Below are positions 1 through 64,000 of a stretch of DNA of 64,000 nucleotides, piece by piece. The notes under the pieces were generated by a model, which did no database searches, was not told where the DNA came from, and saw only the letters and a list, made by a program, of their open reading frames with translations. The stretch lies in NCBI RefSeq assembly GCF_014217545.1, contig NZ_CP043178.1, positions 248,001 through 312,000 of the forward strand, written 5' to 3'. How positions within the stretch are numbered: position 1 is the stretch's first letter; each line of letters begins with the position of its first letter. The DNA is from Pseudarthrobacter sp. NBSH8 (GTDB lineage: Bacteria > Actinomycetota > Actinomycetes > Actinomycetales > Micrococcaceae). Both the position numbers and the translations under genes were made by a program.

Positions 1-2
1 CG

Positions 3-326
3 CTGCGGATGGTGGTGTGTGTGGCGGAGCGGGCCGCAGCCAGCGCTCAGCTGGCGGTAGCCCAAAGCTCAACGGTGCTTATGGACCTGGCTGTGAGCAC
101 GCTTGAATCCGATTACGGGCTCGGCCATGATGCGGCCCTGCAGTACCTCCGGACCGTCGCACGGCACACCCGCCACGGGCTTCGCGAGACAGCTCTGAAT
201 ATTGTGGCTGCCTCGCGCTCCGACCAGGCAGGTCGCGGCCGTGACAACGCCTCCGTCCTGGGACTCGCTGACCTCGAAACACCCGCGCTCCGCCAGGGCC
301 ACTACAAAACAGGGAGTACGGCATGA
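3..326 (+). CDS. ANTAR-domain protein, C-terminal part (5' end outside the window)
   Basis: The reading frame is already open at the window edge, so the N-terminus, possibly a GAF or PAS sensor domain, is missing. The visible part has an Ala-rich, probably coiled-coil stretch followed by an ANTAR-like helical bundle: hydrophobic spacing VLMDLA, then ALQYLRTVARHT and LRETALNIVAAS. ANTAR domains bind paired RNA hairpins and prevent transcription termination. The stop codon overlaps the ATG of the next gene (ATGA), so translation is probably coupled to the SGNH hydrolase. The canonical QAKG-type segment is degenerate here, which keeps the call moderate. A plain coiled-coil regulator is the alternative. 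Confidence 0.55.
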   Translation: MRMVVCVAERAAASAQLAVAQSSTVLMDLAVSTLESDYGLGHDAALQYLRTVARHTRHGLRETALNIVAASRSDQAGRGRDNASVLGLADLETPALRQGHYKTGSTA

Positions 327-1186
327 ACGTCTGGAAGCAGGACATTGCAGCCGCGAGGGCCGCTCCGGACCCGGCGCCCCACCCGTGGCACCGGCTGGTT
401 GCGTTGGGCGACTCCTTCACTGAGGGCATCGGTGACCCCGAGCCGCGCAGCGAGGGTGGCTTGCGCGGCTGGGCAGACCGCGTGGCCGAGGAACTCAGTG
501 CGGACCAGCCCGATTTCGCCTACGCCAACCTGGCCGTACGGGGCCTGCTGGTACAGCAGATTTTAGACCAGCAGCTCGCTCCGGCGCTGGCGCTGAAGCC
601 CGATCTGGTCACGCTCTCCGCCGGCGGCAACGATATTGTTTTCCGTCGCAGCGACCCTGACCGGCTCGCAGAAACGATCGACGACGGCGTGGGCAAGCTG
701 GCCCGGTCCGGTGCCACCGTGGTCCTTTTTGCCGGGCCGGACTGGGGCGCGACGCCGGTCTTCAGCCAGATCCGCGGGAAAGTGGCCATCTTCAACGAGA
801 ACCTCCACGCGGTGGCCGCCCGCCACGACGCGGTCATGGTTGACCTGTGGTTCCTGCGCGAATTGTCGAGCGCGGGCATGTGGGACCCGGACCGGCTGCA
901 CTTCTCGCCGTTGGGCCACCACACCATCGCCGCGGCCGTGTTGAAGGCCCTGGGTGTCTCGCACACACTGGAGCCGTTCGAGCCTAAGCCGCCGCGGCCC
1001 CACAGCTGGAAGGAAGCCCGGACCGAGGACCTCATCTGGGCGCGCGAATATCTGGTTCCGTGGGTGATCCGGCAGTTGAGGCACCCGCCGGAAGCGGAGC
1101 TGACCGCCAAGCGTCCCGAGCCGCGGCCGGTCTTCGGCGTCGGAACCCCGCCCGGACCGTTTATCGGCGGCGGTCACGCAGCCTGA
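323..1186 (+). CDS. SGNH/GDSL-family hydrolase
   Basis: This is a predicted esterase or lipase of the SGNH fold, 287 residues. Block I GDSFTEG lies at residues 29-35 (nucleophile Ser31), block III GGND at 101-104 (oxyanion Gly and Asn), and block V DRLH at 190-193 supplies the catalytic Asp and His. There is no signal peptide, so the protein is probably cytoplasmic; actinobacterial GDSL proteins of this size often act on acyl esters, but the substrate cannot be read from sequence. The ATG lies within the stop of the upstream ANTAR gene, so the two are probably co-transcribed and coupled. The tail after about residue 230 is Pro/Arg-rich and outside the catalytic core. Confidence 0.9.
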   Translation: MNVWKQDIAAARAAPDPAPHPWHRLVALGDSFTEGIGDPEPRSEGGLRGWADRVAEELSADQPDFAYANLAVRGLLVQQILDQQLAPALALKPDLVTLSAGGNDIVFRRSDPDRLAETIDDGVGKLARSGATVVLFAGPDWGATPVFSQIRGKVAIFNENLHAVAARHDAVMVDLWFLRELSSAGMWDPDRLHFSPLGHHTIAAAVLKALGVSHTLEPFEPKPPRPHSWKEARTEDLIWAREYLVPWVIRQLRHPPEAELTAKRPEPRPVFGVGTPPGPFIGGGHAA

Positions 1187-1214
1187 GGTGCAGCCTGACG
1201 CAGCTGCGGTAGGG

Positions 1215-2567
1215 TCAGCGCTTCTTCGGCGCCCGTTTCGCTGCTGCGTTAACGGCTGCCTTGACGGCGGGAGGCAGGCCCGCCTGCTCCGTTTCCGGTT
1301 CAGCCACCGAGCCGCGGGCCTTCGCGATGGCTTTCATGCCGTGGTAGATCACCAGGGCCGCGGCTGAGCCGAGGGCGATGCCCGTGAACGTCAGTTCCCC
1401 GATGGTCCAGGTGTAATCCGCGATGCCGATGATCAGCGCGACGGCGGCAGTGGTCAGGTTCACGGGGTTGGAGAAGTTCACCTTGTTCTGCACCCAGATC
1501 TTGACGCCCAGGATGCCGATCATGCCATACAGCATGGTGGCGGCGCCGCCCAGAACGCCCGGCGGGACCGTAGCAATCAGTTCGCCGAATTTCGGCGAGA
1601 AGCTCAGGACAATAGCGAAGACGCCGGCAACCCAGTATGCCGCCGTCGAATACACCTTGGTGGCCGCCATAACGCCGATGTTCTCCGCGTAGGTGGTGGT
1701 GCCGGAACCGCCGCCGAAGCCGGCAAGAACCGTGGCGGCGCCGTCCGCCATCAGCGCGCGGCCGGAGACGCCGTCGAGGTTCTGGCCGGTCATGGCCGCC
1801 ACGGACTTCACGTGCCCGATGTTCTCGGCTACCAGGACCAGCACGACGGGGACAAAGAGGCCAAGCACGCCCACATGGAACTCGGGGGTCTGGAAGTAAG
1901 GCAGCCCGATCCAAGCGGCGGCCTCCATTTTTTCGTAGCTCACTTCGCCGCGCAGCATGGCCACGAGGTAGCCCACTACAACGCCCACCAGGATGCTGAG
2001 CCGGCCGACGATTCCACGGAAAAGTACGCTGACCAGGATGATGGTGGCGAGTGTGATGACGGCGGTGACGGGGGCGGCGTCGAAGTTCATCTTCGCGGCG
2101 GGGGCCAGGTTCAGGCCGATCAGCGCCACGATGGCGCCGGTGACGATGGGTGGCATCAGCCGGTTGATCCAGCCGGCGCCGAACTTCTGCACGATCGCAC
2201 CGATGAGGGCCAGTGCGACTCCGGTGAGCACCACTCCGCCCAGCGCGCCGGGCACGCCGAACTGCTGTTGGGACGCCATGATGGGCGCGATGAACGCGAA
2301 GCTGGAGCCGAGATAGCTGGGAACGCGTCCCTTGGTGATCACCAGGAACAGCAGCGTGCCAATGCCGGAGAAGAAGAGAGTGGTGGCTGGCGGCATGCCG
2401 GTGATTATGGGAACCAGGAACGTGGCTCCAAACATGGCCACGACATGCTGCATGCCTACGCCGATGGTCAGGGGCCAGGCCAGCCGCTCATCCGGTGCAA
2501 CCACGTGGCCGGGCTTAATCGATTTGCCGGTGCCGTGGAGCTTCCATTTCATTCCGAGCATGCTCAT
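1215..2567 (-). CDS. NCS2-family uracil permease
   Basis: This is a proton-coupled nucleobase transporter of the nucleobase-cation symporter-2 family (UraA/RutG/PyrP group), 450 residues with about 14 hydrophobic segments. Family marks are the VAENIGHVKSVAAMTG segment in mid-protein and the Gly-rich GGSGTTTYAENIGVMAATKV signature that follows it, which contains the conserved Glu. The C-terminal tail is Lys/Ala-rich and cytoplasmic. A GAAAGG ribosome-binding site lies eight bases before the chosen ATG. The gene is divergent from a RutE-like reductase, which hints at a pyrimidine catabolic role rather than simple salvage. Xanthine permeases share the fold, but the AENIGH form favours uracil. 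Confidence 0.88.
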   Translation of the reverse strand: MSMLGMKWKLHGTGKSIKPGHVVAPDERLAWPLTIGVGMQHVVAMFGATFLVPIITGMPPATTLFFSGIGTLLFLVITKGRVPSYLGSSFAFIAPIMASQQQFGVPGALGGVVLTGVALALIGAIVQKFGAGWINRLMPPIVTGAIVALIGLNLAPAAKMNFDAAPVTAVITLATIILVSVLFRGIVGRLSILVGVVVGYLVAMLRGEVSYEKMEAAAWIGLPYFQTPEFHVGVLGLFVPVVLVLVAENIGHVKSVAAMTGQNLDGVSGRALMADGAATVLAGFGGGSGTTTYAENIGVMAATKVYSTAAYWVAGVFAIVLSFSPKFGELIATVPPGVLGGAATMLYGMIGILGVKIWVQNKVNFSNPVNLTTAAVALIIGIADYTWTIGELTFTGIALGSAAALVIYHGMKAIAKARGSVAEPETEQAGLPPAVKAAVNAAAKRAPKKR

Positions 2568-2754
2568 GGTCGGGGCCTTTCAAGGGGGTTGCCGCTGGGG
2601 CTGGGATCTTCCGGTGCAACAATACCGCGCGGTCCTGCTGTGGTGAACGTCACGTGCGCATAGGGAAGAAGGCGGGCGTGCTTGAAGTTACAACTATGGA
2701 AAGCAGACCGCCGGCCCATCATTTGCGATGAGCGGGCCCAGCGAAAGGTACGCC

Positions 2755-3360
2755 ATGACTATTGCCCACGAAGAAGCGGTTATCGATTCGGCCGCCGTCG
2801 ACGCCATTTTTGCCGAGGCCCGCACGGCCAACTCCTTCACCGGCGAGCTGACCGAGGACCAGGCCCGCGCCATCTACGAACTCACCAAGTTCGGCCCTAC
2901 GGCTTTCAACTCCCAGCCCCTCCGCGTGACCTACGTCCGCTCGGACGAGGCGCGTGCCACCCTGGTTGACACCCTGGCCAACGGCAACAAGGCCAAGACC
3001 GCCTCCGCGCCGCTGGTTGCCGTCCTCAGCTACGACACCGCCTGGGCCGAGCAGTGGGACAACTTCCTGCCCGAGTACAACGCTCCGAAGGCCATGTACG
3101 ACGCCGCCCCGGACCTGGCCGCGTCCACCGGCAACAACAACGCCCACCTGCAGGCCGGCTACTTCATCCTGGCCGTCCGGTCCCTCGGACTCGCCGCGGG
3201 CCCAATGACCGGAGCCGACTTCGGCGCCCTCGACGCCGCTTTCTTCCCCGCTGGCGACCAGAAGAGCTTCCTGGTGGTCAACATAGGCCAGGCCGGCGAA
3301 GACGCGTGGGGCGCAGCGAAGCCCAAGTTCAGCTACGAGGACGTTGTCCGCACCGTCTAA
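2755..3360 (+). CDS. Nitroreductase-family protein, RutE-like (malonic semialdehyde reductase)
   Basis: This is an FMN-dependent NAD(P)H oxidoreductase of about 201 residues. The order of motifs matches RutE: an N-terminal helix (IFAEARTANSF), TKFGPTAFNSQPLRVTYV, the WAEQWDNFLPEY region, and NNAHLQAGYFILAVRSLGLAAGPMTG. In the Rut pathway RutE reduces malonic semialdehyde to 3-hydroxypropionate, the last step of uracil ring degradation. I chose the ATG at 2755 because GAAAGG stands seven bases upstream; an in-frame ATG at 2728 has no such site. No other rut genes are visible, so the substrate assignment rests on family resemblance and the divergent uracil permease. Confidence 0.8.
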   Translation: MTIAHEEAVIDSAAVDAIFAEARTANSFTGELTEDQARAIYELTKFGPTAFNSQPLRVTYVRSDEARATLVDTLANGNKAKTASAPLVAVLSYDTAWAEQWDNFLPEYNAPKAMYDAAPDLAASTGNNNAHLQAGYFILAVRSLGLAAGPMTGADFGALDAAFFPAGDQKSFLVVNIGQAGEDAWGAAKPKFSYEDVVRTV

Positions 3361-3470
3361 CGCTCTCTCACTTTCTGCAGCTTAAACAACAACGCTCTCT
3401 CACTTTCATCAGGAAAGTGAGAGAGCGTTGTTCGTTTTAGCGCGTTTATTGAGAGAGCGTTCGTTTTTTT
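3361..3470. repeat. Palindromic repeat cluster, probable bidirectional terminator
   Basis: The arms at 3388-3407 and 3413-3432 form a perfect 20 bp inverted repeat around the five-base spacer ATCAG. A 15-base partial copy of the left arm (CGCTCTCTCACTTTC) sits at 3361-3375, directly after the RutE stop, and a partial right arm (GAGAGAGCG) lies near 3451, followed by a T-run. The cluster lies between convergent genes, RutE-like and pgm, so it can end transcripts from both sides. The extra half-copies go beyond what a terminator needs and suggest a duplicating sequence. Confidence 0.8.
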
Positions 3471-3477
3471 GCGCAGA

Positions 3478-5148
3478 TTAGGCGATGACGCCGTCCACCA
3501 GAGCCTTGGCCTCCGCCTGGACCTGCTTGAGGTGCTCCTCGCCCTTGAAAGACTCGGCATAGATCTTGTAGACGTCCTCGGTTCCGGACGGGCGGGCGGC
3601 GAACCAGGCGTTCTCGGTGACCACCTTGAGCCCGCCGATGGACGCACCGTTGCCGGGCGCCTCGGTCAGCTTGGCGGTGATGGTTTCGCCTGCCAGTTCC
3701 GTTGCAGTGACGTCCGACGGCGAAAGCTTGCCGAGCGCCGCCTTCTGCTCACGGGTGGCCGCTGCATCAATGCGTGCGTAGACGGGGCCGCCGAACTGGT
3801 CGGTCAGGCCCTTGTACAGCTGGGACGGGGACTTGCCCGTGACCGCAGTGATCTCCGAGGCCAGCAGCGCCAGCAGGATACCGTCCTTGTCGGTGGTCCA
3901 GACGCTGCCGTCCAGCTTGTTAAAGGATGCGCCGGCAGATTCCTCGCCGCCGAACGCGCCTTCGCCGGACAGCAGTCCCGGCACAAACCACTTGAAGCCC
4001 ACGGGGACCTCAACCAGTTTGCGGCCCAGGCTTTCCGCCACGCGGTCGATGATCGAGGACGAAACCAGGGTCTTGCCCACCACCGAGTTGGGGTTCCAGC
4101 CGCTGCGGTTGCGGTAGAGGTAATCGATGGCGACGGCGAGGTAGTGGTTCGGGTTCATCAGGCCGCCCACCCCGTCGACAAGAGGTGTCACGATCCCGTG
4201 CCGGTCGGCGTCGGCGTCGTTGCCGGTGGCGATGTCGAACGCGGCTGAACTGCCGCCGTCGGACATCCTGTTGATCAGGGAGGCCATCGCGAACGGCGAG
4301 GAGCAGTCCATCCGGATTTTTTCGTCCCAGTCCAGGGTCATAAACGCCCACTGCGGATCCACGGTCGGGTTCACCACGGTCAGGTCCAGGTGGTGGCGCT
4401 CGCCGATCTCGCCCCAGTAATCCACTGCCGCACCGCCCATGGGGTCGGCTCCGATGCGGACGCCGGCCTCGCGGATGGCGTCGAGGTTCAACACGGACGG
4501 GAGGTCGTCAACGTAGCTGCTGAGGAAATCGAACTTGCCGGTGCTGTCCGCGGCGAGGGCGTCGGAGACGGGGATGCGCTTCACGCCCCGCAGGTTGTTT
4601 TCCAGGAGTTCGTTGGCGCGGTTGGCGATCCAGCCCGTGGCGTCCGAATCGGCCGGGCCGCCGTGCGGAGGGTTGTATTTGAAGCCGCCGTCTCCGGGCG
4701 GGTTGTGGCTGGGCGTGACCACAATGCCGTCCGCCTCCGGGGTGCCGGGCTGGCGGTTGTTGTTGTACGTGAGGATCGCGTGGCTCAGTGCCGGTGTGGG
4801 CGTGTAGCCGTGCCGTGCGTCAATCAGCACGTGCACGCCGTTGGCCGCGAGGACCTCCAGGGCGGAGTTCTGCGCCGGCTCGCTGAGGGCGTGGGTGTCC
4901 TTCGCCAGGAAAAGCGGGCCGGTGATGCCCTGCCCGGCGCGGTATTCCACGATTGCCTGCGTGATCGCGACGATGTGTTTTTCGTTGAACGACGCCTTCA
5001 GGCTCGAGCCGCGGTGCCCGGAAGTACCGAACGCCACGCGCTGGCCGGGATCACCCAGATCCGGCGTGATGTCGTAATACGCGTCGAGGAGCGCAGTGAT
5101 GTCAACAAGGTCCTGGGGTTGGGCAACTGTGCCCGCGCGGCTAGCCAT
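3478..5148 (-). CDS. pgm: Phosphoglucomutase (alpha-D-glucose phosphate-specific)
   Basis: The enzyme interconverts glucose 1-phosphate and glucose 6-phosphate, linking glycolysis to glycogen, trehalose and cell-wall sugar synthesis in the cytoplasm. Diagnostic segments are [12 protein letters not shown] near the N-terminus, the phosphoserine loop [20 protein letters not shown], and the metal-binding [10 protein letters not shown]. The ATG at 5148 gives 556 residues starting [16 protein letters not shown], which parallels the start of actinobacterial homologues; another in-frame ATG eleven codons upstream exists, and neither has a clear ribosome-binding site. The gene stands alone; its 3' end is closed by the palindrome cluster at 3361-3470. 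Confidence 0.95.
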
Positions 5149-5417
5149 GGCACCAGCATGCCAGACGTGGGCGGGAGTCAAAACGCCTGGTCCATAATCC
5201 GGCCCCTATGACGCGGAAAGTCCCCTCCGGGCTGTCTGCCGCAGGTAGTTAAAGCGAGTACCAGCCCCAAAAGTACCTATATACCGGCTCCCAGTGGCGC
5301 TGCTACTTTCGAAAAAACTCAGGATGGAATGCCCGACGGCGGGGCCACCGCCATCGGGCAGTGCACTTCGCGTCGGGCACTGCAGTGAGTCGGCACGTGG
5401 GAACCAGGGGGCAGGTC

Positions 5418-6218
5418 ATGGGGGCAGGAGACGGCGCCGCCGAGCAGTCCAGGCTGGCTGCGGAACGTGTTCAGCGGCTGAAACGCCAGCTCGATCAGGC
5501 CGAGCGGGCCACGAAGTCGTGGGATGCCGGTGCGGTGGGCGAGCGTCTCGTGACAGACAGGCTGAGCCGGCTCATTCCGCACGGCTGGTACCTGCTGAAC
5601 GATGTCCACTGGCCCGGGCGGCCCAAAGCCAACCTTGACCATGTTCTTGTGGGGCCCGGCGGTGTGGTGGTGGTCGATGCCAAGAACTGGACCGGCGAGG
5701 TCCGGGTCTCCGGCGGTGTCCTGTGGCAGGGCCGTTTTGCCAGGACGCAGTCCGTGGACGGCGCATTGGCGCAGTGCGCCGCCGTCGCGTCCGTGCTGGC
5801 GCCGCCCCACCGGCGGTTCGTCCGCCCGTTGATCTGCCTCGCCGGGCAGCCGGACCTCTTCGGCATCACCAATTCCGACGTCGCCGTGGCAGGGGCCGAC
5901 CGCGTTGTTGCTGCTGTCCTGGCGCTGCCCCCGGTGCTCAACCAGCAGACGGTGGTGGGCCTGTATGCGCACCTTGGCGAGCAGCTCACGCCGGAATCTG
6001 CTGCTCGAAGTCCTGCGGTGAACTCGCTGACCGTGAAGTCGCCGAACGCGAAGCCACTGACCTCGAAACTGGCGGCGGGACAGGCAGGCGGCGTCGGATC
6101 CGGACGCGCCAGGAAGTCGAGCGCACAGCACCACGCCGCAGGTGGGTTGACCCGGTTGATGTTCCTGGCTGCCTTTGTGGTTTTTGCTGTCTACGTGCTG
6201 CCTTATTGGGGGCGGTAG
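5418..6218 (+). CDS. NERD-domain (nuclease-related) protein with a C-terminal membrane anchor
   Basis: The N-terminal half, after a short coiled coil, carries a NERD domain: VGERLVTDRLS, then NLDHVLVGPGGVVVVDAKNWTG, in which the Asp and the DAKNW Lys match the nuclease-like active-site positions of the family. The middle is a Ser/Lys-rich linker. The last about 22 residues (LMFLAAFVVFAVYVLPYWG) form one transmembrane helix, so the NERD domain is probably held at the membrane. I chose the ATG at 5418 because GGGGG lies seven to eight bases upstream; an in-frame start at 5361 is possible. NERD proteins are predicted to act on nucleic acids, but no function is established for this one. Confidence 0.8.
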   Translation: MGAGDGAAEQSRLAAERVQRLKRQLDQAERATKSWDAGAVGERLVTDRLSRLIPHGWYLLNDVHWPGRPKANLDHVLVGPGGVVVVDAKNWTGEVRVSGGVLWQGRFARTQSVDGALAQCAAVASVLAPPHRRFVRPLICLAGQPDLFGITNSDVAVAGADRVVAAVLALPPVLNQQTVVGLYAHLGEQLTPESAARSPAVNSLTVKSPNAKPLTSKLAAGQAGGVGSGRARKSSAQHHAAGGLTRLMFLAAFVVFAVYVLPYWGR

Positions 6219-6296
6219 GACTGGATGGCGGTGCCGGTAGGCCTGTATTGCAGGCGGCGGTAGGCTGGAAATCGAAGACTTCGAATGAGGAAAAAC

Positions 6297-6863
6297 ATGA
6301 CTGATCAGCCAACTCCGCGCCCTGATTCGCAAGGGTCCGCCGCCCAGGGACCAGGCGATTCGCCGGCAGGCTACGAGCCGCCGCAGTTTGTGCCGCCGCA
6401 GGGCCCCAGCATTCCGGCGCCGCCTTTGTATGACCAGAATCAGTTCGGCCAGAACCAGTACACCCAGCCTGGTGCGTACAGCCAGCCCGGCGATCAGTAT
6501 GGCGCGGCCTATGCCCAGCCCCCAAGCCCGTACGGCCAAGGCGCCAGCCCCTATGGCCAGCCGGCGTACGGGCAACCTGCTTACGGCCAGCCTGCCTATT
6601 ACGGCATGCCGGTGCAGCAGCCCAAGGGCCTGAGCATTGCCAGCATGGTCCTCGGCATTTCGTCGGTCCTTCTTGGCTGGTTCATGATTCCGCAGATCGC
6701 TGCAATCATCACCGGCCATCTGGCCCTCCGCCGCGAACCGTCGGGCAAGGGCATGGCCATCACCGGCCTGGTCCTGGGCTACCTTTGCCTGCTCGGCTAC
6801 GGAGCGTTCTGGCTGCTGCTCATCATCGGGCTGATGTCATACAGCACCACCTACGGGTACTGA
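6297..6863 (+). CDS. DUF4190-type small membrane protein with a Pro/Gln/Tyr-rich N-terminus
   Basis: The first about 105 residues are low-complexity and rich in Pro, Gln, Gly and Tyr, with repeated AYGQP-like units. Two transmembrane helices follow (LSIASMVLGISSVLLGWF and a segment after GMAITGLVLGYLCLL), joined by a short loop containing GHLALRREPSGKGMAITG. That loop is typical of DUF4190 proteins. The ATG at 6297 is preceded by GAGGAAA; the earlier ATG at 6285 lacks a site. A perfect 11 bp hairpin lies downstream. The function of the family is unknown; the disordered tail may mediate protein contacts at the membrane. Confidence 0.8.
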   Translation: MTDQPTPRPDSQGSAAQGPGDSPAGYEPPQFVPPQGPSIPAPPLYDQNQFGQNQYTQPGAYSQPGDQYGAAYAQPPSPYGQGASPYGQPAYGQPAYGQPAYYGMPVQQPKGLSIASMVLGISSVLLGWFMIPQIAAIITGHLALRREPSGKGMAITGLVLGYLCLLGYGAFWLLLIIGLMSYSTTYGY

Positions 6864-6931
6864 CCCCCGGTCGAAACTGGGGTCGGATGGTGGGGCAGGC
6901 TGGCCCGCCCGCGGCGGACTCCCAGGCACCG

Positions 6932-6958
6932 GAAAGGCCCCCCGCCAGGGGGCCTTTC
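6932..6958 (+). terminator. Intrinsic terminator hairpin after the DUF4190 gene
   Basis: GAAAGGCCCCC at 6932-6942 pairs perfectly with 6948-6958 around the loop CGCCA, and TT follows. It lies 70 bases after the DUF4190 stop and just beyond the 3' end of the convergent small gene at 6982-7185, so it may serve both strands. Confidence 0.7.
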
Positions 6959-6981
6959 TTCAGGCGGTCTGAACAACAAAT

Positions 6982-7185
6982 TCAGACTCTCTCGCGTCGG
7001 CGTTCAGCGGCCGGTTCCTGGGCTTCGTGGGTCCTTCCGCGACGCGGGAAGGCCCAGAAGGTGAAGTCCTGGGCCGTGTAATGCGGCTCCGGACGGTCCG
7101 GCGGTGTTTCCTGGCGTTCTTCGGGTTTCCGGTCGGATTGCTTCTTGGCCCGCCAACCGAAGTCCTCCATCGATGAATAGCACAT
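6982..7185 (-). CDS. Small hypothetical protein, 67 residues
   Basis: The predicted product starts MCYSSMEDFGWRAKK and is strongly charged, with many Arg, Lys and Glu, and no membrane segment. Support for a real gene is the excellent ribosome-binding site AGGAGG five to six bases before the ATG at 7185. I do not recognise a domain. The N-terminal CYSS-EDFGW pattern looks compact and conserved-like, with a single early Cys that could bind a metal only in an oligomer. It lies between the DUF4190 terminator and the amidase gene, on the same strand as the amidase and about 80 bases downstream of it. Confidence 0.6.
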   Translation of the reverse strand: MCYSSMEDFGWRAKKQSDRKPEERQETPPDRPEPHYTAQDFTFWAFPRRGRTHEAQEPAAERRRERV

Positions 7186-7268
7186 CACAGACCTCCTCAT
7201 AGTGACTGCCCCTTAATCGTCCTCCGGATCGGCCCCGGAGTCGACCCCCGGAGCGGTTCAAACTGTCA

Positions 7269-8750
7269 TCAGAAGCCGAGCTGGGCCGCCACCTGGAGCA
7301 GGACCAGTTCCGAGCCCGCCGGCCCCACGAGCTGGATTCCCATGGGCAGGCCGTGCGCTGGCCGCCCACCGGTCCAGTACACGGGAATCGTGATGGCCGG
7401 CAGGCCGCAGACGTTCACCATGGAGGACCACGGCGCGAATTCGCACTGCCTGCGGTAGTCGCCGTCGGCGTCCCCGGGCCATTCCGCGGCCGGCCACGGT
7501 TCGTCGCCGTGCGTGGCGCCGGTAAACCAGCCTACTGGGCGGGGCGTCTGCGCCAGGGCCGGCATCAGCATCAGGTCCCAGCTGCCGTACTGCGTGATGG
7601 TGTCGCGTTCGAATTGCCGGAGGAAAGCCAACGCTTCATTGAGCTTTGATGCGCTGCGCTGCTGGGCCCGGCGCCTGAACGTGCGGGTCAGCGGGGCCAG
7701 GAGCGCTTCGCGGTGCGGACTGATCCGGGCGGTTCCGACGGCGGCGGTCCACACAGTGGTGAAGGCGTCCGGGTAGCGGTTGTCGTAGCGGATGGCGGCT
7801 TCGCTGACCGCGTGCCCGGCGCGCTCCAGCATTTCCAGGCCCGCCTGCAGCGCGGCTAAGGTTTCGGGTTCGGGGGTTAACGGGAAGGTGGTGGACCAGG
7901 GGCTGTCCAGGGTCAGGCCGATGCGCAGAGGACGCGGTTCGTGTCCCACGGCGCCGAGATAAATGTTGTCAGGGGGCGGCACCAGAGCATCCATCAGCAG
8001 GGCCGCGTCGGCCGCGCTGCGGGCCAGGGGACCCGCTACCACCAGCCGGGCGGGATCGCTCGAACTTTCGCCGGACGGCACCACGCCACGGCCGGGTTTG
8101 AGGCCCACCAGGCCGCAGGCGGCGGCCGGGATACGGACGGAACCGCCGCCGTCGGTCCCCGGCGCGAACGGAAGCAGGCCCGCGGCCACCGCGGCAGCGC
8201 TGCCTCCCGAGGAGCCACCGGAACTCCGGCTCGGGGCATGCGGGTTGCGCGACGGCGGTGCAATGCGGTTTTCGCTGTACGCCGTCAGCCCAAACTCCGG
8301 AACCTGCGTCTTGCCCAATGAGACAACGCCAGCGGCCTTGAGGACTGCGGCCAAGGTGCCGTCGGCGAGGGCCGGTTTGTGGTCAAGTGCAGCGCTGCCG
8401 TGGGTGGTCATCACGCCGGCGACGTCGGTCAGGTCCTTGAACGCCACCGGCATGCCATGCAGGAGCGGCAGTCCGTCCGTCCTGGCCCCGGAGGCCTCCG
8501 CGGAGTCGGCTCCGAAGTCTTTTCGGAACCGGGCGAACCGTGCATCGGCGGCGGCCGCATCGGCCATGGACTGTTCTGCAGTGACCGTGACAAAGGCGCC
8601 CAGCAGCGGATTCTGCTCGGCGATGCGGGCCAGGAAATGTGCGGCGACGTCCCGCGCTGAGAGCTCTCCTGTGCGGAGCGCATCCCGCAGTTGGACGGCG
8701 GTCAGTTCGTGGATGTCAGCGGTAGAACCGGTTGTCTGCTCAGCGGGCAA
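7269..8750 (-). CDS. Amidase (amidase-signature family)
   Basis: This 493-residue serine hydrolase uses the Ser-cisSer-Lys triad. The Lys is in VAFKDLTDV (about residue 105), the signature GGSSGGSAAAVAAG spans residues 178-191 with the cis-Ser near 180, and the nucleophile lies in GTDGGGSVRIPA (about residue 204). Length and motif spacing fit cytoplasmic amidases that hydrolyse carboxamides. No GatB or GatC genes are nearby and the C-terminal half is unlike GatA, so a tRNA amidotransferase subunit is unlikely. The substrate cannot be told. The gene is divergent from the rhodanese gene. Confidence 0.9.
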   Translation of the reverse strand: MPAEQTTGSTADIHELTAVQLRDALRTGELSARDVAAHFLARIAEQNPLLGAFVTVTAEQSMADAAAADARFARFRKDFGADSAEASGARTDGLPLLHGMPVAFKDLTDVAGVMTTHGSAALDHKPALADGTLAAVLKAAGVVSLGKTQVPEFGLTAYSENRIAPPSRNPHAPSRSSGGSSGGSAAAVAAGLLPFAPGTDGGGSVRIPAAACGLVGLKPGRGVVPSGESSSDPARLVVAGPLARSAADAALLMDALVPPPDNIYLGAVGHEPRPLRIGLTLDSPWSTTFPLTPEPETLAALQAGLEMLERAGHAVSEAAIRYDNRYPDAFTTVWTAAVGTARISPHREALLAPLTRTFRRRAQQRSASKLNEALAFLRQFERDTITQYGSWDLMLMPALAQTPRPVGWFTGATHGDEPWPAAEWPGDADGDYRRQCEFAPWSSMVNVCGLPAITIPVYWTGGRPAHGLPMGIQLVGPAGSELVLLQVAAQLGF

Positions 8751-8864
8751 AGCCCCTCCTCAGGGTCATTTAGAAGCGTAGCCTGCGTCAGCTTCCGGCA
8801 GGCACGGCAGGGCGGCTGACGCTAGGCTGGAAGGAGACCCGTGATTCTCCGAAGAAGGACTCCC

Positions 8865-9191
8865 ATGAGCGATTTCGATTCTGTGCCCGTCAACGACGTC
8901 CCGGCCGACGCCGTGATTCTGGACGTCCGCGAAGACTACGAATGGGTGGCCGGACATGCCGAGGACGCTCTGCACGTTCCTCTGGATCAGCTTCCGGCAC
9001 GGCTTGACGAGTTGGACCCGGACCAGGACATTTACGTTATCTGCCGCACGGGCGGACGGTCCTTCCGTGCTGCGCAGTGGCTCACCGGCCAGGGCTATAC
9101 AGCCATCAACGTGGCTGGCGGAATGGACCAGTGGCTCGAGTCCGGCAAGCCGCTTGTGTCCGATAACGGCCTCAAGCCCCTCGTTCTGTAG
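8865..9191 (+). CDS. Single-domain rhodanese-like protein
   Basis: This compact sulfurtransferase-like protein has about 108 residues. ILDVREDYEWVAGHAEDALHVPL is the typical first half, and the active-site loop is CRTGGRS with Cys60, followed by the conserved INVAGGMDQW end. GlpE-type rhodaneses carry sulfane sulfur for thiolation or cyanide detoxification. The ATG at 8865 has GAAGGA five bases upstream; an in-frame GTG at 8841, itself preceded by AAGGAG, would add eight residues. pheA follows closely and may be co-transcribed. Confidence 0.88.
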   Translation: MSDFDSVPVNDVPADAVILDVREDYEWVAGHAEDALHVPLDQLPARLDELDPDQDIYVICRTGGRSFRAAQWLTGQGYTAINVAGGMDQWLESGKPLVSDNGLKPLVL

Positions 9192-9229
9192 TTCAACCCG
9201 TATCTGTGTCCATCACCCAAGAGGAATCC

Positions 9230-10168
9230 ATGCCCGCCACGCCCGTTACGTACACTTTCCTTGGGCCTGAGGGCACGTTCACCGAAGCGGCACTGATGCA
9301 GGTACCGGACGCCGCCCAAGCCACGCGTAATCCCGCCGCCACCGTCAACGCGGCGCTGGACATGGTCCGCGACGGCTCTGCGGACGCAGCGATGGTGCCC
9401 ATTGAGAATTCGGTCGAAGGCGGCGTCACCGCCACGCTGGACGCTATCGCCGGCGGACAGGAGCTCCGGATCATCCGCGAAGTCCTGGTGCCCATCAGCT
9501 TTGTCCTGGTGGCCAGGCCCGGCGTGGAGGTGGCGGATATCCGCCGGATCTCCACCCACGGCCATGCCTGGGCGCAGTGCCGTCTGTGGGTGGACGCGAA
9601 TATTCCGGGTGCGGAATATGTTGCGGGTTCCTCCACCGCTGCGGCCGCAATGGGGCTCCTGGGCGACGAAGCCCACTACGACGCCGCGATCTGTGCGCCC
9701 ATCGTGGCCCAGGAGCAGCCGGGGCTGACCGTCCTGGCAGAGAACATCGGCGACAACCCGGGGGCTGTAACGCGGTTCATCCTGGTGAGCAGGCCGGGCG
9801 TACTGCCCGAACGGACCGGTGCGGATAAGACCACAGTGGTAGTCCCGCTGCCGGAAGACCGTCCGGGTGCTCTGATGGAAATCCTGGACCAGTTCGCCAC
9901 GAGGGGCGTGAACCTCAGCCGGATCGAATCCCGGCCGACAGGTCAGTACCTTGGCCACTACTTTTTCAGCATCGACGCCGACGGGCACATCGCGGATGCC
10001 CGTGTGGCCGATGCCTTGGCTGGGCTACACCGCATCAGCCCGGCCACCCGCTTCCTGGGCTCCTACGGGCGGGCAGACGCCCAAAGCCCCAGCGTCGCGC
10101 AACACACCTCGGACGAGGCATTCCGGGCCGCACATGAATGGGTCGGGCAGATTCTGCAGGGGGAATGA
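9230..10168 (+). CDS. pheA: Prephenate dehydratase
   Basis: The enzyme converts prephenate to phenylpyruvate, the committed step to phenylalanine. The catalytic domain runs from YTFLGPEGTFTEAAL to the TRF motif (residues 181-183; Thr is catalytic). It is followed by a regulatory ACT domain, VVVPLPEDRPGALMEIL, with the ESRP motif (233-236) that forms the phenylalanine-binding site. At 312 residues it is a monofunctional dehydratase without a chorismate mutase domain, as usual in actinobacteria. The ATG at 9230 has AGAGGA upstream and is preferred over the GTG at 9206. Feedback inhibition by phenylalanine is expected from the ACT domain. Confidence 0.95.
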   Translation: MPATPVTYTFLGPEGTFTEAALMQVPDAAQATRNPAATVNAALDMVRDGSADAAMVPIENSVEGGVTATLDAIAGGQELRIIREVLVPISFVLVARPGVEVADIRRISTHGHAWAQCRLWVDANIPGAEYVAGSSTAAAAMGLLGDEAHYDAAICAPIVAQEQPGLTVLAENIGDNPGAVTRFILVSRPGVLPERTGADKTTVVVPLPEDRPGALMEILDQFATRGVNLSRIESRPTGQYLGHYFFSIDADGHIADARVADALAGLHRISPATRFLGSYGRADAQSPSVAQHTSDEAFRAAHEWVGQILQGE

Positions 10169-10292
10169 ACGCGGCTGGACGACGACCAAGGCTTCGCCCA
10201 CAGCGTAGGTCAAGGTACTTCCGCGGGATAGTTACTGTGCGTATGCTTACCTGATCCACCTGGGGGATGGCCCCTAACGAAGGGAGCAGGTC

Positions 10293-10502
10293 ATGAATAC
10301 CAGCAGCACAGACAATGACGGCCAGGGCATGATCGTTAATCCCAAGCCCGCAGTCGACAATCAGGACTGGGACGGCGACGACGCGGACCGCGCTGACCGC
10401 CTGCGCTTCGAAGAGGAACAGGCCATGATCCGTGAGCAGTCCGAGGCGCGTGCCGCGAAGGCCGCCGCCGAGGCTGAAGCGGTCAAGAAGGCAACTGCCT
10501 GA
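10293..10502 (+). CDS. Small acidic/Ala-rich hypothetical protein, 69 residues
   Basis: The product begins MNTSSTDNDGQGMIVNPKP, has an Asp-rich centre, and ends in a long Glu/Ala/Lys helix that could form a coiled coil. A good ribosome-binding site (AGGGAG) lies before the ATG. No domain is recognised and no membrane segment is present. The gene is convergent with the diacylglycerol-kinase-like gene, and a hairpin separates the two. Strong site and codon use support a real gene; the function is unknown. Confidence 0.65.
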   Translation: MNTSSTDNDGQGMIVNPKPAVDNQDWDGDDADRADRLRFEEEQAMIREQSEARAAKAAAEAEAVKKATA

Positions 10503-10532
10503 GGCCAGGGCTGCTTAGCCCTGCTGGCCTTT
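10503..10532. terminator. Hairpin between convergent genes
   Basis: GGCCAG at 10503-10508 pairs with CTGGCC at 10524-10529, and the adjoining GGCT pairs with AGCC with a small bulge. TTT follows on the plus strand. It overlaps the stop codons of both converging genes, so it may be a compact bidirectional terminator. Confidence 0.45.
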
Positions 10533-11573
10533 CACCCTGATCAGGAGAGATCGCGGCTCCACCCGGACGGTGAGCTTGGTGGCCAAACCGGATGTGTCGC
10601 CGTCGATTTGTGTGGGCATGGGCTCCGGGCACTTGATGACGATACGGCCGGCCCGGTACATCGTCATGATGGGCAGGTTGCCCTTGTGTTTGAAGAGGAT
10701 TTTCGCGTACATGGCGAGCCAGCCGATGGCGCTGCGGGGGCTCATGACTACCACGTCCAGCATGCCGTCGTCGATCATGGCTTCCGGGATGAAGTCGATC
10801 CCGCCCGGGACCAGCCCACAGTTGGCAAAGAGGACGCTGCGGATGTTACGGACCTGCTCAGGCTTGTCATCCAGTGCGACTGAGACCCTCCTTCGCCGCC
10901 CCGGCAGGTGACGCATTCCGGCTTCGGTATAAGCTAGCCAACCCACGGCTTTCTTTAGGCCGTCATTGGTATCAGCGAGTATTTCGGCGTCCATGCCGAT
11001 CCCGCCGATCACCAGGAACGCGTGCTCGGAAGAGTGTCCCGTGCGGGAATTCTCGATGCCCATCCGTGCGGTATCGATGTAGCGCTGGTGGCCGAAAAGC
11101 GCTGTATGCACGTTTGCGTGAAGGTCGTTGACATCCAGATCCACGTTTCGCGCCAGGAGGTTTCCCGTCCCCAGCGGAATCAGGCCCATGGCCACATCCG
11201 TGTGGGCGAGGGACTCTGCCACCACCCGCACGGTGCCGTCGCCACCGCCCACCAGAACGACGTCGGCCTTGTACTCCAGCGCCGCCCGGGCCTGGGAGTA
11301 CCCGGGGTCCTCGGCGGTCGTCTCGATGAAAAGAGGCGCGTCCCAGCCAGCGGCCAGGCAGGCGCGCTGGATGGCTTCCTTCGCTTCCGGGGCGCGTGCC
11401 TTGACGGGATTAAGAATGACCACCACGCGTTGCTGGGTGAGGCCGGTTTCGTGTGCTTCTTCGTGGACTGCGCTGCGGATGTGCAGGGCTTTGAGCCTGC
11501 GGACGCCCCACCAGCTGGAGACGGCGAAGGCCAGCGCCGCCGCGCTCAGGACGTAAAGAAGCCAGTCGTTCAT
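10515..11573 (-). CDS. Diacylglycerol/sphingosine kinase-like lipid kinase
   Basis: The catalytic domain of the DagK/LCB5 family follows one N-terminal membrane helix (residues 4-20). Hallmarks are [15 protein letters not shown] at about 51-65, the nucleotide-binding GGGDGTVR at 109-116, and [11 protein letters not shown], which follows soon after. Such enzymes phosphorylate diacylglycerol or related lipids using ATP at the inner membrane face; in actinobacteria they take part in phospholipid turnover or phosphatidylinositol-type pathways. The length of 352 residues is normal. It is divergent from serS, whose promoter lies in the short shared region. The exact lipid substrate cannot be told. 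Confidence 0.85.
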
Positions 11574-11649
11574 GGTGCTTCAACAGTAGCCCGGCCGCGG
11601 CGCCGCGATTCCCGCCGTCCGGCCGGGAAGTGCTGGGTCCGCCGGATTC

Positions 11650-11655
11650 GATACT
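11650..11655 (+). promoter_or_regulatory. Putative -10 element of serS (leaderless start)
   Basis: GATACT sits eight bases before the GTG of serS, and no ribosome-binding site is present between them. Transcription would begin at or next to the start codon, giving a leaderless mRNA, which is common in actinobacteria. No convincing -35 box is visible. Confidence 0.45.
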
Positions 11656-11663
11656 CTTGTCTG

Positions 11664-12944
11664 GTGATCGACGTAAAAGAGCTCAGCGAAAACCCGGACA
11701 AGTTCCGTGCCAGCCAGCGCGCCCGCGGCGCAGACGAATCAGTGGTGGACGCGATCATCGCCGCAGACTCCGTGAGGCGTGCCGCCCTGATCCGCTTTGA
11801 AAACCTCCGCGCCGAGCAGAACGTTTTCGGCAAGAAGGTGGCGCAGGCCAAAGGCGACGAGAAGAAGGCCCTGCTCGCCGAGGTCAAGGAACTGGCCAAC
11901 ACTGTGAAGGCCGCATCGGCCGAAGCGGACGCCGCCCAGGCCAAGCAGGACGAACTGCTGCGCACCATCCCGAACCTCATTGAAGACGGTGTCCCCGAGG
12001 GCGGCGAGGACGACTACGTGGTGGTCAAGACCGTTGGCACGCCCCGCGGGTTCCCCGATTTCGAGCCGAAGGACCACCTGGAAATCGGTGAGCTGATCGG
12101 CGCGATCGACATGGAGCGCGGTGCGAAGGTGTCCGGCTCCCGCTTCTACTTCCTGCGCGGCGTGGGTGCACGCCTGGAGATGGCGTTGCTGCAGATGGCC
12201 ATGGACCAGGCCATCGAGGCGGGCTTCGTGCCCATGATCACGCCAACTCTGGTGCGCCCCGAAACCATGCAAGGCACCGGCTTTGACGTAAAGCACGACG
12301 CCGAGATCTACCGTCTAGCTGAGGACGACCTTTACCTGGTGGGCACCTCCGAGGTTGCCTTGGCCGGGTACCACGCGGACGAGATCCTGGACCTGACGGA
12401 CGGCCCCATCCGGTTTGCCGGGCAGAGCTCCTGCTACCGCCGCGAGGCCGGCTCGCACGGCAAGGACACCCGCGGCATCATCCGCGTGCACCAGTTCAAC
12501 AAGGTGGAGATGTTCGTCTACACCACGGTGGAAAAGGCCGCAGCCGAACACGAACGGCTGCTGGCGTGGGAAGAGGAGATGCTGGCCAAGTGCGAGCTTC
12601 CGTACCGGGTGATCGACACCGCTGCCGGGGACCTCGGCATGTCTGCGGCCCGCAAGTTCGACTGCGAAGCCTGGGTTCCCACGCAGGGTGCCTACCGTGA
12701 GCTCACGTCCACCTCGAACTGCACCACGTTCCAGGCCCGGCGCCTGAACATCCGCGAGCGTGTGGTCAACGACGAAGGCGTAGCCAAGGGGACCCGTGCC
12801 GTGGCCACGCTGAACGGCACGCTGGCCACCACCCGCTGGATCGTGGCCATCCTGGAGCACCACCAGAACGCCGACGGCTCGGTCAACGTCCCGGCCGGAC
12901 TGCAGAAGTACCTGGGCGGGATGGAAGTCTTCCCGGTCCTCTAG
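11664..12944 (+). CDS. serS: Seryl-tRNA synthetase
   Basis: This class II synthetase charges tRNA-Ser, and also tRNA-Sec if present. The product has 426 residues. It starts with the long antiparallel coiled-coil arm that holds the tRNA (roughly residues 1-110). The class II core follows: [17 protein letters not shown] is motif 2, and the C-terminal [18 protein letters not shown] is motif 3. The GTG at 11664 fits the family N-terminus ([15 protein letters not shown]). The frame is open far upstream, but that stretch is antisense to the lipid kinase gene and has no family resemblance. Confidence 0.97.
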
Positions 12945-13132
12945 GCTCGCGGAGCAGACCTAGACGCAGGATTCATGGGCTTGTTCGCGGATCTGAACCT
13001 TGAAGGTCCGGATCCGCCGATACGCCCAGGAATACTCACACCGGGGATAACCAGTGAGTATTTACCGGCTGTTCACGGGCGTTGTGGCCTGCGTCCTAGC
13101 CGGTTTCAGGGGGTCTCTGGTCTACTGGACGT

Positions 13133-13990
13133 ATGACTACATTGACTGAAACCACAGTCGCCGGCATCGATGACCAGCGGATCGCAAACAAAATCAGCAC
13201 CACCAACTTCATGGTTGCCCTGGACGTGGACGGAACCTTGGTGGACCACGACGGCCACATGTCCGCCACTGTCCGTGAGGCCGCCCAGGCCGTGGTCGGC
13301 GCCGGGCACGACGTCCTCATCGCCACCGGCCGCTCCCTGAACGCCACATTACCCATCATCGAGCAGATCGGCATTGACCGCGGCTACGCCGTTTGCTGCA
13401 ACGGTGGCGTGACGCTCCGGCTGGATCCGGACCTGACTGACGGCTACGAAATCATCCACAAGGCCACCTTCGATCCGGCGCCGGCGCTCCGTGCGCTGCG
13501 GGAGAAGCTGCCCACGGCTAAGTACGCGCTGGAGGACGAGGACGGCAACTTCCTGTCCACGGAACGCTTCCAGGATGCCAGCTTTGGCGTAGAAGCGATC
13601 GGCGTCGACTTCCAGACTCTCCTGGACGCCACCGCGGTCCGCCTGGTGGTGTTCAGCACAGAAAACACGCCGGAGGAATTCTCCGCAACCATCAAGGAAA
13701 TCGGCCTGGCTGGCGTAACCTACTCGGTCGGCTGGACCGCGTGGCTGGACATCGCCGCGGCCGGAGTCACCAAAGCCAGCGCGCTGGAACGGCTCCGCGG
13801 CCAGTTGGGGATCGAGCCCCACCGGACCGTGGCCATTGGCGACGGCCGCAACGACATCGAAATGCTGGGCTGGGCCGGGCGCGGAGTCGCCATGGGCCAG
13901 GCCCCGGAGGAAGTCATCGCCGCCGCGGATGAGGTCACGCATTCAGTATTCGACGACGGCGCCGCGCACGTGCTGCGCAGTCTCCTTTAG
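13133..13990 (+). CDS. HAD-family hydrolase (Cof/IIB type)
   Basis: This is a predicted phosphatase of 285 residues. Motif I is ALDVDGTLVDHDG with nucleophile Asp31 and acid/base Asp33. Motif II lies in IATGRS, the Lys in the middle, and motif IV is AIGDGRNDIEML with the Mg-binding Asp pair. The cap between motifs II and III is of the large C2B type, typical of Cof enzymes that dephosphorylate sugar phosphates or pyridoxal phosphate. The substrate is not determined. The 188 bases before it, after serS, hold no recognisable gene or strong hairpin. Confidence 0.88.
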   Translation: MTTLTETTVAGIDDQRIANKISTTNFMVALDVDGTLVDHDGHMSATVREAAQAVVGAGHDVLIATGRSLNATLPIIEQIGIDRGYAVCCNGGVTLRLDPDLTDGYEIIHKATFDPAPALRALREKLPTAKYALEDEDGNFLSTERFQDASFGVEAIGVDFQTLLDATAVRLVVFSTENTPEEFSATIKEIGLAGVTYSVGWTAWLDIAAAGVTKASALERLRGQLGIEPHRTVAIGDGRNDIEMLGWAGRGVAMGQAPEEVIAAADEVTHSVFDDGAAHVLRSLL

Positions 13991-14137
13991 GGGGCGTACT
14001 TGATCAGCCAAAACCCCGCTCAAATCTTCAACGTCGGGGCCCTGGGGCGATCACCGGCGCAGTGCAGTGACGGCACACTGTAAAGGCGCCCAGCAAAAGG
14101 CGTGAGTCAGCAGCAAGCCGCGTGGACTCGGCCGCGG

Positions 14138-14737
14138 TCATCGCACCTCGAGGATGAGTGCCAGTAACCGCGAGGCGGCGGGACGGGCAGCGTGTTCTTC
14201 GTTCCACTGGGCCCTGGCCACTGCTTTGCTGACGGCCTGCGTGGTGATGCCCAGTTCTTGGGCCACCGCTTTCTGCTGTCCGCGGACGCCGGGGGTCATG
14301 AGGTCCAGGACCCGCCATTCAGCCCCCGATCTGTCCCTCACAATGTGGCCCAAAAGCCGCAGCACGGCTTCGGCTTCGTGGGCGACGTCCGCCAGCGGTC
14401 CTTCCACGGCGACCGGGATGCGTTCTTTGCTGTTCCGGAGCCGGTCCACCGCGCGCCGGGCATAGATCAGGCCGTGGCCGGAGGCATCCTTGACCTGGTT
14501 GGGAAGCGGCTCATTGACCGGCCCGACGCCCAGCCCCACGTACCAGGAACCGCAGCGCAAGGCGATCAGTGCAGCTTCTACGGCCTGGTTCGGGCAGTCC
14601 ACAATGCCTTGGACCTCGTCCTCCACAGAACGGTCGAAATCCAGGCGCGCGGGTATATGCCGCAGGTCCTTCAGCAGCTGCGGGACGCGGTCGCCGTCGC
14701 GCCGGCTATCCGTTTGGTTGATGGTCAACGTGAACAT
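14138..14737 (-). CDS. SatD-like DNA-binding protein with a C-terminal HTH
   Basis: The product has about 199 residues starting [13 protein letters not shown]. The N-terminal part (to about residue 130) resembles the SatD-like fold of unknown function, with [21 protein letters not shown]. The C-terminal part has a clear helix-turn-helix: [21 protein letters not shown], with TTQAVSKA as the recognition helix. It probably regulates transcription or senses an intracellular ligand. It is divergent from the phosphoketolase gene, separated by about 160 bases, and may regulate it. The family name is my recognition from pattern and is less certain than the HTH itself. Confidence 0.65.
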
Positions 14738-14898
14738 GTGGATCAAAGACTACCGGTTCGTCGTTGGCCCAAGGCAAGTCGGCGACCGGTCCTGATTCAG
14801 GCAAAACGAAGCCTGCCGGGAGGTTGTGCCAAGTGCCGATACGTGTTGCGATGGAGGCTCAGCTGCCGTCGGCGGCGCGCAGCTACGTGAGGATAATC

Positions 14899-17334
14899 AT
14901 GGCCGGCAGCACGGCGCAGGACGTCTTGGAGCAGGAAACACTGAACCTTGTGGACCGTTGGTGGCGGGCCGCGAACTACCTTTCCGTGGGACAGATCTAC
15001 TTGCGCTCAAATCCGCTGCTGAGGGAGCCCCTCGCCGCGGACCACACCAAGTCCCGGCTCCTGGGCCACTGGGGCACCACTCCCGGGCTGAACTTCGTCT
15101 ACGCACACCTGAACCGCGTGATCCGCCGAGACTCGCAGGAAATGCTCTTCGTTGCCGGCCCGGGCCATGGCGGTCCTGCTGTAGTGGCGAACGCCTGGCT
15201 CGAGGGCACGTACTCCGAAATCTACGGCCAGGTTGGCCCTGACGGGGAAGGCCTGGCCGAACTTTTCCGCCAGTTTTCCTACCCGGGCGGCATTCCCAGC
15301 CACGCGGCGCCGGAGACCCCGGGTTCCATCAGCGAAGGCGGCGAACTCGGGTACGCGCTGGCCCACGCCTACGGGTCCGTGTTCGACAATCCCCAGCTGA
15401 TCACCGCCGTCGTGATCGGGGACGGCGAGGCCGAAACGGGGCCGCTCGCCGCGAGCTGGCACTCGCATAACTTCCTGGATCCGGCCGCGGACGGTGCGGT
15501 GCTTCCCATCCTGCACCTGAACGGCTACAAGATCGCCAATCCCACCATCCTGGCGCGCATGCCGCAGGAACAGCTGGAGCAGCTGCTGCGCGGGTACGGC
15601 CACGAACCGTATTTCGTGACCGTCCAGGACCCGGACAACACGGAGCGGGCGCACCGGGACTTCGCTGCCGCCGTCGACACTTGCCTGGCCGGGATCCGCG
15701 CAATCCAGAACTCCCGCCGGGGCGAGGCGGCCGGGACGGGTGGGAAAGCGGACCACGACGGCACTGCAGCCGGTGCCCCAGGAAACGGCGCTGCGCCGCA
15801 CTGGCCCATGATTGTGCTGCGCTCGCCCAAAGGCTGGACAGGACCGCGGGTAGTGGACGGACACCAGGTTGAGGGCACCTGGCGGAGCCACCAGGTCCCG
15901 CTGACGGAAGTCCGCACCAACGGAGCACACCTGAAGCAGTTGGAGGAGTGGCTGAAGTCCTACCGTCCGGAGGAACTGTTCGACGCCGAGGGCAGGCTCC
16001 GGCCCGACGTAGCCGCGAACGCGCCCGCCGGGAACCTCCGGATGAGCGCCACCCAGCACGCCAACGGCGGAATCCTTCGCACACCGCTGAAGCTGCCCGC
16101 CTACGCCGCCCACGCCGTTGAGGTCGCTTTACCGGGGACGGAACGGACCAGCCCCATGATCACCCTGGGCTCGTGGATGCGGGACGTCATCAGGCTGAAC
16201 ATGGAGAACTTCCGCCTCTTCGGGCCGGATGAGACGGCATCCAACCGGCTTCAGGCCGTCTACGAAGTGACCGACAAGGTCTGGCAGTACCGGATTGACG
16301 ACGCCGACGAGCATCTTGCGCGTTCGGGCCGGGTTCTGGAGGTGCTCAGCGAACACCTGTGCCAGGGCTGGCTGGAAGGCTATCTCCTGACCGGCCGGCA
16401 CGGGGTGTTCAGCTGTTACGAAGCCTTCATCCACATCGTGGATTCCATGTTCAACCAGCACGCCAAGTGGCTCAAGGTCCACCGCAAGCTCCCGTGGCGC
16501 CAGCCCGTGGCGTCGCTGAACTACCTGCTCTCGTCCCATGTGTGGCAGCAGGATCACAACGGTTTTTCGCACCAGGATCCAGGGTTCATCGACCACGCGG
16601 TGAACAAAAAAGCCGAGGTCATCCGCGTGTACCTGCCGCCGGACGTGAACACCCTGCTGTCCGTCATGGAGCACTGCCTGGCGTCCACCGACTACGTGAA
16701 CATTGTGGTTAGTGGCAAGCAGCCATCGCCCACCTGGCTGGGTCCGGCCGACGCCGAGAACCACTGCCGGCGGGGACTGGGCATCTGGGAGTTCGCGGGT
16801 TCCGAAGTGGCTGGAGAGGACCCGGACGTTGTTCTGGCGTGTGCCGGGGACGTGCCCACGGTGGAAACGGTGGCCGCGGCCGAACTGCTGAAGCGGGGTG
16901 TCCCGGGGCTGAAGGTCCGGGTGGTCAACGTGGTAGACCTGATGCGGCTCCAGGACGCAAGTGAGCACCCGCACGGCCTTCCGGCGTCGGACTTTGACGG
17001 CATCTTTACCCCGGACAAACCGATCATCTTCGCCTACCACGGCTATCCCACGCTGATCCACCGGCTGGCCTATCGCCGCACCAACCAGGAAGGCCTGCAC
17101 GTGCGCGGCTACAAGGAGGAGGGAACCACCACAACCCCGTTCGACATGGCCATGCTCAACGGGATCGACCGCTTCCAGCTGGCCATTGACGCTATTGACC
17201 GCGTACCCGGTCTGGCCGAAAAGCACTCGCTGCTGCGGCAAAGCCTTCAGGACCGGCGGATCCAGGCCCGCGAACACACTCGCACACACGGCGAGGACCC
17301 GGAGGAGATCCGGAACTGGGTGCTCAACGCCTGA
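14899..17334 (+). CDS. xfp: Phosphoketolase (xylulose-5-phosphate/fructose-6-phosphate)
   Basis: This thiamine-diphosphate enzyme splits xylulose 5-phosphate, and often fructose 6-phosphate, with phosphate into acetyl phosphate and a smaller sugar phosphate. Family segments are [27 protein letters not shown], the TPP-binding [16 protein letters not shown], and the central [12 protein letters not shown]. The ATG at 14899, with GAGGA before it, gives 811 residues, the usual length; frames open upstream to 14764 lack family resemblance. A Gly/Ala-rich stretch (about residues 275-297) just before [12 protein letters not shown] looks like a lineage-specific loop insertion. No acetate kinase gene is nearby. 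Confidence 0.95.
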
Positions 17335-17340
17335 ACAGAA

Positions 17341-17405
17341 GCAACGCGGGGTCACTTACGGCCGGTCCGGCCGCCCAGGATGGGCGCGAAGTGACCCCGC
17401 GTTGC
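17341..17405. repeat. GGGGTCAC palindrome, copy A
   Basis: The 17-base arms GCAACGCGGGGTCACTT at 17341-17357 and their exact complement at 17389-17405 enclose a GC-rich 31-base centre (CGGCC, TCCGG and GCCCA words). The element lies between the converging stops of the phosphoketolase and esterase genes. It could end transcription on both sides, although no T-run follows. Copies B and C below share the arm core ACGCGGGGTCAC and the central words. Confidence 0.9.
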
Positions 17406-17417
17406 AGTCATGGTGCG

Positions 17418-18770
17418 TCACATCGAGCGGTACTCGAGCGCGCCGGGAATTCCGCCCGTCTCACCCAATCCGTCCCCGCGGGCGAAGGCTGCCCACAGCC
17501 GGCGCACCTCACGGCCCACAGCGTCGATCTCATCCCAGGTTGCGCCCTTGAGGAGCCCAGCGGAGGCCCAGGTCTGCTGGTTTCCGAACAGCAGGGGCAG
17601 ATCAACCGTGTGGGCGGCCCGGTAGAAGTTCCCGGGCGCGCCCCAGGACAGCAGGTAGCTGTAGGCCTTGCCTCCCGCGCGGGCGTGGCGGCGGGCAAAT
17701 TTGCGGGCGGATCGGCCGTAGACAGCCTCCGTCACCGCCCAATTAATGGCCCGCACGGCAACGTCACCCAGCAGGGGGACCTTGCCCAGCCAGCTGACCA
17801 CTGGACTCCGGGGAAGGAACAGACGGGCCTCGTCGGAGGTGTGCCCGATCAGCACCTCGATGCCCGGGGCCGTGGCGTTCCAGGCCGCCTCAACGCGTGA
17901 TTCCAGTGGCAGCGGGGCGTGCCCGTATTGGGTGCCGAACGGCATGGCTGCCATCAGGCCGTATTTCCGGGCCACCTGAGACACGTGGCCTTCGATGTCC
18001 ACCACGTCCAGCATCGGGGTGTCTTCCGTGACGGCTTCGGCCGCGATGCCCATGGCGCGGCTCATCTTGTGCCGGCCGCGGGTGATCCCCAACGGTGCAC
18101 TCTGGATGATGGCCCGCTGGAACAGGGACGGCGCCTCCGGAGTGGCCATGAGGTGGACTACGGAGTCGCCGCCTGCCGACTGCCCGAACGCGGTGACGCG
18201 CCCCGGGTCGCCGCCGAAGGCCGCGATGTTGCGCTGCACCCACCGGAACGCTTCCAGCTGGTCCAGCAGGCCGAGGTTCGCGGGCCGGCCGGTGCCGGTG
18301 GCCAGGTAGCCGAACAAGCCCAGCCGGTAGGTCACGGACACCACGACGACCCGGTTCTCGGACACCAGGGACTTGGGGTCAAAGATCGCCAGGTCGCCGG
18401 AGCCCGACGTGTAGGAGCCGCCGTGCAGCCACACCATGACCGGGACGTGCTCGCCGTCGGCAAGCCCTTCCGGGACGGTGATCGACAGGCGCTGGCAGTC
18501 TTCACTTCCGGGGAGCTCGCCATACCGGGTGCCCAGGATGTCGTCCAGGAACGGAACCGGGCCCTGCGGGCAGGCCGGTGCGAGGGTGGTGGCGGCATAG
18601 TCGGCGGTCCAATCGGACGCGGTCACCGGAAGTTGAAAACGGCCCGCGGTGGCGTAGGGAATGCCGGTGGCCCGCAGCACCGCACCGTCCCGCCACCCGG
18701 TGATCGGTCCGCACGGCGGTTGAAAATACGGCGGTTCAAAATGCGGGGCACTCAAAGGCTGGAAACTCAC
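17418..18770 (-). CDS. Type-B carboxylesterase/lipase
   Basis: This alpha/beta-hydrolase of the para-nitrobenzyl esterase type has 450 residues. The oxyanion motif is HGGSY (116-120), the nucleophile elbow is FGQSAGGDS with Ser198, and the type-B signature around NLGLLDQLEAFRWVQRNIAAFGGDP is complete. No signal peptide is seen, so the enzyme is probably intracellular. It hydrolyses carboxylic esters; the natural substrate is unknown. The gene is bracketed by repeat copies A and B (17341-17405 and 18787-18849) and shares its strand with ppa, but repeat B separates the two transcripts. Confidence 0.9.
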   Translation of the reverse strand: MSFQPLSAPHFEPPYFQPPCGPITGWRDGAVLRATGIPYATAGRFQLPVTASDWTADYAATTLAPACPQGPVPFLDDILGTRYGELPGSEDCQRLSITVPEGLADGEHVPVMVWLHGGSYTSGSGDLAIFDPKSLVSENRVVVVSVTYRLGLFGYLATGTGRPANLGLLDQLEAFRWVQRNIAAFGGDPGRVTAFGQSAGGDSVVHLMATPEAPSLFQRAIIQSAPLGITRGRHKMSRAMGIAAEAVTEDTPMLDVVDIEGHVSQVARKYGLMAAMPFGTQYGHAPLPLESRVEAAWNATAPGIEVLIGHTSDEARLFLPRSPVVSWLGKVPLLGDVAVRAINWAVTEAVYGRSARKFARRHARAGGKAYSYLLSWGAPGNFYRAAHTVDLPLLFGNQQTWASAGLLKGATWDEIDAVGREVRRLWAAFARGDGLGETGGIPGALEYRSM

Positions 18771-18786
18771 CCTTCACCTTAAACCA

Positions 18787-18849
18787 CAACGCGGGGTCAC
18801 TTCCTGCCCAATTCCGGAGGTGGAATGGGCGGGAAGTGACCCCGCGTTG
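18787..18849. repeat. GGGGTCAC palindrome, copy B
   Basis: The element reads CAACGCGGGGTCACTTCC, then a GCCCA and ATTCC segment, a short spacer, and the complement back to GTTG at 18849. Pairing extends to about 27 base pairs with one wobble and one unpaired base. It lies after the ppa stop and upstream of the esterase start, both on the minus strand, so it may terminate ppa. It is the longest-paired of the three copies. Confidence 0.9.
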
Positions 18850-18861
18850 CAGGCGGTGGGA

Positions 18862-19350
18862 TTAGTGCGTTGCCGGCACGTAACGCTTGATGGAGGCTTC
18901 CAGCTCGGCCTCGGCGGCGGCGCGGTCGCCCCAGCCCTCAGCCTTGACCCACTTGCCCGGCTCCAGGTCCTTGTAACGGGTGAAGAAGTGCTCGATTTCC
19001 TTGATCAGGAAGTCGCTGACATCGCTGATTTCCTGGATGTGGTCAAAGCGGGCGTCGACCGGGACGCACAGGACCTTGGCGTCGCCGCCGCCGTCGTCGG
19101 TCATGTTGAAAACGCCGATGGGGCGGGACTCAACGATGACGCCGGGGTGCAGGTCGAAGTCCTGTAGGAGCACCAGTGCATCCAGCGGATCGCCGTCTTC
19201 GCCCAGGGTGTTCTCGAAGAACCCGTAGTGCGTGGGGTACTGCATGGAGGTGAAGAGAACGCGGTCCAGGCGGACGCGGCCGGTTTCGTGGTCAACTTCG
19301 TACTTGACTCGTGATCCCTTGGGGATCTCGATGGTCACGTCGTGCTTCAT
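18862..19350 (-). CDS. ppa: Inorganic pyrophosphatase
   Basis: This soluble family I pyrophosphatase has 162 residues. It hydrolyses pyrophosphate released by biosynthesis, pulling those reactions forward. The signature [11 protein letters not shown] lies at residues 51-61, with Mg-binding Asp52, Asp54 and Asp57. [13 protein letters not shown] precedes it, and KVLCVPV and the terminal Lys/Tyr residues are also present. The length fits bacterial hexameric enzymes. It is divergent from dacB, and the 150-base shared region should hold both promoters. Confidence 0.97.
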
Positions 19351-19504
19351 GGAATGCTCCTCGGCAATTGCAGGGGGTTCGCGGCACAGGAGACGAACAA
19401 CAAAAAGGAGTGTCGGTGCCGCCGACTACTATTGAGGATATAGCGAGAGGCCCAGGTTTCAGGAACTTGCGGGGAAATTTCAGGACTTGAGGACCAGCAC
19501 CAAC

Positions 19505-20989
19505 ATGAAGGAAACATCGGGCGCCAGCGCGTTCCGGCGCACGGTTCAGCGCGGGCTGCAGGCCTGGCCCACCGCGCTGCTCTTGGCCGTGATCGTTATC
19601 CTGGCACTCCCCGCCGTGTGGCTGGTAGCCCCTGCTTTCGTCGTCCCGCCGCCGGCAGCCACGCCGGTGGTGCCCGCCTGGCAGCAGCTCCCGGCCACTC
19701 TTTCCGCCCGGCAGGGCCTGGCCCCGCTTGCGGAGTCGGCGCCCGTTCCGCTGCCCGCCGCTGTCGCCGCGCAGTTGGACGCCTTGTTAAAGCCCGACGG
19801 CGACGGCAGCTTCACAGGGCTGGTCCAGGATGCGCTCACTGGCCAGGTCCTGTTTGACCGGGGCGGTTCGGAGAGCCGGATCCCCGCCTCCAATATGAAG
19901 CTGCTCACCGCTGTGGCCGCCCTCCGGGCGATCGGGCCGGACCACCGTTTCGGCACCAGGGTTCTAGCTGGGCCCGCCAGCAATCAGGTGGTGCTGACCG
20001 GCGGCGGCGACGTCCTCCTGGGCGCCGGTGAATCCGCGCCCAACCAGGTGATGGGCCACGCAGGGCTCGCCACCCTGGCCACCGCCACCGTGGACGCGCT
20101 CCAGGCCATTGGAACAACCGGCGAACTGAAGGTCCTGGTGGACGATTCCCTGTTCAGCGGCCCCGCCTTGAACCCCGTCTGGGCTGACGGGGACGTTGCA
20201 GCGGGCGAGGTGGCGCCCTTGTACCCGCTGGCGCTGAACTCGGCGCGCTTTGACCCGGCTGTGACCACCGGCCTACGCCCCCAGGACTCTGCAATCACCG
20301 CCGCGGAGGCGTTCGCCGCGCAGCTCAAGACTGCAGGCGCCGCTGCGGGACTCACGGTAGCGGCCGGCGTCGACCGTTACACTGCGCCTTCCGGCGATGC
20401 GCCCCCCGCTGAAGAGCCGGCGGTCCTTGCCGAAGTCCAGTCCGCCACTATGGGCCAGCAGGTGGACCTGATGCTGCAGACCTCGGACAACTACCTGGCG
20501 GAGGTCCTGGGCCGGATGGCTGCGTCGGCGGCCGGGGAGCCCGCCAGCAATGACGGCGCCACCTCAGCAGTCCGCACACAGCTCGTGAACCTGGGGATCC
20601 CCACGGACACCATGCGCCTGGCCGATGTGTCCGGTCTGGCGTTGGCCAACCAGGTCTCTGCCCGCCAGTTCGCGGAAGTGGTGCGTGCCATCACCACCGG
20701 GACCGACACCAGGCTGCTGGCTGCGCTGGATGGATTTCCGGTCGCCGGGCTGACCGGAACGCTGGACAGCCGCTACGGGGATGGCACCACGGCCCGCGGA
20801 GCCGGCCTGGTGCGGGCCAAGACCGGGACCCTGAACTCGGTGATCGCACTCAGCGGGTACGTGGTGGACGCAGACGGGCGGCTCCTGGTCTTCTCGTTCA
20901 TCGGCAACGGGTTGACGCCTGGTGCTGCAGGGAACCGGGAAGCCCTGGACCGGGCCGCCACGGCGCTCGCCGCCTGCGGCTGCCGCTAA
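19505..20989 (+). CDS. dacB: D-alanyl-D-alanine carboxypeptidase/endopeptidase (class C PBP4 type)
   Basis: This peptidoglycan-trimming enzyme acts outside the membrane. An N-terminal helix (ALLLAVIVILALPAVWLVAP) is a signal anchor or signal peptide. The catalytic motifs are SNMK (SxxK, in IPASNMKLLTAV), SDNYLAEVLGR (SxN) and KTGTL near the C-terminus. The insert domains between SxxK and SxN are typical of DacB. I prefer the ATG at 19505 (MKETSGASAF, 494 residues); an in-frame TTG at 19487 is possible and neither has a good ribosome-binding site. The gene's stop overlaps that of the opposing small exported gene by three bases. Confidence 0.92.
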   Translation: MKETSGASAFRRTVQRGLQAWPTALLLAVIVILALPAVWLVAPAFVVPPPAATPVVPAWQQLPATLSARQGLAPLAESAPVPLPAAVAAQLDALLKPDGDGSFTGLVQDALTGQVLFDRGGSESRIPASNMKLLTAVAALRAIGPDHRFGTRVLAGPASNQVVLTGGGDVLLGAGESAPNQVMGHAGLATLATATVDALQAIGTTGELKVLVDDSLFSGPALNPVWADGDVAAGEVAPLYPLALNSARFDPAVTTGLRPQDSAITAAEAFAAQLKTAGAAAGLTVAAGVDRYTAPSGDAPPAEEPAVLAEVQSATMGQQVDLMLQTSDNYLAEVLGRMAASAAGEPASNDGATSAVRTQLVNLGIPTDTMRLADVSGLALANQVSARQFAEVVRAITTGTDTRLLAALDGFPVAGLTGTLDSRYGDGTTARGAGLVRAKTGTLNSVIALSGYVVDADGRLLVFSFIGNGLTPGAAGNREALDRAATALAACGCR

Positions 20990-21210
20990 CTCTGGCAACT
21001 CGCTAGGGATGTAGCGGAATGTCCCGAGTTGGCGGCAGGAGTTGCCTGTGCCGCCGCCGAAACCGAGGACTCCCCGGACTCCGGAACCGCAGCCACGGCG
21101 GACGTCGCGGTGGTGCCCAGCAGTGCAGCCATCACGACGGCGGCGACCACCGAGCGCCACCCACTGCGGGGTCCGGGGGACAAGGGAGCGATGGGGCGGC
21201 ACGGGATCAT
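20986..21210 (-). CDS. Small exported hypothetical protein, 74 residues
   Basis: The product starts MIPCRPIAPLSPGPRSG, has a hydrophobic core (VVAAVVMAALLGTTATSAVAA) with an AxA-type cleavage site, and leaves about 33 Ser/Ala-rich residues with one C-terminal Cys. The ribosome-binding site GAGGAG stands seven bases before the ATG. The mature peptide is short and no family is recognised. Convergent stops with dacB overlap. It could be a truncated relic of a larger exported protein or a genuine small secreted peptide. Confidence 0.55.
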   Translation of the reverse strand: MIPCRPIAPLSPGPRSGWRSVVAAVVMAALLGTTATSAVAAVPESGESSVSAAAQATPAANSGHSATSLASCQS

Positions 21211-21386
21211 GGGGTTCTCCTCGATGCGGGGCGGTTCTGTTGTCACTACTTTGCCCGCGCTTGCTGGCAGGGCGCTTTCGGCATCCTGTGCGCCGGCTGT
21301 GCCTGGGGACGTCGCCGGAGGCCCCGATGCACCGGTGACCGTTCGCCGGTCAGCGAACTTAAGGACTATCCGCCGTCCGCTGTGAT

Positions 21387-22532
21387 GTGATGGGGACTAT
21401 GGAGTCCACTGTGCGTGATTCGTCAGCCCCGGCATCGTCCAGCCCGGCCCAGGCCCTGATCAACTGGGACCTGGCCGCGTCCACGGCGGCCCGGCTGGCC
21501 TCCGCGGGGCCCACCCTCAACTCGTCGGAAATCGGCGAAGCCGTGGACAGCCTGCGCTGCCTCGCGGACGCCTCCGTCCCGCACGTCCACGAAATCACGG
21601 GCCTTGAAGCCGCGCGGGACCTCCGCGACTCCTCTGTCCTGGTGGTGGACCGGGCCAGCTGGGCCAAGGCCAACACGCAGAGCTTCGCCGTGATGCTCAA
21701 ACCCGCGATGGAAAAAATGCTGGAAAGCCGCCGCGGCAACGTCAGCCCGGCGGCGGCCAGCGTCAGCGGCGCCATTACGGGCAGCCAACTCGGCGCTGTC
21801 CTGGCGTTTCTGTCCAGCAAGGTCCTGGGCCAGTACGATCCGTTTGCCGCGCTCGCCGAAGGTTCCAAAGCGCCGGCAGCCGGCCGCCTGCTTCTTGTGG
21901 CGCCCAACATCGTGGCTGTGGAGCGCGAACTCAACGTCACGCCGGAGGATTTCCGGCTCTGGGTCTGCCTTCACGAACAGACGCACCGCGTGCAGTTCGC
22001 CGCCGCGCCCTGGCTCCGCCACCACATGCTTTCCGAGATCGACAACCTCAGCGGGCACCTGCTGGGCAACGTTGATTCGCTGATGGAGCGCGCGTCCGCC
22101 GCCGCGCGTTCCCTCAAGGACCGGACCGCCACCGGCAATACTCCCGGCCGCGGCGCCATCCTGGACCTGCTGCAGAACCCCGAGGAAAAGGCGTCACTGT
22201 CCCACCTGACGGCCGTGATGAGCCTGCTGGAGGGCCACGCCAACGTTGTGATGGACGCCGTCGACGCCAGCATCGTCCCCTCCGTCAGGACCATCCGGCA
22301 GCGCTTCACCGACCGTGGCAAGGACCGCGGCGTGATGGAGAAATTCATCCGCAACCTCCTGGGCCTGGACGCCAAGATGCGCCAGTACTCCGACGGCGCC
22401 AAATTTGTCCGCTCGGTCGTGGCTGTGGCCGGCATGGAGGGCTTCAACCGGGTGTGGGAATCCGCCGAAAACCTCCCCACCGAGCCCGAAATCCATGACG
22501 CCAAGCTGTGGGTTGACCGGATGGGCCTGTAG
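21387..22532 (+). CDS. Zinc-dependent metalloprotease-like protein (DUF2342 type)
   Basis: This actinobacterial family, sometimes annotated as coenzyme-F420-associated, carries a zincin motif: HEQTHRVQF with the HExxH core near residue 195, followed by a conserved Glu-rich segment and EGHANVVMDAVD further on. The product has 381 residues, without a signal peptide. The proteolytic role is predicted from HExxH only. Several start codons (GTG 21387, ATG 21390, ATG 21399) are close together. tilS begins on the base after this gene's stop, so the two are co-transcribed with hpt. Confidence 0.8.
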   Translation: MMGTMESTVRDSSAPASSSPAQALINWDLAASTAARLASAGPTLNSSEIGEAVDSLRCLADASVPHVHEITGLEAARDLRDSSVLVVDRASWAKANTQSFAVMLKPAMEKMLESRRGNVSPAAASVSGAITGSQLGAVLAFLSSKVLGQYDPFAALAEGSKAPAAGRLLLVAPNIVAVERELNVTPEDFRLWVCLHEQTHRVQFAAAPWLRHHMLSEIDNLSGHLLGNVDSLMERASAAARSLKDRTATGNTPGRGAILDLLQNPEEKASLSHLTAVMSLLEGHANVVMDAVDASIVPSVRTIRQRFTDRGKDRGVMEKFIRNLLGLDAKMRQYSDGAKFVRSVVAVAGMEGFNRVWESAENLPTEPEIHDAKLWVDRMGL

Positions 22533-23717
22533 GTGCCCCACGCCCCCAATGTGCCGGACGCCCCAGGGGTTCCGGACGCCCGTACGGCTTCACGCGGACG
22601 ACGGCGGCCCGGCAGGCTCGCGCCCGTCGTCGGCAAGGCGCGCAAAATGGTCCAGAACGCCCTGGCAGAGGCTGGCTATCCGGAGCACGTGCTGGTGGCC
22701 TGCAGCGGTGGTCCCGATTCGATGGCCCTCGCGGCGGTGGCGGCCTATTTTGCCCGCCGCGGCCACGTTGACGGGCACGCCCTGACGGTGGGCGCGGTGG
22801 TGGTTGACCACCAGCTGCAGGAAGGCTCGGCCCAGGTGGCTGCCGCCGCTGTCCAGACACTGAAGGAACTGGGCCTCTCCCCGGTGGACCTCCGGACCGT
22901 TACCGTCGCCAGCACCGGGATGGGGCCGGAAGCCGCCGCCAGGGATGCCCGCCACGCAGCGCTGGAGGCTGCGGCCAGGGACTACGGGGCCACCGCTATC
23001 CTGCTCGGGCACACTCTGGATGACCAGGCCGAACAGGTCCTGCTGGGGCTTGCCCGCGGCTCCGGCACACGCTCGCTGGCCGGCATGCGGCCTGCCCGCG
23101 GCCTGTTGCTGCGGCCGTTCCTGGGCCTGCGCCGCGTGGATACCCTGGAGATCTGTGACGTCGAGGACCTTGAGCCTTGGCACGATCCCAGCAATTCGGA
23201 CCCGTCGTTTGCCCGCTCCCGGACCCGGGTGGAAGTACTGCCGCTGCTCGAGGAAAAACTGGGGCCCGGCGTGGCTGAATCGCTGGCCCGGACCGCGTCC
23301 ATCCTGCAGCTGGACGCTGACTATCTGGAGGACGTGGCAGATCGCACATTTGCCGCCTTGGCCGAGCGGTCCGGACTCGAGGTCAGCCTTCCGGAGGAGG
23401 CCCTGGGGGAACTTTCCCCGGCCATCAGGTTCCGGGTCATCGCCAAGGCAGCGGCCGACGTCGGGGGCCAACAGCCCAGCTACCAGCGCCTTCTGGCAGC
23501 GGAAGCGCTGCTGCGCCGGCAGGGTTCTGCCGGTCCCGTGGAGCTGCCCGGCGGTGTGAGCGTGTACAGGCTGTCCCTCGCCGAGCTGGCCCAGCGGGAC
23601 GCGGCGGAAACGCGGCCCGCGACCCCGGACGGGCCCGACGGCGGTGCCCCCGTTCCCCGTGAAGCGGCCCGCTGTGGGAAGCTAGTATTCCGGCCTCAAA
23701 AACCGCCCCAAGAATAG
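22533..23717 (+). CDS. tilS: tRNA(Ile)-lysidine synthase
   Basis: The enzyme adds lysine to C34 of tRNA-Ile(CAU), so it reads AUA rather than AUG. The PP-loop ATPase motif VACSGGPDSMALAAV is near residue 54. The usual downstream segments follow (AILLGHTLDDQAEQVLLGLARGSG), and LLRPFLGLRR with WHDPSNSDPSFARSRTR is intact. The C-terminal domain is reduced, as in other actinobacteria. GTG start directly follows the TAG of the previous gene; no separate ribosome-binding site is apparent, so coupling is likely. hpt follows 30 bases later. Confidence 0.95.
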   Translation: MPHAPNVPDAPGVPDARTASRGRRRPGRLAPVVGKARKMVQNALAEAGYPEHVLVACSGGPDSMALAAVAAYFARRGHVDGHALTVGAVVVDHQLQEGSAQVAAAAVQTLKELGLSPVDLRTVTVASTGMGPEAAARDARHAALEAAARDYGATAILLGHTLDDQAEQVLLGLARGSGTRSLAGMRPARGLLLRPFLGLRRVDTLEICDVEDLEPWHDPSNSDPSFARSRTRVEVLPLLEEKLGPGVAESLARTASILQLDADYLEDVADRTFAALAERSGLEVSLPEEALGELSPAIRFRVIAKAAADVGGQQPSYQRLLAAEALLRRQGSAGPVELPGGVSVYRLSLAELAQRDAAETRPATPDGPDGGAPVPREAARCGKLVFRPQKPPQE

Positions 23718-23747
23718 TCGCACCCCGCATCTACACAGGAGCCATTG

Positions 23748-24299
23748 GTGGATTCAAACGACGTCCAGGCAGACCTCAAGCACGTTCTCTACACCAAGGA
23801 ACAGATCCAACAGCGGATCGCTGAGCTCGCTGCGCAGATCGACAAGGACTACGAAGGCCGCGAAATCCTTCTGGTCGGTGTACTCAAGGGCGCTGTGATG
23901 GTTATGGCCGATCTCGCCCGCGCGCTCCACAGCCACGTTTCGATGGACTGGATGGCAGTGTCCTCCTACGGCTCCGGCACCCAGTCCTCGGGTGTTGTGC
24001 GGATCCTGAAGGACCTGGACACGGACCTGATGGGCAAGGACGTTCTTATCGTCGAAGACATCATCGACTCCGGCCTGACCCTGTCCTGGCTCAAGACCAA
24101 CCTGGAATCCCGCGGCACCTCTTCTGTGGAGATCTGCACCGCGTTCCGCAAGCCCACGGCCGCCAAGGTGGAGATCGACGTCAAGTACGTCGGCTACGAC
24201 ATCCCCAACGAGTTCGTGGTGGGCTACGGCCTGGACTACGCCGAGAAGTACCGCAACCTGGACTTCGTGGGCACGCTCGCCCCGCACGTTTACGAGTAA
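23748..24299 (+). CDS. hpt: Hypoxanthine phosphoribosyltransferase
   Basis: The enzyme salvages hypoxanthine and guanine using PRPP. The PRPP-binding loop is [15 protein letters not shown], preceded by [17 protein letters not shown], and the purine-binding end [18 protein letters not shown] is complete. The length of 183 residues is normal. AGGAG lies six bases before the GTG at 23748; the TTG at 23745 is less likely. In related genomes hpt is followed directly by ftsH; here two further genes intervene. A very stable hairpin closes the transcript. Confidence 0.95.
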
Positions 24300-24314
24300 A
24301 GATTTAGGCACGGC

Positions 24315-24354
24315 AATGCCGGCGGCGGTCTCTTCGGAGGCCGCCGCCGGCATT
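24315..24354 (+). terminator. Strong hairpin terminator after hpt with a UUCG tetraloop
   Basis: AATGCCGGCGGCGG at 24315-24328 pairs perfectly with 24341-24354. The stem continues inward (TCTC with GAGG, one U-G wobble) to a C(UUCG)G tetraloop at 24333-24336, giving 18 base pairs in all. No T-run follows, so it may act as a Rho-assisted or non-canonical terminator and an mRNA 3' stabiliser. Confidence 0.75.
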
Positions 24355-24663
24355 TAAGCTGCCGAACCTACCGGGTCCGGACCTTAAGGCGTCGCCCGGA
24401 ACGAGTGCCGGGTTTGAGGCGCGTTTGTTCTCCTTTGTCCTGATGAGGGCGGGAAGCCCGGGCATTGGCGGAGGCGGGGTGACGCACAAGTTATTGCAGA
24501 TAGGGCTGTTAACGCCTTTAGGGCCACACCCGCGGTCGGTATGTAGGCGGCATATGCACTTGTGGCCCAGTAGCCCGTTCATGCCCTGGCCACGCCAGGG
24601 AAGCGATTACCCGTCTGTAGCCTTACTGGTACAGCACCAACACCATCAGGACGTGGAAGACCA
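24355..24663. other. Intergenic region before the LacI gene
   Basis: I see no supportable gene here. A frame on the minus strand has no ribosome-binding site or family resemblance. A CCCGG/CCGGG inverted repeat lies near 24394-24412 and the octamer palindrome GCATATGC near 24550. Either might be a regulator site, but neither resembles a classic LacI operator strongly. Confidence 0.4.
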
Positions 24664-25707
24664 ATGACCAATAGATCAGTCGGTATCAAGGAAGTAGCAG
24701 TCGCCGCCGGCGTGTCTGTGACCACGGTTTCCCACGTCCTCAATGACGTGTCGTACGCACGGATCAGCCCGGAAACCCGGGGCAAGGTGAAGTCCGCCGC
24801 CGAGCAGCTCGGCTACGGTCCCAACCGCCTGGCCCAGGCGCTCCGCACCCAGCGGACCGGGATGCTTGGCCTGGTCAGCGAGGACATCGCCACCACACCC
24901 CATGCAGGACGCATCATCCTGGGCGCGGACGAGGCCGCCCGTGCCCGCGGCTACAACCTGATGATCATCAACACGTCAGGGTCCGCGAGCCCCGGAACCA
25001 GGGACGCCGACGTCGAGGCCCTCCTCGAGCGCCGCGTCGACGGCATCCTCTACGCCACCATGTACCACCGCCAGGTGCAGGTGCCGGTCAACCTTGGCAG
25101 TGTGCCGTCCGTTCTGGTGGACTCCGTCAGCACCAGCGGCAGCATCACCGCCGTGGTGCCGGACGAGGAGGGCGGTGCCCGCGCCGCCGTCGGAATCCTC
25201 CTGGCGGCCGGCCACACCCGCATCGGCTTCCTTAACAACACCGACGACGTCCCCGCCACCCGGGACCGCCTCCGCGGCTTCCGGGCCACACTTTCGGAGG
25301 CAGGGCTCGACGGCGACGCGGCACCTGTCGAATCGGAGGTCTCCGAAGTGCAGGGAGGCTATGAGGCGGCCAGCCGGATGCTGCGGCGCGAAGACAGGCC
25401 CACCGGGCTGTTCTGCTACAACGACCGGATGGCCATGGGCGCCTACCGCGCCGCGGCGGAGCTTGGGTTGTCCATCCCCGGGGACCTGTCCGTGGTGGGC
25501 TTCGATGACCAGGAGCTCATCGCGGCGAACCTGTACCCGGCCCTGACCACGGTGGCCCTGCCGCACTACGAAATGGGTGCCTGGGCCGCCGATAACCTGA
25601 TCGACGCCATCGAGGGCAAGACGGATTTGGCCCTCATGGCGCTCCACCCGACCATCTTGGACTGCCCGCCGGTGCGGCGCGATTCGGTGGCGGCGCCCAC
25701 GCGCTGA
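24664..25707 (+). CDS. LacI-family transcriptional regulator
   Basis: The N-terminal HTH and hinge, residues 5-55, read [22 protein letters not shown] with the hinge [12 protein letters not shown]. The periplasmic-binding-like effector domain follows ([43 protein letters not shown]). The length is normal at 347 residues and intact. Such proteins repress sugar-use genes until a sugar or its phosphate binds. The gene directly precedes a GH32 remnant, so it was probably the regulator of a fructan or sucrose hydrolase. It and the remnant interrupt the usual hpt-ftsH adjacency. Confidence 0.92.
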
Positions 25708-25739
25708 CCGCTGCTGCTTTACGCCAGGACCCGCCACCC

Positions 25740-26247
25740 ATGTCCAGTTGCCTTGATGACGCACGCCCCCAGACGGACCCGGCCGGAACGTCGCACCTGC
25801 GTCCAGCACTCCATTACACGGCGCGGGACACCGGGCTCAATGACCCCAACGGCCTGGTGTTTTACCGTGGTACGTACCACCTCTACTACCAGAACAACCC
25901 GGATGGGAACGTGTGGGGGAACATGTCCTGGGGCCACGCAACGTCCACTGACCTGGTGCACTGGACCGAACAACCCGTGGCTATCGCCTGCGACGATGCC
26001 GGGGACATCGACTCCGGCAGCGTTGTGGTGTTTTCGCGTCCGTGGAGTCCGCCCCGTGCCCCTGGAGGACGGCGTGCTCACGCTGCGCATCGTCGTCGAC
26101 CATTGCTCGGTTGAGGTGTTCGCCCAGGGTGGGACAGTGGTCCTGACCGACCTGGCCTTCCCGCGCGTTGGAAGCAAGGGTTCGTCCGTGTTTGCCGAGA
26201 CCGTTACGGCCATCCTCCGGAAACTGGCTGTCGCCGCAGCCGGCTGA
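25740..26247 (+). pseudogene. GH32 fructan/sucrose hydrolase remnant with an internal deletion
   Basis: Residues from 25740 match the start of a GH32 beta-fructosidase: [18 protein letters not shown], with the catalytic-nucleophile LNDPNG block, YYQNNPD, and [10 protein letters not shown]. Near 26040 the frame changes, and the frame at 25753 continues with a typical GH32 C-terminal beta-sandwich end: [17 protein letters not shown] and LTDLAFP. The middle, with the RDP and EC (acid/base) motifs and several hundred residues, is missing. The junction is out of frame, so no active enzyme can be made. Loss by a single internal deletion is the simplest reading. Confidence 0.85.
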
Positions 26248-26424
26248 CCTGCGGAGTTCCACTCTGCCGTCCACATCCCGCTACGCCCAGAGGGAACTTT
26301 TGCGCAGCACCGTGCGTGAATTACTCCGAACGGTGTATAGCTAGTAGCTGATGCAGGACCACACGCGCGCAGACTCACTCGCCGTGCAGCACTACCAGGA
26401 GGGACGGGGCCAGCCCCCGAACAG

Positions 26425-28491
26425 ATGAAAGCTAAGAGTTTCTTGAAGGGCCCGGGCATCTGGATCGTTGTTGTGATCGCCATGCTCCTTGTGGCTTTTG
26501 CCACACTGGCTCCCGGTGGTGCGGCACGGATCGATACGGACAAGGGCCTTGAACTCCTTGCCGACAGCGGCAAGGTTGAGCAGGCAAAAATCTTCGACGG
26601 CGAAAACCGCGTTGACCTGACCCTCAAGGACAACCTGGATGTCAACGGGCAGGACAAGGGCAAGAGCGTCCAGTTCTTCTTTGTCGACGCCCGCGCCACC
26701 GACGTCGTCAAGGCCGTCACGGCTGCCAAGCCCGCCAACGGCTACACGGACCAGCCGATCGAAAGCAACTGGTTCTCCGGCCTGCTTTCGCTGCTTATCC
26801 CCGTCATCCTGCTCGGTGCGCTGTTCTGGTTCCTGATGACCCGGATGCAGGGCGGCGGCTCGAAGATCATGCAGTTCGGCAAGTCCAAGGCCAAGATGGT
26901 CAACAAGGACATGCCGCAGGTGACCTTCGTTGACGTAGCCGGTGCGGACGAGGCCGTGGAGGAGCTCCAGGAAATCAAGGAGTTCCTGCAGGAACCGGCC
27001 AAGTTCCAGGCCGTGGGCGCCAAGATCCCCAAGGGCGTGCTGCTCTACGGCGCTCCGGGAACCGGCAAGACCCTCCTGGCCCGTGCCGTCGCCGGCGAAG
27101 CCGGCGTGCCGTTCTTCTCCATCTCGGGCTCGGACTTCGTCGAAATGTTTGTCGGCGTGGGCGCATCCCGTGTCCGCGACCTCTTCGAGCAGGCCAAGGC
27201 CAACTCTCCGGCCATCATCTTTGTTGACGAGATCGACGCCGTCGGACGGCACCGCGGTGCCGGGATCGGCGGCGGCAACGACGAACGCGAGCAGACCCTC
27301 AACCAGTTGCTGGTTGAAATGGACGGCTTCGACGTCAAGACCAACGTGATCCTGATCGCGGCCACCAACCGCCCCGACGTCCTGGACCCGGCCCTGCTGC
27401 GTCCCGGCCGTTTCGACCGCCAGATCTCAGTGGACGCCCCGGACCTGATCGGCCGCGACCAGATCCTGCAGGTGCACGCCAAGGGCAAGCCGATGGCCCC
27501 GGGCGTTGACCTCAAGGCCGTGGCGAAGAAGACTCCGGGCTATACCGGCGCAGACCTCGCCAACGTCCTGAACGAGGCAGCCCTGCTGACCGCGCGCTCC
27601 AACGCCAACCTCATCGATGACCGCGCCCTCGATGAGGCCATCGACCGCGTTATGGCAGGCCCGCAGAAGCGCAGCCGCGTGATGAAGGAACACGAACGCA
27701 AAATCACCGCATACCACGAAGGCGGACACGCCCTGGTGGCGGCTGCCCTGCGGAACTCGGCGCCGGTCACCAAGATCACCATCCTCCCCCGCGGCCGGGC
27801 CCTGGGCTACACCATGGTGGTCCCGGAGAACGACAAGTACTCCATCACCCGCAACGAACTGCTGGACCAGATGGCCTACGCAATGGGCGGCCGCGTGGCG
27901 GAAGAGATCGTCTTCCACGATCCCTCCACGGGAGCCTCCAACGACATCGAAAAGGCCACCTCCACGGCCCGCAAGATGGTCACCGAGTTCGGTATGAGTG
28001 AGCGCGTCGGCGCGGTACGCCTGGGCCAGGGCGGCGGCGAACCCTTCCTGGGCCGCGACGCCGGGCACGAGCGCAACTACTCGGACCAGATCGCCTTTGT
28101 GGTGGATGAGGAAGTGCGCCGCCTGATCGACCAGGCGCATGACGAGGCGTACGCCATCCTCACCGAAAACCGGGACGTCCTGGACCAACTGGCCCTGGAA
28201 CTCCTGGAACGGGAGACCCTCAACCAGGCCGAGATCGCGCACATCTTCACGGACATCCGCAAGCGTGACTTCCGCGAGGTGTGGCTGTCCAAGGAGACAC
28301 GTCCGGTCCAGCAGGCCGGCCCTGTGGAGTCCCGCCTGGAGAAGTCTGAGCGCGAAGCCCAGGAGGAAGCCAAGGAAGCCCGCCTCGAGGAACCGCTGGA
28401 CGCGCTGCCGCCGCACCCGCAGGGTGTCCCGGATGACGCTGCGTTCCAGGGCGGCATCCCCGACTCGGGGCCTGACGCCACGCACGGCTAA
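26425..28491 (+). CDS. ftsH: ATP-dependent zinc metalloprotease FtsH
   Basis: This membrane-anchored hexameric AAA+ protease degrades misfolded membrane proteins and selected regulators. The N-terminal helix ([19 protein letters not shown]), extracytoplasmic domain and second helix ([18 protein letters not shown]) end by about residue 138. Walker A GAPGTGKT is at about 210, Walker [12 protein letters not shown] at about 265-275, the SRH region follows, and the zinc site HEGGH is at about 432. The C-terminal tail is Glu/Lys-rich and Pro-rich, as in other actinobacteria. The ribosome-binding AGGAGG lies about 20 bases from the ATG, unusually far. folE follows ten bases later. Confidence 0.96.
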
Positions 28492-28501
28492 GCTTTCTCC
28501 T

Positions 28502-29146
28502 GTGACTCACATCGACGACGACGACGCAGCCGCCTCCGCCGGACACCCGGCGGAGAACGGATCCCACCACAAAAAGCATGAGAAGGTGGACCGGCCCCGG
28601 ATCGAGGCGGCCGTCCGTGAAATCCTCCTGGCCATTGGCGAGGACCCGGACCGCAGTGGCCTCGTAGACACCCCCAGGCGGGTGGCCAAGGCCTACGCCG
28701 AGGTGTTCGCGGGACTGCACCACGATCCCGCTGACGTCCTCTCCACCACGTTTGACCTGGACCACGAAGAACTGGTCCTGGTCAAGGACATCCCGTTCTA
28801 CTCAACGTGCGAGCACCACCTGGTGCCGTTCCACGGGGTTGCCCACGTCGGCTACATTCCCTCCCACGACGGCAAAGTGACCGGGCTCAGCAAGCTGGCA
28901 CGCCTCGTGGATATCTACGCCCGGCGCCCCCAGGTGCAGGAGCGGCTCACCACCCAGATCGTCGAAGCAATGGTCAGCCACCTCAAGCCGCGTGGCGCGA
29001 TCGTCGTTGTCGAATGCGAACACATGTGCATGTCAATGCGCGGTGTCCGCAAGCCCGGAGCAAAGACCGTCACCAGCGCGGTCCGCGGGCAGCTTCATGA
29101 CCCGGCCACCCGTGCCGAAGCCATGAGCCTCATCCTCGGAAGGTAA
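28502..29146 (+). CDS. folE: GTP cyclohydrolase I
   Basis: The first step of tetrahydrofolate synthesis: GTP to dihydroneopterin triphosphate, in a toroidal decamer. Zinc ligands are in [10 protein letters not shown] and the late Cys of [36 protein letters not shown] is the family core. The N-terminal 30 residues are Asp/His-rich and variable. The GTG at 28502 gives 214 residues. A -10-like TAAGCT overlapping the ftsH stop sits seven bases before this GTG, so folE may be both co-transcribed with ftsH and made from a leaderless transcript. Confidence 0.96.
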
Positions 29147-29156
29147 GTAACAGACC

Positions 29157-30077
29157 ATGGACTCACTCGCTGCAGCCCCGGGAACCGGGCCCGCAACATC
29201 TCCGCTGCCCATCCTCCGCAAACCGCGCCCGGCCGCGACATTCGCGGACCTGCCCACCGGCCGCACCCTGGTGATGGGCATTCTGAACGTCACCCCGGAC
29301 TCCTTCAGCGACGGCGGAAAGCACCCGACGGCGGACGCGGCCATCGCGGCGGGCCTGCGGATGTTCTACGCCGGAGCGGACATCATCGATGTCGGCGGCG
29401 AATCGACTCGACCCGGCGCGGAGGATGTAACCCTGGAGGAAGAACAGCGCCGGGTGATCCCAGTCATCGAAGCCCTGGTCAAGGCGGGCGCCCTGGTCAG
29501 CATCGACACCACGCACGCCGCAACGGCCGCTGCTGCCCTGAAGGCCGGCGCCGCCATCATCAACGACGTTTCCGGGCTGACCATCGAGCCCGAGATGGCC
29601 GAGCTCGTAGCCGCGTCCAAGGTGCCGTATGTCCTCACGCACCGCCGCGGCGACGCCCGCACCATGGACTCCCTGGCCCAGTACCAGGACGTTGCCGGCG
29701 AAGTGGTGGCTGAACTGTCCGGCGTCCGCGACAAACTCTATGCAGCCGGGGTGGGCAAAGAGCAGATCATCGTGGACCCGGGCCTGGGCTTCGCCAAGAA
29801 CGACGCCCAGAACTGGGAGCTCCTGCAGCACCTGGACCAGCTGGACAGCCTGGGGCACAAGCTCCTGGTGGCGGCGTCCCGCAAGCGCTTCCTGGGCACA
29901 CTCCTCACGGTAGCCGGCAAGTCCGCCGTCCCGGAGGAACGCGACGACGCCACGGCCGCCATCACCGCGATCAGCGCGTCCCGAGGGGCCTGGGCCGTCC
30001 GTGTGCACGACGTCGGTCCCAGCCTTGACGCCGTCAAGGTGGCCGCGCGGATGGCCGCCGCCCCTACCACCACCTAG
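29157..30077 (+). CDS. folP: Dihydropteroate synthase
   Basis: Joins 6-hydroxymethyl-dihydropterin pyrophosphate with para-aminobenzoate; this is the sulfonamide target. Signature segments are MGILNVTPDSFSDGG near the N-terminus, DVGGESTRPGAE, the INDVSG strand, and the C-terminal RVHDVG. At 306 residues with a TIM-barrel arrangement, the length is normal. It lies ten bases after folE with only a weak ribosome-binding site, so it relies on operon translation. Confidence 0.96.
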   Translation: MDSLAAAPGTGPATSPLPILRKPRPAATFADLPTGRTLVMGILNVTPDSFSDGGKHPTADAAIAAGLRMFYAGADIIDVGGESTRPGAEDVTLEEEQRRVIPVIEALVKAGALVSIDTTHAATAAAALKAGAAIINDVSGLTIEPEMAELVAASKVPYVLTHRRGDARTMDSLAQYQDVAGEVVAELSGVRDKLYAAGVGKEQIIVDPGLGFAKNDAQNWELLQHLDQLDSLGHKLLVAASRKRFLGTLLTVAGKSAVPEERDDATAAITAISASRGAWAVRVHDVGPSLDAVKVAARMAAAPTTT

Positions 30078-30088
30078 GCCGGGCACCC

Positions 30089-30448
30089 ATGGACAGGATC
30101 ACGCTGAGCGGTGTCACCGCCGTCGGCCATCACGGAGTCTTTGATTTCGAGCGCCGTGAGGGCCAGCCGTTTGTAGTGGACGCCGTGCTGCATCTGGACT
30201 TCGCCAAAGCCGCAGTATCCGACGACGTCCGGGACACCGCCCACTACGGCGAGGTGGCTGAGCGGATCACGGACTGGATCACGGGGGAGCCGCTGAACCT
30301 GATCGAGGCACTGGCCGTCCGGATCGCGGATGGCTTGCTCGCCGAATTCACCATCCAGGCCGTGGACATCACCGTCCACAAGCCCAAGGCGCCCATCGAG
30401 GTGCCCTTCGGCGATGTGGCCGTCAGCGTGCACCGGGAGAGGCCATGA
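30089..30448 (+). CDS. folB: Dihydroneopterin aldolase
   Basis: Converts dihydroneopterin to 6-hydroxymethyl-dihydropterin and glycolaldehyde. The product has 119 residues. Segments ITLSGVTAVGHHGVFDFERREGQPFVVD (active-site Glu and substrate loop) and the conserved Lys in DITVHKPKAPIEVPF are present. Its stop codon overlaps the folK ATG by four bases, so the two steps are translationally coupled. Confidence 0.95.
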   Translation: MDRITLSGVTAVGHHGVFDFERREGQPFVVDAVLHLDFAKAAVSDDVRDTAHYGEVAERITDWITGEPLNLIEALAVRIADGLLAEFTIQAVDITVHKPKAPIEVPFGDVAVSVHRERP

Positions 30449-30984
30449 GCGGCGGGTACACCAAAGCCGTACTGGCCCTCGGCAGCAACCTGGGCGAGCG
30501 GAACGACACCCTGTCCGAGGCCGTTGCCGACCTGGTGGACCCGCCGGAGGTTCGCCTGCAGGCCGTTTCCCCGGTGGTGCAGACCAAAGCCGTGGGCGGC
30601 CCAGCCGGCCAGCCTGACTTCCTGAACATGATTATCACAGTGGAAACCACGCTGTCCCCGGCCGAGCTGCTGAAGCACTGCCAGGCCGTGGAAAACAAGC
30701 ACCTCCGGGTTCGTGACGTGCGCTGGGGGCCGCGGACGCTCGACGTCGACATCATCACCTACGGCGACCTCATCAGTGACGATCCGGTCCTGACCTTGCC
30801 GCACCCGCGTGCCGCCGGACGCGCCTTTGTGCTGTATCCGTGGTCGCTCATCGAGCCCGCGGCCACCCTGGGCGGGGAACGCATCAGCGAGCTGGCTGCC
30901 CGCGCCCCCGACTTTGGCGATCTCGCCCCGTTTGACGGTTTCGGCGATTACGACGGCGTCCCCACGGCCGGGGCGGTCGAGTAA
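30445..30984 (+). CDS. folK: 2-amino-4-hydroxy-6-hydroxymethyldihydropteridine diphosphokinase
   Basis: Transfers pyrophosphate from ATP to 6-hydroxymethyl-dihydropterin. The start reads LALGSNLGERNDTL, followed by the Mg-site segment VRWGPRTLDVDIITYGD with the DVD pair and the LPHPRAAGRAFVLYP ending typical of the family. 179 residues. The ATG overlaps the folB stop. With folE, folP and folB it completes this branch of folate synthesis in one transcript. Confidence 0.96.
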   Translation: MSGGYTKAVLALGSNLGERNDTLSEAVADLVDPPEVRLQAVSPVVQTKAVGGPAGQPDFLNMIITVETTLSPAELLKHCQAVENKHLRVRDVRWGPRTLDVDIITYGDLISDDPVLTLPHPRAAGRAFVLYPWSLIEPAATLGGERISELAARAPDFGDLAPFDGFGDYDGVPTAGAVE

Positions 30985-30987
30985 CCA

Positions 30988-31521
30988 GTGAAACCCGTCA
31001 ACCCTGCCCGCCTGCTGCTGATCGGCCTGGTCCTGACCGTGGCCGGCTGGTCGGCCACGGTGGTGACCACGCGCTACAGCATGGCCACCCCGGTTCTTCC
31101 GGCCACCGCGTTGGCCACCATGGGCGTGATTGTTGCCATCACATTGGTGCTTGGCGTCCGCGTGCTCCGGTGGCGCAACGGCACCAAACGCAAGAAGGCC
31201 CTGGACCCGATCCTTGCCGCCCGGACCCTGGTGCTCGCCCAGGCGTGCGCCTATGCGGGCACCGTCCTGCTGGGCTGGCACGCGGGGATTTTCCTGGACC
31301 AGCTGCGGATCTGGAATCTGCGCAGCGACCAAGGCATCACCTGGGTGGCAGTCGCGATCGCTGCCGGCGGCCTGGTGATGATCGTCGTCGGCCTGCTGGT
31401 GGAGCGGTTCTGCAAGATCCCACCCGAAGACACCGAGGCAACCCCCGGCGACGGGAAACCCGGCCGCGGGGTACGCGGCGAAGCCGCCGGGGAAGGCGAA
31501 TATGCGTACAGAGGCGATTGA
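30988..31521 (+). CDS. DUF3180-family membrane protein
   Basis: The product has 177 residues and four predicted transmembrane helices: LLLIGLVLTVAGWSATVV, VLPATALATMGVIVAITLVLG, LAQACAYAGTVLLGWHAGIF and WVAVAIAAGGLVMIVVGLLV. A charged tail follows. This family is found next to folK in actinobacteria; its function is unknown. The GTG start lies three bases after the folK stop, and its 3' end overlaps the next gene by 20 bases, so it is part of the operon. Confidence 0.85.
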   Translation: MKPVNPARLLLIGLVLTVAGWSATVVTTRYSMATPVLPATALATMGVIVAITLVLGVRVLRWRNGTKRKKALDPILAARTLVLAQACAYAGTVLLGWHAGIFLDQLRIWNLRSDQGITWVAVAIAAGGLVMIVVGLLVERFCKIPPEDTEATPGDGKPGRGVRGEAAGEGEYAYRGD

Positions 31522-32014
31522 TCCACCAGGCATTACCTGGCAGCGGGTGTCCCCGAAATACGTCACCGTGCGGCTGGTGCAATGGGCCTTAGGAAACCTG
31601 ATCACGGTGGTTGTCCTGACCCTGCCCCTCATCTTTGTCCTGCTCGGCTGGTGGCGGTGGCCGCCCCTGTGGCTGGCCATCACCGTCCCGGCCGTGACCC
31701 TGGTCCTGGCCGCCTGGCGCCTGCTGCTGATCCCACGGCAGGTGCGCGCTATCGGCTACGCCGAGCGCGACGATGACCTCCTGGTCCGTGGCGGCATTTT
31801 CTTCCAACGGACCATGACGGTTCCCTACGGCCGGATGCAGTACGTGGACATCGGCGTGGGCCCGGTGGAACGCGGGCTGGGACTCTGCACGCTCAAACTC
31901 CACACCGCCTCACCCGGAACCAACGCCAGCATCCCCGGCCTGCCCGCGGCGGAGGGTGCACGCCTGCGCGAGCAGCTCGCGGCCCGCGGTGAAGCGAGGC
32001 TGGCAGGGCTGTGA
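31502..32014 (+). CDS. PH-domain membrane protein (YdbS-like)
   Basis: Two transmembrane helices (LITVVVLTLPLIFVLLG and PLWLAITVPAVTLVLAAW) are followed by a bacterial pleckstrin-homology domain: RAIGYAERDDDLLVRGGIFFQRTMTVPYGRMQYVDIGVGPVERGLGL, the typical strand pattern of this DUF304/YdbS group. 170 residues. It overlaps both neighbours by four or more bases. Pairs of YdbS- and YdbT-like proteins are linked in Bacillus to envelope stress and lantibiotic protection, but no role is proven here. Confidence 0.85.
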   Translation: MRTEAIDPPGITWQRVSPKYVTVRLVQWALGNLITVVVLTLPLIFVLLGWWRWPPLWLAITVPAVTLVLAAWRLLLIPRQVRAIGYAERDDDLLVRGGIFFQRTMTVPYGRMQYVDIGVGPVERGLGLCTLKLHTASPGTNASIPGLPAAEGARLREQLAARGEARLAGL

Positions 32015-33567
32015 CGGCAAACGTTCCGGAGGCCGGCGCACCGAGTGCGGTTCCGGTAGCGCCCGACGGCGAGTGGCTGCGTGTGCACCCGGCCTCCCCC
32101 TTTGTGCGCGGCTGGGTGGCACTGGCGGCCATTGGTTTCTTCTTCGGGCGGGACTTTTTCGAGCGGTTGCTGCAGGGCCGTCCGGTCTTCGAGCAGGACT
32201 TCGCCGGCCGGGCACCCTGGCTGGTGGCCGGCGGCGGCATCGTCCTGGTGGTAACCGTGCTGGGTTTCATCCTGACCTGGTATTTCACCAAGTACCAGAT
32301 CTCGGAAGGGTACGTCCGGGTCAACTCCGGGTTCCTCTTCCGCCAGCAGCGGCAGGCCCGGCTGGACCGGGTCCAGGCCATCGACATCGTGCAGCCCCTG
32401 CTGGCCAGGATCTTCGGCCTGGCCGAACTCAAGTTTGAGGTCGCCGATGCCGGCGAATCGGCCGTCAAACTGGCCTACCTGCGGATGGACGACGCCCGCC
32501 AGCTCCGGGCCACCATCCTGGCACGGGCCGCAGGTGTGGTCCCGGACCCTGCCCGGCCGCAGGAGGCCGCGCCGGAGGCGCCTGAATACCCGGTCCTGTC
32601 CGTGCCGCCGTCGCGCCTTATCGGTTCGCTGCTGCTCAGCGAGCAGAGCTTCTTTGTGGTGGTGGGCGGCATCGCCTCCGTGATCCTGTCCGCCGTGACG
32701 GAGAACCGCGGCTTCTTCTTCTACCTGATCCCGGCGGTGCTGGGCCTTGCAGCCAGCTACTGGGGCTCCTTTAACAAGGGCTACAACTTCACCGCCGCCA
32801 TTTCGCCGGACGGGATCCGGCTCCGCTATGGACTGCTGGACACGCAGGCGCAGACGCTGCCCCCGGGCAGGGTCCAGGCGCTGAAGGTAGCCCAGTCCCC
32901 GCTGTGGCGGATCTTCGGCTGGTACCGGATCCAGGTCAACGTGGCCGGGTACGGCGCAGCCGGGAGCAATGGCGAGACGGCGTCCCGGACCACGCTGCTG
33001 CCCGTGGGCAAGCTGCCCGAAGTGATGTCCATGCTTGCCCTCGTGCTGCCGGATCCCGGGACGCCGGAGCCCGGACGCATCTTCGCTGCCGGGCTCTCGG
33101 GGTTGGATTCCGACGGCGGATTTGTCACCACGCCGCACCGTGCCAGGTTCCTGGCGCCGCTGGGCTGGCGCCGCAACGGCTTCGCCACCACTGACACCGC
33201 CCTGCTGATCCGATCTGGCCGGTGGTGGCGGGAACTGGTGGTGGTCCCGCACCAGCGCACCCAGTCAATGGCACTGCACCAGGGCCCCCTCGCACGGCGG
33301 TTCCGTGTGGCGGACCTTGTCCTGCACACCACGGCGGGGCCGGTTTCGCCGCGGCTCACCCAGGCCGGACTTGACGAGGCCCGGGCCCTTTTTAATGCCC
33401 AGTCCGCCAGGGCCCGGCTCGCCCGCAAGCGGCAGACCAGCGAACAATGGCTGGCAACGGTGGTTCCCGCGCCGGTGGTCGCGCCCGTCGAAACCCCTGT
33501 GGTTGTGCCGGCCCAGACCCCCATGCCGCAACAGAGTCCCCAACAGGAAGGCCCGCAACGTGGCTAA
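32011..33567 (+). CDS. PH-domain membrane protein (YdbT-like), with repeated PH modules
   Basis: The 518-residue product has helices near the N-terminus (GWVALAAIGFFFGRDFFERL and WLVAGGGIVLVVTVLGFI) and in the middle (SFFVVVGGIASVILS, FFFYLIPAVLGLAASYWG). Repeated PH modules read VNSGFLFRQQRQARLDRVQAIDIV, later LDTQAQTLPPGRVQALKVAQ, and a third-like module reads RSGRWWRELVVVPHQRTQ. The C-terminal 40 residues are Pro/Gln/Val-rich, probably disordered. It starts within the previous gene's stop and probably works with that protein at the membrane. Confidence 0.85.
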   Translation: MTANVPEAGAPSAVPVAPDGEWLRVHPASPFVRGWVALAAIGFFFGRDFFERLLQGRPVFEQDFAGRAPWLVAGGGIVLVVTVLGFILTWYFTKYQISEGYVRVNSGFLFRQQRQARLDRVQAIDIVQPLLARIFGLAELKFEVADAGESAVKLAYLRMDDARQLRATILARAAGVVPDPARPQEAAPEAPEYPVLSVPPSRLIGSLLLSEQSFFVVVGGIASVILSAVTENRGFFFYLIPAVLGLAASYWGSFNKGYNFTAAISPDGIRLRYGLLDTQAQTLPPGRVQALKVAQSPLWRIFGWYRIQVNVAGYGAAGSNGETASRTTLLPVGKLPEVMSMLALVLPDPGTPEPGRIFAAGLSGLDSDGGFVTTPHRARFLAPLGWRRNGFATTDTALLIRSGRWWRELVVVPHQRTQSMALHQGPLARRFRVADLVLHTTAGPVSPRLTQAGLDEARALFNAQSARARLARKRQTSEQWLATVVPAPVVAPVETPVVVPAQTPMPQQSPQQEGPQRG

Positions 33568-34450
33568 GCCCGGGCGCCTTGGCGTCGGAATCATCGGTGC
33601 CGGGAAAGTGGGTGCCGTCCTTGGTGCGGCGTTGCGCTCGGCCGAGCACGCCGTCGTCGGGGTTTCCGCGGTGTCAGAGGCCAGCCGTGAGCGCGCGGAG
33701 ACGCTGCTGCCGGGCGTGCCCATCCTGGAGATCCAGGAGATTGTGGAACGGTCCCAACTGGTGCTCCTCGCCGTGCCGGACGATGCCCTCGCCGGGCTGG
33801 TGAACGGCCTCGCCAAACTCGGGGCGTGGCAGCCCGGCCAGATCGTGGCGCACACCTCAGGCAGGTTCGGCGTGGGGGTGCTCCGCCCGGTGCGTGCCGC
33901 CGGAGCCATTCCCTTGGCAATGCACCCCGCCATGACGTTCACGGGCATGAGCCTGGATTTGACGCGCCTGCTGGACTGCACGTTCGGCGTCACGGCGGAC
34001 GCCGCGATGCTGCCCATTGCGCAGGCACTGGTCGTTGAGATGGGCGCCGAGCCCGTGGCCATCGCCGAGGGGGACCGGACCCTTTACCACGCGGCCCTGG
34101 CCCATGGCTCGAACCATATGGTCACCCTGGTGGCGCAGGCTTCCCAGCTGCTCCGCGACGTTGGCGTGGACGCGCCGGAGCGGATGCTGGGGCCCTTGCT
34201 GCGGGCCACGCTGGAGAACGCGCTCGCCTCCGGGGAATCTGCGCTGACCGGGCCGGTGGCCCGAGGTGACGTCGGGACAGTGGCGGCCCACGCTGAGGCG
34301 CTGCGGGAGTACGACGCCGGCGCGCAGGGCGATGTGCTGGAGGCTTACCTCGCCATGGCCCGCGCCACAGCACGGCGGGCAAGCAGCCGGGGGCTGCTCA
34401 AAGCGGATCAAGTGGGGGCCATCCGCGCGGCCCTGGAAGAGGAGAACTGA
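33560..34450 (+). CDS. DUF2520 Rossmann-fold protein (predicted oxidoreductase)
   Basis: A Rossmann fold with the dinucleotide-binding loop [17 protein letters not shown] at residues 8-24, followed by [14 protein letters not shown] and [18 protein letters not shown]. The helical C-terminal half (DUF2520) resembles the dimerisation domain of 6-phosphogluconate dehydrogenase-like enzymes. 296 residues from the GTG at 33560, which has GGAAGG upstream. Its neighbour panC belongs to pantothenate synthesis, and this family is often found beside panC, so it may catalyse or support an associated NAD(P)-dependent step; this is inference from context. Confidence 0.8.
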
Positions 34451-34451
34451 C

Positions 34452-35378
34452 ATGGCCACGCAACTGGTGACAACTGCCGCAGAGCTCCGCGAAGCGAGCG
34501 CCCGGCTGCTCGCGCAGAAAGCGGGCACATCCCAGGGCCTCGTGCCCACCATGGGCGCGCTGCACGAAGGGCACGCCCGCCTGGCGCGGACCGCCGTCGA
34601 ACAGAACGACGTAGTGGTGGCGTCTATTTTTGTGAACCCGCTGCAGTTCGGCGATGCGGTGGATTTGGACCGGTACCCGCGGACCCTTGACGCCGATCGT
34701 GCCCTGCTGGAAGAACAGGGCGTGGACCTCGTGTTTGCGCCGCCGGTGGAAGAGGTCTATCCCGGCGGCGAGCCGCTGGTGCGTGTGACTGCCGGCTCCC
34801 TAGGGGAGAAATGGGAAGGCGCCTCACGGCCGGGACATTTCGACGGCGCCCTCACAGTAATTGCCAAACTGCTGCACTACGGCATCCCCGGCTCCGGGCT
34901 TCCGCCTGCCGGTGCTTTTGCTTCCGGCGGCGGGGGGCTGCCTGCCTACCGGGCTTACTTCGGGCAAAAGGATGCCCAGCAGCTGGCTCTCGTGCGACGG
35001 ATGGTGGCGGACCTGAACTTCCCGGTCGAAATTGTTGCCGTTCCCACGGTCCGGTCCGAGGACGGGCTGGCCCTCTCAAGCCGCAACCGGTTCCTATCAG
35101 ACGAGGAACGGGAAGCCGCCCTGGTGTTGTCGCGGGCGCTGCGGCTCCTGGCGGAGCGGGCGGACGCCCACCAGCCGCTTGATCTGGAATCCGCCCAGGC
35201 TTTGGTGGAATCCCAGCCATTGGTCGGACTGGATTATTTCGACGTAGTGGATCCCGGCACCCTTGAGCCTTTGGCCGAAAACTGCCGGAAAGTCCCGTTC
35301 CGTGGCGAGGGCCTGGCGATCATCGCGGCCAAGGTGGGGCCTGTCCGGCTGATCGATAACGTGCCGCTCAGCAGCTGA
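34452..35378 (+). CDS. panC: Pantothenate synthetase (pantoate-beta-alanine ligase)
   Basis: Condenses pantoate and beta-alanine using ATP. Core segments are [16 protein letters not shown] (with the HxGH signature), IFVNPLQFG, the RYPRTLDAD block and the late [13 protein letters not shown]. Between HYGIPG and [13 protein letters not shown] there is a roughly 16-residue Gly/Pro/Ala-rich insertion that replaces the usual short turn before YFGQKD. 308 residues, a little longer than typical because of this. The previous gene's stop is one base upstream of its ATG, so it closes the ftsH-fol-panC run. Confidence 0.95.
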
Positions 35379-35384
35379 CATGTT

Positions 35385-35402
35385 GCGCCCGGCTCCGGGC
35401 GC
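35385..35402 (+). terminator. Hairpin after panC
   Basis: GCGCCC at 35385-35390 pairs with GGGCGC at 35397-35402 across the loop GGCTCC. It follows the panC stop by seven bases. No T-run is present, so it is a weak candidate terminator that separates the pantothenate run from the small-gene cluster. Confidence 0.45.
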
Positions 35403-35668
35403 GTAAGGCCTCGGGTCTCTGTTCGTCTTTCCGCGTAGGGGCTATGCTGAAATTGTTGCCCCAGACCCTGGCATCGCCCTATTCGGCGTACTCCAGGAGG
35501 AACCGTTCCACGCAGGGCACCCCACACATCCTCTGCAGTTAGCCCCGGCCTTTTGTGTTGCCCGGCTTCTGTCTGTCCAGCGCAGCCGCATGCACGGCCA
35601 GCGGGACGTCCACCTGCATTCCCCATTCACGTGGCCGACCGGCCACGCTCAAATCAGGAGCAAATCCA
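35403..35668 (+). promoter_or_regulatory. Long leader upstream of the small-protein and ANTAR cluster
   Basis: This 266-base stretch precedes the 35669 gene. TATGCT near 35437 is a possible -10. An ATG just after it opens a 32-codon frame ending near the TAG at about 35540, without a proper ribosome-binding site. CGTGGCC at 35630-35636 pairs with GGCCACG at 35641-35647 around a four-base loop, ending nine bases before the AGGAG of the next gene. The region is not protein-like. Its hairpin and proximity to RNA-binding ANTAR genes suggest transcript-level control, but no classic paired ANTAR-target hairpins with hexaloops are obvious. Confidence 0.4.
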
Positions 35669-35890
35669 ATGATCCGCACAATAGATGACGGGTTGTCCTA
35701 TCTCGTCAAAGTGAATGACGCGTCCGTCCTGGACGAATATTTGAATTCGGCCGTTGACCTGGCCCGCCAGTACGCCTCCAGCATTGCCCTGTGCGGGATT
35801 CTGGTAACCCGCCACGCGCACGACACCTATACCGTAGCGGTCAGCGAGGCTGTACCTTTCGGAGAGACCCATGAGCGCCACGATCCCTAA
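35669..35890 (+). CDS. Small hypothetical protein, 73 residues
   Basis: The product starts MIRTIDDGLSYLVKVNDASV. It looks like a compact alpha/beta protein with two helices (LDEYLNSAVDLARQYA) and beta strands (ALCGILVTRH, TYTVAVSEA), no signal peptide and no membrane segment. AGGAG lies eight bases before the ATG at 35669. The last 20 bases overlap the next gene, so the two are coupled. Some Arthrobacter proteins of this shape accompany GAF-ANTAR genes; I cannot assign a family. Confidence 0.65.
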   Translation: MIRTIDDGLSYLVKVNDASVLDEYLNSAVDLARQYASSIALCGILVTRHAHDTYTVAVSEAVPFGETHERHDP

Positions 35891-36128
35891 GGTGGAGGCC
35901 GTGTTGTCCTATGATCTTTATGCTGACAGAATCACACCGATCGGATGGCAGGCGTACGAAATCATCACGTCCATCCTGGAGGACCCGTCGCCGGATCTGG
36001 ACCAGCACAAATGGCGCCTTCGCAGGTGTGTGGCCGCCCACCCGGGCGCACCGGAACGGGCGCTGCAGGCCCATCTGATGGCCACCTCAGAAGTGGTAAA
36101 TGGCTACAGCCAGGAAGGGCCGGCCTGA
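35871..36128 (+). CDS. Small hypothetical protein, 85 residues, with the RLRRCVA-PERAL motif
   Basis: A helix-rich soluble protein. Residues 25-70 run WQAYEIITSILEDPSP then RLRRCVAAHPGAPERAL and LM. The protein at 37755-38036 matches this segment without gaps (about 25 of 46 identical by eye), so the two are paralogues. The core has an invariant Cys in LRRCVA and a PGxPERAL turn. A ribosome-binding GGAGAG precedes the ATG. It overlaps the previous gene by 20 bases and shares its transcript. No known family is recognised; a regulatory or adaptor role beside the GAF-ANTAR pair is inference. Confidence 0.7.
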   Translation: MSATIPKVEAVLSYDLYADRITPIGWQAYEIITSILEDPSPDLDQHKWRLRRCVAAHPGAPERALQAHLMATSEVVNGYSQEGPA

Positions 36129-36138
36129 GGCCCTGTCA

Positions 36139-36169
36139 TTGACGATCGTCGGGTTCGCGGCAATATGTA
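36139..36169 (+). promoter_or_regulatory. Putative promoter of the GAF-ANTAR pair
   Basis: TTGACG at 36139-36144 is a good -35 box. The AT-rich AATATGTAT at 36162-36170 supplies a -10 at 17-19 base spacing, although no perfect TANNNT falls at 17. It lies about 85 bases before the first GAF-ANTAR ATG, inside the gap after the small paralogue, and would allow independent expression. Confidence 0.45.
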
Positions 36170-36253
36170 TCCTTGAGGTGACAACTCCGCCGTTCCGGTT
36201 CAGACTGCAGCCGAATCTTTACCGCGGGATGATTCAGGGATCAGAGGCTCACC

Positions 36254-36949
36254 ATGGACATTGCACCCGATATGGTTGCCGGTGACCAGAACGTGTGTGC
36301 TCCATATCTGGAGAAGCTGCCCATAACGGGTGCCGCGGTGTCGCTCTTCGGCGGAGCCGCCGCGGAGACCCTGGTCTCCGCCAGCGACGAACTCGCCTCC
36401 CGCCTGGATGAACTGCAGTTCAATCTCGGCGAAGGCCCGCGGTGGCGGGCCCACAAGACCCGCTTGCCCGTGCTGGTCCCCGACGCACAATCCACCGCCG
36501 ACGACGAATGGCCCATGTTCCGGCAGGCGATCGCAGGGACGGACGCAGCCGCGCTGTTCGTTTTTCCACTCACAGTGGGCGCGATGGACCTCGGTGTCGT
36601 TGAGCTATATCACGCCGTTAGTGGAAACCTGAACCGGTCGGACCAGTCGATGGCGGCCGTACTTGCCAGGGGGACATCGTGGTACCTCCTGCGCAAGATT
36701 CTGAGCCTCAGCTCACCGGATACGGATCCAGTTCTGGAGCCGGCGCTTACGTCGCGCCGCGAGATTCACCAGGCCACCGGGATGGTCCTGGCGCAGTCTG
36801 GTGCTACGGCAGCGGAATCCTTGCTTTTGTTGCGTGCCTACGCTTTTGCAAATGACTTCACGTTGGGGGAGACAGCCGCCGCTGTGCTCGAAAGAAGGCT
36901 CAGCTTCGACACCGACAAGGGTAGGGCCGGCGGCCCTGCCCTGCAGTAA
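36254..36949 (+). CDS. GAF-ANTAR regulator 1
   Basis: The N-terminal about 150 residues fit a GAF-like sensor (TGAAVSLFGGAAAETLVSASDELA, LDELQFNLGEGP, LFVFPLTVGAMDLGVVELYH). The C-terminal ANTAR bundle reads REIHQATGMVLAQSGATAAESLLLLRAYAFANDFTLGETAAAVLE, with the QATGMVL helix in the place of QAKGxL. The ANTAR domain should bind dual-hairpin RNA and prevent termination; the GAF domain may respond to a small molecule or redox signal, as in GAF-ANTAR proteins of mycobacteria. 231 residues, no membrane segment. It is followed nine bases later by a second one. Confidence 0.9.
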   Translation: MDIAPDMVAGDQNVCAPYLEKLPITGAAVSLFGGAAAETLVSASDELASRLDELQFNLGEGPRWRAHKTRLPVLVPDAQSTADDEWPMFRQAIAGTDAAALFVFPLTVGAMDLGVVELYHAVSGNLNRSDQSMAAVLARGTSWYLLRKILSLSSPDTDPVLEPALTSRREIHQATGMVLAQSGATAAESLLLLRAYAFANDFTLGETAAAVLERRLSFDTDKGRAGGPALQ

Positions 36950-36958
36950 AATAGGGCC

Positions 36959-37684
36959 ATGGTAACCAGTACCCGCGCCGAGCGCGCCAGTGCGGCGTTC
37001 GTCAAGCTCACTGACACCCTGGTGGCCGATTACGACGTCGTGGATCTACTGCACACACTCGTGGAGGAGTCGGTGGGCCTTCTTGACGTCGCGGCCGCTG
37101 GTCTGTTGCTTGCCGATCCCAGCGGAGAACTGCAGGTTGTCGCCTCCACCAGCGAGCAGAGTCAACTGGTCGAGGTGCTCCAGCTGCAAGCCGGAGCCGG
37201 TCCGTGCGTAGAGTGCTATCTGACCGGGGCGGCAGTTGCCGTGGACGACATCGCCGGGCTTACCAAGTGGCTGGGCTTCCGCCAAGCCGCGCTGTCGCAG
37301 GGCTTCCGCTCCGTTCATGCAGTGCCCATGCGCATTCACGGCAGGATTATCGGAGCCATGGGTCTGTTTGGCGCCCGGGAGGGTTCCCTGCCCGCAGAGG
37401 ATGCCGCGATCGGCCAGGCCCTTGCCGACGTCGCCACCATCAGCCTGATGCAGGAACGCACCATCCGGGAAGCGGCACTGGTCAACGAGCAGCTCCAGCT
37501 GGCACTGAACACCCGTGTGCTGATTGAGCAGGCGAAAGGCGTCATTGCCCATACGGCCGGGGTGGACATGGACGCAGCGTTCAACCTGCTGCGGAGCCAT
37601 GCACGCGCCAACAGCCAGAGCCTGCATGCGACCGCCGGACGCATTGTGGACCGCAGCCTCACGTTGCAAGGCCGGCCGCTCTAA
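36959..37684 (+). CDS. GAF-ANTAR regulator 2
   Basis: The N-terminal GAF domain (DYDVVDLLHTLVEESVGLLDVAAAGLLLADPSGELQVVASTS, GAGPCVECYLTGAAV with paired Cys) is followed by a helix linker and the ANTAR domain: RVLIEQAKGVIAHTAGVDMDAAFNLLRSHARANSQSL with a canonical QAKGVI. 241 residues. The product matches GAF-ANTAR proteins better than its upstream neighbour does. The close spacing and shared orientation imply one transcript with 36254-36949 and possibly joint or hetero-oligomeric action; the two are only modestly similar. Confidence 0.93.
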   Translation: MVTSTRAERASAAFVKLTDTLVADYDVVDLLHTLVEESVGLLDVAAAGLLLADPSGELQVVASTSEQSQLVEVLQLQAGAGPCVECYLTGAAVAVDDIAGLTKWLGFRQAALSQGFRSVHAVPMRIHGRIIGAMGLFGAREGSLPAEDAAIGQALADVATISLMQERTIREAALVNEQLQLALNTRVLIEQAKGVIAHTAGVDMDAAFNLLRSHARANSQSLHATAGRIVDRSLTLQGRPL

Positions 37685-37754
37685 GCCTTTCTACTGCGGG
37701 TGCCTCATGCTGAATCGCGGGCGGGCGCACATTGCGGCGCAGGAGCGTGTTGCT

Positions 37755-38036
37755 CTACTGCGTTGATTCACCCTGCGGGTAGCGGTTGATCATCAGCTGC
37801 TGCAGGAGTGCGCGCTCGGGTTTGCCGGGATTCTGGGCGACGCAACGGCGGAGCCTGGCCCGGGCAAGTTCCTCGCCGGGGGATGTTCCGCGGAGCACTT
37901 CATCAATGATTTCCTGCGCCTGCCACCGCAGGGATTCCCGGGCGAAGTAACGGACCTCGGCGGACGCAGCCGTACTTTCTATCCACGGGTCAGTGTCGGC
38001 ACACGGGATGAAATCGAACGTTCGCTCTGCTGACAT
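37755..38036 (-). CDS. Small hypothetical protein, 93 residues, paralogue of 35871-36128
   Basis: A soluble helix-rich protein. Residues after FARESLRWQAQEIIDEVLRG match the other small gene: SP, then RLRRCVAQNPGKPERAL and LM. A strong ribosome-binding site AAGGAGG stands five bases before the ATG at 38036, favouring it over the codon at 38063. It faces the GAF-ANTAR pair from the other side, so the pair sits between the two paralogues. The invariant Cys, PGxPERAL and basic LRR segment suggest a nucleic-acid or partner-protein contact, but this is not shown. Confidence 0.7.
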   Translation of the reverse strand: MSAERTFDFIPCADTDPWIESTAASAEVRYFARESLRWQAQEIIDEVLRGTSPGEELARARLRRCVAQNPGKPERALLQQLMINRYPQGESTQ

Positions 38037-38124
38037 CGGGGCCTCCTTGCACCAAGCCGACAAGGCCTTTTGAGGGTCCCGTCAGCGTCATAGCACTGCG
38101 TTGGGAAAAACATTACAGCGAGTA

Positions 38125-38154
38125 AGACTGGTCTGTCTGCACCTGGAGTAAACT
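38125..38154 (+). promoter_or_regulatory. Putative promoter and operator of the TetR gene
   Basis: TAAACT at 38149-38154 is a -10 candidate nine bases before the ATG of the TetR gene, so the transcript may be leaderless. At 38125-38134 the sequence AGACTGGTCT is an inverted repeat (AGAC / GTCT) placed over the -35 region, the usual place for autorepression by a TetR protein. No ribosome-binding site is seen. Confidence 0.45.
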
Positions 38155-38163
38155 ATTCCTACG

Positions 38164-38796
38164 ATGATTTTCGATGCAGACCACGCTGCAGAGCCCGCCC
38201 TGTCTCCTGCGGATTTACCCGCCGAGGCGGCAGTTGTTCCTGCCGATTCCCGGGGCCGGATCCTGGCTGTGGCTTATGAACTGTTTTCCCGCCGTGGGGT
38301 GCGGGACGTAGGCGTTAACGAACTGATCGAACGTTCCGGCGTGGCCAAGGCAACGTTTTACCGGCACTTCCCGTCCAAGGACGCGCTCGTCCTGGCGTTC
38401 CTGGAGCAGCGGGACCAGCTATGGACAGTTGATTCCATCGTCGGCCAGGCCAAACTGCGCGGCACAACCCCCGCCGAACAACTGCTGGCTATCTTCGACG
38501 TCTTCGGCGACTGGTTCCTCCGCGACGACTTCGAAGCCTGCTCCTTCATCAACGTCCTGCTGGAAATGGGCCCGGCCCATCCGCTCGGCCAGGCCAGCAT
38601 CGATTACCTGGCCAGGATCAGGGGCCACGTGCAGGCCCTCGCGGAGCAGGCCGGGTTGGACCGCCCGGAGGATTTCGCCCGGTCCTGGCACATCCTCATG
38701 AAGGGGTCCATCGTCTCAGCCACCGAAGGCGACACCCAGGCGGCGAAGCGGGCCCAGCAGATGGCCAGCTGGCTGATCGAGCACCACCGCAGCTGA
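38164..38796 (+). CDS. TetR/AcrR-family transcriptional regulator
   Basis: 210 residues. The N-terminal HTH (residues 24-70) reads RILAVAYELFSRRGVRDVGVNELIERSGVAKATFYRHFPSKDALV, with AKATFYRHF the recognition helix. The C-terminal ligand domain is all-helical. It shares orientation with the MFS exporter downstream, so it probably represses it and itself. Ligand unknown. Confidence 0.93.
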   Translation: MIFDADHAAEPALSPADLPAEAAVVPADSRGRILAVAYELFSRRGVRDVGVNELIERSGVAKATFYRHFPSKDALVLAFLEQRDQLWTVDSIVGQAKLRGTTPAEQLLAIFDVFGDWFLRDDFEACSFINVLLEMGPAHPLGQASIDYLARIRGHVQALAEQAGLDRPEDFARSWHILMKGSIVSATEGDTQAAKRAQQMASWLIEHHRS

Positions 38797-38971
38797 CAAC
38801 CGGCCCTCCCGCGCGAATGGCCACTTAAGCCCCGCCCACGAATACTCCGTTCCTCGACGCCGAGCGCCGGATAGCAAGGAATCAGCAGGAGTTCAGTTAA
38901 TCCGGCCGGGCCCCGAGGCAGCATGCTGGATCAAAGCCCGTGCCGAAGAATAAACCTGTGTCCCGGAATTA

Positions 38972-38987
38972 GTCCGGACGGTAGAGT
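38972..38987 (+). promoter_or_regulatory. Putative promoter and palindrome before the MFS gene
   Basis: GTCCGGAC at 38972-38979 is a perfect 8-base palindrome, next to a wider CCGGA and TCCGG pair starting at 38963. The possible -10 TAGAGT lies at 38982-38987, about 62 bases before the MFS start. It could be an operator, but it does not match the AGACTGGTCT site of the TetR gene. Confidence 0.35.
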
Positions 38988-39049
38988 GTTGGAATCTGCA
39001 GCGACGATGCTCGCGAGCCACTTCATTCTTACTCCCTGAGGGAACACCC

Positions 39050-40519
39050 ATGTCTACAGAAGTCTCTTCGAACGCCGCCGGGCAGCCCGGGCCAGTAGCG
39101 GCGGCGCTGTCCGCCGCGCCGGAGAAGATGTCCCGCGAATCGGTGACCATCATCGCCACCCTGCTCGTGGCGACCTTTGTGGTGATCCTGAACGAGACCA
39201 TCATGAATGTGGCCCTGCAGCGGCTGATGGTTGACCTGCGTGTGGACGCGCCCACCGTGCAATGGCTCTCCACCGGTTTTATGCTCACCATGGCGGTGGT
39301 CATCCCCACCACCGGGTTCATCCTCCAAAGCCTGTCCACGCGGGCCGTCTTTATGCTGGCCATGGGTCTGTTCGCCGGCGGCACCGCCGTGGCGGCGGTG
39401 GCTCCCGGTTTTGAGATCCTGCTCCTGGCCCGCATCGTCCAGGCCGGCGGCACCGCCATCATGCTTCCGTTGCTGATGACCACCATCCTCACCCTTGTCC
39501 CGCTGGCCAAGCGCGGCGCCGTCATGGGCAACGTCAGTATCGCCATCTCAGTGGCGCCGGCCATGGGTCCCACTGTCTCCGGGCTGATCCTGGAGCATTT
39601 CGCCTGGCGCTTTATGTTCGTTTTTGTCCTGCCGGTCGCCCTGGCCGCGCTGGCCATCGGCCACAAGTACCTGACGAACGTGGGGGAAACCGAGAAGACC
39701 AAGCTCGATTTCCTCTCCGTACTCCTCACGGTTCCTGCCTTCGGTGGCTTGGTGTATGGCCTCAGCCAGATCGGCGGCGGCCAAAGCGGTCCGAGCACCA
39801 TGGCCATCGCCGCCCTGGTAATAGGCGTCGCCAGCCTGACGGTCTTTGTGCTCCGCCAGCTCCGGCTGCAGAAGTCCGAAGCCCCGCTGCTGGATCTCCG
39901 CGCCTTCAACTTCAGGATGTTCACGGTTTCCGTGCTGCTGATGGTGGTGGCCATGATGGCGCTCTTCGGCGGCGTGATCCTGCTCCCGCTTTACCTGCAG
40001 GAAATCCGCGGCCTGGGCTCGCTGGAGACGGGTCTCGCGCTGCTTCCGGGTGGCCTGGCGATGGGCCTGCTGGGCCCGTTTATCGGCCGGCTGTTCGACC
40101 AAGTGGGCCCGCTGCCGCTCACCGTTACCGGTTCCGTGCTGATGGTGCTGGCCTTGTGGCAGTTTTCAATGCTCGACGCCGGCACTCCGGTCTGGTGGAT
40201 CATCACCCTCCACGTGGGGCTCAGTTTCGGCCTGGCGCTGCTGTTCACGCCGGCATTTACCACCGGCCTGAACCCGCTGCCGCCGCATCTTTACTCTCAC
40301 GGCTCGGCGATCATGAGCACCGCACAGCAGGTAGCCGGTGCCGCCGGAACGGCGCTGCTGGTGTCCATCTTTGCCGTGGTCTCGGCCGCGTCGGGGCTCG
40401 TTGCCGGCATGAGTGCAGCGTTCCTGACGGCAACCGTGATAGCCCTTGCCGCCGTCGTACTCTCTGCGATGATGCGGAAAACAGGCGGCGCCGTCCCGGG
40501 GCACGGCGCCGGCCACTAA
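39050..40519 (+). CDS. MFS exporter, DHA2 (EmrB/QacA) type
   Basis: Fourteen-helix drug:proton antiporter type, 489 residues. Helix 1 begins ESVTIIATLLVATFVVILNETIMNVALQRL, a typical motif D-like segment of DHA2 members (conserved NETIMNVAL), followed by QWLSTGFMLTMAVVIPTTGFI. Motif A-like and antiporter motif C regions follow. Substrates are usually hydrophobic cations or drugs; the natural one here is unknown. It lies about 250 bases after the TetR gene, which is likely its local regulator. Repeat copy C lies just after its stop. Confidence 0.92.
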   Translation: MSTEVSSNAAGQPGPVAAALSAAPEKMSRESVTIIATLLVATFVVILNETIMNVALQRLMVDLRVDAPTVQWLSTGFMLTMAVVIPTTGFILQSLSTRAVFMLAMGLFAGGTAVAAVAPGFEILLLARIVQAGGTAIMLPLLMTTILTLVPLAKRGAVMGNVSIAISVAPAMGPTVSGLILEHFAWRFMFVFVLPVALAALAIGHKYLTNVGETEKTKLDFLSVLLTVPAFGGLVYGLSQIGGGQSGPSTMAIAALVIGVASLTVFVLRQLRLQKSEAPLLDLRAFNFRMFTVSVLLMVVAMMALFGGVILLPLYLQEIRGLGSLETGLALLPGGLAMGLLGPFIGRLFDQVGPLPLTVTGSVLMVLALWQFSMLDAGTPVWWIITLHVGLSFGLALLFTPAFTTGLNPLPPHLYSHGSAIMSTAQQVAGAAGTALLVSIFAVVSAASGLVAGMSAAFLTATVIALAAVVLSAMMRKTGGAVPGHGAGH

Positions 40520-40532
40520 CCACTCTTAACCA

Positions 40533-40593
40533 AACGCGGGGTCACCTAGCGCCCATCCGGCCCACCGGAACGGGCCGTAGGTGACCCCGCGTT
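40533..40593. repeat. GGGGTCAC palindrome, copy C
   Basis: AACGCGGGGTCACCTA at 40533-40548 pairs exactly with 40578-40593 around a 29-base centre that again contains GCCCA, TCCGG and CGGAA words. Compared with copies A and B the arm reads CACCT rather than CACTT, and the opposite arm carries the matching change (AGGTG), so the pairing is kept. It lies between the converging stops of the MFS and alpha/beta hydrolase genes. Confidence 0.9.
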
Positions 40594-40606
40594 GCTTTGG
40601 ATGGGG

Positions 40607-41443
40607 TCAGCTGGCGAAGAAGTCGCTCAGCTCGGTGATGAGCTTGTCCGGTGCACGGAGGACGCCGTCGTGGCCGGCTCCCGGCAGGATGGTGTAGCTG
40701 GAGCCGGACAGGACATCATGGATCTGGCCGCAGGCAACACCGAAGTACGCAGGGCTCTTCTCGCCCACAATAATCAGCGTTTCCAGGGGCAGCTCCAGGA
40801 ACGGCTCGGCCGGCATGTCCGCTGCGATGATGGCCTTGATTTCCCGGACGCCGGTGCGCATCAGTTCACGCTGCTGCTTTCCTTCGGAAGTGCCCGCGGT
40901 GAGTTTGTTGGCCAAGGTCAGCATGGACAGTGGCATGCGGGATGAAAACGCTCCGCCCGCCTCAAGCCCGCGCTGCAGTACGGCCAAGGCGCGGTCGTCG
41001 TCCCCGGCGGCCGTGGCCCGTTCGTATTCGGCAGTCCAGTCGGCCTTCACGCTGTGGTTCACGGACACGGCGGGGTCATACACAGCCAGCCGCTCCACCG
41101 GAAGGGTCCGGGCCGCGTGCAGGGCCACCGCGCCGCCGAAGCTGTGCCCAAAAACGTCCGTGCTGGACGTGTGTTTCATCACGGCATCCAGGTCCCGCAC
41201 GTCCCCGTCCAGCGTGTAATCGTCGGCCTGCGGCGAGGAAGATCCGCGGCCGCGGCGGTTGAACGTGTGCACGGGGCGGCCCAACGCGGTGCTGAGTTTC
41301 TGGGCGAACTTTGTGTAGTCGGCCGCGGTCACCATGGAAGCCGGGACCACAACCACGCCGGAACCGGCGGAGGCCAGTTCAGCACCCGTGGAGAAGAGCT
41401 CCAGCGTGCCGCCGTCGGGGGTCTTGATGTTCTCGCTCGTCAT
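40607..41443 (-). CDS. Alpha/beta hydrolase 1 of a tandem trio
   Basis: 278 residues with the fold's hallmarks: HTFNRRGRGSS (strand and turn before the cap), nucleophile elbow FGHSFGGAVAL, and the late LIVVGEKSPAY and ILPGAGHDGVL segments that supply Asp/Glu and His. Family enzymes hydrolyse esters, amides or C-C bonds; no substrate is known. It is the last of three same-strand hydrolases (genes at 41478-42374 and 42381-43265); the three share overall order and the NRRGRG or DRRGRG turn and are paralogues. Its start lies about 35 bases from the next gene's stop. Confidence 0.88.
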   Translation of the reverse strand: MTSENIKTPDGGTLELFSTGAELASAGSGVVVVPASMVTAADYTKFAQKLSTALGRPVHTFNRRGRGSSSPQADDYTLDGDVRDLDAVMKHTSSTDVFGHSFGGAVALHAARTLPVERLAVYDPAVSVNHSVKADWTAEYERATAAGDDDRALAVLQRGLEAGGAFSSRMPLSMLTLANKLTAGTSEGKQQRELMRTGVREIKAIIAADMPAEPFLELPLETLIIVGEKSPAYFGVACGQIHDVLSGSSYTILPGAGHDGVLRAPDKLITELSDFFAS

Positions 41444-41477
41444 GATCCGAGCCTAGCCGAGCAACCTGCGGAAAGCC

Positions 41478-42374
41478 TCAGCCCTTGAAGTATTCAGCGA
41501 TGTCAGCGACAAGTTCCTTAACTGCGGCCGGAATGGAGCCATGGAAGCCCTTGGGTGAGAGCTCGAAGGTGCTCCCCGGGACGGCCGCGTGAAGGCGCTG
41601 GGCCGTGACCTTGTAGTAGCTCGGGCTCTTGCCGCCCACCATAAAGTGCGTGTTGGCGGGCAGTACGGCGAAGTTCCTTGCATGCTCGGCTTCGCCGTAC
41701 GCGGCCCGCAGTTCGCCCACGCCGGTTGGCATCAGCTCCCGGAGCATCTTGTTCACTTTGGTGCGCGACACCACAGCCATCAGCCCCGCAAGGACAGGCT
41801 CGGGGACCTTCGAGAGCGCAGTGCCCGGCTGCATGCCCTTTTTCATTCGGGCCATGGCATGCCCCACCCGGCCGGCGTTCACCGCGGCCTCGAACTCGTC
41901 CAGCCAGGACATGTCGATGCTGCCGTCGATGTTGACCGCGGCGTCGTAGACCGCCAGTTTGTGCGGTTCGTATGAGGTGCCTACGAACTCCTGGACGGCG
42001 TTCAGCGCCACCGATCCGCCCAGGCTGTGGCCCAGGACGTTGCGGGCACCCGTTGCATCCATGACCGTGCGGACATCGGCAATTTCCGTGGCCATGGAAT
42101 AATCCGCCGGCTGCTCGGTGGAGTTGCCCCGCCCGCGCCGGTCGTAGACGTCCACTGCCCACCCGTCGCCCAGCCCGTCGGCCAAAGCCATCGAGAACGG
42201 CCGGTAGATCAGGGCCGTGAGGAAGGCCCCTCCGATGACCACCACACGGCGTTCTCCCGGCGCATCCTCGGTTCCGTAGCTGTACAAAGCCAGCCTGCCG
42301 CCGTCGTGCGTGGGGACTTCCTGTGCTCTCACGCTCCCCATCCTAGGCGCGCGGCAAAGGCTCCGCACCGGCAA
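41478..42374 (-). CDS. Alpha/beta hydrolase 2 of a tandem trio
   Basis: About 287-298 residues depending on the start; no strong ribosome-binding site stands before either. The nucleophile elbow is LGHSLGGSVAL and the turn VYDRRGRGNSTEQPADYS matches the neighbours. The late segment FMVGGKSPSYYKVTAQRLH and the HG near the C-terminus supply the remaining catalytic positions. It is nearest to paralogue 1. The tight spacing (about 6 bases to hydrolase 3 upstream) suggests an operon. Confidence 0.87.
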   Translation of the reverse strand: MPVRSLCRAPRMGSVRAQEVPTHDGGRLALYSYGTEDAPGERRVVVIGGAFLTALIYRPFSMALADGLGDGWAVDVYDRRGRGNSTEQPADYSMATEIADVRTVMDATGARNVLGHSLGGSVALNAVQEFVGTSYEPHKLAVYDAAVNIDGSIDMSWLDEFEAAVNAGRVGHAMARMKKGMQPGTALSKVPEPVLAGLMAVVSRTKVNKMLRELMPTGVGELRAAYGEAEHARNFAVLPANTHFMVGGKSPSYYKVTAQRLHAAVPGSTFELSPKGFHGSIPAAVKELVADIAEYFKG

Positions 42375-42380
42375 GGCGAC

Positions 42381-43265
42381 CTACCGGCGCCTCCCCAGCG
42401 TCCGGGCCTGGCCGTCGCTGCCGTTGATGAACCGGGCAATCCGCACGGCCAGGCCCTTGCCGGGTCGGATGGGTCCCTCATGCAGCTGGCCGGGGACCAC
42501 CTGGAAGGTGATCGATGGCACCGCGGCGGCCAGTTGGCGGCCGGTCTCGGCAAAATACGCCGGACTCCAGCCGCCGCTGAGCATCAGGACGGGCGTGGTG
42601 AGGGCGGTGAAATTCTCCAGTTCGGCGTCGGCGTCCAGTACTGCCCGCATTTCGGTGACGGCCGTGGGCAGCAGCTGGCGCATTTCCGCGCCCAGATTGG
42701 TTTTGGCGGAGAGAATGCTCAGCATCCGCAGCGCGCCGAGAGGCAGGTAGGACAGGGGGCCGGCCGTAGCCAGGCCCTGGACCAGGTGCGCCCAGGCATG
42801 GTTAAGCTGGCCTGCGGTGACGGCGTCCTCAAGCTCCGGCCGCCAGCGGTGGCTCAGGTTTCCGGACAGCGACACCGCGGCGTCATAGGTCACCAGCCGG
42901 CCCACGGGCAGGGTCCGGGCCGCCTGCAGCGCTACGAAACCGCCGTAGCTGTGGGCCACCACGTCCGTGGAACCGGTCTCGCGCATGACCGCCGCAAGGT
43001 CGCTGACCTCCGTTTTCACCGAATAGTCCTCCGGCTGCGGGGCGGACCCCGCCCTGCCGCGGCGGTTGTAGCAGTGCACCGGCCGGCCCAGCAGGACGCT
43101 GAGCTTCCGGGCAAAAGGCCGGTAGAGGGCGTCGGTGACCAAAGTGCCGTGGATGAGTACGACGCCGGGAGGTCCCGCCATCGTCGGGTCCAGTCCTGCG
43201 GGGGTGCGGAAGGAATGGACGTCGAGGCGCCCGCCGTCCTCCGCTTCAACTTTCCAAGTCTCCAC
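42381..43265 (-). CDS. Alpha/beta hydrolase 3 of a tandem trio
   Basis: 294 residues. The nucleophile elbow reads VAHSYGGFVAL, so the residue before His is Ala rather than the usual Gly, and the fourth is Tyr; the catalytic Ser and both Gly are kept. NRRGRAGSAPQPEDYS corresponds to the trio's shared turn. MLSGGWSPAYFAETGRQL and the late QLHEG supply the acid and His positions. It is first in the trio and is divergent from lysS, about 67 bases away. Confidence 0.87.
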   Translation of the reverse strand: METWKVEAEDGGRLDVHSFRTPAGLDPTMAGPPGVVLIHGTLVTDALYRPFARKLSVLLGRPVHCYNRRGRAGSAPQPEDYSVKTEVSDLAAVMRETGSTDVVAHSYGGFVALQAARTLPVGRLVTYDAAVSLSGNLSHRWRPELEDAVTAGQLNHAWAHLVQGLATAGPLSYLPLGALRMLSILSAKTNLGAEMRQLLPTAVTEMRAVLDADAELENFTALTTPVLMLSGGWSPAYFAETGRQLAAAVPSITFQVVPGQLHEGPIRPGKGLAVRIARFINGSDGQARTLGRRR

Positions 43266-43318
43266 AGCCCGAGTCTATGCCCGGGCGTCTGCCGGGAGCC
43301 GGAGGCGGGAATGCCCGG

Positions 43319-43324
43319 TAAACT
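43319..43324 (+). promoter_or_regulatory. Putative -10 element of lysS (leaderless start)
   Basis: TAAACT ends eight bases before the lysS GTG, without a ribosome-binding site between. A leaderless transcript is likely, as at serS. No good -35 box is visible. Confidence 0.45.
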
Positions 43325-43332
43325 TGGGGATT

Positions 43333-44865
43333 GTGACTTCCCAAAACACCCCCGCCCCAAAAAATGCCCCAGAGCCGCTCGACGCCAGCGAACAGATGCG
43401 CATCCGCATGGACAAGCGCGCGAAGCTGATCGGGCGCGGCACCGAGGCATATCCGGTGGGCGTGGAACGCACGCATTCCCTCACGGAGATCCGCGAAAAG
43501 TACTCGCACCTTGAGGCTGACGACACCACCGGCGACGTTGTGGGCGTCACCGGCCGCGTGGTTTTTGTGCGTAATACCGGCAAGCTCTGCTTCGCCACAC
43601 TCCAGGAAGGCGGAGTTGACGGCAAGGGCACCCGGCTCCAGGCGATGCTCAGCCTTGCCAACGTGGGCGAGGAAGCTCTCGCGGACTGGAAGGCGGTGGT
43701 GGACCTGGGCGACCACGTGTTCATCAAGGGCGAAGTGATTTCCTCCCGCCGCGGCGAGCTGTCCGTGATGGCCGAGTCCTGGTCCATGGCTTCCAAGGCA
43801 CTGCGCCCGTTGCCGGTGCTGCACGCGGAACTGAACGAGGAAACCCGCGTCCGTCAGCGTTACGTGGACCTGATGGTGCGCGATGAAGCACGGGAGATGG
43901 TCTACACCCGCGCCGCGATTACCCGTTCCATCCGCGAGAGCCTGCACCGCCACAGCTACGTCGAGGTGGAAACCCCCATCCTGCAACTGGTCCACGGCGG
44001 CGCCCTGGCCCGCCCGTTCGAGACGCACATGAACGCGTTCGACCAGAAGATGACCCTTCGCATTGCCACTGAGCTTTACCTCAAGCGCGCCGTGGTGGGC
44101 GGGATCGATCGCGTCTACGACATGGGCCGCGTCTTCCGCAACGAGGGCGTGGACTCCACCCACAGCCCCGAATTCACCACCCTTGAGTGCTACGAAGCCT
44201 GGGCTGACCAGTTCGTCATGGCCGAGCGCATCAAGGAGATCATCCTGGACGCCGCGGACGCCGTGGGTGTGGGCCGCACCCTCCAGACCGATGCCGGGGA
44301 GATCAACCTCGACGGCGACTGGGCCTGGGTTTCGGTCTACCCGGGACTGTCCGACGCCGTTGGCCAGGAAGTCACGCCGGACACGTCGCTTGAGGTGCTC
44401 CGCGAAATCGCGCAAAAGCGTGAGGTCAAGGTGGACCCGAAGTGGGACGCCGAGAAACTGGCCGTGGAACTGTTCGGCGAAATTGTGGAACCCACGCTCC
44501 TGAACCCCACCTTTGTGTACGACTACCCGCCGTCTGCCCAGCCGTTGGCCCGCCCGCACCGGAATGACGGCCGGCTGATCGAGGCCTGGGACCTCATCAT
44601 CGGCGGCATGGAGCGCGGCACAGCCTTCTCCGAGCTGATCGACCCCGTCATCCAGCGCGAGCGGCTGACTGAACAGTCGCGGCACGCTGCCGCGGGCGAC
44701 GACGAGGCAATGCAGCTGGACGAAGACTTCCTGCGGGCCCTCGAATACGGCGCGCCGCCCATGGGTGGCATCGGCCTGGGCATCGACCGGCTGGTGATGT
44801 TGTTCACCGGCGCCGGTATCCGCGAAACCATCCTTTTCCCGCTTCTGAAGCCCGAAGGCCACTGA
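43333..44865 (+). CDS. lysS: Lysyl-tRNA synthetase (class II)
   Basis: 510 residues. The N-terminal OB fold (GDVVGVTGRVVFVRNTGKLCFATLQ, for anticodon binding) is followed by the class II core: motif 1 near SIRESLHRHSYVEVETPIL, motif 2 YDMGRVFRNEGVDSTHSPEFTTLE, and motif 3 near the C-terminus GGIGLGIDRLVMLFT. It is a normal-length enzyme. The frame is open upstream into the hydrolase promoter but without resemblance, so the GTG at 43333 is preferred. It leads a lysS - small membrane gene - lsr2 - clpC order typical of actinobacteria. Confidence 0.97.
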   Translation: MTSQNTPAPKNAPEPLDASEQMRIRMDKRAKLIGRGTEAYPVGVERTHSLTEIREKYSHLEADDTTGDVVGVTGRVVFVRNTGKLCFATLQEGGVDGKGTRLQAMLSLANVGEEALADWKAVVDLGDHVFIKGEVISSRRGELSVMAESWSMASKALRPLPVLHAELNEETRVRQRYVDLMVRDEAREMVYTRAAITRSIRESLHRHSYVEVETPILQLVHGGALARPFETHMNAFDQKMTLRIATELYLKRAVVGGIDRVYDMGRVFRNEGVDSTHSPEFTTLECYEAWADQFVMAERIKEIILDAADAVGVGRTLQTDAGEINLDGDWAWVSVYPGLSDAVGQEVTPDTSLEVLREIAQKREVKVDPKWDAEKLAVELFGEIVEPTLLNPTFVYDYPPSAQPLARPHRNDGRLIEAWDLIIGGMERGTAFSELIDPVIQRERLTEQSRHAAAGDDEAMQLDEDFLRALEYGAPPMGGIGLGIDRLVMLFTGAGIRETILFPLLKPEGH

Positions 44866-44867
44866 CC

Positions 44868-45047
44868 ATGGAATATGTAGCCGTACTCCTGCCCTCGTTG
44901 GTGGTTGGCCTGCTTTTTTGGTTTGCCATGAAATCCATCTTCAATGCCGATAAGGCCGAGCGAAAGGCTGAAGCGCGGGCCCAAGCCGAGGCGGAATCGC
45001 GTTCCGGTGCGCCTTTGAACGAACAGAACCCCGAATCGGACAAATAG
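44868..45047 (+). CDS. Small single-helix membrane protein, 59 residues
   Basis: The product starts MEYVAVLLPSLVVGLLFWFAM, one transmembrane helix at the extreme N-terminus, followed by the basic KSIFNADKAERKAEARAQ helix and a Ser/Glu-rich end. No signal peptidase site is visible. It begins immediately after the lysS stop, so it depends on that transcript. Proteins of this size and shape are common beside lysS in actinobacteria and are usually unannotated. Topology is probably N-out, C-in. Confidence 0.7.
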   Translation: MEYVAVLLPSLVVGLLFWFAMKSIFNADKAERKAEARAQAEAESRSGAPLNEQNPESDK

Positions 45048-45067
45048 CTCGAAAGAGATTTCTGCGG

Positions 45068-45091
45068 GTTCCTGTGGATATCCACAGGAAC
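45068..45091. promoter_or_regulatory. Perfect 24 bp palindrome upstream of lsr2
   Basis: GTTCCTGTGGAT at 45068-45079 is followed directly by its exact reverse complement, ending GGAAC at 45091, with no spacer. The inner TGTGGATATCCACA contains two overlapping near-matches (8 of 9) to the DnaA box TTATCCACA. It lies 12 bases before the -35 box of lsr2. A dimeric regulator's operator or a DnaA site is possible; it is also a weak hairpin after the small membrane gene. Confidence 0.65.
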
Positions 45092-45102
45092 GATTGAACG
45101 CT

Positions 45103-45132
45103 TTGACGCGTTGCCATAAAGAGGCCCATACT
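45103..45132 (+). promoter_or_regulatory. Putative promoter of lsr2
   Basis: TTGACG at 45103-45108 and CATACT at 45127-45132 are separated by 18 bases. It lies 60 bases before the lsr2 ATG, leaving a short 5' leader, and just beyond the palindrome. Both boxes are good matches to a housekeeping-type promoter. Confidence 0.55.
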
Positions 45133-45192
45133 TTTTACAGGAACATCCTCATTTTCTGACAACCGCACCTTTCCAAGAGGAAGACATATTTA

Positions 45193-45522
45193 ATGGCACA
45201 GAAAGTAAACATCATCCTCGTCGATGATCTTGATGGGGGATCCGCGGACGAAAACGTCCGTTTCGGCCTCGATGGGGTCAGCTACGAAATCGATCTGTCC
45301 TCGGCCAATGCGGCCGAGCTCCGTTCTGCCTTGGAGCGCTTTGTTGCCGCCGGACGCAAGACCTCGGCCGGCAGGGCTACCCGCACCAAGCCGGCTGCAG
45401 GCGCCCGCGCCAACGACTCCGCGCAGATCCGCCAGTGGGCACGGGATAACGGCTACACGGTTAACAGCCGCGGCCGAATTCAGGCTGAAATCCAGGAAGC
45501 CTACCAAAAGGCAAATTCCTGA
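45193..45522 (+). CDS. lsr2: Lsr2-family nucleoid-associated protein
   Basis: A histone-like H-NS analogue of actinobacteria that binds AT-rich DNA in the minor groove, silences acquired genes and shapes the nucleoid. The N-terminal dimerisation domain (MAQKVNIILVDDLDGGSADE to about residue 60) leads to a basic linker. The C-terminal domain has the AT-hook-like GYTVNSRGRIQAEIQEAY with the RGR core. 109 residues, normal. A strong terminator follows. The upstream palindrome could be a regulator site. Confidence 0.96.
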   Translation: MAQKVNIILVDDLDGGSADENVRFGLDGVSYEIDLSSANAAELRSALERFVAAGRKTSAGRATRTKPAAGARANDSAQIRQWARDNGYTVNSRGRIQAEIQEAYQKANS

Positions 45523-45549
45523 CCTACGCATCTCCAGCCGCGTAATAGG

Positions 45550-45585
45550 CCCTGTCTTCACCTTCGGGTGGAGGCAGGGTTTTTT
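45550..45585 (+). terminator. Intrinsic terminator after lsr2
   Basis: CCCTGTCTTCACC pairs with GGTGGAGGCAGGG (two G-U pairs) around a C(UUCG)G tetraloop, followed by six T residues. It starts 28 bases after the lsr2 stop and is the clearest Rho-independent terminator in the window. Confidence 0.92.
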
Positions 45586-46036
45586 GATGCCAATTGTGAA
45601 TGCGTAAAGACGGACCTGGGCGTGCGCGAAACCCATGCTGACCAAAAATCTTCAGGCGTACCGTTGGGCTAATCTCCGCGCGATTTCCTCACGATGAGCC
45701 GGTGATTCGGTTTGAGCCTCTGGTCTGGGACGCCGGCGCGAATTCGCCCACTCGAATCTTTGCGTGGCGGGAAACACCCGGAATGTCTGTAATTAGCGGG
45801 CCTTGGTGATCCTTGAGCCGTCGTCGTCCCTTATTGCGTTCCGCTCCTGACACCGCGGTCATGAACCGGGTGATGACTTCCATGCGTTCTCCTTGCTTGA
45901 GGTCTTTGCATTGGTCCAAGCGGTGCAGGGTGACGGGAGGTTGGACACGTCATGTTTCCCCTGTGGCGAACACGCTCCCCAATAGTGGGTCTGCCACGTA
46001 GCATCAAAGTACGTCGTAGCTAGGAGTGTGGCGAAA
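45586..46036. other. Region between lsr2 and clpC
   Basis: Besides the small minus-strand gene candidate at 45689-45883, I find no gene. The last 150 bases should hold the clpC promoter. GGCGAAC at 45965-45971 resembles part of the ClgR motif known to control clp genes in actinobacteria, but the second half is not clear. TAGGAG at 46021-46026 is the clpC ribosome-binding site. Confidence 0.4.
45689..45883 (-). CDS. Small basic hypothetical protein, 64 residues
   Basis: The frame MEVITRFMTAVSGAERNKGR and on has AAGGAG six bases before the ATG at 45883. The product is rich in Arg, Lys and Ser, with no membrane segment or recognised domain. It faces clpC divergently and sits in lower-GC-like sequence than its neighbours. 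A short RNA or simply non-coding DNA is equally plausible. Confidence 0.35.
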   Translation of the reverse strand: MEVITRFMTAVSGAERNKGRRRLKDHQGPLITDIPGVSRHAKIRVGEFAPASQTRGSNRITGSS

Positions 46037-48529
<2,493 letters not shown>

Positions 48530-48540
48530 CCACCAAAAGC

Positions 48541-48578
48541 GAAGGCTCCGCCACTCCGAAAGGAGCGGCGGGGCCTTC
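48541..48578 (+). terminator. Hairpin after clpC
   Basis: GAAGGCTCCGCCACTCC at 48541-48557 pairs with 48562-48578 around a GAAA tetraloop, one mismatch and one G-U pair in 17. It starts 12 bases after the clpC stop. No T-run follows. Confidence 0.65.
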
Positions 48579-48669
48579 GTGTTGTCCGGCTTCCCGGTGT
48601 TGAGTCCGGGAGCGCCCCAGCCCAGCGGGAGCGGCCGAAGCCGGCCGGCCGCCACCGTAGGATTATGGG

Positions 48670-49185
48670 GTGACCGACTCTGATTCCTTCCACATCCGTT
48701 CCGCACGTACCAGTGACGTGGCCGCCATTAAGGGCCTTGTGGCGCCGTTGGCTGGGCAGCGGATCCTGATGGCAAAAGAGACGGTTGCCTACTACGAGAG
48801 CCTCCAGGAATTCCGGATCGCAGAAGCCGATGACGGCGATGTCATCGGCTGCGGTGCGCTGCACGTTATGTGGGAGGACCTCGCTGAAGTCCGCACGCTG
48901 GCCGCGTCGGATGCATGGCGCGGCAAAGGCGTGGGGCACGTGCTCGTGGAAAGCCTGCTGGCCGAAGCCCGTGAACTGGGAGTGGGACGGGTCTTTTGCC
49001 TCACCTTCGAGGTGGATTTTTTCAAGCGCCACGGCTTCGAGGTCATGGCCGACCAGACGGCAGTGGACCCGGTGGTCTACTCCGAGCTGCTGCGCTCCCA
49101 TGACGAAGGCGTTGCCGAGTTCCTGGACCTGGCGCGGGTCAAGCCCAACACCCTGGGCAATACCCGCATGATCAAGACCCTCTAG
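48670..49185 (+). CDS. Amino-acid N-acetyltransferase (ArgA-like, GNAT)
   Basis: 171 residues of a single GNAT domain: IRSARTSDVAAIKGLVAPLAGQRIL, DVIGCGALHVMWEDLAEVRTLAAS, the acetyl-CoA loop AWRGKGVGHVLVESLL, and LTFEVDFFKRHGFEVM. This length and the VRTLA and RGKGVG spacing match the short actinobacterial N-acetylglutamate synthase-like proteins that start arginine synthesis; the general GNAT fold leaves other amino-acid acetylation possible. A -10-like TAGGAT stands six bases before the GTG without a ribosome-binding site, so translation may be leaderless. Confidence 0.85.
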   Translation: MTDSDSFHIRSARTSDVAAIKGLVAPLAGQRILMAKETVAYYESLQEFRIAEADDGDVIGCGALHVMWEDLAEVRTLAASDAWRGKGVGHVLVESLLAEARELGVGRVFCLTFEVDFFKRHGFEVMADQTAVDPVVYSELLRSHDEGVAEFLDLARVKPNTLGNTRMIKTL

Positions 49186-49298
49186 ACACCCCTGATCACC
49201 CTGCCCGGGCAACCGCGGCAAGAAGTCACCCCTGTGACATAAATAGCTTGAAATCGAATTGATGGATAAAGTGACAGGGTTGCAGTGTGGGGCCTGCT

Positions 49299-49330
49299 GT
49301 AAGGGACGGTCATTGGGGGCTGTCCCTTAC
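49299..49330 (+). promoter_or_regulatory. Inverted repeat upstream of the dha operon
   Basis: GTAAGGGAC at 49299-49307 and its exact complement GTCCCTTAC at 49322-49330 are separated by 14 bases. It lies about 100 bases before dhaK, in the 243-base gap after the acetyltransferase gene, which otherwise holds only an A/T-rich patch near 49236-49270. It may be a regulator site or an attenuator hairpin. Confidence 0.45.
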
Positions 49331-49428
49331 CGCTTCCACCGAATCGTCGCAGGCTACCGGACTTTGTGCGGCGGTAGTAGGGTCGAAGTGCATCCTCCAG
49401 GAAGCACCCACACCCCAGGAGTTCTGCC

Positions 49429-50430
<1,002 letters not shown>

Positions 50431-50432
50431 CT

Positions 50433-51065
50433 GTGGTCCTGGACGTGAACTGGGCCGTCAGGTGGCTGACGCTGTGCGCCCAGGCCATGGCGGAAAACCG
50501 GGTGTGGCTCATCGAACTGGACCGTGCCATCGGGGACTCCGACCACGGCGAGAACATGGACCGCGGCTTCCAGGCCGTGCTGGACAAACTGGCCGAGGCG
50601 CGGCCGGAGACTCCCGGCGCGGCGCTGAAGCTGACAGCCATGACCCTGATGTCCAAGGTGGGCGGCGCCGCGGGACCCTTGTATGGAACCGCGTTCCTGC
50701 GCGCCTCCACCGCTCTGGGAGACGCGGCCGAGATTGATCCGGCGCGCCTTGCCGAAGCGCTCGGGGCTGCCCGCGACGGGATCGTGGCCCGGGGCAAGGC
50801 CGAGCCCGGCGACAAGACCATGGTGGACGCCTGGACCCCCGCAGTGGAGGCGGCACAGGCCGCTGCCAAGGACGGTGCCGGCACCGTCCTTGGCGTGCTG
50901 GTGGCTGCGGCCGAAGCGGCTGAAGCCGGCGCCGTGGCTACCGACCCGTTGGTGGCCCGCAAGGGCCGCGCCAGCTACCTGGGGGAGCGGAGCGCGGGCC
51001 ACCGCGATCCGGGCGCCGCCTCAAGTGCGCTGATTCTCCGGGCAGCCGTCGGGGCCGCAGCGTGA
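50433..51065 (+). CDS. dhaL: Dihydroxyacetone kinase subunit DhaL (ADP-binding)
   Basis: The ADP-carrying subunit that receives phosphate from DhaM and passes it to DhaK-bound substrate. 210 residues. DRAIGDSDHGENMDRGF carries the three Asp residues that bind two Mg ions with ADP, and GGAAGPLYGTAFLRAS and GDKTMVDAWTPA are typical. The GTG at 50433 directly follows dhaK, and the 3' end overlaps dhaM by four bases. Confidence 0.95.
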   Translation: MVLDVNWAVRWLTLCAQAMAENRVWLIELDRAIGDSDHGENMDRGFQAVLDKLAEARPETPGAALKLTAMTLMSKVGGAAGPLYGTAFLRASTALGDAAEIDPARLAEALGAARDGIVARGKAEPGDKTMVDAWTPAVEAAQAAAKDGAGTVLGVLVAAAEAAEAGAVATDPLVARKGRASYLGERSAGHRDPGAASSALILRAAVGAAA

Positions 51066-51769
51066 CAGTTCGTCTGGTGGTGGTGTCACATAGCGAAAAA
51101 ATAGCCGACGGCGCCGTGGAACTTGCCGCACAGATGGCGCCCGACGTCGTCATCCTCGCCGCCGGGGGCACCGCAGACGGCAGGATCGGAACGAGCCTGG
51201 AAAAAGTCATGTCCGCCCTGGACCAGGCGGCCGGCGGCGATGGCGTGGTGGTCCTGACAGACCTGGGATCTGCCGTGATGACGGCGGAATCGGCCCTGGA
51301 ATTCGTGGAGGAGCCGGCCGGTGTGCTTCTGGCGGACGCGCCCCTGGTGGAGGGCCTGGTTGCTGCGGCCGTGGCCGCACAGGGCGGTGCCGATGCGAAG
51401 GCAGTCAAACGTGCCGCCGAAGCGGTCTACGGACTGGGGCCGGACGTGTCGGCTGCTTCGCCTGTGCTGGCCGCCAGTACCGTGGCTGAAGGGTCCGTCA
51501 CCGGTCCGGGGCCGGACTTCACCGGCGACTTCGAACTGGTGAACGAGGCCGGCATGCACGCCCGTCCGGCCGCCAAGATCGCAGGCGGCCTGGCGTCCCT
51601 CAACGCCGAAGTCACGGTCAACGGCGTGGATGGCGCGTCAATGACATCCCTGATGATCCTGGCGGCAGGCAAGGGATCCATGCTCCACATCGAGGCTTGG
51701 GGGCCCGACGCAGAGCGTGCCCTGAACTACGTTGGCGGCCTGGTGCAGGCCGGCTTCGGCGAGCCGTAG
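51062..51769 (+). CDS. dhaM: Dihydroxyacetone kinase phosphotransfer subunit DhaM with a fused HPr domain
   Basis: Residues 1-130 form the PTS IIA-like (mannose-type) domain with the phosphorylated His10 in VVVSHSEKI and VLTDLGSAVM. After an Ala-rich linker, residues about 155-235 are an HPr domain with its active-site His in NEAGMHARPAAKIAGG. No enzyme I domain is fused, so it must receive phosphate from a genomic EI outside the window. 235 residues. GTG overlaps the dhaL stop. Confidence 0.95.
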   Translation: MTVRLVVVSHSEKIADGAVELAAQMAPDVVILAAGGTADGRIGTSLEKVMSALDQAAGGDGVVVLTDLGSAVMTAESALEFVEEPAGVLLADAPLVEGLVAAAVAAQGGADAKAVKRAAEAVYGLGPDVSAASPVLAASTVAEGSVTGPGPDFTGDFELVNEAGMHARPAAKIAGGLASLNAEVTVNGVDGASMTSLMILAAGKGSMLHIEAWGPDAERALNYVGGLVQAGFGEP

Positions 51770-51771
51770 GC

Positions 51772-52062
51772 CTATTTGACCTGGTTGCGGCCCAGATTGA
51801 AGGAGCGCTTGTCCACGAGCAGGTACGTGCCGGCTCCCATCAGGAGGAAGCCGCCAACGCCGATCACGATGATCTGAGTGCTGACGCCGACAATAAGCAG
51901 CACCAGTCCGAACAGGCATGCGATGGCACCGAAGTACGTGCGGCGCCCAAACCTCGTGCCCACGGAGCCGGACGAGAGTTCCTCGGCGAGCCGCGGATCG
52001 TCTGCAGACAGGCCCAACTCCAGTTCCTCAAGCTGTTTCCGCTCCCTATCTGAAAGTGGCAT
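51772..52062 (-). CDS. DUF3040-family small membrane protein
   Basis: 96 residues starting MPLSDRERKQLEELELGLSADDP, the typical beginning of DUF3040 proteins, followed by two helices (YFGAIACLFGLVLLIVGVS and IVIGVGGFLLMGAGTYLLV). AAGGGG lies six bases before the ATG at 52062. Function unknown. It converges with dhaM, with only two bases between stops. Confidence 0.85.
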   Translation of the reverse strand: MPLSDRERKQLEELELGLSADDPRLAEELSSGSVGTRFGRRTYFGAIACLFGLVLLIVGVSTQIIVIGVGGFLLMGAGTYLLVDKRSFNLGRNQVK

Positions 52063-52186
52063 CGTAACCCCTTCCCGGCGGCGGACCTGTTGTAAATCCA
52101 ATGTTGCCGATGCTAGTAATACAGACCGTAGAAGTGTCCTGGGTGGAAGTCAAGGGAGGGGCTGGAGGGCCCTGGGTCGCCAAGAG

Positions 52187-52678
52187 TCACGCAGCCTGTC
52201 GCAGACCCTGGGCGTCGAGAATCACCGAAGCGGTGACGAACTTCCCGCACTGCTCGCCGTAGGGATAGGCGCCGCGGGGCCGGAAATTCAGGGTGTGCAC
52301 CGGCTGGGCCGATCCGTCCGGAGCAGCCGCGGTGGCGGTCAGCGCCATCGGGGCCTCCGTGAGGGACTCCAGCATCAGCATCCCGATCATGGTCCCGTCC
52401 GGGGAAGCCGTGGCGGAGCAGGCCCCGTCCGGTGTGCAGCCCTGGTCAATCGAGGCAGTGCCGGGAACAAGCTCGACGGCGGCCTCTTTACAGACGCCGT
52501 CCTGGCAGGCCTTGAGGCGCAGGGATCCCACCTGCGGTACGTACTCCCGGGCCACGGTCACCGAGACCGCTGACGCCTGGGCAATCATCGGGCACGGCGT
52601 CGGGACGGGGTAGTAGTAGCAACCGGAGGTGAGAACCGCCGTCGTCATCAGTGCCAGAAGTACCCCGGGCTTGCCCAT
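52187..52678 (-). CDS. Putative lipoprotein
   Basis: 163 residues. An N-terminal signal with the lipobox LTSGC (Cys20) is followed by YYYPVPTPCP. The rest is beta-rich and contains several Cys (ACQDGVC, GCTPDGAC) that may form disulfides outside the membrane. No domain is recognised. It shares orientation with the DUF3592 pair upstream of it; about 36 bases separate it from the nearer one, so they may be co-transcribed. Confidence 0.75.
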   Translation of the reverse strand: MGKPGVLLALMTTAVLTSGCYYYPVPTPCPMIAQASAVSVTVAREYVPQVGSLRLKACQDGVCKEAAVELVPGTASIDQGCTPDGACSATASPDGTMIGMLMLESLTEAPMALTATAAAPDGSAQPVHTLNFRPRGAYPYGEQCGKFVTASVILDAQGLRQAA

Positions 52679-52714
52679 ACTCCAGCGTAAATCCGGAGCC
52701 GGAAGCCGGCATTG

Positions 52715-53146
52715 CTACCAGGAAAGTGACGTAAACATTGTTATGGCTGTTGCTCCGAAGATCACCATAATGAGACCCGTCGCCATCCGGCCCTTGGCAA
52801 CAACATAGACCGGCAGCGTGGATTCGGCGGGGCCGGCCGGGTTGTAGACCACCGGGATGTGGGTGCCGATGATCGCCTGGTCCTGGCTGTAGATATCGGA
52901 CCGCCCCAGCCAGCGCTTGCCGCCTGCATCCGCGAATTCATACGACGGCGCAAACCGGTTCCGGCCGTTGCCCGCGGGTCCGTCCGTGCCGTGCAGGTTG
53001 CCAGTGACGGTGGCCGCAGTCTCCTGCCACCCCGCCATGGAGCGTTTCCGGCGGAAGGACGCGGCCAGGGACAGTCCCATCAGGATCAGGCCTGCGGCAA
53101 GGAAAAGCCCGGGCAGCGCGATGAACAGCAGTTTCAGGGAGTCCAC
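52715..53146 (-). CDS. DUF3592 membrane protein, copy 1
   Basis: 143 residues with a transmembrane helix near each end (LLFIALPGLFLAAGLILMGLS and TGLIMVIFGATAITMF) and a soluble domain between, with GWQETAATVTGNL, YEFADAGGKRWLGRSD and VVYNPAGPAESTLPVY. This pattern is DUF3592. It lies three bases after the stop of copy 2 and is a tandem paralogue. Function unknown. Confidence 0.8.
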   Translation of the reverse strand: MDSLKLLFIALPGLFLAAGLILMGLSLAASFRRKRSMAGWQETAATVTGNLHGTDGPAGNGRNRFAPSYEFADAGGKRWLGRSDIYSQDQAIIGTHIPVVYNPAGPAESTLPVYVVAKGRMATGLIMVIFGATAITMFTSLSW

Positions 53147-53149
53147 GGT

Positions 53150-53581
53150 TCAGCCCAGCGGGAAGTTGCCGGCGACCCAGAACAGCAGCAGGGCGAAGAA
53201 TGCGAAGACCGGCATCAGGCACCCGAGCACCATTTTGGATTCGGACGCCACCTGGAACGACTGGTTGGGATTCGCCGGGTTGTAGGCCACGGCCAGGGGT
53301 GATCCCGGTGCCTGCTGGTTGGCGTACGAAACCTCGGATTCGCCCGCATACAGGGTCCCGTTGGGGTCCGCGAACTGGTAGGTGGGGTAGAAGCGCCGGC
53401 TCCGCGTTGAGCCGCCGCCGCCATGTGTCCAGCCCGCCACGTTCCCGGTGACGGTCGCCTGCACCTTTGGCCAGCCGGCGATCAGTTTTTCCTGCCGCTT
53501 GGCTTTCCGCAGTGAGCGGATCAGCGCAAAAATGACACCCGCAACAAACAGCGCCCAGATGACATACAACACGATTCTCAT
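53150..53581 (-). CDS. DUF3592 membrane protein, copy 2
   Basis: 143 residues with the same layout as copy 1: a helix at the start (VIWALFVAGVIFALIRSL), GWPKVQATVTGNVAGW, YQFADPNGTLYAGESE, VAYNPANPNQSFQV and a late helix (CLMPVFAFFALLLFWVAG). The two are clear paralogues from a tandem duplication. The start is 64 bases from the mutY stop on the same strand. Confidence 0.8.
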   Translation of the reverse strand: MRIVLYVIWALFVAGVIFALIRSLRKAKRQEKLIAGWPKVQATVTGNVAGWTHGGGGSTRSRRFYPTYQFADPNGTLYAGESEVSYANQQAPGSPLAVAYNPANPNQSFQVASESKMVLGCLMPVFAFFALLLFWVAGNFPLG

Positions 53582-53645
53582 GAACTTCCCCCGGTTCGAG
53601 TCACCAGAAAGTATGCCATCCGGGGGCGGGCCACCCTAAAGACGC

Positions 53646-54638
53646 TCAGGCAGGCAGCCGGTAACCGCCCTGGTGCAGCTCGGCCAGGCCGTCGCCGAGG
53701 AGGCCGGCAATGGCACGTTCGAGTTGTTCCGGCGCGGAGTTCAGGCGGTGCAGTGCGGACAAGGGCACGCCGATTCCGGTCGCCGCGAAGCCCAGGTCAG
53801 CAGGCTCCCGCTGGAACATTTCCGCCGGCACCGGGGCGTCCGCAAGCCGAAGCACAGCCATCACGGCTCCCCGGACCTGCCGGTCAGTGCCGTGCCACGC
53901 CTGTCCTTTGGGAACGTACGACGGCGGCGGCTCGCCGGCTGCCAGCCACGCACAGGAGTCCCGCACCGGGCAGTCCGCGCACTTGGGCGCACGCGCCGTG
54001 CAGACCAGCGCCCCCAGTTCCATCACCGCAGCGTTCCAGCGCACGGAGGTCCCGACGTCGTCCGGCAGCAGTTCCGCCGCGAGCCGCATCTCCGCGGCGT
54101 TCAGCGACGGTGAGGGGAGCGCGACGCCGGAAACCAGACGCGCGTGCACCCGCCGGATGTTGGTGTCCACCACAGTCTCCCGGTGTCCGAAGGCAAAAGC
54201 GGCAACCGCCGCGGCCGTGTAGCTGCCCACGCCGGGCAGGGCCAGCAGCTCCGTGTAGTCGCCGGGGACCTTGCCGCCGTGGTCGCGGACGAGGGCGGCG
54301 GCGGCCGCGTGCAGGCGGAGTGCCCTGCGGGGATAGCCGAGCCTTCCCCAGGAGCGGACGGCTTCCCCTGCAGGCTCGCCGGCGAGCCCGGCGGGGGTGG
54401 GCCAGCGCTCAAGCCATTCCCGCCAGACGGGCAAAACGCGCACCACAGGGGTCTGCTGGAGCATGATCTCGCTGACCAGGACTCCCCACGGTGAGCAACG
54501 GGTTTCGCGCCACGGCAGGTCCCTCGCCGTCTCCGCGAACCAGCCGGTGATCCGGCGGTGCAGCGCGGCGAGCTGGTCGGGGCGGAGTCCACCCGGGCCG
54601 GACGAGCCGTCCACGGGCATGGCTGGGGAAAGGGTCAT
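53646..54638 (-). CDS. mutY: A/G-specific adenine DNA glycosylase
   Basis: Removes adenine mispaired with 8-oxoguanine. The catalytic Glu lies in SEIMLQQTPV, the HhH-GPD hairpin is LPGVGSYTAAAVAAFAFGH, and the catalytic Asp is in VVDTNIRRVHAR. The Fe-S cluster Cys spacing CX6CX2CX5C is intact in CTARAPKCADCPVRDSC. The C-terminal NUDIX-like domain that recognises 8-oxoguanine is short or missing (330 residues in all). I prefer the ATG at 54638; a longer frame to 54785 overlaps the divergent gene's leader. Confidence 0.94.
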   Translation of the reverse strand: MTLSPAMPVDGSSGPGGLRPDQLAALHRRITGWFAETARDLPWRETRCSPWGVLVSEIMLQQTPVVRVLPVWREWLERWPTPAGLAGEPAGEAVRSWGRLGYPRRALRLHAAAAALVRDHGGKVPGDYTELLALPGVGSYTAAAVAAFAFGHRETVVDTNIRRVHARLVSGVALPSPSLNAAEMRLAAELLPDDVGTSVRWNAAVMELGALVCTARAPKCADCPVRDSCAWLAAGEPPPSYVPKGQAWHGTDRQVRGAVMAVLRLADAPVPAEMFQREPADLGFAATGIGVPLSALHRLNSAPEQLERAIAGLLGDGLAELHQGGYRLPA

Positions 54639-54773
54639 GGCGTCGATCCCAACACTGTAGTGGATTCCCGGGAGCCCGCGCGAAGATTCCCGCGGACAAA
54701 CTGTGACCTTAGCGTTGACCGGGGGACCGGCGTGGTGGACGGCAGAATCCGGCGGGTTCTCTAGCCTAGAAGG

Positions 54774-55457
54774 ATGGGCAGGCAAGGCAATTCATCACCG
54801 CGCAAGACGGCATCCGCATCCGGTTCCCGGGGCGGTTCCGGCGCTACCCGGCAGCCGAGCGCAGCCGTCTATCGCCGCCGTCGGCTTTTTGTGGGAACAG
54901 CCCTGCTGATGGCGGTGGCGCTCACCTTCGGTGGCTTTGCGGTGGCCGGTGCTCTCAGCGGCACCGAGCAGGCATCCTCCACGGGCGGCGCCACCGAATC
55001 TGCCCCCGCCCCGGGCCCATCGCCGTCGGAAACTGCGGGCACGGAACCCACTGCCACGCCCACGCCGTCCTGCAGCCAAAACCTGGTGACGGTGTCCGCT
55101 TCGACGGACAAAGCCGCCTACGGCCCCGATGAGAACCCGCTGCTCACCCTTAAGGTGACCAACGGCGGAACCGTGCCGTGCGAGGTGAACATCGGAACGT
55201 CCCAGATGGAGTTCCTGGTGACCAGCGGTGCGGACAGGATCTTCTCGTCCAAGGACTGCCAGGCCAAAAGCGAAGACCTGGTGAAGACGATTGCCCCGGG
55301 CGCCAGCGAAACGGCGAACTTCCCGTGGGCCCGTAACCGCACGCTGGAGGGCTGCAGCCCCATCGAAGCCAAGCCAGGAGCGGGCGGGTCGTACTACATT
55401 TTCACGGCCAAGCTCGGCTCGAGGGCCAGCCCCAAGGCCGTGTTCCAGCTCAGCTGA
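54774..55457 (+). CDS. Exported hypothetical protein with a membrane anchor
   Basis: 227 residues. A basic N-terminus (to about residue 37) leads to one helix (LFVGTALLMAVALTFGGFAVAGAL), a Thr/Ser/Pro-rich linker and a beta-rich extracytoplasmic domain with conserved-looking Cys residues (SCSQNL, VPCEVN, KDCQAK, EGCSP). The domain has an immunoglobulin-like or DUF4232-like look, but I cannot assign it. TAGCCT stands six bases before the ATG; AGAAGG directly abuts the ATG and is too close for a ribosome-binding site. It is divergent from mutY and converges with disA. Confidence 0.7.
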   Translation: MGRQGNSSPRKTASASGSRGGSGATRQPSAAVYRRRRLFVGTALLMAVALTFGGFAVAGALSGTEQASSTGGATESAPAPGPSPSETAGTEPTATPTPSCSQNLVTVSASTDKAAYGPDENPLLTLKVTNGGTVPCEVNIGTSQMEFLVTSGADRIFSSKDCQAKSEDLVKTIAPGASETANFPWARNRTLEGCSPIEAKPGAGGSYYIFTAKLGSRASPKAVFQLS

Positions 55458-55468
55458 TCCTTCTCCCT

Positions 55469-55582
55469 TGGGCCCACGCCGGCAGGGTTCCCTGGCCGAG
55501 CTTGCGAGGCGAGGGCGCCGGTGGGTGGGCCCACGCCGGCAGGGTTCCCTGGCCGAGCTTGCGAGGCGAGGGCGCCGGTGGG
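55469..55582. repeat. Perfect 57 bp tandem repeat, two copies
   Basis: Unit 1 (55469-55525) and unit 2 (55526-55582) are identical. The unit starts TGGGCCCACG, contains the palindromic core CAGGGTTCCCTG and CGAGCTTGCGAGGCGAG, and ends GCCGGTGGG. It fills the gap between the exported gene's stop and the disA stop. A 41-base inverted third copy with one mismatch lies at 63109-63149. Confidence 0.95.
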
Positions 55583-55584
55583 GA

Positions 55585-56661
55585 CTAGAGGAAGCGGTCC
55601 AGCAGGCTGGCTTCGGCCATCCGGCTGAGGCCTTCGCGGACGGTGCGGGCGCGCTGGTCGCCGATGCCGTCAACGGTCATGAGATCGTCAATGGTGGCCG
55701 CCATCAGGAACTGCAGGCCGCCGAAGTGGTCCACCAAGCGGTCGGCAACAGCCTTGGGGACTGCCTTGAGCCCGGACAGTAACCGGTAACCGCGCGGCTG
55801 CACCACGGCGTCGAGGTTGGCCTCGCCGCCGGCAAAACCGACGATCCCGGAGATCTTGCCCAGATCGATCAGCTCTGTGGGGCCGAGGTTCACCAGCGCA
55901 GTGACGGCCCGTTCGATGTCCTCGGCGGACGCGTCCGGCCCGGCGTAGTCGCGGATGATGACATCGCTGCCCGGGCCGCGGCCCACCGTGAGTTCATCGA
56001 GCTGGAGGGACAGCAGCCGGCCGTCCTCGCCAAGTTCCAGGACATACTGCGATATTTCCTCGGAGATCCGGCGGACCATTTCCTGGCGCTGCAGGGTAAC
56101 TGCGACGTCGCGGACGGTCACCATGGCCTCGATCTCCAGCGCGGACAGGGAACTGGTCACCTGGTCCAGCCGCGAACGGTACCGTTCCAGCGTGGCGAGG
56201 GCCTGGTTGGCGCGGGCCAGGACCTTCTCGGATCCCTCCAGCACGTGCCGGAGCCCGTTCACGTACAGCGCGATGATCTGCATGGACTGGCTGACTGAAA
56301 TCACGGGAACGCCGGTCTGGATGGCCACGCGCTCCGCCGTGCGGTGGCGGGTACCGGATTCCTGCGTTTCGATGCTTGAGTCCGGGACCAGCTGGACCGC
56401 GGCCCGGAGAATGTTGCCGGCGTCCTTGTCGCAGATGATGGCGCCGTCCATCTTGGCCAGTTCACGGAGCCGTGTGGGGGAGAAATCGATGCCGATGTCG
56501 AACCCGCCGGAGCAGATGGAATCGATGGTCCGGTCCGAGCCCAGCACGATCAGCGCACCGGTCCGCCCCCGGAGGATGCGTTCCAGGCCATCGCGCAACG
56601 GCGTGCCTGGAGCCACTCTGCCCAGAGTCGCCTTGAGCGATTCTTCGGGGCTCCGAGCCAT
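55585..56661 (-). CDS. disA: DNA integrity scanning diadenylate cyclase DisA
   Basis: Makes cyclic di-AMP from two ATP and binds branched DNA. The N-terminal DAC domain has KMDGAIICD (DGA motif) and GTRHRTAE (RHR motif). A helical linker (about residues 150-280) leads to a C-terminal helix-hairpin-helix (TIDDLMTVDGIGDQRARTVREGL). 358 residues from the ATG at 56661 with GAAGG eight bases upstream. radA, often adjacent, lies 5 kb away on the same strand. The 57 bp tandem repeat starts right after its stop. Confidence 0.96.
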   Translation of the reverse strand: MARSPEESLKATLGRVAPGTPLRDGLERILRGRTGALIVLGSDRTIDSICSGGFDIGIDFSPTRLRELAKMDGAIICDKDAGNILRAAVQLVPDSSIETQESGTRHRTAERVAIQTGVPVISVSQSMQIIALYVNGLRHVLEGSEKVLARANQALATLERYRSRLDQVTSSLSALEIEAMVTVRDVAVTLQRQEMVRRISEEISQYVLELGEDGRLLSLQLDELTVGRGPGSDVIIRDYAGPDASAEDIERAVTALVNLGPTELIDLGKISGIVGFAGGEANLDAVVQPRGYRLLSGLKAVPKAVADRLVDHFGGLQFLMAATIDDLMTVDGIGDQRARTVREGLSRMAEASLLDRFL

Positions 56662-57022
56662 AGGTGTTCCCTTCAAAGGTGCAGGCTGCCGCCCGCAGGT
56701 ACGCCGGTTTTACGCTCCGCCGGCAAGATCAAAAGTACTCAGTTTCCCGCAAGCTCAATGATAGAGGTAAGAAGCGGCAACAACCGCACGGACAAGCCCC
56801 AAAGTGCCTCGTTAGGGGGTGCCGTAAAGTGCCTCGGGAGCGCGTGCGACGGCGGCCCTCCGGGAGGCCTTTCGCCCACCGTCCAGGTGGCAGGCGGCTG
56901 ACCCAGAGCGGCGGCTTCCCGCGCTGCGATAAACTTGGAACTTGGCTGTCACAGAGCCATGCTTCCCCCCTTGAGGCCTGCCGAGCGCCTTGGGGTTACC
57001 CCACCGCAGCGAAAGTAGCACC
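56662..57022. other. Intergenic region between disA and prfC with 25 bp direct repeats
   Basis: No gene is supportable here. The word AAAGTGCCTCG occurs at 56801-56811 and 56826-56836, and the following 14 bases are partly shared (18 of 25 identical by eye), so it is an imperfect 25-base tandem repeat. TAAACT at 56930-56935 may be a -10 for prfC, about 90 bases upstream. The disA promoter must lie near 56670-56750 but is not clear. Confidence 0.5.
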
Positions 57023-58636
57023 GTGTCCCAAGATGTCCTTAGCCCCGCCCGGGTCAACGAGATTCACAAACAGGCGGCCCGGCGTCGGACGTTTGCTGTT
57101 ATCTCGCACCCTGACGCTGGCAAGTCCACGCTCACCGAGGCTCTGGCACTGCACGCGAAGGTGATCGGCACGGCCGGCGCCTCCAGCGGCAAGGCCAACC
57201 GCAAGGAAACGGTTTCGGACTGGATGCAGATGGAGAAGGACCGCGGCATCTCCATCAGCTCCGCCGCCCTCCAGTTCTCCTACCGGGACACCGTCATCAA
57301 CCTGCTTGACACCCCCGGCCACGCGGACTTCTCCGAGGATACCTACCGCGTCCTGGCCGCCGTCGACTGCGCAGTGATGCTCGTGGACGCCGCCAAGGGC
57401 CTCGAAACGCAGACCATGAAGCTGTTTGAAGTCTGTAAGGCGCGAAACCTGCCCATCATCACCGTGATCAACAAGTGGGACCGGCCGGGCCTGGACGCAC
57501 TGGCGCTGATGGACGAGCTCACCGAGCGCACCGGCCTCCAGCCCATGCCGCTGACCTGGGCCGTGGGAATCTCCGGTGACTTCCGCGGCGTCTGGGACCT
57601 CCGCCAGGACCGCTTCGCCCGCTTCCAGCGCAACAATTCCGGCGCCAACATCGCCCTGACCGAGTACTTCACGCCCGAAGAGGCAGCGGAGACGCAGGGC
57701 AGCAACTGGACCGACGCCGTGGACGAGGCCGGCCTGGTCATCGAGTCCAACCTCGAATTCGACGTCGAAGCCTTCCATGCGGGCACCGCCACCCCCATCC
57801 TTTTCAGCTCCGCCGCCCTGAACTTCGGCGTGAAGGAACTGCTGGACGCCCTGGTGGACTTCGCGCCGCACGCCGCCCCCCGGCCCGACGTCGAGGGCAG
57901 CCCGCGCCCGGTCGAATCGTCCTTCTCCGGCTTTGTCTTCAAGGTCCAGGCCGGCATGAACAGGGCCCACCGCGACCATGTGGCCTTCATCCGCGTCTGT
58001 TCCGGAGTTTTTGAACGCGGCATGGTGGTCACCCAGACCCGCACCGGAAAGTCATTCGCCACCAAGTACGCCCAGCAGGTCTTCGGCCGCGAACGCGAGG
58101 TCATCGACGAGGCCTACCCCGGCGACGTCGTGGGACTGGTCAACGCCTCCACATTGCGCGTGGGCGACAGCCTGTTCCTCGAAGACGCGGTGGAGTACCC
58201 GGCCATCCCGCTGTTCGCCCCGGAACACTTCCAGGTGGCCCGGTCCAAGGACCCCAGCAAGTTCAAGAAGTTCCGCCGCGGCATCGAGCAGCTCGAGCAC
58301 GAGGGCGTCATCCAGGTGCTTCGCTCCGACGTCCGCGGCGACCAGGCGCCGGTGCTTGCCGCCGTCGGCCCCATGCAGTTCGAAGTGGTGGAGGACCGCA
58401 TGGCGCATGACTTCAGCGCGCCGATGCGGCTGGAACGCCTGCCGTACTCCATCGCCAGGATTTCGACGGCGGAGGCCATGCCCACGCTGGCCAACGTGCC
58501 CGGTGCCGAGGTGCTGTTGCGGTCCGACGGCGAATACCTTGCCTTGTTCAACGACGTCTGGGCCCTGCGCCGGATCGAGAAGAACCACCCCGATCTGACC
58601 CTCGTGCCCATCGGCACCCACAACCCCGCAAAGTAG
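57023..58636 (+). CDS. prfC: Peptide chain release factor 3
   Basis: GTPase that ejects RF1 and RF2 after termination. G1 is ISHPDAGKSTLTEAL, the switch region reads MQMEKDRGISISSAALQF, G3 is DTPGHADFSEDTYR, and G4 is NKWDR. The length is 537 residues from the GTG at 57023; GAAAG upstream is weak. The EF-Tu-like domains 2 and 3 follow. The FabF-like gene follows six bases after its stop. Confidence 0.95.
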   Translation: MSQDVLSPARVNEIHKQAARRRTFAVISHPDAGKSTLTEALALHAKVIGTAGASSGKANRKETVSDWMQMEKDRGISISSAALQFSYRDTVINLLDTPGHADFSEDTYRVLAAVDCAVMLVDAAKGLETQTMKLFEVCKARNLPIITVINKWDRPGLDALALMDELTERTGLQPMPLTWAVGISGDFRGVWDLRQDRFARFQRNNSGANIALTEYFTPEEAAETQGSNWTDAVDEAGLVIESNLEFDVEAFHAGTATPILFSSAALNFGVKELLDALVDFAPHAAPRPDVEGSPRPVESSFSGFVFKVQAGMNRAHRDHVAFIRVCSGVFERGMVVTQTRTGKSFATKYAQQVFGREREVIDEAYPGDVVGLVNASTLRVGDSLFLEDAVEYPAIPLFAPEHFQVARSKDPSKFKKFRRGIEQLEHEGVIQVLRSDVRGDQAPVLAAVGPMQFEVVEDRMAHDFSAPMRLERLPYSIARISTAEAMPTLANVPGAEVLLRSDGEYLALFNDVWALRRIEKNHPDLTLVPIGTHNPAK

Positions 58637-58642
58637 CGTTCA

Positions 58643-59872
58643 ATGTCTGCAGACCAACCCCGCGCGCTGATCACCGGCGTCGGCACCATCAACCCGCTCG
58701 GATCCACTATGGCCGAAACCTGGACCGGCCTGCTGGCGGGGCAGTCCGGCATCGCCGCGCTGGATCAGGAGTGGGCGGAGCAGCTGCCCGTGCGCATGGC
58801 CGGACAGGTCACCGCGGACCTTTCGGAGCACCTCACAACGCGCGAGCTGAAGAGGATGGACCGGTGCGGGCAACTGGCGCTGGTGGCTGCCCGGGAAGCC
58901 TGGCAGCAGGCAGGGGCGCCCGACGTCGACCCCGAACGGTTCGCCGTGGTGATCGGCTCCGCCTATGGCGGCCTCGGCTCCACCCTCGAACAGGACCGTG
59001 CGCTCGCCAGCGGCGGCCCGCGCCGGGTCTCGCCGCACACCCTCACCCGGCTGATGGTCAACGGCCCCGCGGCCTGGGTCTCCATTGACCTCGGCGCCCG
59101 CGGCGGAGCCCGGACCCCGGTCAGCGCGTGCGCGTCCGGCGCGGAAGCAATTGTCCAGGGCGCCGAAATGATCCGCTCCGGAGCGGCCGACGTCGTGATT
59201 GCCGGCGGCGTGGACGCATCCGTCAACGACCTGGTGATCACCGGGTTCTCCCAGATCCGGGCACTCTCCACGCGCAACAGCGAACCCCAGCTAGCCTCGC
59301 GCCCGTTCGACGGCGGCCGCGACGGCTTTGTCCTCGCAGAAGGCGCCGGCATTGTGGTGCTTGAGAGTGAGGCCCACGCCCGGGCGCGCGGCGCCGTTGT
59401 CCTCGGCGCAGTGGCCGGCGGGGCGGTAACCTCGGACGCCAACGACATCGTGGCCGCGGACCCCGCCATGCAGCGAAGGGTCATGCAGAAGGCCCTGGCC
59501 TCGGCCGGAATGCAGGCTTCGGAAATCGGCTTCGTTCACGCCCACGCCACCTCCACCCCGGTAGGGGACCGGCTCGAGGCACAGGCCATCAACGCCATTT
59601 TCGGTGCAGACGTGCCCGTGACTTCCACCAAGGGCCACACCGGCCACCTGCTGGGCGGCGCCGGTGCGCTCGCCGCGGTTGTGGTGGTCCAGGCCCTGCA
59701 GACCGGACAGCTGCCCGGAACGGCGAACGTCGAGGCGCTGGACCCCGAAGTGGACCTCAACGTCGTGACGGACATGGTCCATACGCTGGTGCCGGGCTCC
59801 GCCCCTGCCGGCCTGGTGAACGCTTTTGGCTTCGGCGGACACAGCGTTGCCCTGGTGATCACGGCCAGCTAG
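58643..59872 (+). CDS. Beta-ketoacyl-[acyl-carrier-protein] synthase (FabF-like)
   Basis: Condensing enzyme of the thiolase fold, 409 residues. The catalytic Cys lies in PVSACASGAEAI, the first His in HAHATSTPVGDRLEA, and the second His in TKGHTGHLLGGAGAL. Such KASII enzymes elongate acyl chains with malonyl-ACP. No acyl carrier protein, FabD or FabH is nearby, so it is either the housekeeping FabF separated from its set or a specialised synthase. It is probably co-transcribed with prfC, an unexpected pairing. Confidence 0.88.
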   Translation: MSADQPRALITGVGTINPLGSTMAETWTGLLAGQSGIAALDQEWAEQLPVRMAGQVTADLSEHLTTRELKRMDRCGQLALVAAREAWQQAGAPDVDPERFAVVIGSAYGGLGSTLEQDRALASGGPRRVSPHTLTRLMVNGPAAWVSIDLGARGGARTPVSACASGAEAIVQGAEMIRSGAADVVIAGGVDASVNDLVITGFSQIRALSTRNSEPQLASRPFDGGRDGFVLAEGAGIVVLESEAHARARGAVVLGAVAGGAVTSDANDIVAADPAMQRRVMQKALASAGMQASEIGFVHAHATSTPVGDRLEAQAINAIFGADVPVTSTKGHTGHLLGGAGALAAVVVVQALQTGQLPGTANVEALDPEVDLNVVTDMVHTLVPGSAPAGLVNAFGFGGHSVALVITAS

Positions 59873-59906
59873 CAGCAAGGTCCCAGGGGAAGCGACGCCT
59901 GGGCAG

Positions 59907-61580
59907 CTAGCAGGCAGGCAGGATGAACGTGGCCGTGGTGCCCTCGTCCGGGGCGCTGGTGAGGCTCAGGGAACCGCCGTGCCCTTCGATGATGGCTCTG
60001 CTGACCGGCAGGCCCAGTCCCGCTCCTGGGATGGCTGTCGCGCGTGACCGCGCCGAGCGGAAGAACTTTTTGAATGCCTGCTCCTGGTCTTCCGCGCTCA
60101 TGCCGACGCCCGGGTCCGTGATGGAACAGACAAGGTCCGTTCCGGTCCTGTGAGCGTTGACGGTGATTCGGCCGCCGCCAGGGGAGTATTTGATCGCATT
60201 CGAAAGCAGGTTGCCCACTACCTGGCGCATCCGGGCGGGGTCCATGTGGGTTGCCAATGGCTGCTCGGCCTCAAGCACCAGCTCCAGACCCCGGTCGGCC
60301 GCCTGGGGGAACGTGGAATCCACCACGTCCGCGAGGAGGCGGGCGAGGTCCGCCTCCTGCAGCGACAAGTCCACCTGTTCCGAGGCCACGGCAATCAGGT
60401 CGTTCACGAGCCCCAGGAGGTGGGTGGCATTGCGGTGCATCACGCGTAGTTCGGTCTCGATCGCCTCGTGGCCGGGCTCGTCCAAGACAAGTTCCAGGTA
60501 GCCGAGGATGGACGTCAGCGGGGTGCGAAGTTCGTGGGAAACGGTGCCGACGAAGTTATCCTTGGCGGCCAATGCAGTGATCAGCGCGGTCACATCCACG
60601 AACGTTATGACACCGCCGCTGCGCACGCCGTCCCGGGAGCGGATGACATGCGCGCCCACGGAGTACGCACGTTGTTCCTGTCCCTCGCCTGTCCACAGTA
60701 GTTCGTCCGTAAATACGTCGCCGCGTGTCACACGGGCGACGGGCAGCATGCGGGGCGGCACCGGAGTAGCGCGATCGCTCTGCAGCACACACGTCCCGGT
60801 GTCCCCATCAGCCAGTCCTGCAAGTCTGGGATCCGCGCGTATGGCCCGGTTAGTCAGTACGTTGTTCCCCTCAGGGTCGACTACCCAGACGCCCACTCCC
60901 ACCGCGCCGAGAACGGCGTCCAGGAGCCGCTGGCGGTCCAAGCTTTCGGCCAGTGTTTCCGCCAGGGCCTGATCTTTCTTCAGCAAGGCTTTGCGCTGCC
61001 GGTGGAGTATCCCGGACACGATATGGGCGGAGACGGCAATGGCGGACAGCACCAGGGGAAGGAAAATGGTCCGGATCATCGATCCCCGGGTCGGTTCGGA
61101 GCCGAAGACCGCGGCCGGGATGACGGTGCTGAGGACTGTCACCAAAATGGCCAGGACCACCCTGGCGCGCTGGCGACCCGAAGACAGCCAGATCACCGGA
61201 AAAACAAGCATCAGGCTCAGTATGTTGAAGTCGGGGCCGCCTGCTTGACGCGTGAAGCCTATGGTGAAGCAATCAAGAACCGGAATGGCGATAAACGCAC
61301 CGGCGGGCAGCCTTTCCCACGGGATGGCCACGCAGGCGGCGAAGATGGCCGAATGCGCCAGTAACGCAAGCCTGAAGCGTTCGTCCGCCAGGGTGGCGGG
61401 ACTGAATATTCCGGCGGCCACGACGACGAGCGCCACCGTGACGGTGAGCGGAAGTTGGCTCATCACCACAAGGCCCCGGGCCCCAAGGCCCCCGAAGAAC
61501 GCGTCCATTCTCCCGGCGAAAAAACTGTACTCCGCCGACTCGTCGCGGAAGAATCCGCCTGCTTGTAATTGATTAGTCAC
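59907..61580 (-). CDS. Membrane sensor histidine kinase without an adjacent regulator
   Basis: 557 residues. The N-terminal about 190 residues contain several membrane helices (LVVMSQLPLTVTVALVVVAAGIF, LALLAHSAIFAACVAIP and later ones). A coiled-coil linker and a PAS-like segment (LDAVLGAVGVGVWVVDPEGNNVLTNRAIRAD) lead to the HisKA domain, with phosphorylated His in NFVGTVSHELRTPLTSILGY (about residue 346), and an HATPase domain with N, G1 DPGVGMSAEDQ and GAGLGLPVSRAIIEGHGG boxes. No response regulator lies within 1 kb, so it is an orphan or signals elsewhere. Confidence 0.92.
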   Translation of the reverse strand: MTNQLQAGGFFRDESAEYSFFAGRMDAFFGGLGARGLVVMSQLPLTVTVALVVVAAGIFSPATLADERFRLALLAHSAIFAACVAIPWERLPAGAFIAIPVLDCFTIGFTRQAGGPDFNILSLMLVFPVIWLSSGRQRARVVLAILVTVLSTVIPAAVFGSEPTRGSMIRTIFLPLVLSAIAVSAHIVSGILHRQRKALLKKDQALAETLAESLDRQRLLDAVLGAVGVGVWVVDPEGNNVLTNRAIRADPRLAGLADGDTGTCVLQSDRATPVPPRMLPVARVTRGDVFTDELLWTGEGQEQRAYSVGAHVIRSRDGVRSGGVITFVDVTALITALAAKDNFVGTVSHELRTPLTSILGYLELVLDEPGHEAIETELRVMHRNATHLLGLVNDLIAVASEQVDLSLQEADLARLLADVVDSTFPQAADRGLELVLEAEQPLATHMDPARMRQVVGNLLSNAIKYSPGGGRITVNAHRTGTDLVCSITDPGVGMSAEDQEQAFKKFFRSARSRATAIPGAGLGLPVSRAIIEGHGGSLSLTSAPDEGTTATFILPAC

Positions 61581-61683
61581 TCCGGCCCCCCCAGGCGCAT
61601 CAATAACATCCTCCAGCCTGCTGAAGGTCGTTCCGCCAGCCTAGCGCTTGGCTCCCGCAGGAGCGCAGTACTACGTCAGCGGA

Positions 61684-63057
61684 TTACCCGATCAGCAGGC
61701 TCAACGCCTCCGTCAGATGTTCCACCTCGCGCACGGAGAAGCCCGCCGGGACAGGGCCGGGCCCGTTGTGGCTGGCCGGGACCACGGCGTGGGTGAAGCC
61801 CAGCCGGTGTGCTTCCTGGATGCGCTGGTTGATGCCGGGCACGGGCCGGACCTCGCCCGCCAGGCCCACCTCGCCGAACGCGATCAGCCTGACGGGCAGG
61901 GGTTTGCGCGCCTTCGCGGACGCGACCGCCAAGGCAACGGCGAGGTCAGTGGCCGGTTCGCTGAGCTTCACGCCACCCACCGTGGCCACGTAGGAATCGT
62001 CCTTGTGCAGCAGGCAGCCGGCACGCTGCTGCAGCACCGCCAGGAGCATGGACACCCGTGAACTGTCCAGGCCGCTGGTGGCCCGGCGCGGCTGAGAGTT
62101 GGCGCTCTCGGCAAGCAGCGACTGCACCTCGGCCAGCAAAGGCCGCCGCCCTTCCATGGTCACGGTGATGCAGGTGCCGGAGACAGGTTCCTTGGTGCGG
62201 CTGACGAACAGCCCGCTGGGGTCCGTGAGCCCTTCGATGCCGTTCTCATTCAGGTCAAAACAGCCCACATCGTCCGTGGGCCCGTACCGGTTCTTCACCG
62301 CGCGCAGCATCCGGAGCCGGGAATGCCGCTCGCCTTCGAACTGGCACACCACGTCCACCAGGTGTTCGAGCAGCCGCGGCCCCGCGATGGACCCGTCCTT
62401 CGTCACGTGCCCCACCAGCAACGTGGTCATGTTCCGCCGCTTCGCAGCCGCGATGAGGGACGCCGCCACCTCACGCACCTGCGAGACACCGCCGGCGCTG
62501 CCGTCCACGTCAGCGCTGCTGAGCGTCTGGACCGAGTCCACAATCAGCAGCCTCGGCTCGATTTTCTCCACCTGCCCCAGGGCCTGCCCCAGGTCAGTTT
62601 CGGCGGACAGGTACAGGGAGTCCGCGACGGCGTCGATCCGTTCGGCGCGCAGCTTCACCTGCGCGGCGGATTCCTCGCCCGTGACATACAGGACATCCTG
62701 GGCGGTGCGGGCGAACTTGGCCGCGACGTCCAGCAGGAGGGTGGACTTGCCCACGCCGGGTTCCCCGGCAAGTAGGATGACCGCACCCGGGACCAAGCCA
62801 CCGCCCAGTACGCGGTCCAGCTCGTCCACGCCGGTAGGCAGGAAAGCCGCCGTGGTGGCATCCACCTCGGCAATCCGGCGGGCCGGCTCCAGAACTGTTG
62901 TTGCCGCCGTCGTACGCGCTACAGCGGCACCGGTCTCCTCAACCGTCCCCCACGCCTGGCACTCGCCGCAGCGTCCCACCCACTTGACCGTGGTCCAGCC
63001 GCATTCGGCGCACTTATAAGCCGGCGCTTTGGACGCCCGGGAAGTCTTTGTTGCCAT
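61684..63057 (-). CDS. radA: DNA repair protein RadA (Sms)
   Basis: RecA-like branch-migration ATPase in recombination. The N-terminal zinc finger has Cys16, Cys19, Cys30 and Cys33 (KCAEC, GRCGEC). Walker A is GEPGVGKSTLLLDVA near residue 97, the RadA motif reads KNRYGPTDDVG, and the Lon-like C-terminal domain has LLAVLQQRAGCLL and later GEVGLAGEVRPV. 457 residues from the ATG at 63057. A longer frame to 63087 lacks support. Confidence 0.96.
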   Translation of the reverse strand: MATKTSRASKAPAYKCAECGWTTVKWVGRCGECQAWGTVEETGAAVARTTAATTVLEPARRIAEVDATTAAFLPTGVDELDRVLGGGLVPGAVILLAGEPGVGKSTLLLDVAAKFARTAQDVLYVTGEESAAQVKLRAERIDAVADSLYLSAETDLGQALGQVEKIEPRLLIVDSVQTLSSADVDGSAGGVSQVREVAASLIAAAKRRNMTTLLVGHVTKDGSIAGPRLLEHLVDVVCQFEGERHSRLRMLRAVKNRYGPTDDVGCFDLNENGIEGLTDPSGLFVSRTKEPVSGTCITVTMEGRRPLLAEVQSLLAESANSQPRRATSGLDSSRVSMLLAVLQQRAGCLLHKDDSYVATVGGVKLSEPATDLAVALAVASAKARKPLPVRLIAFGEVGLAGEVRPVPGINQRIQEAHRLGFTHAVVPASHNGPGPVPAGFSVREVEHLTEALSLLIG

Positions 63058-63108
63058 GGGTTCCACCCTACTGGCGGGCACCGACAATCCTCCCCACCTG
63101 CCCCCTAA

Positions 63109-63149
63109 CCTCGCAAGCTCGGCCAGGGAACCCTGCAGGCGTGGGCCCA
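63109..63149. repeat. Inverted third copy of the 57 bp unit, 41 bases
   Basis: Read on the minus strand, this stretch matches the first 41 bases of the unit at 55469 with one substitution (CGCCT instead of CGCCG). It lies between the FUSC gene's stop and the radA start. Orientation is opposite to the tandem pair, so the two sites bracket a 7.6 kb block holding disA, prfC, the FabF-like gene, the histidine kinase and radA. Confidence 0.9.
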
Positions 63150-63162
63150 GCCCGTCGGCCCG

Positions 63163-64000
63163 CTACAAGCCTGGCAGCACGTCCCTCGCCTCGATCGGAT
63201 CCATGCCCGTGGCCTCCAGGAGGTCCACCATCAGCGGCCGGAACAGCATCACCACAGTCTCACCCTCGAGCCGCTGGACTTCCAGCAGCCTCGGGTGCAG
63301 CCGCAGCGCAACCTCGCTGAAGTCCTGCCGGGCGGTCCGCAGATGGGCGCGCCGCGCGCCGTCGTGCGTCTCGGCAAGGCCCAGCGAGAGTTCATCAATC
63401 GCAGCCGCCGTATCCTCCAGCACCTCTGCAATGTTCTCGGTTGCCTCATCGGACAGTGCGGCATGGTTGATGGCGCTGGTCAGCCGCCGTGCGAAGACGC
63501 GGCTGTTCCTGAGCGCAAGGTCGATGGAGTCCAGTGACTGCTTGAGCCGGTCCAACTCGTCGCGGTGCCGGCGGTGGGCCGGCGCGAGCGTGGCCACCTC
63601 GCCGGAAGCGCGGAGGGAGTGGCGCATCGCGTCCACCAGCGGCTGGCAGTTCCGGCCGCGGATCAGCGCGTGCCACGCCTGGGTGGAGTCGCTGTTGCTC
63701 AGTGCGGAGGCGCATTCCCGCAGTACCTCGGCCAGTTCGTGGAGCAGCTTCCGTACATCCTTGCGGGGCTCCCGGCGCGGATCCTTCGGAATCAGGATGG
63801 TCACCAGGAGCGCAAACACCCCGCCAACAATGGCGTCAATGCTGCGGGTGAACGGCCCGCCGTCCGGCGCCGGCAGCAGTACCACCAGCAAGGATTGCAG
63901 CCCCAGTTGCGTGGTGAAGATGTTGCCGCTGTCCAGGAAGCGGGCCAGCAGGATGGAGAACAGAAGGACGACGGCGGCCTGCCAGATGCCGCTGCCCAGC
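63163..64000 (-). CDS. FUSC/aromatic-acid-exporter-family membrane protein (N-terminus outside the window)
   Basis: The frame remains open to the window edge, so the protein is longer than what is seen. The visible part has helices (QAAVVLLFSILLARF, SLLVVLLP and the RSIDAIVGGVFALLVTILIP segment), a Pro/Arg loop (PKDPRREPRKD) and a long cytoplasmic helical domain to the C-terminus. This order fits FUSC or DUF939-type exporters. Substrate unknown. The chosen end at 63163 is its stop. Confidence 0.8.
   Translation of the reverse strand, partial: LGSGIWQAAVVLLFSILLARFLDSGNIFTTQLGLQSLLVVLLPAPDGGPFTRSIDAIVGGVFALLVTILIPKDPRREPRKDVRKLLHELAEVLRECASALSNSDSTQAWHALIRGRNCQPLVDAMRHSLRASGEVATLAPAHRRHRDELDRLKQSLDSIDLALRNSRVFARRLTSAINHAALSDEATENIAEVLEDTAAAIDELSLGLAETHDGARRAHLRTARQDFSEVALRLHPRLLEVQRLEGETVVMLFRPLMVDLLEATGMDPIEARDVLPGL

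Follow-up and report, generated by a model that had tools for sequence, protein, structure and literature searches.

Locus layout and the GAF-ANTAR pair

The window, the whole 64,000-nucleotide stretch of soil-bacterium DNA analysed here, contains open frames for two small proteins, S1 (85 aa) and S2 (93 aa), which enclose a tandem pair of GAF-ANTAR genes, ANTAR1 and ANTAR2 (Table 1). A preliminary description of this DNA had reported this arrangement, together with an ungapped core of about 25 in 46 identical positions between the small proteins and a third small protein upstream. All three observations stand. BLASTP aligned S1 and S2 with 28 of 58 residues identical (E 1e-15, single comparison), the ungapped core counted on the letters has 25 of 45 identical positions, and the third protein is X73, a 73-aa frame upstream of S1 that overlaps it by 20 bases.

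Table 1. Features of the locus, with positions in the window.
Feature	Position	Strand	Remarks
Candidate promoter	35420..35448	+	TGTTCG, 17 bases, TATGCT; 6 bases upstream of leader element; read from sequence
Leader element (LE)	35455..35500	+	GTTGCCCCAGACCCTGGCA, putative hairpin, CCAGGAGG
X73, 73 aa	35669..35890	+	predicted E-E-H-E-E-E; pLDDT 86; relatives in 101/101 genus genomes
S1, 85-aa S-family protein	35871..36128	+	20-base overlap with X73
Conserved block between S1 and ANTAR1	36170..36213	+	among loci scanned, matches in cassette-class loci only
ANTAR1, GAF-ANTAR protein, weak domain scores	36254..36949	+	
ANTAR2, GAF-ANTAR protein, clear domains	36959..37684	+	
S2, 93-aa S-family protein	37755..38036	-	outside ANTAR cassette
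Palindromic site AGACTGGTCTGTCT	38125..38138	.	likely TetR operator, between S2 and TetR
TetR-family regulator	38164..38796	+	divergent from S2

The five genes look real, because open frames are also found in orthologues and dN/dS was below 1 in every pair tested: 0.06-0.31 for X73 and 0.36-0.70 for S1 (n=5 pairs each), and 0.12-0.28 for ANTAR1, 0.03-0.10 for ANTAR2 and 0.11-0.25 for S2 (n=4 each). The gene caller used shortens some starts. ANTAR2 belongs to the GAF-ANTAR proteins on both domains (ANTAR 53.3 bits, GAF_2 56.1 bits, both above the Pfam cut-offs). ANTAR1 does so narrowly on its ANTAR domain (28.6 bits against a cut-off of 27.3), with GAF_2 under the cut-off (26.2 against 28.6).

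Among 101 genomes of the genus, 22 carry the tandem pair and 79 were scored as lacking it, including 7 with distant ANTAR1 matches alone (E 1e-15 to 1e-17). Eleven cassettes were found in this sample, all of them with S1. The cassette of the window runs in the order leader element, X73, S1, ANTAR1, ANTAR2 and is inserted between panC and S2. Diverged tandem pairs elsewhere (L236-L246) have an S gene within about 5 kb in none of 11 cases, and the gene clusters common to cassette and diverged loci are ANTAR and X73 alone.

The leader element and its distribution

A conserved element, TTGCCCYRGACCYYGGYA, lies where the X73-S1 transcript is predicted to begin. LE includes an 18-base near-constant sequence with the inverted repeat TGCC/GGCA, and it may fold either into two hairpins (hairpin 1, 35457-35460/35470-35473; hairpin 2, 35475-35478/35485-35488) or into an alternative stem over the ribosome site (35467-35471/35493-35497). 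The first loop has nine bases, CCRGACCYY, and the second is variable. An alignment of LE used 20 of 22 elements (L243 and L059 omitted). Pairing was found in 100% of cells for hairpin 1, 87.5% for hairpin 2 and 86% for the stem over CCAGG; CCTGG/CCAGG is swapped for CCTCG/CGAGG in L243-L246. Folding stability was no better than that of shuffled sequences (z -1.9 to +1.0 for 20 elements). In hairpin 2 a single base pair shows changes in both partners, a result equalled in 247 of 500 shuffles, and outside the Arthrobacter set this hairpin did not exceed an unlinked control (P 0.13). Because folding scores and hairpin 2 covariation are at shuffle level, RNA structure is weakly supported and LE could act as DNA, close to where transcription starts.

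A TANNNT box near the spacing of the candidate promoter was present at 19 of 20 Arthrobacter-group loci, at 5 of 13 other loci linked to ANTAR (the 11 from outside the Arthrobacter group together with L336 and L379) and at 4 of 56 unlinked matches. Scans of 35380-38200 found no sigma-70 consensus promoter and no terminator in the leader, the one terminator match lying inside ANTAR1 with 1.7 expected. The window gave no Rfam match at gathering score, the best match within 35380-36260 had E 1.8, and A1/G4 hexaloop hairpin pairs were absent from 34000-40000, with 7 in the window as a whole.

LE accompanies the tandem pair closely. All 22 genus genomes that carry the pair have it, against 2 of the 79 that do not (Fisher P 3e-20). 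Since the genomes are related and LE came to notice at pair loci, what is informative is how rare it is elsewhere. Both pair-less genomes have traces of the pair beside LE, namely a relative of ANTAR2 spread over two frames in G024 and a 22-residue remnant in G010. An LE-model search, counting matches above 29.6 bits, gave 26 strong matches, of which 20 are rows of the model itself and 6 are new. The element persists through changes of its orientation towards the pair and of the next gene, which is X73, S1, a 130-190-aa protein or a fatty acid desaturase. In other lineages it stands ahead of genes for a fatty acid desaturase, a different small protein, WhiB or STAS proteins, and a role in stress is suggested by the desaturase, WhiB and STAS genes.

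A near-identical exact pattern matched at least 116 loci in a named genome collection, 24 of these 116 with ANTAR domains. Among the matches listed, ANTAR-linked loci made up 10 of the 16 from Arthrobacter-like genera and 14 of the 100 from other genera, where about 2 of 100 would be expected even if ANTAR genes were as dense as in Arthrobacter (2.7 per Mb). Two same-strand ANTAR domains occur at 19 of the 24 ANTAR-linked loci among the matches listed, and in 18 of these 19 the first domain is the weaker one, as it is here. Hairpin and promoter-box checks covered 80 of the 116 listed loci, and the comparison omitted five of those 80 (L312, L332, L333, L348 and L371). Some elements, such as those of L280 and L348, have no ANTAR gene within the DNA stretch retrieved. 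No exact LE was found with eight relatives of ANTAR1 borne on plasmids (seven in tandem pairs by profile); near matches at plasmid loci numbered one with 2 mismatches and four with 3, against 1.3 expected. The recurrence of LE with ANTAR pairs in other actinobacteria possibly marks a new RNA switch.

The S family and the S2-TetR unit

The likeness of S1 and S2 reflects homology rather than chance, since a search with S2 alone recovers relatives from 96 of the 101 genus genomes. A tree on 53 columns places them in separate, non-sister clades (support 99/98 and 99/97), which therefore rules out a local tandem duplication. The family has no Pfam or NCBIfam name. Its fold model (pLDDT 82) had no PDB match at E 0.001, a search of PDB sequences gave nothing better than E 0.31, and kinship of the S domain with ANTAR was ruled out (hhalign probability 2.2% over 16 columns). 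The predicted X73 fold likewise had no PDB match at E 0.001; its best hits, the BLUF protein BlsA (E 0.26) and then TMEM16, were not used.

The preliminary description had proposed that the small proteins modulate the ANTAR proteins or their RNA targets, and had suggested counting how often the two kinds of gene occur together. An ANTAR gene lies within about 6 kb of only 6 of 40 stand-alone S loci (hand-picked among the S2 matches listed, small open frames only), and 5 of those 6 represent one syntenic place. The S domain is also fused N-terminally to EAL domains, with one such S-EAL protein in this genome, and ANTAR genes are near 0 of 8 S-EAL loci, the nearest at L043 being 8 kb away. The S family is thus mostly far from ANTAR genes, the outcome that the description had named as contradicting its proposal; consistent co-occurrence holds for the S1 clade alone (11 of 12 loci). 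These neighbourhood counts rule out S as a general ANTAR co-factor.

S2 goes with TetR, not with the ANTAR cassette. S2 orthologous loci have no ANTAR gene at all in 10 of 22 cases, with an ANTAR remnant in one more. S2 and the divergent TetR gene flank a conserved palindrome, AGACTGGTCTGTCT, which is exact in 24 of 27 S-TetR pairs and has 1-2 mismatches in two; the remaining stretch does not span the site. The unit with its site occurs in two unrelated neighbourhoods, the TetR being 73-80% identical at the second. The operator pattern gave 34 matches in 25 genomes, 16 of them adjoining a TetR orthologue, against 4 for the reversed pattern. Additional sites in L166, L168, L169 and L172 were set aside as lying inside a called gene. 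In TetR-regulated divergent gene pairs a palindromic site lies between the TetR gene and its target. The conserved palindrome between S2 and TetR is as expected of such a pair and is likely a TetR operator, although the target here is an S-family protein without a family name. The single regulatory module of the preliminary description is accordingly narrowed: a module around the ANTAR pair holds, with S1 in every cassette and a candidate target site before X73-S1, and S2 drops out of it.

A proposed leader switch and its alternatives

We propose LE as a putative non-canonical ANTAR target. On balance we lean towards two adjoining units, an ANTAR cassette whose two GAF-ANTAR proteins act together on LE, at the 5' end of the adjoining transcript, and a separate S2-TetR unit beside it. 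Linkage, conservation, gene order and the conserved palindrome are directly seen; we infer that ANTAR binds LE, that LE is bound in its RNA form, and which way control runs. The X73-S1 transcript would start near G35455. In one state UGCC would pair with GGCA (hairpin 1) beside hairpin 2, and in the other CCUGG would pair with the downstream CCAGG, which overlaps the Shine-Dalgarno sequence. A GAF-ANTAR protein that has bound its signal would keep the leader in the two-hairpin state, thereby switching the next gene's expression. The translation step cannot work as drawn in the window, L045, L046, L048 and L059, because no start codon lies within 20 bases downstream of the Shine-Dalgarno sequence. 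X73 and S1 would be the output of the switch, replaced in other lineages by the desaturase, small protein, WhiB or STAS genes, and the evidence fits small proteins that are regulated rather than regulators.

More tentatively, LE may represent a new ANTAR-recognised RNA class across Actinobacteria. Its reader would be a dedicated GAF-ANTAR pair, one member weak and the other intact, and it would control targets as unrelated as small proteins, desaturases, WhiB and STAS proteins through a two-hairpin fold opposed to one covering the ribosome site. In many actinobacteria there are several ANTAR proteins whose targets are unknown, and LE, being short, searchable and linked to a single type of pair, is a concrete candidate; if true, LE widens what ANTAR targets can look like. 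One of the nearest comparisons is EutV, an ANTAR antitermination protein acting with a dual hexaloop RNA (PMC8934654). Both systems have ANTAR proteins, a leader before the regulated gene and proposed mutually exclusive RNA folds. EutV as described there has a receiver domain where GAF is found here; here two ANTAR proteins stand in tandem, one of them weak, and LE has neither A1/G4 hexaloops nor a leader terminator in the range scanned. An actinobacterial survey of ANTAR-target RNAs (PMC8164766) includes Arthrobacter and proposes translation control, as we do. By the criteria described there, two stems with hexanucleotide loops, LE is set apart by its nine-base first loop and near-constant 18 bases, and it likewise lacks the canonical A at loop position 1 and G at 4. 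Section 6 of that survey describes species in which ANTAR proteins occur but no RNA was predicted.

LE could instead work as a DNA operator where transcription starts, recognised by a different regulator or by a special sigma factor, with the GAF-ANTAR pair co-inherited and acting elsewhere. The conserved 18-mer with its inverted repeat, the near-fixed spacing to TANNNT, the folding results and the missing hexaloop all agree with such a site; however, ANTAR is an RNA-binding domain (PMC8934654), and cassette and diverged loci have no common gene cluster besides ANTAR and X73, and we regard this reading as rather unlikely. That S1 and S2 bind ANTAR1, ANTAR2 or their RNA and modulate them, as first suggested, appears very unlikely. 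S1 does adjoin the pair in every cassette, and the EAL fusion implies that signalling proteins can include the S domain as a module, but S2 is often found without an ANTAR gene, S is near none of the diverged pairs, and most other S genes have no ANTAR gene nearby.

Compatible with the leader switch is a further, unlikely reading, in which stand-alone S would pair with the S domain of S-EAL and shift c-di-GMP signalling, with the amount of S under the control of TetR and ANTAR inputs. The activity of S-EAL is uncertain because its EAL domain has the loop DDSHP where aligned structures have DDFG. The wide presence of S in the genus agrees with this reading, as do the S-EAL protein of this genome and a search with the S-EAL N-terminus, in which 93 of 93 matches were S-EAL proteins (PF00563).

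Leader element and tandem ANTAR pair

Alignment of the regions upstream of X73, a 73-residue protein encoded ahead of the small S-family protein S1, identified a conserved block 3' of a TATGCT box, here termed the leader element. A close relative of ANTAR1, the first protein of the tandem GAF-ANTAR pair, is present in 11/101 genus genomes (72% or more; in two pieces in G030), and a diverged tandem pair (48–62% to ANTAR1) is found at other places in 11 additional genomes, with the leader block again present at 11/11. The pattern TTGCCCYRGACCYYGGYA gave 22 matches in 20/101 genomes, against one for the reversed pattern, and a covariance model of the element gave 26 matches scoring at least 38 bits, spread over 24 genomes, the next scoring 29.6 bits. 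These 24 include 22/22 genomes with a tandem pair; the other two carry an ANTAR2 relative in two frames alongside the element (G024) or a 22-residue remnant (G010). We are confident that the tandem pair and the element are linked in this genus and moderately confident that the link is functional, and less confident of the mechanism at the element.

Coordinates of the features in the window, unless another sequence is named
Feature	Position	Strand	Remark
panC	34452–35378		PF02569; left boundary of the X73-to-S2 gene group
Leader element	35455–35500	+	predicted 5' end of X73-S1 transcript
X73	start 35669 (family copy 35669–35890)	+	73 aa
S1	start 35871	+	85 aa
Conserved block	36170–36213		S1-ANTAR1 interval; strongly conserved, matches only in loci of the class element-X73-S1-ANTAR1-ANTAR2
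ANTAR1	start 36254	+	weak domain scores
ANTAR2	start 36959	+	clear domain scores
S2	37755–38036	-	93 aa
TetR gene	start 38164		right boundary of the group that begins after panC
MFS transporter	39050–40519		precedes the hydrolase trio
Alpha/beta hydrolases	40607–43265	-	three successive genes, same direction (PF12697)
Further ANTAR gene	1–323		
Further ANTAR gene	genome 319630–319788		about 8 kb past window end
S-EAL	genome 239012–239182; L043:9136–10266		S domain N-terminal to EAL domain
Elements without ANTAR gene in locus	L280:5993; L348:2453–2497		L280's precedes fatty acid desaturase

The element directly precedes X73 in L050, L051 and L247, and S1 in L060 and L062 (the L061 element has an inserted base). 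At L236–L242 and L278 it is followed by a 130–190-residue protein, which matched no Pfam family above cut-off in the four tested, and at L243–L246 and L280 by a fatty acid desaturase (L243 and L280 being the ones tested with Pfam); in L244 another copy of the element lies ahead of a 42-residue frame. In the window, X73 begins about 170 bases further on, past a second hairpin, and no start codon lies within 20 bases after the Shine-Dalgarno-like stretch there or in L045, L046, L048 and L059. The small protein of L236–L242 and L278 carries the motif WRDxLLAEIEDL...KVARY...ALEDIAATALGIE. An extra element in G022 precedes a desaturase with no ANTAR gene found within 6 kb, and the corresponding element of strain MI7-26 (L348) likewise lacks one, the strain's pair being on another contig (L360). 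The elements at L280 and L348 are possible targets in trans.

Form and wider distribution of the element

Two hairpins make up the predicted consensus fold, the first being UGCC/GGYA closing a loop of 9 bases. This first hairpin is paired in 80/80 cells, but as three of its four pairs are invariant its pairing says little; in hairpin 2, one pair is altered on both sides in three sequences. An alternative stem would mask the CCAGG of the putative ribosome site, and in L243–L246 both of its sides become CCTCG/CGAGG with a shifted register, a change outside the stem-pairing score. Folding energies of the element were no better than those of shuffled sequences. The RNA reading rests mainly on two points: the partner's protein family binds RNA, and the element lies at the predicted transcript start. 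Published ANTAR targets carry hexaloops in pairs, each with A1 and G4, and the actinobacterial ones frequently extend over the ribosome site (PMC8164766; PMC8934654). The leader element fails this loop test and was therefore not classed as a published-type target, although it could work similarly. In literature listings, four 12-letter forms of the motif matched work concerning hepatitis B virus, grape, gentian and haemophilia, and the entries listed for ANTAR combined with GAF, Arthrobacter or small proteins showed nothing about such a leader.

Scanning a named genome collection for an exact pattern with 14 fixed bases, which also arises by chance in many phyla, gave at least 116 loci. ANTAR domains occur in 24 of the 116 listed, comprising 10/16 from Arthrobacter, Pseudarthrobacter, Paenarthrobacter and Specibacter and 14/100 from elsewhere (three Acidimicrobiia bins, Actinoplanes, Winogradskya, Trebonia, Humibacillus, Flexivirga, Serinicoccus, Microbacterium, a Microbacteriaceae bin, Cryobacterium and two Mycobacterium bins). 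At these 14 outside loci the closest ANTAR domain lies within 1 kb in 11, at 1.7 and 1.9 kb in L334 and L421 and at 5.4 kb in L339, and the element is directed away from the ANTAR genes in nine. In the distant pairs of L317 and L376, both tested in Pfam, one GAF-ANTAR protein scores weakly and the other clearly. The next frame after the element encodes WhiB in L317 (just below cut-off in L313), STAS in L316 and an ANTAR domain in L325 and L327; in L312, a locus without an ANTAR gene, it is a protein kinase. A reverse test, weaker than the element-first test, used 8 of 51 records of plasmid-borne ANTAR1 relatives, 7/8 of which are tandem pairs by profile. The exact element was found at 0/8; in L428 the region divergent from the pair contains a copy with two mismatches, and four copies with three mismatches occur in the set (1.3 expected in all).

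S1, S2 and the TetR gene

The preliminary description gave correct gene coordinates and rightly noted the resemblance of S1 and S2. Its proposal that the small proteins enclosing the ANTAR pair form one module with it is supported for S1 and not for S2. In all 11 genomes that carry a close ANTAR1 relative, S1 lies on the upstream side and S2 on the downstream side, and G004 (L053) keeps S1 without the pair and has only a degraded leader element with four mismatches. Near the diverged pairs (within about 5 kb), an S gene was found at 0/11 and X73 at 3/11. Among 40 other stand-alone S loci, an ANTAR gene lies no more than about 6 kb away in six, with 1.3 expected from density (P 0.002); five of these six are one syntenic locus, and counted by independent places (manual grouping) the proximity amounts to 2 of roughly 13 (P 0.07, not notable). 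The general co-occurrence of this family with ANTAR genes, put forward as a check, was not borne out. Outside those 40, the S gene of L254 and an ANTAR gene are 1 kb apart.

We are confident that S2 is separate from the ANTAR unit. Orthologous loci selected from the best S2 matches number 22 (window, L045–L064 and L247), and S2 is retained in all; the ANTAR pair is present in 11 (with broken frames in L045), L047 retains a lone ANTAR remnant and the other 10 lack ANTAR genes, while a divergent TetR gene is called in 20/21, the exception being L045. A second neighbourhood comprises seven loci with an S gene divergent from a TetR gene whose product is 73–80% identical. The S-TetR intergenic palindrome AGACNNGTCTGTCT is exact in 24/27 pairs, L101 and L092 having one or two mismatches and the L064 stretch not reaching the site. 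Since the TetR gene and palindrome are conserved beside S2, it is S2 that most likely answers to TetR. Across 25 genomes AGACNNGTCTGTCT gave 34 matches vs 4 for the reversed pattern: 16 adjoin the TetR orthologue (the G012 match lies beside an S-EAL gene, and that of G030 is counted by position), four adjoin TetR genes 36–38% identical, and the remainder lie elsewhere or within genes.

Spread and architecture of the small-protein families

X73, S1 and S2 matched no Pfam family at E 1; NCBIfam offered none for S, and all X73 matches were far below cut-off. S2 relatives are present in 96/101 genus genomes. A 40-sequence profile found the S family in 31/245 genomes of the taxonomic family (4/32 genera), with two of these genomes, both in one genus, giving weak matches only, and in 3/296 genomes of the phylum sample, the third marginal (E 1e-3). 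The S core of about 50 residues, predicted to form three helices, occurs by itself or as the N-terminus of an EAL protein (S-EAL; PF00563 in 93/93 matches when searched with this N-terminus). In the window's genome (4.06 Mb in a single contig, the window spanning 248001–312000), S-EAL sits at 239 kb. Its EAL domain has DDSHP and IKLG where aligned structures have DDFG and IK(x)D, and the protein is possibly a weak or inactive phosphodiesterase. Its gene adjoins a GGDEF-EAL-like and a histidine-kinase-like frame, judged by eye. The X73 family (GILVTRH..YTVAVS..VPFGxT), which lacks a Pfam name, has 1 to 11 matches per genome in 101/101 genus genomes, the L248 copy being immediately upstream of an S-EAL gene. 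In 18/40 stand-alone S loci (L076, L078, L079, L084–L087, L089, L091–L093, L096–L098, L100, L101, L103 and L104) the S gene is convergent with a McrBC-type gene, assigned by gene cluster with PF10117 tested in L078, and in 11 a Vsr-like gene is also present.
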